A DNA stretch of 27,617 nt from a virus, in the IMG/VR virus record IMGVR_UViG_3300013131_000202, positions 1 through 27,617 of that record. One strand, written 5' to 3'. The first letter of the stretch is position 1. Every line of letters starts with the position of its first letter. The notes under the pieces were generated by a model. That model was not told the origin of the DNA. It saw only the letters and a list, made by a program, of their open reading frames with translations, and made no database searches. The position numbers and the translations under genes are program-made. Below are positions 1-27,617 of the stretch, piece after piece.

Positions 1-1
1 A

Positions 2-40
2 AAGGCTGTGAAAACGGTTGATTTATCTAGCTATTACTGA
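2..40 (+). CDS. Possible C-terminal end of an upstream gene (partial)
   Basis: One frame is open from the left edge for 12 codons, ends in Ser-Tyr-Tyr and stops at TGA 38-40. Everything in the window is on this strand and packed closely, so an upstream structural gene ending here is plausible. In T4-like phages a head gene would fit before a decoration gene and the neck genes. Twelve codons are too few to identify a family, and this could be non-coding. Confidence 0.3.
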   Translation, partial: KAVKTVDLSSYY

Positions 41-55
41 TAGTTATCATTAGGC

Positions 56-92
56 CCAATCCAGTGAACACCTGACACCGACAGGGGATTGG
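56..92 (+). other. Imperfect inverted repeat in the leader of the first gene
   Basis: CCAATCC (56-62) is the exact reverse complement of GGATTGG (86-92). Inside it CCTG (71-74) can pair with CAGG (82-85), which abuts the outer arm and leaves an 8-base bulge on the 5' side. No T tract follows. It is more likely a 5'-leader structure or chance than a rho-independent terminator. It lies just upstream of a perfect AGGAGG ribosome-binding site (108-113). Confidence 0.3.
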
Positions 93-118
93 AAGCATTC
101 GGAGCATAGGAGGTTCAC

Positions 119-553
119 ATGCCTAAGGTCGTATATACAGCAGCAAAGGGTCTCGTACAGGAGACTGGGTCAGGTTTTGAACTTGACACGTCAGTAGGTC
201 TTACAAATGGCGGATTTGTTGCAGGATTCATTCCTGACGCAGCACTTGACACACGCACGGATGCAGGCGCAGTTAGCGTCACATCTTACATGACTTATGT
301 CGTGACAACAGGCGCTGCCGCAATCACACTCGCAAACGGAACTGCAGCAGGCCAACTCAAGAAGATCATGATGTCAGTTGATGCAGGTGATGCAACACTG
401 ACAATTGCAACACCATTCAGCGCAGGTACAAATCAGGTCGTCTTCTCAAATATTGGTGACACAGTCGAGCTCCTGTGGACCGGATCTTACTGGCGCATCC
501 TCGCAGCACACAACGTCGCTGCTGGTAACACATCAACACCTGTTGTGAGCTGA
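119..553 (+). CDS. Putative virion structural (head decoration/fibre-type) protein
   Basis: This 144-aa protein is rich in Ala, Thr, Val and Gly, has one Cys-free beta-type body and lacks any signal peptide or membrane segment. Residues about 50-130 alternate short hydrophobic strands with Gly/Asn turns and end in a 'VELLWTGSYWRIL' segment. I associate that beta-sandwich pattern with phage head-fibre or capsid-decoration proteins. The start is well supported by a perfect AGGAGG five bases upstream, the strongest ribosome-binding site in the window, which suggests high expression as expected of an abundant virion protein. Its position before the neck genes fits a head role. The family assignment is inference from composition and context; a tail-surface protein is the main alternative. 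Confidence 0.6.
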   Translation: MPKVVYTAAKGLVQETGSGFELDTSVGLTNGGFVAGFIPDAALDTRTDAGAVSVTSYMTYVVTTGAAAITLANGTAAGQLKKIMMSVDAGDATLTIATPFSAGTNQVVFSNIGDTVELLWTGSYWRILAAHNVAAGNTSTPVVS

Positions 554-556
554 TAG

Positions 557-763
557 ATGTCAAAGTCAGCTAGTAAGCCTGTAACTGCTTCTGACACAAA
601 GGTTGTCAAGCAAGCGCTGGTCTTAGAGGTTGATCGCACCATTGATAGATCAGGCAAGACTGGCACAATCGTCTGGATTGGCGATCAAGCCGGTGCAAAG
701 TCTATCAAGATTAGATGGCCCGATGGATCTATCGAGTTCTTCGCAGAAAAAGATCTCCAGTAA
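557..763 (+). CDS. Small conserved-looking hypothetical protein (SH3/KOW-like C-terminus)
   Basis: This is a 68-aa protein starting three bases after the stop of the preceding gene, so the two are probably co-translated. The N-terminal 30 residues are polar and probably flexible. From about residue 34 the pattern TGTIVWIG...IKIRWPDGSIEFF looks like a small SH3/KOW-type beta barrel, often seen as 'glycine then valine then tryptophan-proline-aspartate-glycine' strands. No catalytic motif is visible. A strong terminator begins 20 bases downstream, so it is the last gene of its transcription unit. The function is unknown; a small head or capsid-associated accessory protein is possible. Confidence 0.6.
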   Translation: MSKSASKPVTASDTKVVKQALVLEVDRTIDRSGKTGTIVWIGDQAGAKSIKIRWPDGSIEFFAEKDLQ

Positions 764-783
764 GTAGACTCAGAAATACAGAC

Positions 784-820
784 ATCAAGCGCCCCTTAAA
801 AAGGGCGCTTGATCTGTTTC
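784..820 (+). terminator. Rho-independent terminator
   Basis: An 11-bp perfect stem, ATCAAGCGCCC (784-794) with GGGCGCTTGAT (803-813), has an 8-base loop CTTAAAAA and is followed by CTGTTTCTCGTT. The T tract is moderate, but the stem is long and GC-rich. It separates the head-type genes from the neck/tail genes. Confidence 0.85.
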
Positions 821-854
821 TCGTTGAAGAATAATTAGTCATGTAGAGCGTGTC

Positions 855-1025
855 ATGCACATCCTAAGACTTCTAATACGAGAGACGATACGAAAAGTCG
901 GTGATAAATGGGTGGTCTACCCCAAGAAAGGGGGCAGACGCCTTGGAACTCATGGGTCCGAAGCTGCAGCAAAGCGTCAACTTGCGGCGATAGAATTGTC
1001 AAAAGCAAGGAGGGGTGGGTCTTAG
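855..1025 (+). CDS. 56-aa small protein with a WVVYPKKGG-RLGTH motif
   Basis: The frame from ATG 855 to TAG 1023-1025 encodes 56 residues. It starts with a basic, hydrophobic helix and continues with KWVVYPKKGGRRLGTHGS and then AAAKRQLAAIELSKARR. This 'WVV-SKKGK-LG-H-TKKKAL-QL-AI' pattern is one I recognise from many small phage proteins and from tails of larger phage proteins. That is why I accept it despite its size and the lack of a clear Shine-Dalgarno. It fills the gap between the terminator and the gp13-like gene and would be the first gene of the neck operon. It is strongly basic, so nucleic-acid or virion binding is conceivable. The function is unknown. Confidence 0.62.
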   Translation: MHILRLLIRETIRKVGDKWVVYPKKGGRRLGTHGSEAAAKRQLAAIELSKARRGGS

Positions 1026-1061
1026 GTCTCTAATTCGTGATAATTATGACTAGGTGGTGCC

Positions 1062-2240
1062 ATGTCAACGTTTGCTCAAACCTCAAATCCAACTCCCTTT
1101 GGTGTATTTGACGCCGACACGTCATTTCAGACAGACGCAGACAAGATGATCACGTTCGTGAAGAGAAAGCTAGGTGACGACATCCTTAGCGTTGAGTTGA
1201 CTAAGAAGCAGATTTGGGCAAATCTAGAAGAAGCTTGCTTTGAATATAGCAACATACTGAATCAATACCAGGCCAAGTCGACGATGTTGACCTATCTAGG
1301 TTACTCGACAGGGTCACAATCAGGACTTGAGACGGCATTTCCTAGAGAGAGCCTTGAGTACCTGGCAAGGTTTGCAGACCCATATGCGTCTGAGGCAGGA
1401 CTCGGCGGGTCGTATGACATGTTCTCCGGCTCTATTGACCTTGAACCTGGCAGGCAAGACTACAACATCTACACCGAACTTAAGGATGCAAGCGGAAACC
1501 CACTTCTAAACTCAGGATCATTTGGGTCGCCCAAGACTAAGATGCGCGTCATGGAGGTGTTTCACTTCAACCCACAGGCAGCATACAGATTCTTTGACAC
1601 AACGTCAGCGATCAATTATCTGAACAACGAGTTCACGTTTGAGTCATTCACTCCTGAGACGATATTCTACGTTCTCCCAGTCTTCGAGGACATTCTAAGA
1701 GCGGGCCAACTTGATCTCTCAAACAGGGTCAGAAGGTCAAACTACTCCTACAAGGTTGTGGGTAGAAACATCAGGATATTCCCGACACCTACTAACACGC
1801 CAAATCTTGCAAGAAAGCTGTACATACGTGTGAAGTATTGGCAGAATCCGACGAACCCCAGCTTCACCGATGAGACAATCTACGGCGTCAACAACCTCTC
1901 AAACATACCTTTCGGAAATCTGACATATGGGCGCATCAATAGCATGGGCCTCCAGTGGATAAGACAGTACACACTTGCATTGTCAATGGAGCAGTTAGGA
2001 TACATTAGAAACAAGTTCACGACTGTTCCTATACCAGGCGGCACGGTGACACTCAACGGCGGAGACTTGACTTCAAAAGGTCGTGAGGACAAGAAAGAGC
2101 TTGTTACAAAGCTCAAGGAAATGCTTGAGACACTGACATATGACAAGCTTATTGAGAACGCGGTGGCAAGAGGAGAGAATCTTACTAAACAACTTTCGAA
2201 GATTCCTGTTCCTAACGGAATGGCAATCATCACTGGGTAG
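1062..2240 (+). CDS. gp13: Neck protein, gp13-like (head completion/connector)
   Basis: This 392-aa protein is probably the head-completion protein that joins the portal to the tail, as T4 gp13 does. Residues 25-70 (ITFVKRKLGDDILSVELTKKQIWANLEEA...) match the 'helical adaptor' style N-terminus of neck proteins: a polar helix bundle with a 'leu-gly-asp-x-val-glu-leu-thr' turn. The middle part, including MEVFHFNPQAAYRFFD and RNIRIFPTPT, is beta-rich. It is followed directly by gp14- and gp15-like genes, which is the T4 order 13-14-15, and that context carries much of the assignment. AGGTGG lies four bases before the ATG. It is about 80 residues longer than T4 gp13 (about 309 aa). Confidence 0.68.
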   Translation: MSTFAQTSNPTPFGVFDADTSFQTDADKMITFVKRKLGDDILSVELTKKQIWANLEEACFEYSNILNQYQAKSTMLTYLGYSTGSQSGLETAFPRESLEYLARFADPYASEAGLGGSYDMFSGSIDLEPGRQDYNIYTELKDASGNPLLNSGSFGSPKTKMRVMEVFHFNPQAAYRFFDTTSAINYLNNEFTFESFTPETIFYVLPVFEDILRAGQLDLSNRVRRSNYSYKVVGRNIRIFPTPTNTPNLARKLYIRVKYWQNPTNPSFTDETIYGVNNLSNIPFGNLTYGRINSMGLQWIRQYTLALSMEQLGYIRNKFTTVPIPGGTVTLNGGDLTSKGREDKKELVTKLKEMLETLTYDKLIENAVARGENLTKQLSKIPVPNGMAIITG

Positions 2241-2247
2241 GTGACAC

Positions 2248-2913
2248 ATGGGAAGGCTTTTCCTCTCTGAGCGAGAGATAAACTACATCAATGACCTGGG
2301 CAAGGAGTTGATCAAGGATGTTGTAGGTCAAAAGATTTACTACTTCTCAATCAGCAACATCAAGTCAAAGGTTCACGATGTCTACGAGGAGTCACCTGAC
2401 AAGATCTTTGAGAACCCGATTGAGATCGATGCGCTTGTCAAGTACTCACCACAAGATGTTAGGACAAATCGATTCGGCTCAGAAGAGTACTACTCCATTG
2501 AGTGTTACCTCCAGTATCGAGACCTTCTTGACAAGGGCATTGAGGTTCATGAGGGTGACTTCTTTAGCTTCGGTGAGACATTCTTTGAAGTGATCAAAGC
2601 ACCCAGGACAGATGTCATCTACGGCCAGATTGAACACAAGAATTACATCACTGTCACGGGTAAGCAGGCAAGAAAAGGGCAATTCAGGTCGAAGGTATTC
2701 GGTCCCACGTCGGAAGACTACTCAGATCCCGACGCAGTTCAGACAACATACGTGCAGCAGCGCGGATTTGAGAAGAATAAGTTGGGTATCACAGGAGACG
2801 TTAGAGATCTCCAGAAGAACGGTGTTCTTGATCCACCACTCAGCGGACCAGCCGAAGTCTCACCTGCTGGTGATCCTCCCGGTGTCGGCTCCGCATTCTA
2901 TGATGAGAGCTGA
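2248..2913 (+). CDS. gp14: Neck protein, gp14-like (head-tail connection)
   Basis: This is a 221-aa protein. From about residue 85 to 150 the layout is FGSEEYYSIECYLQYRDLL, then a short 'GIEVHEGDFFSFGETFFEV', then YGQIEHKNYITVTGKQARKGQF. This resembles the T4 gp14 sequence of 'FG...LSINPGLF', 'PKEGDLIYFPMDNSLFEI', 'YQLGQ...KITAGKF'. In T4 gp14 closes the head and provides the tail docking site. The C-terminal 40 residues are Pro/Gly-rich and probably disordered. The ribosome-binding site AGGTGA overlaps the preceding stop codon, implying translational coupling. The next gene starts three bases after this one. Confidence 0.75.
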   Translation: MGRLFLSEREINYINDLGKELIKDVVGQKIYYFSISNIKSKVHDVYEESPDKIFENPIEIDALVKYSPQDVRTNRFGSEEYYSIECYLQYRDLLDKGIEVHEGDFFSFGETFFEVIKAPRTDVIYGQIEHKNYITVTGKQARKGQFRSKVFGPTSEDYSDPDAVQTTYVQQRGFEKNKLGITGDVRDLQKNGVLDPPLSGPAEVSPAGDPPGVGSAFYDES

Positions 2914-2915
2914 AA

Positions 2916-4106
2916 ATGCCTGAGAAAGAGACACTAAAAAAGGGTTACGAGGGCTTCAACGTCCCAGAAGACTTTAGCATACCACCTTGTGGCATTGAAG
3001 ACGTCGACCGTGCGCTGTTCAACCTATTTGACAAGAGGCTTGCCTTTGAGGTGAAGGTCAACGAGCAGACAACAAAAGTGCCCGTCGTCTTTGCAGCAGG
3101 TGAGCGTTTTGCTCTGACAAAACGAATGAAGCCAATCAGAGACAAGAATAATGCCCTGATCTTACCTCTGATTGCTATCAAGAGGACAAGCATCGGTCAT
3201 AAGAATGAGGCTGAGGTGGGCGGAACTGCGATATCCTTCAGGCAACCTGCCGATTACGTCATAAAAAAGCGTCTATCTGAAAATGACAGAGGTTACCAGG
3301 ACATCATAAACAAGTTGTCAATCAAGAATCAGGATAACGTCTCTGCAAGGCAACACTTCATAGAGAATTCAACGTTTCCTGGGAAGTTTGTCCAGCCGGG
3401 CACCATATCGACACGTAGGAATGGTCCTGCAACGGCATACGGATCGGGTCGACTAGAGACACCATTTGATAAAGCCAATTTAGGACAAAACATCTTTGAG
3501 ATCATCACGATACCGTATCCACAATTTATTGGCTTGACTTACAACGTTGTCTTTTGGACACAATACATGTCACAAATGAATCAGCTGCTTGAATCAATGA
3601 TGATGAAATTTGATGGTCAAGGACATGAATTTCAAATTGAATCAACTAGCGGTTACAAGTTCACGGCCTTTGTTCAGGGACCATTTGGCAATAATGACAA
3701 TTTTGATGACTATACAAACGATGAGAGAATCATCAAGTACAGTTTTGACATAAAGGTTCCTGCATACATTCTTGCACCGAGGCACCCAGGCCTCCAGACA
3801 CCATTTAGGACCTTCCAATCAGCACCCGAGGTCGTGTTTGGAATCTATGACGCAAGGACTCAAATTGCTGAGGAGCCTGTTAATCCCACAGCTGATGCGA
3901 AGCTTAATCGTTTCATCCTGACAGATGTGACACATCTTGATGATGCTGGACAGCCTCACTTGTTACGCGGAGAAGATCGTGTCAAGGCAGTTGTCTCAAC
4001 AGGGAAGCGAAACGAGTACCAGAGGATAATATATAGAGATATAAGGTCCGGTGAGCAGGTTATCACCGGAAGAAAAGTGACCTTCACAGAGGATGAGAAG
4101 ATTTGA
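2916..4106 (+). CDS. gp15: Tail terminator / sheath stabiliser, gp15-like
   Basis: This is a 396-aa protein; T4 gp15 has 272. Early residues ALFNLFDKRLAFEV...TKVPVVFAAGERFALT followed by IRDKNNALILPLIAIKR reproduce the gp15 theme of 'small domain, VPI-x-YA-x-EHF, then I-P-R-I'. The core YPQFIGLTYNVVFWTQYMSQMNQLLESM and the following FDIKVPAYILAP match the gp15/tail-terminator fold as I know it ('YELSIFTRYEDDMFQIVEQIL', '...SLTFEVNGWMYP'). In the virion it caps the tail tube and holds the end of the sheath. It lies just upstream of the sheath genes as in T4. The extra C-terminal about 90 residues are unlike T4. Confidence 0.8.
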   Translation: MPEKETLKKGYEGFNVPEDFSIPPCGIEDVDRALFNLFDKRLAFEVKVNEQTTKVPVVFAAGERFALTKRMKPIRDKNNALILPLIAIKRTSIGHKNEAEVGGTAISFRQPADYVIKKRLSENDRGYQDIINKLSIKNQDNVSARQHFIENSTFPGKFVQPGTISTRRNGPATAYGSGRLETPFDKANLGQNIFEIITIPYPQFIGLTYNVVFWTQYMSQMNQLLESMMMKFDGQGHEFQIESTSGYKFTAFVQGPFGNNDNFDDYTNDERIIKYSFDIKVPAYILAPRHPGLQTPFRTFQSAPEVVFGIYDARTQIAEEPVNPTADAKLNRFILTDVTHLDDAGQPHLLRGEDRVKAVVSTGKRNEYQRIIYRDIRSGEQVITGRKVTFTEDEKI

Positions 4107-4158
4107 GATTTCTTCAAAGTGATGGGATATTTATAACCGAAGTGTGAGTGAAACAACA

Positions 4159-7100
4159 ATGGCCGAAATAACCTATCGCTCTCCTGGATTCTTTGAAAGC
4201 GAGATTGATCTCTCTGTATCAACACCAGCCGGGATAACAGCAACGCCCGCAGGAGTGATTGGAACTTCTCCGATTGGTCCTGCATTCCTCCCAACGACTG
4301 TTGGGTCGTTATCAGAGTTTAGGACAAGATTCTTTGGAACATCAGACCAATTCAATGAGACATACTACGCTGCACAGGAATTTTTTCGTTACGGACAGGC
4401 ATTAACATTCGTTAGGACACTTGGCGCCGGCACCAATTCAACTGCAGCAGACATCACGCAGACACGTGGCCAAGGAACTGCACGCGGTGCAGGATTTGTC
4501 ATTAAGAGCCCATCTTCTGCTGCAGATGGTCGTGCTGTAGGATGTGTCCAGATACTTGCTGCAAAGCACAGTGTCACCACGGACACGGCTGATGCTTATC
4601 CGATTTTTGCCAACAATGATAGCACAAGTGTTACATTGGGTGGTGGTGGAAATGTAAATCTTGTTAGAGGCGTCTTGCTCTTCCCAACAGGCACACGCGG
4701 CCACGTGATGAGCTTTGGAGAAGCCTATAGTCCTGCAAACGTCGCAGATGACGCAGCGACAATTCAGACAGACCCAACACAGGACAACTACAAGGCTTTC
4801 AAGCTGGTTATCTCCTCTTCGGCCGCAGCATTTGGGTCAACTGACGGTTATACAGGCGTCAAGGTGTACACGGCATCATTCGATCCAAATGATCAGAATT
4901 ACATTACAAAAGTACTAAATACTTCACCCGACTTATTTGAAGAGAAGCAACACCTTCTCTACCTTGACTTTTCAGTCGAGGCTGAGCTCGCAACGGTATC
5001 ATCAGATGCTGGAAGCGTTGCAATTCTCTCCGGATCAAGCGGAACTTCGGCAACTTCTGGAGACACAACACAGACATTCTTGAACGCTTTTGGTAGATTC
5101 GACTCAAGGTACTCACCTGCCAGGACAACGGCGTTCATATCGCAGCTCTTCGGTACAAAGACTTACGACCTCTTCCACTTTGAAACTCTCGCAGACGGTC
5201 ACTCAGTAAACGATCAATTCAAAGTTTCAATCGCAAACCTGAAGCGCTCAACTGATAGTGCTAATCCTTACGGAACATTTGATGTTCTGATTCGTGATTT
5301 CTACGATTCGGACACAAGCCCAGTCATCCTTGAGCGTTACTCAAATTGCTCTATCAATCCACAGAGCGATGACTATGTCGCAAAGAAGATTGGCGACAGA
5401 AAGGTGTTCTTCAACTTTGACACGATAGATCCAATTGACAGGAACTTTGTGTCTTCTGGGCGCCGCCCAAATGTCTCTTCGCGAGTAAGAATTGTGATGT
5501 CACAGGAAGTTGAAATGGGTTCGATTCCATCATCAGCTCTCCCATTCGGATTTCACGGCATCCCATCGCTAAAGACGAATGATGGTTTCACAGACACATC
5601 ACTACCCACACTTAGCAGGCGTCTTGCAGGAGTTCTTCCTGCAGGTGGCACCATCCAGTCGCTGACATCATCCATAACGCCGCCCGTGCCGCTTAGGTAC
5701 AAGGTGACGCAGAATGCGACTGACACAACACCCGCATTTCAAGGTGAGGCAGGTGTCACTGAGACAGCAGACTCTCGACTATATTGGGGTGTCAAGTTCG
5801 AATCATTTCCCTCAGTGTCTGGGACACTTGGCACATCTGCGTATCTCCAGCCAAACTCATTTACAAGCATGAATCCTTTGATTCCAGCTCTCGCAAGATT
5901 CGCTGGTGTTACAAAGCTTGACACGTTGATGACCGGCTCAGGTGCTGACACTCTGAACAACAACAAGTTCTCACTTAACAACGTCGCTCTTTACAATTCC
6001 AAGGGCGGTTCATCCGCCTTGGCAGCAGCAGTAAACAACCTGACAGGCACGCTTGATCAACACATGTTGAATGCGATCTACATCAGGAACGCCGTTCCAG
6101 ATCCCTCAGATTACACAATATCTGACGCATCAATCTCAGACAGGTTGACCCTGGGCACTCTTGCTTTGATCCCATCAGCATCTATCTTCAATAGATTCTC
6201 GCCTTACATAAAGTTCACAAACATGTTCTACGGAGGATTTGACGGTCTCAACATCCTTGATAAGGACATGGCTGCAATGAATGATAAGGCGACTTCTTCT
6301 GAGACAGGTGGCAAAGCTGTTGCCAGCCCAGATATCGGCCTCAACATTGCAGCGAACAATTTTGCCGCGGGTAACTCCAACGCGCTTGTCAGTGCATACA
6401 AGACAGCAATTGACATCATGACAGATCCAGGCTCTTCAAGAGCCAACATCGTCACCGTGCCAGGAATCAGAGAGCCTTCGATCACAAATTACGCGGCAAC
6501 TGAGACGAAGAGCTTTGCGAGAGCAATATACCTCATGGATATTCCTGCATACACGGACACGGGAACAAGAATCTTTACATCGGATGTTCTTCCTGACGTT
6601 ACGTACACCATACGGCAGTTCACGGGCAGGAACATCAATAACAACTACGTCGCAACTTACTTCCCAGATGCATCAATCATCGATGACACAACAGTCACAG
6701 TAAGCAAGCGAATCAGGGTTCCTGCATCAATTGTTGCATTGGGTGCTCTCGCACAGAACGACTCAAAGGCATTCCCATGGTATGCTCCTGCCGGCTTCAA
6801 TCGTGCAGCACTGACAAGTGTCGTTAATCTTGCAGTTAGACTGTCAAGTGCCGATAGAGACAACCTTTACGACGCTCGAATCAATCCTATCACGTCATTC
6901 CCAGGGCTTGGCTTCGTCATCTTTGGACAGAAGACTCTGCAACTTGCAAGGACTGCGCTTGATCGTGTCAATGTTAGAAGGTTGCTGATTGAGCTTGCGA
7001 GGATCGTCACTGAGGTGGGTCTCCAGTTTGTATTCGAACCTAACACCACGGCCACGCGTTCAAGATTTGTCAGTCTTTTGACACCTCGCTTCGCAACTGT

Positions 7101-7275
7101 CCAGTCCCAGAGCGGAATTGACAGCTTTAAGATAGTGATGGATGAGTCTAACAACACGGCGACCGACATCGAGGCAAACAAGTTGAATGGGCGCATCATC
7201 ATCGTTCCGACAAAGGCAGTCGAATACATTGCGATTGACTTTATCATAACTAATGAAGGCGTCGAGTTTGTCTAA
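4159..7275 (+). CDS. gp18: Contractile tail sheath protein, first copy (gp18-like)
   Basis: This is a 1038-aa sheath subunit, far larger than T4 gp18 (659 aa). The N-terminus YRSPGFFESEIDLS...AGVIGTSPIGPAF is the standard sheath start. The core motif GGFDGLNILD is near residue 692. The C-terminal region (ALDRVNVRRLLIELARIV near 935, FEPN, GRIIIVPTKAVEYIAIDFII) is the most conserved part of sheath proteins. The extra length lies in the middle, presumably surface-exposed domains. A GTG at 4144 in the same frame would add five residues; I prefer ATG 4159. The protein should polymerise around the tube and contract on infection. A clear paralogue follows 28 bases downstream. Confidence 0.93.
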   Translation: MAEITYRSPGFFESEIDLSVSTPAGITATPAGVIGTSPIGPAFLPTTVGSLSEFRTRFFGTSDQFNETYYAAQEFFRYGQALTFVRTLGAGTNSTAADITQTRGQGTARGAGFVIKSPSSAADGRAVGCVQILAAKHSVTTDTADAYPIFANNDSTSVTLGGGGNVNLVRGVLLFPTGTRGHVMSFGEAYSPANVADDAATIQTDPTQDNYKAFKLVISSSAAAFGSTDGYTGVKVYTASFDPNDQNYITKVLNTSPDLFEEKQHLLYLDFSVEAELATVSSDAGSVAILSGSSGTSATSGDTTQTFLNAFGRFDSRYSPARTTAFISQLFGTKTYDLFHFETLADGHSVNDQFKVSIANLKRSTDSANPYGTFDVLIRDFYDSDTSPVILERYSNCSINPQSDDYVAKKIGDRKVFFNFDTIDPIDRNFVSSGRRPNVSSRVRIVMSQEVEMGSIPSSALPFGFHGIPSLKTNDGFTDTSLPTLSRRLAGVLPAGGTIQSLTSSITPPVPLRYKVTQNATDTTPAFQGEAGVTETADSRLYWGVKFESFPSVSGTLGTSAYLQPNSFTSMNPLIPALARFAGVTKLDTLMTGSGADTLNNNKFSLNNVALYNSKGGSSALAAAVNNLTGTLDQHMLNAIYIRNAVPDPSDYTISDASISDRLTLGTLALIPSASIFNRFSPYIKFTNMFYGGFDGLNILDKDMAAMNDKATSSETGGKAVASPDIGLNIAANNFAAGNSNALVSAYKTAIDIMTDPGSSRANIVTVPGIREPSITNYAATETKSFARAIYLMDIPAYTDTGTRIFTSDVLPDVTYTIRQFTGRNINNNYVATYFPDASIIDDTTVTVSKRIRVPASIVALGALAQNDSKAFPWYAPAGFNRAALTSVVNLAVRLSSADRDNLYDARINPITSFPGLGFVIFGQKTLQLARTALDRVNVRRLLIELARIVTEVGLQFVFEPNTTATRSRFVSLLTPRFATVQSQSGIDSFKIVMDESNNTATDIEANKLNGRIIIVPTKAVEYIAIDFIITNEGVEFV

Positions 7276-7303
7276 TATTTACAATATAAGAGGTTAAGAG
7301 AAT

Positions 7304-10258
7304 ATGCCTGCACTACCATATCCCGGCGTAACCATCACAGAGATAGACACGTCTGCCGTTTCGACCAGAGTTTCGACAGGCGTTCCGGCGGGTGTCGTCG
7401 GGACAGCAGCCGCGGGTCCCGCATACGTGCCACTCACGTTCAGCTCGTACGCAAACGGGTTCACCAGCATCTTTGGCGAGAGCGGAGACAGATTTGGTCC
7501 CATTGCGGTGAGCATGTGGCTGAATGGTGCGCTCAACACTAACGCAACATACCTTAGAGTCTTAGGTGTCGGAGACGGTCTCAAGCGCATAGCAGGCGGC
7601 TCGGTCAATCGGGCAGGATTCGTTGTCGGAGAGCAACAGGTCGGTTCTAGCGGTATTGTTGGGTCAAATCCCTATGCTGCAACTGGAGGCGTCTTAGGTA
7701 GGACATACGTCCTGGGTTGCTACATGTCAGAATCTGCAGGTTCGACATACTTCTCTTCTGCAGGAATGCAGACATCTGCTAACTCGATACCCATAGCCAG
7801 GGGTATCATCATGACCCCGTCTGGCGTCTCTCTGGCCCTATCAGGCAACTCTAACACATCGAACCAGCCTACAGCAGTAGCTGCTGAGGGTTCATCGACG
7901 ACAGGATCCATAAGCTTCTCTGATGAGACTTTCGTGATGCTCCTCAACGGACACACTTCAACCGTCGACAATCCTAACGTTATAACTGCCTCTCTCTCGA
8001 CGACGGCAGGATCTTACTTCCCAGAAGTTTTCAATAGAGATCCTCTCAAGTTCCAGGAGCGCGGCCACTTCCTGTATTCCTTCTATGACGTCCCGGCCGT
8101 CGTCGCAGCGATCACAGGAAGCGGAATCCTCTCAAATGCCACCTCGACAAATGATGCGACAAAGCAGGACGCAGTATTCATAACGTCTGCATCGATAGGC
8201 AGAAATACATCGAACGCATCGACACCGAATTTTGAGCAGTTTAGTGACAGATTCGATCACGCAAAGTCACCCTTTGTGATCTCGCAGGATTTCGGTGGTG
8301 TTAGATACGATCTCTTTAGAGTGCACTCGATATCTGACGGCCTCGCAGCAGACACAAACTATGCTCCCGATCTTGGCAAGAATCTTAAGGTCACAATTAG
8401 CGATCTCTCACCTGCAACGACTGCAAATCCCTATCCGACATTCACACTTGCGATAAGGAATGTTGATGCAGATGACACATCGCAGGCACTCAAGAGCTTC
8501 TCAGGCCTTACCTTTGATCCAAATTCTTCAAATTACATCGCATCAGTCATAGGCGATCAGAATATCTACTTTGACTTTGATAGAAACTTAGGAAGCCAGA
8601 AGATTGCCATTGAAGGCGACTATCCAGTAAATAACAACTACATTAGAGTTGAGCTTTCAAGTGACTTTATCGCAGGCAACGTACCCACGGACGCAATTCC
8701 AGCAGGATTCAGAGGTTATGGCTTTGCCTTCACGTCAGGTAGCCAACTTGCAACACCTGACGCAGGTGATCCTAACTTCCTCGCAGGAAACACAGATATC
8801 CTCCAGCGAGCCTCAATTCCTCCCACGCCAGTTAGACAGAAGATCACAGACACAGGTGACATTGTCAATAGCGATTATTCGTGGGGAACCTACTTTAAGG
8901 ATGTGACAAGCCTTACCGAGCCAAATGCTTCAACCGCAACGAATGAGTCAATTGCAAGCTTTATCAACTTCTTTCCATCTTATGACACATCTGGAAAGAA
9001 GTTCTACATCGATAATTCTGCAGCAGCTGACTCGTTTGCCAACAACTTGTTCACAATTGAGAACATCCAGGTCACGACAGGCGCGCTTGGCGATGTATCA
9101 GGCAAGTTTGAGGCAATCAATTGGGCGTCAGCATCATATGTCAGGCAGGGTGGAATCACACCGAATGCCGCAAATAAGACGAGAGCGCTGCAAGTCTCAG
9201 ACCTTCTCACGACAGCACCATCAAACAATCGTCCTAACGTCTCATTTACCTTCTTCTTGCAAGGTGGATTTGACGGTGTCAACATGTTTGACTCTCAGAA
9301 GCGCTCGTTAACTGATCTTGCCGCGACCAGAGAGATTGATGATGCTGCAAATCAAGGCGGTGTCAATGGCTCAACGGTGTCTGCTTACAAGAAGGCGATT
9401 GACATCATGGGAAGCACGGCAGACGTTAACATGCAGCTTCTGGCAATTCCTGGCATAAGGTTGCCCACCATCACAAATTATGCAATCTCCGCAGTTGAGA
9501 ATAGATTTGATGCTCTGTATCTCATGGATATCCAGCAAAAAGACACGCTTAACAGCTACGTGACATCAAGTGCCATGGAGATCTCTCCTTCGAATACGAT
9601 CTCCGATTTTGCTGCAAGAGGCCTAAACACATCATTCGCCGCAGCATACTTCCCAGACGTCACCGTCCAGAGCCCAGAAGGAACAGGCACGGTGACCGTG
9701 CCCCCCTCGGCGGCCGTCCTCGCAGCATACGCAAAGAATGACACATACGCACCTTGGTATGCACCCGCTGGTACAACAAGAGGTGGAATCCCTGCCATTG
9801 CAGGTGGTCTCGGGTACCCTCTTTCAGAAACATCGGAAGTATTAGGAAATCTCTATAGTGTAGACATTAATCCGATTGTCGAGCTAAGCTCCGGTGGGCA
9901 GACAGTCGTCTGGGGTCAGAAGACACTTCTCCAGACAGCATCATCACTTGACAGAGTCAACGTTAGAAGGCTTCTCATCGATATTAGGCGCAAGGTTAGA
10001 GCAATTGCCAATTCTCTGCTCTTTGAGCCCAACACACAGGCGACACTGGCCCGTTTTAACTCACTTGTCAATCCTATCATGCAGGATGCACAGTCCAGAT
10101 TTGGCGTCTCACGTTACAAGGTCGTGATCGACACATCGACAACCACACAGGCTGATATCGACAATAACACAATCAGAGGCAAGATCTTCCTCCAGCCGGT
10201 GAGAACTGCGGAGTTTATTTCAATTGACTTCGTGGTTAGTGCGACTTCCACAACTTAA
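7304..10258 (+). CDS. gp18: Contractile tail sheath protein, second copy (gp18-like paralogue)
   Basis: This 984-aa protein has the same architecture as its upstream neighbour: an N-terminal PYPGVTITEIDTS...GVPAGVVGTAAAGPAYVP, GGFDGVNMFD near residue 654, a shared VSAYKKAIDIM...IPGIRLPTITNYA block, and C-terminal SLDRVNVRRLLIDIRRKV near residue 883 followed by GKIFLQPVRTAEFISIDFVV. The two copies differ in much of the middle, so this is an old duplication and not an assembly repeat. It is more T4-like at the N-terminus than the first copy. Both may be built into one tail, or one may be a minor end-specific form. The ribosome-binding region AAGAGG lies about ten bases before the ATG. Confidence 0.93.
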   Translation: MPALPYPGVTITEIDTSAVSTRVSTGVPAGVVGTAAAGPAYVPLTFSSYANGFTSIFGESGDRFGPIAVSMWLNGALNTNATYLRVLGVGDGLKRIAGGSVNRAGFVVGEQQVGSSGIVGSNPYAATGGVLGRTYVLGCYMSESAGSTYFSSAGMQTSANSIPIARGIIMTPSGVSLALSGNSNTSNQPTAVAAEGSSTTGSISFSDETFVMLLNGHTSTVDNPNVITASLSTTAGSYFPEVFNRDPLKFQERGHFLYSFYDVPAVVAAITGSGILSNATSTNDATKQDAVFITSASIGRNTSNASTPNFEQFSDRFDHAKSPFVISQDFGGVRYDLFRVHSISDGLAADTNYAPDLGKNLKVTISDLSPATTANPYPTFTLAIRNVDADDTSQALKSFSGLTFDPNSSNYIASVIGDQNIYFDFDRNLGSQKIAIEGDYPVNNNYIRVELSSDFIAGNVPTDAIPAGFRGYGFAFTSGSQLATPDAGDPNFLAGNTDILQRASIPPTPVRQKITDTGDIVNSDYSWGTYFKDVTSLTEPNASTATNESIASFINFFPSYDTSGKKFYIDNSAAADSFANNLFTIENIQVTTGALGDVSGKFEAINWASASYVRQGGITPNAANKTRALQVSDLLTTAPSNNRPNVSFTFFLQGGFDGVNMFDSQKRSLTDLAATREIDDAANQGGVNGSTVSAYKKAIDIMGSTADVNMQLLAIPGIRLPTITNYAISAVENRFDALYLMDIQQKDTLNSYVTSSAMEISPSNTISDFAARGLNTSFAAAYFPDVTVQSPEGTGTVTVPPSAAVLAAYAKNDTYAPWYAPAGTTRGGIPAIAGGLGYPLSETSEVLGNLYSVDINPIVELSSGGQTVVWGQKTLLQTASSLDRVNVRRLLIDIRRKVRAIANSLLFEPNTQATLARFNSLVNPIMQDAQSRFGVSRYKVVIDTSTTTQADIDNNTIRGKIFLQPVRTAEFISIDFVVSATSTT

Positions 10259-10291
10259 TGATATTTAGTAACTAGATAACGGAGATTTACA

Positions 10292-10780
10292 ATGGCCGAG
10301 ACACTGTCAGTCACAGACATGCTCCCTAATAAGTTTGAACCAAAGAGAAAGCATCGCTGGGTCTTTGCAATCGAGGGCATTGATGCATTCCTTGTTAGGA
10401 AGGCAGCTAGGCCTGGGTTCACCATGGGAAGCAAGGAAATTCCATGGATCAACACCCAGCGTTACATCTCATCAAAGCTCAAGTTTGACACAATGTCAGT
10501 TGACCTTCACGATCCAATCGCACCCTCAGGTGCGCAGCAGGTGATGGAGTGGATTCGCACTCATCACGAGTCTGTATCGGGACGTTCAGGATACGCTGAT
10601 TTCTACAAGCGAGATATCCAGCTCAAGATGCTTGATCCTATTGGGACTGTCGTGGAGCTCTGGGACATCAAGGGTGCGTTTATTGAGGGCGCAAAGTTTG
10701 GTGATGTTGACTACGGCGGAGACGAAGTCATGTCAGTTTCACTCACACTCAGGTTTGACAACTGCGTTCTCCAGTTCTGA
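10292..10780 (+). CDS. gp19: Tail tube protein (gp19-like)
   Basis: At 162 aa this is almost exactly the size of T4 gp19 (163 aa), and it lies directly after the sheath genes as in T4. Diagnostic stretches are PKRKHRWVFAIEGIDAFLV at the N-terminus, ARPGF, the middle MEWIRTHHESVSGRSGYADFYKRD and the ending GAFIEGAKFGDVDYG followed by VSLTLRFDNCVLQF. It should form the inner tube of stacked hexameric rings through which DNA passes. The ribosome-binding site GGAGA lies seven bases before the ATG. A very strong terminator follows within 20 bases, consistent with a highly expressed gene closing the sheath-tube unit. Confidence 0.95.
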   Translation: MAETLSVTDMLPNKFEPKRKHRWVFAIEGIDAFLVRKAARPGFTMGSKEIPWINTQRYISSKLKFDTMSVDLHDPIAPSGAQQVMEWIRTHHESVSGRSGYADFYKRDIQLKMLDPIGTVVELWDIKGAFIEGAKFGDVDYGGDEVMSVSLTLRFDNCVLQF

Positions 10781-10796
10781 TTAAACTCTAAACAAT

Positions 10797-10829
10797 AAAA
10801 ACCGCGCACCTTTATGTGCGCGGTTTTTT
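10797..10829 (+). terminator. Strong rho-independent terminator after the tail tube gene
   Basis: AAAAACCGCGCAC (10797-10809) pairs perfectly over 13 bp with GTGCGCGGTTTTT (10816-10828), with the six-base loop CTTTAT and a run of T's on the 3' side. It is a textbook intrinsic terminator. The A/T-symmetrical ends mean it may also act on the opposite strand. Confidence 0.95.
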
Positions 10830-10830
10830 A

Positions 10831-10858
10831 TTTACTGACATGATGTTCGCTCTAGAAT
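10831..10858 (+). promoter_or_regulatory. Possible sigma-70-type promoter
   Basis: TTTACT (10831-10836, four of six matches to TTGACA) and TAGAAT (10853-10858, five of six matches to TATAAT) are 16 bases apart, just after the terminator and just before the hub-chaperone gene. The implied transcript start would leave almost no leader before the ribosome-binding site. I saw no T4-type late promoter (TATAAATA) here. This is position-based and weak. Confidence 0.3.
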
Positions 10859-10877
10859 ACCTTTGGAGTATATTCAT

Positions 10878-11717
10878 ATGCCAAAGAAGAGTGATGTAGG
10901 TGTCACACCGAACGACGCATTTAACCAGATTCCTCGTTCCAATCCGCTAGAAGATGATTTTAATTGGTCTATTCCCGTTGAAAATATACCGCTACCTTCA
11001 AACGGCAAGATATATCCAAAAAACAGCGCGCTGCATAATCTAGAAACTATCCAGATTAAGGCAATGACCGCGCAGGAAGAAGACATTCTTATGAGCAGGG
11101 CACTCATTAAAGAGGGCACCGTGCTCACGCATTTACTTAACAGCTGCATGATTAATAAGAATATAAACGCTCGTGACCTGATAAGCGGTGATAGAAACGC
11201 ACTGCTTGTCGCCGTTAGAATCACAGGATACGGTGCGGCATACAAGGCTGAGGTTTCTTGTCCCGAATGCAACACAAAACAACATCATGATTTTGACTTG
11301 GCAGACCTTGCAATCAAGCGTCTTAAAATTGAACCTGTTTCACCGGGTGTGAATCAGTTTGAGATTGTCTTGCCTGTTTCCAAGAAGCGCGTCTCATTCA
11401 AGTTTATGACAGGCCGAGATGAAGAGGAGCAGGCAACAGTTGCTGAACGCCGCAGAAAAGCAATGCCTGATATCCAGGTTGACAATGTGATCACATCAAG
11501 GCTTGAAGCATGCGTCGTTGCAATTGACGGAATCACAGATCGAAATAAGCTGAATTATTTTATCCGGTCAATGCCAGCACTTGATTCTAAGACACTTAGA
11601 AGCTACATTAATGATAATGAACCCGGCATCGACATGAATGCCAGTTTCAAGTGTGTTCAGTGTCGATCTGACGCACGGGTGTCTCTTCCCCTTGGGGCAT
11701 CATTTTTTTGGCCTTAA
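10878..11717 (+). CDS. gp26: gp26-like baseplate hub/tail-assembly chaperone with two CxxC pairs
   Basis: This 279-aa protein belongs to the T4 baseplate-protein family typified by gp26. It has the N-terminal LPSNGKIYPKNSAL strand, the helix AMTAQEEDILMSRALI, GDRNALLVAVRITGYGAAYKAEV, and a zinc-type pair C128-P-E-C131 with a second pair C259-V-Q-C262 near the C-terminus. An in-frame TTG at 10863 would add five residues. I chose ATG 10878 because GGAG at 10865-10868 is correctly spaced for it. The gene sits immediately before the tape measure, the position of tail-assembly chaperones. Its end, ASFFWP-stop, contains a run of seven T's where the +1 frame stays open (see the next entries). T4 gp26 is about 208 aa. 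Confidence 0.8.
   Translation: MPKKSDVGVTPNDAFNQIPRSNPLEDDFNWSIPVENIPLPSNGKIYPKNSALHNLETIQIKAMTAQEEDILMSRALIKEGTVLTHLLNSCMINKNINARDLISGDRNALLVAVRITGYGAAYKAEVSCPECNTKQHHDFDLADLAIKRLKIEPVSPGVNQFEIVLPVSKKRVSFKFMTGRDEEEQATVAERRRKAMPDIQVDNVITSRLEACVVAIDGITDRNKLNYFIRSMPALDSKTLRSYINDNEPGIDMNASFKCVQCRSDARVSLPLGASFFWP
11703..11709 (+). promoter_or_regulatory. Candidate frameshift or slippage site (T7 run)
   Basis: Seven T's are read as TTT TTT TGG at the end of the gp26-like gene, two codons before its stop. A +1 slip, or a -2 slip with the same P-site codon TTT, moves the ribosome into the frame that stays open to 11943. Phe-tRNA can re-pair perfectly in either direction. Transcriptional slippage on the T run would have the same effect. 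A homopolymer sequencing error is the simple alternative. Confidence 0.5.
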
Positions 11718-11943
11718 TCAAAATTATAGAGAAGAATTTCTAAACCAATTCTTCTTTTTAATGAGACAACTGCGCTTTAGTTATTCTGATCTGTATAAAC
11801 TACCTGTCAGATATCGCAGTTGGTTCATTGACAAGCTTGCAAGAGAAATGAATCGTGCTGTTCCAAATCGGACAGGTGGCATTGAACTAGATGATGATAC
11901 ACCAATATCACAGGTTCTGACTAAGATGAATAAATATGATTGA
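11710..11943 (+). CDS. gp51: gp51-like helical segment, probably translated as a frameshift extension of the gp26-like protein
   Basis: In the +1 frame relative to the gp26-like gene, 77 codons follow the T run: GLNQNYREEFLNQFFFLM, RQLRFSYSDLYKLPVRYRSW, FIDKLAREMNR, then an acidic tail. 'FSYSDLYKLPVRYRSWFI' is the hallmark helix-turn-helix of small tail/baseplate assembly factors and tape-measure chaperones. I link it to gp51 by that motif and by position. The frame has an ATG at 11638, but residues from there are an out-of-frame reading of the zinc-motif region. ATG 11761 would cut off the aromatic helix, and neither has a good ribosome-binding site. A fused product would be about 354 aa. 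Separate initiation at 11761 (60 aa) is the alternative. The tape measure starts 10 bases after the stop. Confidence 0.6.
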   Translation, partial: GLNQNYREEFLNQFFFLMRQLRFSYSDLYKLPVRYRSWFIDKLAREMNRAVPNRTGGIELDDDTPISQVLTKMNKYD

Positions 11944-11953
11944 GGCATCTTAG

Positions 11954-14257
11954 ATGGGTCAATTTGACGATATTGTCGATGGTACATTTCAAAAAGGTCT
12001 CGAATTAGGTCGAGAATCCATTAAACTTTTCACGCAAGGCCTCGAGGCTGCTGGAAAGTCTGCCGATGAGCATAGAGACCAGATCGCGGGTCTAGGTGCT
12101 GCCTATGCAACACTTTATGCTACTCAAGAGCTAATGGCGAACAATTTGTACAAGTCGCTTGTAGGAACTTCTATCGAAGTTTCACAGATACCTAGACAAC
12201 TTGCATCTGAAATCGTAGGCTCAAGCATCTTTTTGTCTGAGAACATGGCTAATGCAACAGACAAGATGACACAAAATGCACTCGCCATCCAGCGAGCTGC
12301 ATATGCCGACCAGCAAGAGCTTGCAGAGCGCCAGATTAAGGTGGGAGAGACGATTGCAGGCGTTGACATTACTTTACCTGTGACTGCTTACTTTGAAAAT
12401 GCCTCTGAACTAGGTAAGGCATTTTATGAAGGTGCGATGGCAGACACGCGTCTCTTCAATGCCGCTGTTGAAGCGTCTACTACACTATCACAAGATCAAC
12501 TCTACAGGATGAAAGAGACAAGCGCTCTTGCGATGAAAGGCCTGGGCCTTGATATCACGACAATGAACGCGCTGTATCAAGAGGAATTCTCAAAGACGGG
12601 AAAGATCTCAGGAGAGATGGTTGACAAGTTTTCTGCGACTGTTCTTGCCGCAGCGAAGGAGACAGGATTAGGGACAGACCAAGTCGCCGAAGACATGATG
12701 CGCATGATTAAAGATGTTGAAAAGTTTGGCAACATGTCATACGCACAGATGACGTCTCTATCTTCTGCAATTCATCAGCTGGGTCTTGATATGGAAGATG
12801 TTGTCGCAGTGACAAGTAAGTTTACTTCCTTTGAGAACGCATCACAGGCTATCGCAAATATCGGAGCTGTCACCGGCGCGACATTGGATACGATGGAACT
12901 ATTCTACCTTGCAAACGAGGACAAGGAAGAGTTCTTCAGGACTATGAGGCAGAGCCTTCTTGATCAAGGTGTGACACTTGAGAATCTGTCTCATCAAGAG
13001 CAGGTCTACCTGTCTAAACAGCTTGGATTTAATAGCGTAAGACAGCTGCAGTCGCTCCTCAATGAAGAGATTGATTTCACGACAGGAAATATCACAGATA
13101 AGATTGAGGAGGCTGCAAGTAGTCAAGACTATGTCGGAGACAAGCTGTCGGAGCAACTAGCAAAGACCGGTGGTCTGGCAAAAGAGACTCTTGATGCCAT
13201 GAAGCCTGAAAACATGGCAAAGATGCTTGATGCAGCAAAGAATCTGACACAAGGAACATCAAAAGTTGCAGATGCTGCAAACACTCTGAACACGGCGATT
13301 CTCGATATGACAAAAGAAGCAATCCCGGGTATTAGAACGGCGGCGACATCATTGTCAGATGGTATTGCTGTCTCCGTAGATTCAGCAATAAAGAAACTGA
13401 ACGAGTTCAGAGACAAAGTAGAAGCATTGGTCAAAAAAGAGATACCTGCGGCTTTAGCTCCGGCGACGCCGAGGTCTGTGCCTGAAATTTGGCAACCTTT
13501 TGACAACGGCCTCAAAGTCATGAGAGAGTCTGCAGACATAACAATGTCAGGCCTAAGCGATGACACTAGAAAGAACCTGATGAAGGCGGGTACCGAGGCC
13601 GCAGCCAGCATGGAGCTTTCGATTAAGTCAGCAGCAGCACGATTTGATGTTCTGAGAGATCTTCACAAAGACAAGGCAAAGGAAATCAACAAGATAGAAT
13701 CTGATCTTGCTAAAGATGTGACAGCACGTCTCAATGAAGCGACTAAAGTCGAAGAGATGTTTAAAAACCAGATCGGACTCACTTCCGGCGCTCGAGCGGA
13801 GCGCATCCAGGAGAAGTACGGCGGCGAAGGTCGAGCGCTAAGTGACGCTGACGTTGATGGTATAATCAAAGCGATAGAGTCAGGAAATTCAGGCGCCATA
13901 AGAGATGTTATTGTAGGCAAGCTCGATGAAAGGATAACAGCAGCTACAGCAGGGTTAGGATCACCTGCCGCTACTGCAACACCTGCAGAGCCCGGGTCCC
14001 GAGTTCCCGCGTCAGGGACACCCGAAGCTGGTGCGGCTCCAGAAGCAACTCCAACGGCCAGACCCGCGGCGGCAACGGGTGCCTCACCCGCAGGAGATCT
14101 TTCTATAAAGGTCAAGCTCGATTTCGATACTAGCGAGCTTGCAGATCTTATCACAACAAAAATCCTTCCTGACGCGATCAGTGGCGGGATTGATCTACCT
14201 GCACGCGGCGACCGGGTCGCTGCAAGATACACATTCCAGATGATTGACATGAGGTGA
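11954..14257 (+). CDS. gp29: Tail tape measure protein (gp29-like)
   Basis: This 767-aa protein is almost wholly helical in character, with long Ala/Glu/Lys/Met-rich heptad stretches (for example residues 1-330 and 395-490). A Pro/Ala/Thr-rich linker lies near residues 670-715, followed by a short beta-type C-terminus (DLSIKVKLDFDTSELADL). Its length, composition and place after the tail-chaperone pair and before baseplate genes fit a tape measure that fixes tail length. T4 gp29 has 590 aa, so a somewhat longer tail than T4 is predicted. No transmembrane block or lytic-enzyme domain is visible. GAGG is placed eight bases before the ATG, overlapping the upstream stop codon. Confidence 0.8.
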   Translation: MGQFDDIVDGTFQKGLELGRESIKLFTQGLEAAGKSADEHRDQIAGLGAAYATLYATQELMANNLYKSLVGTSIEVSQIPRQLASEIVGSSIFLSENMANATDKMTQNALAIQRAAYADQQELAERQIKVGETIAGVDITLPVTAYFENASELGKAFYEGAMADTRLFNAAVEASTTLSQDQLYRMKETSALAMKGLGLDITTMNALYQEEFSKTGKISGEMVDKFSATVLAAAKETGLGTDQVAEDMMRMIKDVEKFGNMSYAQMTSLSSAIHQLGLDMEDVVAVTSKFTSFENASQAIANIGAVTGATLDTMELFYLANEDKEEFFRTMRQSLLDQGVTLENLSHQEQVYLSKQLGFNSVRQLQSLLNEEIDFTTGNITDKIEEAASSQDYVGDKLSEQLAKTGGLAKETLDAMKPENMAKMLDAAKNLTQGTSKVADAANTLNTAILDMTKEAIPGIRTAATSLSDGIAVSVDSAIKKLNEFRDKVEALVKKEIPAALAPATPRSVPEIWQPFDNGLKVMRESADITMSGLSDDTRKNLMKAGTEAAASMELSIKSAAARFDVLRDLHKDKAKEINKIESDLAKDVTARLNEATKVEEMFKNQIGLTSGARAERIQEKYGGEGRALSDADVDGIIKAIESGNSGAIRDVIVGKLDERITAATAGLGSPAATATPAEPGSRVPASGTPEAGAAPEATPTARPAAATGASPAGDLSIKVKLDFDTSELADLITTKILPDAISGGIDLPARGDRVAARYTFQMIDMR

Positions 14258-14262
14258 CCACC

Positions 14263-14460
14263 ATGAGCGTCAATTCTCCGACACAACTAGAGATTGAGAT
14301 CATAAAATTTCAAGACAAGGTCCAGCGCATGCTAGACAACGCGTGTGCGTATCACGAATCGATGATGCGCGATGAGGAATCGCTCAAGCATCTTCTTGAG
14401 CGAATAGGCGAGATACCTAGTATTAAGAGGCCTGACAATGAGCACAAGGCAGACGCTTAA
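14263..14460 (+). CDS. Small coiled-coil protein between tape measure and baseplate genes
   Basis: A 65-aa protein, highly charged and helical (LEIEIIKFQDKVQRMLDNACAY, then EESLKHLLERIGEI), probably a short coiled coil. GTG 14254 is also in frame, but GAGGTGA (14251-14257), which contains the tape-measure stop, is ideally spaced as a ribosome-binding site for ATG 14263. The last 23 bases overlap the start of the next gene. The function is unknown. Its position suggests a tail- or baseplate-assembly accessory or a tape-measure partner. Confidence 0.65.
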   Translation: MSVNSPTQLEIEIIKFQDKVQRMLDNACAYHESMMRDEESLKHLLERIGEIPSIKRPDNEHKADA

Positions 14461-17400
14461 AGACTATCTAGCGGATCGTGGCCTGCCAAGCATCAACACG
14501 ATATCGTACAACAACACCGTGTCAGCAGGAGATAGCGCCGTCTACCTTGACGAGGGTGACGATCTATCAACTGATCCAAACACTGGGCTGCCTCTGGTAC
14601 ACGCTGGTAGCACACCAGGAATAGTTCCAGACTATCTTGGCTACATCACGACAGGTGAGAGAAATACATACCCGATCAATGGCGCAGACTTCCAGGAAGC
14701 GCCTTCATCAAATCGAGGTGCCGCGCTCCAGGCACCACAGGACCAGGGTGCAGTTGACGTTTTCAAGACTTCAAGCGAATTCCCGGCAGTGCCTAGTTAT
14801 TTTGACGAGTCAGGAAACCCTGTAACGACCATCATCGATAAGTTGGGTGCAGGTCCAGCGCCCTCAGGCCCTGACCTCATTGATGACGTAAAATCAGCTG
14901 ATGTGGGCTCTGATCTCGTTACGGGACAGTCAAAAGTAGTTACTTCAACCTTCTCAATGCTGAAAAAGTACAACAAGTATGCAGATGTTTCGGGCGCATC
15001 GGACGCAAAATTTGTTGAGACTTCTGCAGATGGAACTGCTGAAACTAGCTCAAACATTGATGAAGCTACGACGCTTAACTTTCAAAGGTCACCTGGCGAG
15101 TACAAGATAGGTGACACAGATACATCTCGTCAGGTTCCTGCTGTTGATTTGCATGAGGTCGCGCATAGCATGCTTCTAAAGGCAGCAGGTTGGGATACAA
15201 CAACAACCGCATACGACTCATTGAATCCCGCAGAATTTTTTGAATCATTTAACGAAGAGAGCTTTTCAAAATATCCCAATATCGTGAGTTCACTTTTTCC
15301 TGATCAAGTCCGCCCGCGCGAGTCATACGGCGCTCCCACTGTAGGAGAGAATTCTCTGCTTGCCGGTGCAGGTGAAGCTGTCCAAAGAGATGGAGCTGAT
15401 GCAAAATATAGCCGCGCGTCGACTAACACCTACACGCCTGACATTGTTTTCGCACCTGAGTCGCTTGATCAACAAGCGCAGGCACAGCTTAGCTACTATC
15501 AGGCAGCAATTTCAATAGTTGCTTTAGGCTTTCTTATACAAAGAACTATCAATGATTTTTCCGATTACACATCAGGCGATAACGCACTCATGACTATGGG
15601 CCTTGGGCCCTACTACATGGGACGAACAACACAGACAAAGACTAAAGCAAGTCTTCGTGCAATATCCAATATCGCACTTGTTAACACAGGCAGGTTCTCG
15701 TTTGAGCAATGCGTCAAGTCAGGTGTGATGCTTTACTTTGGAATCGATTTCAATCAATCAAATGCTGCAGGTCCTGTCGGAGGTCCTGCGAGCTCTTTTG
15801 TAAATGTAGCTGCAATTAGGACTATTGCAGCTCCAAATGTTAATCAAAGTACGCAGGATAGGCTGGCCCAGTCTTACGGCTTTTGGCAGAGCGTGGCAAA
15901 GTCCTGCGTCAAGCTGATAGAAGACATTGAGAATGCTTTGGGTGCATCTAACACGACACTTTACGCAAATCTTATCACGTACTTGCTTAAATCAAAGTCA
16001 CTTAGGATCGCAAACGTCTTTGCTCAAATTGGTTATTCTTACATGATAGCACATCTTGAAGAGCCTGCAAAAGATTCGCAAGATGTCAATCCTCAAGAAA
16101 ATTCTACAAAGCTTTTAACTCCTTTCTCTATTGATTCTTTTGAGACACTACCCGGCACACGCGTGATGAAGAGCAGAGACGCATATTCACGTAGTTCACT
16201 TGCGCTTGCATGGCGTCATGGATCGATCCCAAGCGCATTACTTCTTCCTCCTTCGCTCATACAGGCATCACTTGACATGGACTATGTTCTTGAGGGGCCT
16301 AATCCAGTCAAGCATGCGTTCGCAACTACACTGCAGGATAAGACATACGCATCAGCAAGAAATATCGGTAGGATTCCGATAGAAGTTGTCAACAATCTGG
16401 AAAATAGACTAGATGCTGAGTATGTCCCATTCTATTTTCACGACTTGCGTACAAATGAACTTATTGGTTTACATGCGTTCCTCGACTCACTGACAGACAA
16501 CTATTCAGCAAACTATTCACCAACACAGACATATGGAAGAGCTGATGCTGTTAAAAACTATAGCAACACAAAGAGGACAATAGGTTTTTCTTTCTGGGTT
16601 GTTTCAACATCAGAAGATGATTTTGATGAGATGTGGGCAAAGATCAATAAACTTGTTACACTTCTATACCCCCAATACACAAAGGGAACGTTGGTCACTG
16701 CGCAAAATGTTGAATTCAACCCAGGTTTATCGGCAAGAGATTTTAGATTTGAGCAACCTTTTAGTCAGGTCGTAGGCGCTTCGCCCCTCATCAGGCTTAG
16801 AATTGGTGATGTGATCAAGAGTAATTACTCAAGATTTAATTTATCAAGGCTTTTTGGTGCTGGTAATACTGAAACAGGCGGTCTCAAGAACGAGGACATA
16901 AAAGGACTAGAGAAACTTGTGACGACAGGACTTTCATCAGTGACAAGGAGTCGTGTCCCGGCACAGACCAACGTCTTTACAAATGTAGCACTGTTCCCGT
17001 TGCTTGCAGTTATTGGTGCGCCTACAGAATTTCTAACTCTAAATGCAATACAAACAGGCGCAGCATCGATTGCTGAGTCTCTAGCATACGATACAGCAGA
17101 TTATTTCTTGAAGAATGGTTTCGTGAATCCTCTTTTGCCAGGAATGATGAATTTTAAGAGCACTGTACCGATCAACAGCAGCGATTTTGGTGTGTCGCTT
17201 TTGAATAACGCCTTAAATGGAAAGATTTTTCTTAAACCAAGAGCAGAACCCTATGTCTTTACTAAAGATGGGAAAAATACCTATGTTAAGATAACAAGGC
17301 CTGTTCAAGTTGACGTTCAAGCACTTGCAGACGGAACGTTACCTAACAACCCGTCAGCTCGCACAGATCCTGAAAATCTAGGATCTCCGATCGGAGTCAA

Positions 17401-18070
17401 GGTAGCAATTAGCTCTACGTTAGGCCTTGATTTCCCGATTTCTAATAGCTTTATATACCCGCGTGATCCTACTTCATTGCAGTCAGGAGCAACATGTGAA
17501 GTAACTCTTGACCAATGTCTTTTTGATCCAGATGGATATTTTAGCGCATTTCTTGCAGGTCTCATGTTTATAGGCCAGGGAGGTTCATTTCTGTCTGTAG
17601 GCGGCCAGATTGCATCGTCTGCAGCAAATACCAGCCTATCGGCAGCGGGTATTTCAGCAAGTTCAACGTCACTTATCTCAGAATTCTTAGGAAGTTTTAT
17701 GCGGCAGTTCACGTCACCTGCAAACAACGCTATAACTTTTGCCATGGAAGACTCGATGAGCCGAGGTCTCGCGGGCGTCATAACGTCGATGAATTTTACT
17801 TGGCTGGACCAGACAACTGTGTGGGAGACGAGGTGGAATTCTAGGGCACCCATGGCATGCAAGATTACCGTCAATTTTGATCCAATTCATGACATCAGCC
17901 CAGGACTTGATGTTTACGGTGCAAATAGAGCGCCAAACTATAACGTGGGAAGCATGGGTCTCGTCGCAGGTGATCAGCACAGAGACCTCGGGCGCAAGTC
18001 TAGAGAACGTTTCGAAGTCTATGGTAGAGAACCACAGCTTAATTTAAGCAACATTATGCGCCCCTCCTGA
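14438..18070 (+). CDS. Large baseplate protein, gp48/gp54-like (tail-tube cap/initiator)
   Basis: This is a 1210-aa protein. Residues about 660-750 contain FHDLRTNELIGLHAFLDSL, NYSPTQTYGRADAVKNYSNT and KRTIGFSFWVVS...INKLVTLLYPQY. The 'YGR-D-V--Y-NT-RTI' block is the signature I recognise from gp48/gp54-type baseplate proteins of T4-like phages. The C-terminus ends with MNFTWLDQTTVWE, CKITVNFDPIHDISPGLDV and 'NRAPNYNVG', also typical of that tube-like domain. The first about 600 residues are extra compared with T4 gp48 (364 aa) and gp54 (320 aa). It probably links the baseplate hub to the first tube ring. An HEVAH pentapeptide at residues 239-243 is probably fortuitous. The ATG overlaps the preceding gene by 23 bases. 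Confidence 0.72.
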   Translation: MSTRQTLKDYLADRGLPSINTISYNNTVSAGDSAVYLDEGDDLSTDPNTGLPLVHAGSTPGIVPDYLGYITTGERNTYPINGADFQEAPSSNRGAALQAPQDQGAVDVFKTSSEFPAVPSYFDESGNPVTTIIDKLGAGPAPSGPDLIDDVKSADVGSDLVTGQSKVVTSTFSMLKKYNKYADVSGASDAKFVETSADGTAETSSNIDEATTLNFQRSPGEYKIGDTDTSRQVPAVDLHEVAHSMLLKAAGWDTTTTAYDSLNPAEFFESFNEESFSKYPNIVSSLFPDQVRPRESYGAPTVGENSLLAGAGEAVQRDGADAKYSRASTNTYTPDIVFAPESLDQQAQAQLSYYQAAISIVALGFLIQRTINDFSDYTSGDNALMTMGLGPYYMGRTTQTKTKASLRAISNIALVNTGRFSFEQCVKSGVMLYFGIDFNQSNAAGPVGGPASSFVNVAAIRTIAAPNVNQSTQDRLAQSYGFWQSVAKSCVKLIEDIENALGASNTTLYANLITYLLKSKSLRIANVFAQIGYSYMIAHLEEPAKDSQDVNPQENSTKLLTPFSIDSFETLPGTRVMKSRDAYSRSSLALAWRHGSIPSALLLPPSLIQASLDMDYVLEGPNPVKHAFATTLQDKTYASARNIGRIPIEVVNNLENRLDAEYVPFYFHDLRTNELIGLHAFLDSLTDNYSANYSPTQTYGRADAVKNYSNTKRTIGFSFWVVSTSEDDFDEMWAKINKLVTLLYPQYTKGTLVTAQNVEFNPGLSARDFRFEQPFSQVVGASPLIRLRIGDVIKSNYSRFNLSRLFGAGNTETGGLKNEDIKGLEKLVTTGLSSVTRSRVPAQTNVFTNVALFPLLAVIGAPTEFLTLNAIQTGAASIAESLAYDTADYFLKNGFVNPLLPGMMNFKSTVPINSSDFGVSLLNNALNGKIFLKPRAEPYVFTKDGKNTYVKITRPVQVDVQALADGTLPNNPSARTDPENLGSPIGVKVAISSTLGLDFPISNSFIYPRDPTSLQSGATCEVTLDQCLFDPDGYFSAFLAGLMFIGQGGSFLSVGGQIASSAANTSLSAAGISASSTSLISEFLGSFMRQFTSPANNAITFAMEDSMSRGLAGVITSMNFTWLDQTTVWETRWNSRAPMACKITVNFDPIHDISPGLDVYGANRAPNYNVGSMGLVAGDQHRDLGRKSRERFEVYGREPQLNLSNIMRPS

Positions 18071-18079
18071 GTGTGAAAC

Positions 18080-18376
18080 ATGTCGACTAGCAGGTATTTC
18101 TTTCAACCTACAATCAATAACAAATTCTATACTACGTCTGACCTGTCGTCTAGAATCTATCGGGCTGTTGACGCTGGAGAAGTACCGTCTAACGTAGTCC
18201 AGTTGGGTTCTAACAAGAGGCTGGATGTTCTCGCATTTGAAGCCTATAACGACGCATCGCTGTGGTGGATAATTGCAGCAGCATCAGGGATAGGCTGGAG
18301 TATGCAACTCACACCAGGCACGTATGTTAGAATTCCATCTGATATAAACACAATCTATGAGCTGATGCGATCATGA
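18080..18376 (+). CDS. gp53: Baseplate wedge protein, gp53/gpX-like LysM-type
   Basis: This 98-aa protein has the compact pattern 'aromatic start, SNKRLDVLAFEAYNDASLWWII, AAASGIG, QLTPGTYVRIPS'. It is the LysM-like fold shared by baseplate wedge gp53 of T4-like phages and gpX-type tail proteins: 'R-D-L-A---Y-D-SLWW-I--AN----P--L-PG--L-IP'. In T4, gp53 (196 aa) clamps wedges to the hub. Here only the LysM-like core is present. Its ATGA overlap with the next gene indicates tight translational coupling to the hub-like protein. Confidence 0.75.
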   Translation: MSTSRYFFQPTINNKFYTTSDLSSRIYRAVDAGEVPSNVVQLGSNKRLDVLAFEAYNDASLWWIIAAASGIGWSMQLTPGTYVRIPSDINTIYELMRS

Positions 18377-21267
18377 GCTTTGGCAGCATTTTTAAAGTAT
18401 CAAGTACAAAACTCGGTGTTTCTTGTAAAAGTCGACTCTATGAGGCCGCCGAAACACTTCGTAACTATCTCTACCTGTCACGGACAAGCAACATCAATGA
18501 TGTAATAATCCAATCAGCTGGCACCGTAGAAATCACAAATAATGCGAGCAAGGAAATAGCCCTACAACAGGAACGCCTGTCGCAGTTGCGTGAGATTTTG
18601 ATTGGGTCGGCGCCTGCACCAAAGGCAGATGTCGAAAGTGCTGCTGACGAGGCAAGCAAAGATTCTGCTGGGAAGAAAAAAGACACAAGCGTACTGGGTG
18701 TTGGATCTGTGCAACTCATAGGACCGTCTGATTTCTACAATGGAATTCTCACAGGCGTGTCAAGCGGTAAAAAGCAAAGTGATATCACCCACATATGCAT
18801 CACTGACACAGGACAATCAAATAATTTTAGCGCTCGTGGAGCTGAATACGTCGCAGTTTTTTCTAACTTGATCCCAGCTGTTGAATTGTCAAAGTGTGTT
18901 CCTTATTTCAACATGCGCCTAATCCAAAACATACCGAATGATGGCAGAGTCAAGATGCCTTTTTTGGTTCTTGAATCATTCCTTGGTGCAACTCGTAAAA
19001 ACCAGCCATCATCATTTCTTGGCGGCACAGACATACCTGATGCAACAATCGTGTCACCAATTGAAAAGCTGAGTTCTAAACTGAACACGACGGTATCAGG
19101 TATGGAATTGTTCCAGTCGCCACAGACGCTAATCAGGCCTAGCATCAACACGTCAGGAAACTACAAGTCAAATAGGGGTATAACAGCATTAGATCCTATG
19201 CAGCCGCTTGCTTCAATCGAGAGCGTCAATTTTGATGTTTCTGCACTAAGCCAGAACTTCATGACAACTAACACTAAAATTGACATTTCCATTGTCTTGC
19301 ATGATAAGTCACGCTTAGCAGAACTTTCACCTCTTGTCTCGCCCGGCGTGTATCCCACAGTCCAGGCAGAAATTGAGTGGGGGTGGTCGCATCCTGATTC
19401 CAATCTGTTCTCTGTCAATCCTTACTCAAAATTTTTAAATGCTCTGCGTAATAAGCAGATTTTCTGCGTCAGTTCGGTCTCATTTAGCAACAGAGACGCA
19501 ACATCTTTGAGCATAAGAATCCAACTAACAGGCTTGGGTGAATACATCGCATCTAGCACTTCGATCTACACGGGTGACTTTGTCTCTTATGAGCTGATTC
19601 GCGCCAAGATGAATCAGCTTTTCACAATCATCGATGAACGTGCAAAAGATGGTGAGCCACCTAAGCAAAAATTTATCGGTGCATACGAGCAAACCGTGTC
19701 ATTAAGTAACTGGGAATCATCTGACAAGTGGATCCTATACGATCATTATCGCAAGCTTACAGACATGATTGATAGCATACAGGGCGGCCAGGGTAGTGTG
19801 TCTGAGCTTGTAGATTTTTACACAAAAGTTTTGAATGGAACGGTTCCAACGACACAACAAGTCGCACCTGTCACTCCTCCCAACGTAGCCGAATATTTGC
19901 GTGACACAATGCGTTTGGCACTATCGGGTGGTTCTATACAGGCGTCACCTTACATCAATGCTGTCTACGGAGGAACGCCAGACACTCCTAGCACTGTAAC
20001 AAATTATCTAGTTGGAATTTTAGATGACATGTTCATTGATGCAGGAAATGTCACTGTAACACAGGCCAAGGGGCCAAGTGAAATTCCGACTGAAGAAGCT
20101 ATCATAGGTCCGTCTATCACATTCGGAGATGCGTTTTATCGATGTTTTACCGTCCCCATGTCATTGACAGATGTTTACGATGAAATCAGAGTCACAACTT
20201 TTGACTTTAATGATCATGCTGGGAAAATGGGAGGAATAAACATCGGTGCGTTCCCATTCATCATACCAGACGTGCTTGACGCACTCATAAAACCCAAAAT
20301 GACTTCACAAAAAGCTGCACAGGAGCTGATTAAGCTCGTGAATAATGCAGCTGCTGTGCCTTATGGTGTAAAAAAAGCATTGATAGCTAAAAGTATTGCA
20401 GAAAAAGAACTTGCTGAAGATGACGCAGCTTCTGGTGACTCAACAAACGCACAACGAGAAGCAATCCAGGCGATATTCGAAGACGAACTTGCAAAGATAT
20501 ATGAAATTAAAGCGCAACAAGGGCTTGGTGTCGGATTCGAGCCTAAATTCACAGTGCCCAGAATCAAAATGCATACCGAAGTTAGCAATGTCATGTCTGG
20601 TGGAAGCATTAAACAGATTCTAAATGTTTTCATTTATGATGATGCCAACACAGGATATCGCGGAACAAACCTAATTTCATCAATTATGCAGCAGGACAGC
20701 GGAATTGTTAGAATCTTTAATACGGGTAAAGAAATTCAAATCCTGAAGTCAGAAAAGACTGCTGGTGATCCGACGTCTGTAGTCTCTCTTGATAGAGCAC
20801 AAGCAAAAAAGATCATAACATCTGCTATACCTACATTGAGGATCGGAACTGAGGGATCCTTGATCACAAATGCAAGTTACAGCTCGTCCGCGGCCGGTGA
20901 CCTTGCAAACATCAACCTACTTCGTGGTATTAAGAATAGCGGCGGTGCGTCAGGTGCTGGAACATTTCCTGGGATTGACGCAGATCTGTTCGTTATTCCC
21001 ACAACTCTAACGATTACGATGGCAGGCATGCCTATAGTGAACAGAGGCCAGACGTACTTCGTAGACTTTGGCACAGGAACGACGCTGGACAATACATACA
21101 CAGTCATGTCTGTCAAACATTCAATGAAATTAGGAAACTTCACAACAACGCTCCTTTTGAATGTTACAAATCAAGGTTCGATCAAGTCTGTAACTTCAAA
21201 GATACAGACAGATTTGAAACTGCTCCAGAAGTACTCCAAGACAAGTCTTCCTGCTGACAAAACGTAA
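18373..21267 (+). CDS. Baseplate hub-like structural protein (gp27/gpD-type C-terminus)
   Basis: This is a 964-aa protein. A middle block near residues 327-345 (VQAEIEWGWSHPDSN) followed by NPYSKFLNALRNKQIF and TSLSIRIQLTGLG is a pattern I have seen in large-phage baseplate proteins. The C-terminus (about 873-950) has PTTLTITMAGMPIVNRGQ, YFVDFGTGTTLDNTYTVMSV, KHSMKLGNFTTTLLLNV. This reproduces the final beta-barrel of hub proteins of the gp27/gpD group, where 'G--Y-V--V-H----G-F-T-L-L' is conserved. It is more than twice the size of T4 gp27 (391 aa), with a charged linker near residues 80-115 and a helical insert near 655-715. The precise role (hub or wedge-hub bridge) is inferred. It overlaps the gp53-like gene by four bases. 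Confidence 0.62.
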   Translation: MSFGSIFKVSSTKLGVSCKSRLYEAAETLRNYLYLSRTSNINDVIIQSAGTVEITNNASKEIALQQERLSQLREILIGSAPAPKADVESAADEASKDSAGKKKDTSVLGVGSVQLIGPSDFYNGILTGVSSGKKQSDITHICITDTGQSNNFSARGAEYVAVFSNLIPAVELSKCVPYFNMRLIQNIPNDGRVKMPFLVLESFLGATRKNQPSSFLGGTDIPDATIVSPIEKLSSKLNTTVSGMELFQSPQTLIRPSINTSGNYKSNRGITALDPMQPLASIESVNFDVSALSQNFMTTNTKIDISIVLHDKSRLAELSPLVSPGVYPTVQAEIEWGWSHPDSNLFSVNPYSKFLNALRNKQIFCVSSVSFSNRDATSLSIRIQLTGLGEYIASSTSIYTGDFVSYELIRAKMNQLFTIIDERAKDGEPPKQKFIGAYEQTVSLSNWESSDKWILYDHYRKLTDMIDSIQGGQGSVSELVDFYTKVLNGTVPTTQQVAPVTPPNVAEYLRDTMRLALSGGSIQASPYINAVYGGTPDTPSTVTNYLVGILDDMFIDAGNVTVTQAKGPSEIPTEEAIIGPSITFGDAFYRCFTVPMSLTDVYDEIRVTTFDFNDHAGKMGGINIGAFPFIIPDVLDALIKPKMTSQKAAQELIKLVNNAAAVPYGVKKALIAKSIAEKELAEDDAASGDSTNAQREAIQAIFEDELAKIYEIKAQQGLGVGFEPKFTVPRIKMHTEVSNVMSGGSIKQILNVFIYDDANTGYRGTNLISSIMQQDSGIVRIFNTGKEIQILKSEKTAGDPTSVVSLDRAQAKKIITSAIPTLRIGTEGSLITNASYSSSAAGDLANINLLRGIKNSGGASGAGTFPGIDADLFVIPTTLTITMAGMPIVNRGQTYFVDFGTGTTLDNTYTVMSVKHSMKLGNFTTTLLLNVTNQGSIKSVTSKIQTDLKLLQKYSKTSLPADKT

Positions 21268-21280
21268 TTAGTCAGGACGT

Positions 21281-21311
21281 CAGCGTGGAAGACGCTGCTT
21301 GTTCCTGGTTG
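21281..21311 (+). terminator. Weak hairpin between the tail genes and the replication genes
   Basis: CAGCGT (21281-21286) pairs with ACGCTG (21292-21297) around the loop GGAAG, followed by CTTGTTCCTGGTT. The stem is only 6 bp and the T tract is interrupted, so it is a marginal terminator. It lies at the boundary between late structural genes and replication genes in an 86-base gap that holds no other visible feature. Confidence 0.35.
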
Positions 21312-21353
21312 ATGATTATGTTGTAAATCGATTCAAGGCGCAGATAATCTAAT

Positions 21354-22523
21354 GTGTCTATATTTCTATCGAGTCGATCAACAGGACTGTCTAAAGGCAT
21401 CATCATCGCAGGTGACGACATCACGGTCACAGATGTCGATGAATGTCCTGAAGGTTCATGGCATCTGGGCGAAAAAGCACACTTCGCACTTGGTAGAGTC
21501 GCTTTAGCAAGATCAATAAATCTTTCTGTCCTTCCGAGCGATCCTAGAATTGAGTGGTGGAAACAGTGGACGCCAACGCCTAGAATTGATCTTGTCTTAA
21601 GTAAGAAAGCTGTTGCAGCACATATTAAGACGCTTATTGACACATGCAAGCGTGTCACAGAAGATTCCTACTATGCGGGTCAATACCAGACTCAAAATCT
21701 CCTGCTTGACTCATTTCAAAGTGCGAATGTTGATTTGAGCCTTCTACGACAGCAAGATGATAATGTCATAGACACCTTCGCGGCAAACACAGAAGGTCAG
21801 TGCGCAAGGATTGAGTACGACAACTACGGATCCTCAACAGGCAGAATGTCCGTCAAGTCAGGTCCCAAGATCTTGACGATGAGCAAGGAGCTTCGACACA
21901 TCTTTCGATCCTCATGGGGAGATGAGGGAACGCTGTTGAGTGTCGATTACAATGCGCTTGAACCTCGTGTCATCATGACACTGATGGGTGCCAAGACGCT
22001 TCCTGCAGACATCTACACGTCGATAGGCGAAAAACTCCAGCTGGCACACGTCAGTCGAAAGACTCTAAAGCTCATGATCCTCGCGATCCTGTATGGGATG
22101 GCAAGAAAGAACTTCATCGTCAAGTTCATGTCTGAACAGGATCCTGATGTTGCGTATGACAGGATCCGAGATAAGTTAGGTGTCAAGGACATCCTCGCGA
22201 GAATCAAGCAGGACATGCATGATGGATTTATCAGAAACCACTTTGGTCGTCCATTAAGTTGTGAGAACGAGAGCCTATATGTCAATCACTTCACACAATC
22301 GACGGCCGTTGATGTCGCCTGTGAGGGTTTCTTAAACCTTGTGAAAGACAATAGCGACATCATTCGACCCATCTTCATCCTACACGATGAGCTGGTCGTA
22401 GATGTCAAAAACTCCGATCTTGAGAAGCTGAGGTCTAGAATCGGATCTGGCATCTACATTCCTAGCCTCGAAACCTCATTTCACGTCACAACAAAGGTGT
22501 TCAATGCAAGAAAGAGTGATTAG
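21354..22523 (+). CDS. polA: Family A DNA polymerase, polymerase domain only, Leu762 type
   Basis: This 389-aa protein carries the family A polymerase motifs in order: TGR-M-S near residues 162-166; motif A VDYNALEPR with D198, E203 and R205; motif B RKTLKLMILAILYGM with R235, K239, L243 and Y247; motif C ILHDELVVDV with H344, D345 and E346. These equal E. coli Pol I R754, K758, position 762, Y766 and the HDE triad. All catalytic residues are present. No 3'-5' or 5'-3' exonuclease domain is attached, and the first 150 residues are a shortened thumb-like region. Position 762 is Leu rather than Phe or Tyr. The start is GTG; an in-frame stop at 21345 leaves no upstream alternative. Downstream genes are replication genes, so this is likely the replicative polymerase with proofreading supplied elsewhere. 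Confidence 0.88.
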   Translation: MSIFLSSRSTGLSKGIIIAGDDITVTDVDECPEGSWHLGEKAHFALGRVALARSINLSVLPSDPRIEWWKQWTPTPRIDLVLSKKAVAAHIKTLIDTCKRVTEDSYYAGQYQTQNLLLDSFQSANVDLSLLRQQDDNVIDTFAANTEGQCARIEYDNYGSSTGRMSVKSGPKILTMSKELRHIFRSSWGDEGTLLSVDYNALEPRVIMTLMGAKTLPADIYTSIGEKLQLAHVSRKTLKLMILAILYGMARKNFIVKFMSEQDPDVAYDRIRDKLGVKDILARIKQDMHDGFIRNHFGRPLSCENESLYVNHFTQSTAVDVACEGFLNLVKDNSDIIRPIFILHDELVVDVKNSDLEKLRSRIGSGIYIPSLETSFHVTTKVFNARKSD

Positions 22524-23079
22524 TAACTTCGAGACATTCCAAAAGATCCTGTCAAAGACCGGAGACCGGTCTGCTGCACTTGAGAGTTTTCTCGAGACAT
22601 ATGGAGAACGCATCGCTGTGTGTCCATCACACAATCTGTCCAAGCGCTCAACTTCAAGTGCAGGTGGTCTCGTCGAGCACGCTCTCCAGACTTTTAGGAT
22701 TGCAAGGAAGTTGGTCGAAGCGACAGGTGTGCAGGTAAGTCCCGAGAGCTTGGCCATAGTTTGTCTTCTTCACGAGGTAGGCAAGATCGGCGACGAGAGC
22801 AGGGACTATTTCGTTCCGCAGACATCGTCATGGCACGTTGAACGTGGGCAGGTCTACACCTACAATCCTGACATTCCCAAGATGACACACCCGCACAGGA
22901 CCCTGTATCTCCTCCAGACGAGTGGGGTTCATCTAACATTGGACGAGTGGATCGCAATCCTCGTGCAGTCAGGTACGTCAAGTGAGGAGAATCGATTCTA
23001 TGCAGGGTGCGAAAATAATCTTGCAGTTGTGCTCCAGAGCGCAATCAGGATGGCAGTGATGAAGGAAGAGGATAATTAG
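22504..23079 (+). CDS. HD-domain-fold protein with altered metal-binding residues
   Basis: This is a 191-aa protein with the HD-phosphohydrolase layout GGLVEHALQTFRIA (H59), then LAIVCLLHEVGKIGD (H90-E91), then YFVPQTSSWHVERGQVY and PHRTLYLLQ...LTLDEWIAI. Phage homologues I recall have a 'LLHD-GK-GD' and later a 'HDG'. Here the HD is HE and the later site is QSG (155-157). It may still bind metal weakly or may have become non-catalytic. T4-like marine phages carry related proteins of unknown role, probably in nucleotide metabolism. The first 20 bases overlap the polymerase gene, and AAGGTG is placed five bases before the ATG, implying coupled translation with the polymerase. Confidence 0.75.
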   Translation: MQERVISNFETFQKILSKTGDRSAALESFLETYGERIAVCPSHNLSKRSTSSAGGLVEHALQTFRIARKLVEATGVQVSPESLAIVCLLHEVGKIGDESRDYFVPQTSSWHVERGQVYTYNPDIPKMTHPHRTLYLLQTSGVHLTLDEWIAILVQSGTSSEENRFYAGCENNLAVVLQSAIRMAVMKEEDN

Positions 23080-23087
23080 AATATAAG

Positions 23088-23681
23088 ATGTCACGCGCAG
23101 AAGGTCGTCTCAACCAGTACTCGTCAAGAGGCGTCGCCGTCCCAGTCGCAGGTGCGATCGGAGGCGGCGATGATGCTGCTCAAAAGATTGGCAGGCCCTA
23201 TGTTCCGAAGCCGTTCAGGAGCATGGGCGGGTTTGAGGGTTCTGCAGATTCCACATTCTCGTACAAATTGGGTCGCCATCACGTCGACGACCGAGATGAC
23301 GCAGGTGACACGTTCAATTTTGACTCCATCGCGACGAGAAAGCTTGCAGGCCCTAGAAAACTGTCAAGAAACGTGAAGATGAAGGGACTTGGCCAGCCTA
23401 ACATGGTTGACTTTGAACCTTACGGTGCCAAGGCGATCATATCGACGGCAGTCCAATATGAGACACTACTCAGGGAATTCACAGACGACCTCCTTCGCGT
23501 GGACTTTGACGTAGACGACGACCTTGAACTCGACGAGTTCTCAGGTGCCGCCGCCATTGCAGGATACACAATTCCTCTAGGTGCTGGACCCGCAAGAAAG
23601 AAAGACTTTTACAAGAAGATGGCAAAACCCTTCGGTGGATCCTACCTACAGGACCCCTCGAAAATTAAGCCAAGACCTTGA
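23088..23681 (+). CDS. Hypothetical protein in the replication cluster
   Basis: A 197-aa protein I do not recognise. The N-terminal 100 residues are Gly/Arg/Asp-rich and look disordered. Residues about 110-160 form a compact part (YGAKAIISTAVQYETLLREF) followed by a strongly acidic stretch (about 138-156, VDFDVDDDLELDEF). The C-terminus is basic (ARKKDFYKKMAKPFG). No membrane segment, Cys or catalytic motif stands out. It starts nine bases after the HD-type gene in a head-to-tail run and is followed by a hairpin, so it is the last gene of that unit. The mixed acidic/basic layout suggests a protein-protein or DNA-associated accessory, but this is only a guess. Confidence 0.6.
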   Translation: MSRAEGRLNQYSSRGVAVPVAGAIGGGDDAAQKIGRPYVPKPFRSMGGFEGSADSTFSYKLGRHHVDDRDDAGDTFNFDSIATRKLAGPRKLSRNVKMKGLGQPNMVDFEPYGAKAIISTAVQYETLLREFTDDLLRVDFDVDDDLELDEFSGAAAIAGYTIPLGAGPARKKDFYKKMAKPFGGSYLQDPSKIKPRP

Positions 23682-23689
23682 AAAACAAC

Positions 23690-23717
23690 TCACTGGGGTT
23701 TATTATAACCCTGTGAG
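23690..23717 (+). terminator. Imperfect hairpin upstream of the gp32-like gene
   Basis: CTCAC (23690-23694) pairs with GTGAG (23713-23717), and GGGTT (23697-23701) with AACCC (23707-23711), around the loop ATTAT with a small internal bulge. There is no T tract, so it may be an attenuator or an mRNA-processing or stability element instead. The 137 bases between 23681 and 23819 contain no gene. The rest is AT-rich, with AGGAAAA about 11 bases before the gp32-like ATG. Confidence 0.4.
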
Positions 23718-23818
23718 CTTACCTCACCAACCAAATAAGCTACACATCGTAGATTACAAATTGGCAGCTGTAAGTTGCACATTAATCATTAACTACTAAC
23801 TAGGAAAAACAAAAAATC

Positions 23819-24637
23819 ATGGCAATCAATTTTGACGCAATTCGCAAGAAGCTTGACAATCTCTCGGGTAATAACAAGAAGAGCTCGGCATCCTGGAAGC
23901 CCAAGGAGGGCGAGGAGTACACGGTTCGACTTCTCTCTTTCCCAAGCAACGACGGTCAGCCCTTCAAGGAGCTCTGGTTCTACTACAACATCGGTAACAA
24001 CCCAGGCCTCCTTGCCCCTTACCAGTACGGCAAGGCAGATCCTATCCAGGACCTGATCAACAAGCTTCGCGATGAGGGGACCAAGGAGTCCTACGAGCTT
24101 GCCAAGAAGCTCTACCCGAAGATGCGTTGCTACGCTCCCGTCATCGTTCGAGGCGAGGAGGACAAGGGTGTCCAGCTCTGGGCATTCGGCAAGCAGGTCT
24201 ACCAGTCGCTCCTCGCGATCATGGTCGACGAGGACTACGGTGACATCACCGATCCTGAGAGTGGTCGTGACGTGAAGGTCCGTTGCTTCAAGCCTAACGG
24301 CAAGAAGTACACTGAGACCGAGGTCATGCCTCGAGGCAAGGCATCGCCACTCAACACCAACCAGGCAACCGCAAAGACCTGGCTCAGCAATATCCCAGAC
24401 GTGTCCAAGCTCTATGAGCTCAAGTCGCCTGATGAGCTTAGCAAGATCGTCAATGATTGGATCAATGGCGGCATGCAGGACGGAGACGGGACGCCTCGCG
24501 GTGGGACGACCACACAGCTCACTACTACGACTGACGATGAGGACGATGCTCCTCCTGCAAAGACTGCCACGAAGCCTGCAGGAAATAAGTCGTACAAGTC
24601 TATCGATGATGCATTCTCAGACTTGATGGACGACTAA
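23819..24637 (+). CDS. gp32: Single-stranded DNA-binding protein, gp32-like
   Basis: This 272-aa protein is close to T4 gp32 (301 aa). The N-terminus MAINFDAIRKKLDNLSGNNKKSSASWKP carries a basic 'KKSS' patch like the LAST motif used for cooperative binding. Residues 33-130 look like the OB-fold core (EYTVRLLSFP, KELWFYYNIG, MRCYAPVIV, VQLWAFGKQVY). The C-terminus is a Thr/Asp-rich linker ending in an acidic tail, SIDDAFSDLMDD, the usual partner-binding tail. Only Cys104 and Cys156 occur, so the T4-type zinc site is missing. Codons are strongly C/G-ending (AAG Lys almost only), fitting high expression. It coats ssDNA and works with UvsX, the polymerase and the helicase encoded around it. It sits between two hairpins, which suggests separate expression. 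Confidence 0.93.
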   Translation: MAINFDAIRKKLDNLSGNNKKSSASWKPKEGEEYTVRLLSFPSNDGQPFKELWFYYNIGNNPGLLAPYQYGKADPIQDLINKLRDEGTKESYELAKKLYPKMRCYAPVIVRGEEDKGVQLWAFGKQVYQSLLAIMVDEDYGDITDPESGRDVKVRCFKPNGKKYTETEVMPRGKASPLNTNQATAKTWLSNIPDVSKLYELKSPDELSKIVNDWINGGMQDGDGTPRGGTTTQLTTTTDDEDDAPPAKTATKPAGNKSYKSIDDAFSDLMDD

Positions 24638-24644
24638 CGATTTT

Positions 24645-24685
24645 CAGGCGCAGGTGTAATTCAACACCTGCGCCTGTATTGTTTT
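24645..24685 (+). terminator. Strong rho-independent terminator after the gp32-like gene
   Basis: CAGGCGCAGGTGT (24645-24657) and ACACCTGCGCCTG (24664-24676) form a perfect 13-bp stem with the loop AATTCA, followed by TATTGTTTT. It would cap the abundant gp32 transcript and reduce read-through into uvsX. Confidence 0.93.
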
Positions 24686-24701
24686 AAGCATAGGAGAAAC
24701 C

Positions 24702-25853
24702 ATGGCAAGAGCCACAAAAGAAAAACGCGGTGATGAAGCAACAGGCGACTTTACCGCTGAGTTGATCTCATCACTAAACAAGGAGAATGGATCGAGGATT
24801 GCCTACAACCTGGCAGAGGATGAGTCTCCCACACACGTGAAGCGCTGGATCTCAACTGGATCGACATTGCTTGACTACATCGTGGCAAATCGTCGAAATG
24901 GCGGCCTCCCAGAGGGTCGAATCATCGAGATCTTTGGACCTCCATCGATCGGCAAGAGCCACATCGCAACACAGATCGCTCGAAGCACACAGCAGATGGG
25001 TGGCATCTGTGTCTACATTGACACGGAGAATGCAACTTCTGTTGAGAACCTCCAGGCATTGGGTGTCGATGTCACCAAGCGATTTGTCTACGTCGACACT
25101 CACTGCACCGAAGAGGTCTTTGACGTCGCTGAGAAGACGATCGTCAAGGCAAAGGCGATGCAGAAGAACGTCCCAATCACCATCATCTGGGACAGCGTCG
25201 CAGCATCGTCTCCCAAGGCGGAGCTTCTGGGTGACTATGACAAGGAGACGATCGGTCTCCAGGCCCGAGCGATCTCAAAGGGTATGCGCAAGATCACAGG
25301 AGTCATCGGCGATCAGTCTGTGCTTATGATCTGCCTAAACCAGATCCGCACGAAGATCGGCGTCCTACACGGCGATCCAATGACGGTCCCAGGAGGAATG
25401 GCGATCCCGTTCCACGCATCGACTCGCATCAAGTTGGGTGCAGGCCAGCAGATCCAGAACAAGAACGGTGACATCATCGGCATCAATGTGTCGGCAAAGA
25501 CAGTCAAGAATAAAGTCGCACCGCCGTTCAGGACTGCAAATTTCCAGATTCACTTTGGAAAGGGCATCGTAGAGCATGAGGAGATCTTCGACGTCCTCCG
25601 CGAGGCCGGAGAGCGTGAGATCAATGGAAAGCTTATCTGTGTGTCAGGCACGACACAGTGGAAGGTCTTCACGGTGACCGACGCGATCGAAGGGCGACCT
25701 ATCATCGAGAAGAAGTTCTACAAGTCGGAGTTCGGAGACATGCTCAAGAACCCTGACTACAAGGAGTACCTTGATGACTTGATCGAGGCCGTCATGGTGC
25801 GGTCGAAGGATGATCCTGTGACCACGTCTGACGAGGAAGAGGAGTCTGAGTGA
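24702..25853 (+). CDS. uvsX: UvsX-like RecA-family recombinase
   Basis: This is a 383-aa protein; T4 UvsX has 391. It has Walker A GPPSIGKS (79-86), the catalytic glutamate in YIDTEN (E109), Walker B TIIWDS (D164), and the loop 2 region with LNQIRTKIGVLHGDP followed by a VPGGMAIPFHAS segment, typical of the RecA/UvsX ATPase core. The acidic C-terminus (DEEEESE) is a likely protein-contact tail. It should form filaments on ssDNA with the gp32-like protein and drive strand exchange and recombination-primed replication. The AGGAGA ribosome-binding site precedes the ATG. Its stop codon overlaps the next gene's ATG (TGATG). Confidence 0.94.
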   Translation: MARATKEKRGDEATGDFTAELISSLNKENGSRIAYNLAEDESPTHVKRWISTGSTLLDYIVANRRNGGLPEGRIIEIFGPPSIGKSHIATQIARSTQQMGGICVYIDTENATSVENLQALGVDVTKRFVYVDTHCTEEVFDVAEKTIVKAKAMQKNVPITIIWDSVAASSPKAELLGDYDKETIGLQARAISKGMRKITGVIGDQSVLMICLNQIRTKIGVLHGDPMTVPGGMAIPFHASTRIKLGAGQQIQNKNGDIIGINVSAKTVKNKVAPPFRTANFQIHFGKGIVEHEEIFDVLREAGEREINGKLICVSGTTQWKVFTVTDAIEGRPIIEKKFYKSEFGDMLKNPDYKEYLDDLIEAVMVRSKDDPVTTSDEEEESE

Positions 25854-26809
25854 TGTCAGGCGAAGGTTGCGTCCTTCTTTTGGATGGACTTAATCTTTTT
25901 CTTCGACATTTTTCGGCAAATCCTGCGATGGGTTCAAATGGAAACCACGTCGGAGGAATCATCGGCTTTCTGTATGACATGAATTCAATTGTGCAGCGAT
26001 TTAAGCCGCACAAGGCCTATGTCGTCTGGGAAGGCGGTGGTTCCGCCCGGCGTCGTTCAATATTCCCAGAATACAAGGCACACCGGAGGCCCGAGCGACT
26101 GAACAGGATCTACGCAGACGAGATTAAGACGACAGTGTCTGACCACGACAACCAGATCAAGGACATTGTTGCCCTGCTCAAGTTGCTTCCGGTGAACCAG
26201 CTCTACGTTCCTGACTGCGAGGCTGATGATGTCATTGCCTACATCAGCAGGTATGAGCATCCGCAAGACCTCAAGGTGATCCTATCATCTGACAAGGACT
26301 ACTATCAGCTCGTGTCAGACAAGACAGTGATCTACTCACCCACGTCTAAGAAGATCATCCAAATCCAGGATGTGATTGACAGATTCGGCATCCACCCAAA
26401 TAACTTTGCACTGGCAAAGGCGGTGTGTGGGGATTCATCAGACAACATCCCAGGAATTTCGGGTGTTAAGTTTAAAACCCTATCTAAACGATTTTCAAGT
26501 CTAACAGACGAAACTCCAGTTATGCTGGACGATTTCTTTTTGGCGGCTCGACAAGCTGCGGCGAACTCTACGGTTAAGGCACACAAGCAGATTGTTGACA
26601 ATGTCGACACGATCCGCAGGAACTGGCAGCTCGTCCACCTCGACACGGGAATCCTTGCAGGCTCGCAGATTAAGAGAATACAAGATCTCTGTGCGGGTTG
26701 TAAGACGAACAGAGACAAGATAGGATTCATACGACACCTTCTAAAACTAGGCATCCAGACATTTAACGTGGATCTGCTTTTCTACACTCTCAGTCACATT
26801 GGAGCATAA
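25853..26809 (+). CDS. rnh: 5'-3' exonuclease / flap endonuclease, RNase H-like
   Basis: This 318-aa protein (T4 RNase H has 305) has the metal-binding acidic residues of the FEN/5'-nuclease family: LLLDGLNLFLR (D11), YVVWEGGG (E60) with SARRRSIFPEYKAHR, PDCEADDVIAY (D121, E123, D125, D126), LSSDKDYYQL (D147, D149) and GDSSDNIPGISGV (D194, D197) followed by the helix-hairpin-helix-like turn. It should remove RNA primers and flaps from lagging-strand fragments; a family A polymerase without its own 5' nuclease domain needs this in trans. GTG 25850 is also in frame; ATG 25853 in the TGATG overlap with uvsX is preferred. Confidence 0.9.
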   Translation: MSGEGCVLLLDGLNLFLRHFSANPAMGSNGNHVGGIIGFLYDMNSIVQRFKPHKAYVVWEGGGSARRRSIFPEYKAHRRPERLNRIYADEIKTTVSDHDNQIKDIVALLKLLPVNQLYVPDCEADDVIAYISRYEHPQDLKVILSSDKDYYQLVSDKTVIYSPTSKKIIQIQDVIDRFGIHPNNFALAKAVCGDSSDNIPGISGVKFKTLSKRFSSLTDETPVMLDDFFLAARQAAANSTVKAHKQIVDNVDTIRRNWQLVHLDTGILAGSQIKRIQDLCAGCKTNRDKIGFIRHLLKLGIQTFNVDLLFYTLSHIGA

Positions 26810-26810
26810 C

Positions 26811-27584
26811 GTGTCGCAAGGCACAGCACACTTTAGTCAATACGGCAAGTCGTTCCAGGAAAAGGTCTTCCAAGGTCTCCTGACAGATAGAGCTTGGGCA
26901 ACTCAGATGACAGAGATCATGACACCTGCATACTTCGACCTGAAGTACTTGCAGTACCTTTGCAAGTCATATTTCTCATATCACCAGAAGTACAAGGACT
27001 TTCCAACACTTCCTCTTCTGATCACTATCATACGTGACGACCTCAAGGAGGGCAAGGACACAATCCTTAGAGACCAGATTGTCGAATTCCTGCAGCGAAT
27101 TCGTGTCAACCCAGACATGGGCGATCTTCAGTTTGTCAAGGACAAGTCGCTTGACTTCTGCAAGAAGCAGGCGATGCGCGAGGCCCTTGAGAAGGCCGTT
27201 GAGATGATCGCGACAGACAACATCGACTCTGTTGTCGATCTCATGAAGAATGCCCTTGCAGCGGGCACTCCTGCAGCAATTGGTCATGACTTCTTCGAGG
27301 ACACCGAGGCGCGATTTGTCAAGACGCGACGTCAGACGTGCCCAACAGGGCTTCCTCAAATTGACGCACAGGACATTCTCAACGGCGGACTCGGTCGAGG
27401 TGAGTTAGGCGTTGTCATCGCCCCGACGGGTGTTGGTAAATGCACATCGGGTGACGCTTATATAACGATCAGGACTATGGAGATCGTTATCAAAGGCACA
27501 AGATACAAAGCATGGGATAAAGTTAGAACAAAGCGAGGTCTTGTCTACGCAAGAGACGTTATCGAGTCAGACGAGCTTGCCTAA
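26811..27584 (+). CDS. gp41: gp41-like replicative helicase, N-terminal part, interrupted by an intein (partial)
   Basis: The 210 residues before the intein match a DnaB/gp41 helicase: HFSQYGKSFQEKVFQGLL and YFDLKYLQYLCKSYFSYHQKY in the N-terminal domain, a linker with helical repeats, then CPTGLPQIDAQDILNGGLGRGELGVVIAPTGVGK, the start of the RecA-like core ending at the Walker A lysine. GTG 26811 has GGAG six bases upstream; a TTG at 26799 is also in frame, but I reject it. The next codon is Cys in place of the expected Ser/Thr and begins the intein. The frame stops at 27582-27584 after 47 intein residues. The rest of the helicase (Walker B onward) lies outside the window. The helicase is likely to be made by splicing. 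Confidence 0.88.
   Translation: MSQGTAHFSQYGKSFQEKVFQGLLTDRAWATQMTEIMTPAYFDLKYLQYLCKSYFSYHQKYKDFPTLPLLITIIRDDLKEGKDTILRDQIVEFLQRIRVNPDMGDLQFVKDKSLDFCKKQAMREALEKAVEMIATDNIDSVVDLMKNALAAGTPAAIGHDFFEDTEARFVKTRRQTCPTGLPQIDAQDILNGGLGRGELGVVIAPTGVGKCTSGDAYITIRTMEIVIKGTRYKAWDKVRTKRGLVYARDVIESDELA
27441..27581 (+). mobile_element. N-terminal intein segment inside the gp41 Walker A motif
   Basis: Directly after GVGK the 47 residues begin CTSGDAYITIRTM and continue 'AWDKVRTKRGLVYARDVIESDEL'. This is the layout of intein block A (Cys, Gly-Asp, then beta strands) and the following strand block (charged, 'G-V-A-D-I--D'). Walker A of DnaB-type helicases is a known intein site, with a Cys or Ser/Thr as first residue. 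The intein ends here by a stop codon, with no block B (T--H) or C-terminal blocks within the frame. This suggests a split intein or a frame disruption. Confidence 0.82.
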
Positions 27585-27617
27585 GTTAGAATGCAAAATC
27601 TGCGGGTTTGCATCCGA
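27577..27617 (+). other. +1-frame continuation with a CxxC segment (possible frameshifted intein interior)
   Basis: Skipping one base at the end of the intein frame lets reading continue to the right edge as LPKLECKICGFAS. This has a zinc-type C-K-I-C-G-F, which I recognise from interiors of phage inteins just after the 'ESDEL' type strand. Thus the natural sequence would be ...ESDELPKLECKICGFAS... in one frame. Either a one-base insertion exists at 27576-27581, or a separate reading frame begins here. The window ends too soon to decide. Confidence 0.5.

Follow-up and report, generated by a model that had tools for sequence, protein, structure and literature searches.

A small family A DNA polymerase, probably a second polymerase of the divPolA1 type, in the replication cassette of a T4-like aquatic phage

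The window analyzed here, a 27,617-nucleotide stretch of viral DNA (positions 1 to 27,617 of the IMG/VR record IMGVR_UViG_3300013131_000202), encodes a family A DNA polymerase of 389 amino acids (21354..22523, + strand). With a probability of about two in three, this protein is a small second polymerase of the divPolA1 type, encoded by a T4-like aquatic myophage and acting as a Pol I-like gap filler; very probably, it is not the main replicase of the phage. The name divPolA1 was given by Yutin et al. 2024 to a divergent, exonuclease-dead PolA that is encoded besides the regular polymerase (PMC11348598). The window polymerase would then be one of the second polymerases of a kind that is widespread and has been described before, the newer point being that the gene next to it may encode a proofreading nuclease of an unexpected type, and what had looked like a lone error-prone polymerase would become part of a two-polymerase replisome, with a DnaE-type replicase and a split Pol I.

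The polymerase ORF starts with GTG at position 21354 and is preceded, six bases ahead, by an in-frame TAA (21345-21347), which rules out an N-terminal fusion. The gene on the 5' side (18373-21267; 964 aa, without a Pfam match) ends 86 bp before the polymerase and encodes a baseplate-region protein; an exonuclease fused to the polymerase or encoded directly upstream was therefore rejected. The 389-aa protein matches PF00476 (DNA_pol_A) above the gathering score (E = 5.5e-9) and PHROG 17 'DNA polymerase' (5e-18). Single-sequence searches against phage genomes and the PDB gave weak Pol I matches or none, so that profiles were needed, and a profile built from 37 relatives matched solved Pol I chains at 5e-16. 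The Pol I motif set is present, including the two catalytic aspartates and the equivalents of R754, K758 and Y766: motif A (DYNALEPR; 21945..21968, + strand) with D198 and the steric-gate E203, motif B (RKTLKLMILAILYG; 22056..22097, +), and motif C (HDE, H344-D345-E346; 22383..22391, +). The residues are those given in the preliminary description, which had called all three motifs intact, as borne out by Pfam, the 37-row alignment and the structural model. In this alignment, D198, R235, K239, Y247, H344 and D345 are invariant, and E203, which corresponds to the ribonucleotide-excluding glutamate of Pol I, is retained in at least 90% of the rows. The assignment of leucine to position 762 holds too: the profile alignment pairs L243 (codon 22080-22082) with the motif B phenylalanine of Pol I, which is F762 in the E. 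coli enzyme. Comparison with the 96%-identical copy in the relative L002 gives a dN/dS of about 0.017/0.184 = 0.09, which indicates that the gene is under purifying selection.

The AlphaFold2 model derived from the 37-row alignment (mean pLDDT 93) has the predicted palm and fingers of the right-hand fold of Pol I. It superposes on Taq 304-829 with Z 22.5 and on Klenow 351-927 with Z of about 21 (VIA-align 2), and nearly the whole length of the 389 aa is spanned. Residue 1 of the model is aligned to Klenow 351 and Taq 304, and its far end to 927 and 829, respectively. Thus, the modeled protein appears to start at the point that corresponds to the beginning of the Pol I exonuclease domain, with only a short stub in place of the 3'-5' exonuclease domain (approximately residues 1-80, 21354..21593, + strand; the boundary is approximate). 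The protein has no exonuclease Pfam match, and conservation of the acidic residues ahead of position 156 does not exceed 73% of the alignment rows. The absence of a proofreading domain, within the 389 aa or fused upstream, is accordingly upheld.

The window polymerase and its neighbor genes were used to scan a collection of viral contigs, which yielded 83 non-redundant relatives with lengths of 250 residues or more. Nearly all of these are 350-470 aa long, the few shorter ones stop at a contig edge, and none of the 83 carries a fused exonuclease domain. Both catalytic aspartates and the equivalents of K758 and Q849 are invariant, those of R754 and Y766 nearly so, and the position of E203 (E710 in Pol I) is glutamate in 80 of the 83 proteins. 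The motif C glutamate, at the position of E346, is retained in 15 relatives and replaced with alanine in 62. Residue 762 is most often leucine (51 proteins), followed by isoleucine (21), methionine (10) and phenylalanine (1), and switches among leucine, isoleucine and methionine at least 11 times across the family tree.

Judging by these sequences, Leu762 is not a lineage marker in the family of the window polymerase, nor is position 762 a lifestyle marker. The preliminary description had associated the protein with the Leu762 polymerases of uncultured marine viruses and, through them, with slower or temperate replication. The Leu762 groups I and II of the virioplankton do share with the window family the leucine at position 762 and the origin from aquatic phages; however, their characterized members are longer, at 564-760 aa, and their genes adjoin those for SNF2, RecB and UvrD helicases, without RNR (PMC6302109; PMC9069017), in contrast to the DnaB, UvsX, FEN and gp32 genes of the window family, with RNR next in L002. 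Given these different neighbors and the repeated changes at the position itself, the proposed affiliation fails. Neither did the temperate link find support: the contigs of 16 relatives encode no tyrosine integrase, so that nothing points to temperate life. Furthermore, a Taq polymerase with a Phe-to-Leu replacement at the 762 equivalent is cited in PMC6302109 as a slower, more accurate enzyme, so that Leu762 alone does not imply an error-prone polymerase.

A regular polymerase is encoded by most of the relatives with sufficiently long contigs. A DnaE-type polymerase III alpha subunit (PF07733; about 1,190-1,226 aa) is present in 13 of the 16 relatives' contigs, and in the three exceptions, G008, G011 and G015, the contig edge lies 7 to 17 kb from the PolA gene. 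Two more sets of contigs contained PF07733 in 8 of 17 and 5 of 11 cases, respectively, with two contigs counted twice; across the relatives, these family C polymerases are DnaE-type, PHP-bearing proteins of ~1,190-1,270 aa. In the contigs that contain both genes, the distance from PolA to the DnaE-type gene is 18-45 kb in the direction of transcription, whereas the window ends 5 kb after the PolA gene and so could not show a DnaE-type gene. One member of the well-supported 12-row clade that includes the window, G034, has a PF07733 polymerase split by inteins. In the gene in question (L347 12733-16381), one intein interrupts the PHP part, and a second one lies directly ahead of the active-site PDIDSD motif. 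The 16 contigs encode no second PF00476 polymerase, no family A exonuclease (PF01612), and no family B polymerase or exonuclease (PF00136, PF03104). The family C enzyme of G001 matches the DnaE proteins of Mycobacterium tuberculosis and Thermus and contains a PHP domain (PF02811, 3.5e-27), in which the His, Asp, Glu and Cys ligand positions line up, except for one outside the aligned stretch. PHP nucleases proofread in M. tuberculosis (PMC5636811). The dilemma posed in the preliminary description, namely, that the polymerase is either proofread in trans or error-prone, presupposes a main polymerase, which the separate DnaE-type replicase with a PHP domain in the relatives makes doubtful; its other part, an exonuclease acting in trans, is possible, with a candidate discussed below.

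The published divPolA1 proteins come from 14 genomes of 155-190 kb and combine an intact palm with a truncated thumb and an inactivated exonuclease, and each of these genomes also encodes, at another location, a regular family A, B or C polymerase (PMC11348598). In Flavobacterium phage immuto, gp001 is a PolA of 441 aa, followed by ssb, a recombinase, a 5'-3' exonuclease, DnaB and RNR, and a second, full-length PolA is encoded by gp199 (777 aa). The window polymerase and its relatives resemble the immuto divPolA1 in that all are short PolA proteins with an intact palm and an exonuclease that is dead or truncated, and in that the cassette order matches that of gp001-gp007, in T4-like phages of 155-190 kb; the regular polymerase that accompanies divPolA1 in immuto has its counterpart in most of the long relatives. 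The motifs differ: the window family has L, I or M at position 762 and HD(E/A/S) in motif C, whereas the immuto protein has F762, YDA and a histidine in place of E710. The main polymerase differs as well, being of family C in the relatives of the window and of family A in immuto. Membership in divPolA1 is assigned mainly on architecture and synteny; the sequence link between the window family and the immuto protein is weak (hhalign 1e-4) and no better than that to regular PolA. The fam2 profile matches immuto-type proteins at 6e-9 to 6e-6, with Microcystis phage Mel-JY01 as a bridge. With this assignment, divPolA1 would expand from 14 published genomes to over 80 distinct proteins encoded on environmental phage contigs. 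In Mel-JY01, a cultured cyanophage, an unannotated divPolA1-like gene is located at L163 7814-9040, and its product has F762, YDA in motif C and a histidine at the E710 position.

Nearly all the relatives share a gene order that runs from baseplate to polymerase, HD protein, a conserved protein, a gp32-like SSB, UvsX, FEN and DnaB. In the window, all on the + strand, the conserved cassette protein (23088..23681) has no Pfam match, although its position is kept in the relatives; it is followed by the gp32-like single-strand DNA-binding protein (23819..24637; PF08804 3e-10, PHROG 1192 3.8e-23), the UvsX/RecA-like recombinase (24702..25853; PHROG 97 1e-70, PF00154), a stand-alone 5'-3' exonuclease that resembles FEN and T4 RNase H and corresponds to the 5' nuclease half of Pol I (25850..26809; PF02739 2.4e-29, PF01367), and the 5' part of a DnaB-like replicative helicase gene (26799..27584; PHROG 19 4e-18). 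In L002, the RNR gene comes next after DnaB. Some lineages have an extra gene of ~180-200 aa, without a Pfam match, located after the polymerase and ahead of the HD or DnaQ gene (L069 7481-8083, L078 7062-7601, L061 7304-7888).

From this gene content, we infer the biochemical activity and gap-filling role of the window polymerase. The main replication of the phage would be performed by a DnaE-type family C polymerase encoded farther along the genome, past the end of the window. The divPolA1 protein, with its palm and fingers active site intact and its proofreading domain lost, would fill short gaps, both on the lagging strand after primer removal and in recombination intermediates, in partnership with three other products of the cassette, namely, the stand-alone FEN nuclease, gp32 and UvsX. 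DivPolA1 and FEN together would amount to a Pol I split into separate genes, an analogue of the bacterial Pol I that works beside Pol III. The likeness to bacterial Pol I consists in the palm and fingers fold and, with the separate FEN counted in, two of the three Pol I activities; the differences are the distribution of these functions over two genes and the lack of a 3'-5' exonuclease. A precedent named in the preliminary description, Rhodothermus phage RM378, also is a T4-like phage with the polymerase (gp92, PF00136) and the exonuclease (gp24, PF03104) in separate genes. The statement about the separate genes was right; however, both proteins belong to family B, unlike the window polymerase, so that RM378 was rejected as a homologous split polymerase and sets no precedent for the splitting of a family A polymerase.

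The constant presence of UvsX in the cassette, together with the missing proofreading domain, is also consistent with a recombination-coupled or translesion polymerase that would extend the D-loops made by UvsX and would be damage-tolerant, its low fidelity being a trait and not a flaw. Human Pol nu and Pol theta, family A enzymes without proofreading that function in translesion synthesis and end joining, are among the closest solved sequences after Aquifex Pol I. However, FEN and DnaB are as constant in the cassette as UvsX, and bacterial Pol I matches at least equally well; we regard this role as possible yet doubtful.

The gene that follows the polymerase, with an overlap of 20 bp, encodes an HD-domain protein of 191 aa (22504..23079, + strand; PF01966 4.3e-5), a candidate 3'-5' nuclease. 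Its AlphaFold2 model (pLDDT 94) matches YhaM (9h3f) best, with Z 17.8 over 171 residues, whereas the second-best match reaches 9.3, and CBF1/YhaM is its only convincing PDB profile match, albeit a weak one by sequence (E 0.0065). YhaM is a 3'-5' exonuclease that acts on RNA and also on single-stranded DNA (PMC11347170). In one lineage (L077, L317 and L324) and independently in another (L112), a DnaQ-like exonuclease occupies the slot of the HD gene; the two slot DnaQ proteins are dissimilar, and the tree requires two separate exchanges. Among the 22 genomes that have the polymerase slot on the contig and were screened for both genes, 15 encode only the HD protein, 6 only DnaQ, none both, and one neither, an exclusion with a Fisher p of 9e-5, although the genomes are not independent and the 15:6 split amounts to two evolutionary events. 

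The exchange of HD for DnaQ suggests that the HD protein may be a nuclease that proofreads for either divPolA1 or the DnaE replicase, and the slot is a concrete candidate source of proofreading. Nevertheless, several observations speak against a YhaM-type exonuclease that proofreads in trans and was twice exchanged for a DnaQ-type enzyme. Although the HD-domain fold is the same over the 171 residues, the window protein lacks the N-terminal OB domain of YhaM, its HD dyad reads HE, and 14 of 36 relatives lack H59, whereas the D193A mutation abolishes the activity of YhaM (PMC11347170). In immuto-type genomes, the HD gene does not adjoin that of the polymerase, and the regular PolA contains an exonuclease domain of its own. 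In G013, where the slot is off the contig, DnaQ is encoded elsewhere even though the near relatives have the HD protein. Finally, a proofreader in the slot could serve the DnaE replicase instead of divPolA1. In view of both the fold and these counterarguments, such a trans proofreader seems unlikely, and the wider proposal, in which the YhaM-fold protein proofreads for the replisome, that is, for divPolA1, the DnaE-type polymerase or both, with two replacements by DnaQ, is slightly less probable still. If correct, it would add a third chemistry of trans proofreading to those of the DEDD and PHP nucleases; our literature search found no paper linking YhaM or HD proteins with phage proofreading.

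The possibility that the window polymerase is the only, replicative polymerase, proofread in trans by another protein of the phage or the host, draws on its position at the head of a full cassette with gp32, UvsX, FEN and DnaB, and on three long relatives, G024 (206 kb), G031 (68 kb) and G039 (37 kb), in which the queries used, including Pfam searches of the long ORFs, found no regular polymerase even though each contig includes the polymerase gene and extends past it by more than 25 kb. These three contigs also weaken the assignment as a second polymerase, as does the loss of the motif C glutamate in most of the relatives. However, the full-length family C polymerases in most of the sufficiently long relatives, including the clade of the window itself, and the second polymerase in all published divPolA1 genomes make a sole replicase quite improbable. 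In the T4-like G024 (L330-L340), divPolA1 lies at the contig end, and the HD protein and DnaQ, like the regular polymerase, were not found. A decaying, non-catalytic remnant kept for binding, which the loss of the motif C glutamate in most relatives and of the exonuclease might bring to mind, is highly improbable given the purifying selection and the invariant or nearly invariant catalytic aspartates and R754, K758 and Y766 equivalents in 83 divergent proteins.

Several genes of the window and its relatives are interrupted. In the window, the dnaB gene breaks off directly after the Walker A motif GVGK, where positions 27400-27584 encode an intein-like N-terminus (CTSGDAYITIRT...); the dnaB gene of the near-identical relative L002 is uninterrupted. 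The uvsX genes of L090, L096, L280 and L291 and the dnaE gene of G041 are in separated pieces, probably, due to inteins or introns. The T4-like portal gene gp20 contains an intein with an HNH endonuclease, and the RNR gene contains another intein (L335 12960-16196 in G024; L345 16646-19999 in G039).
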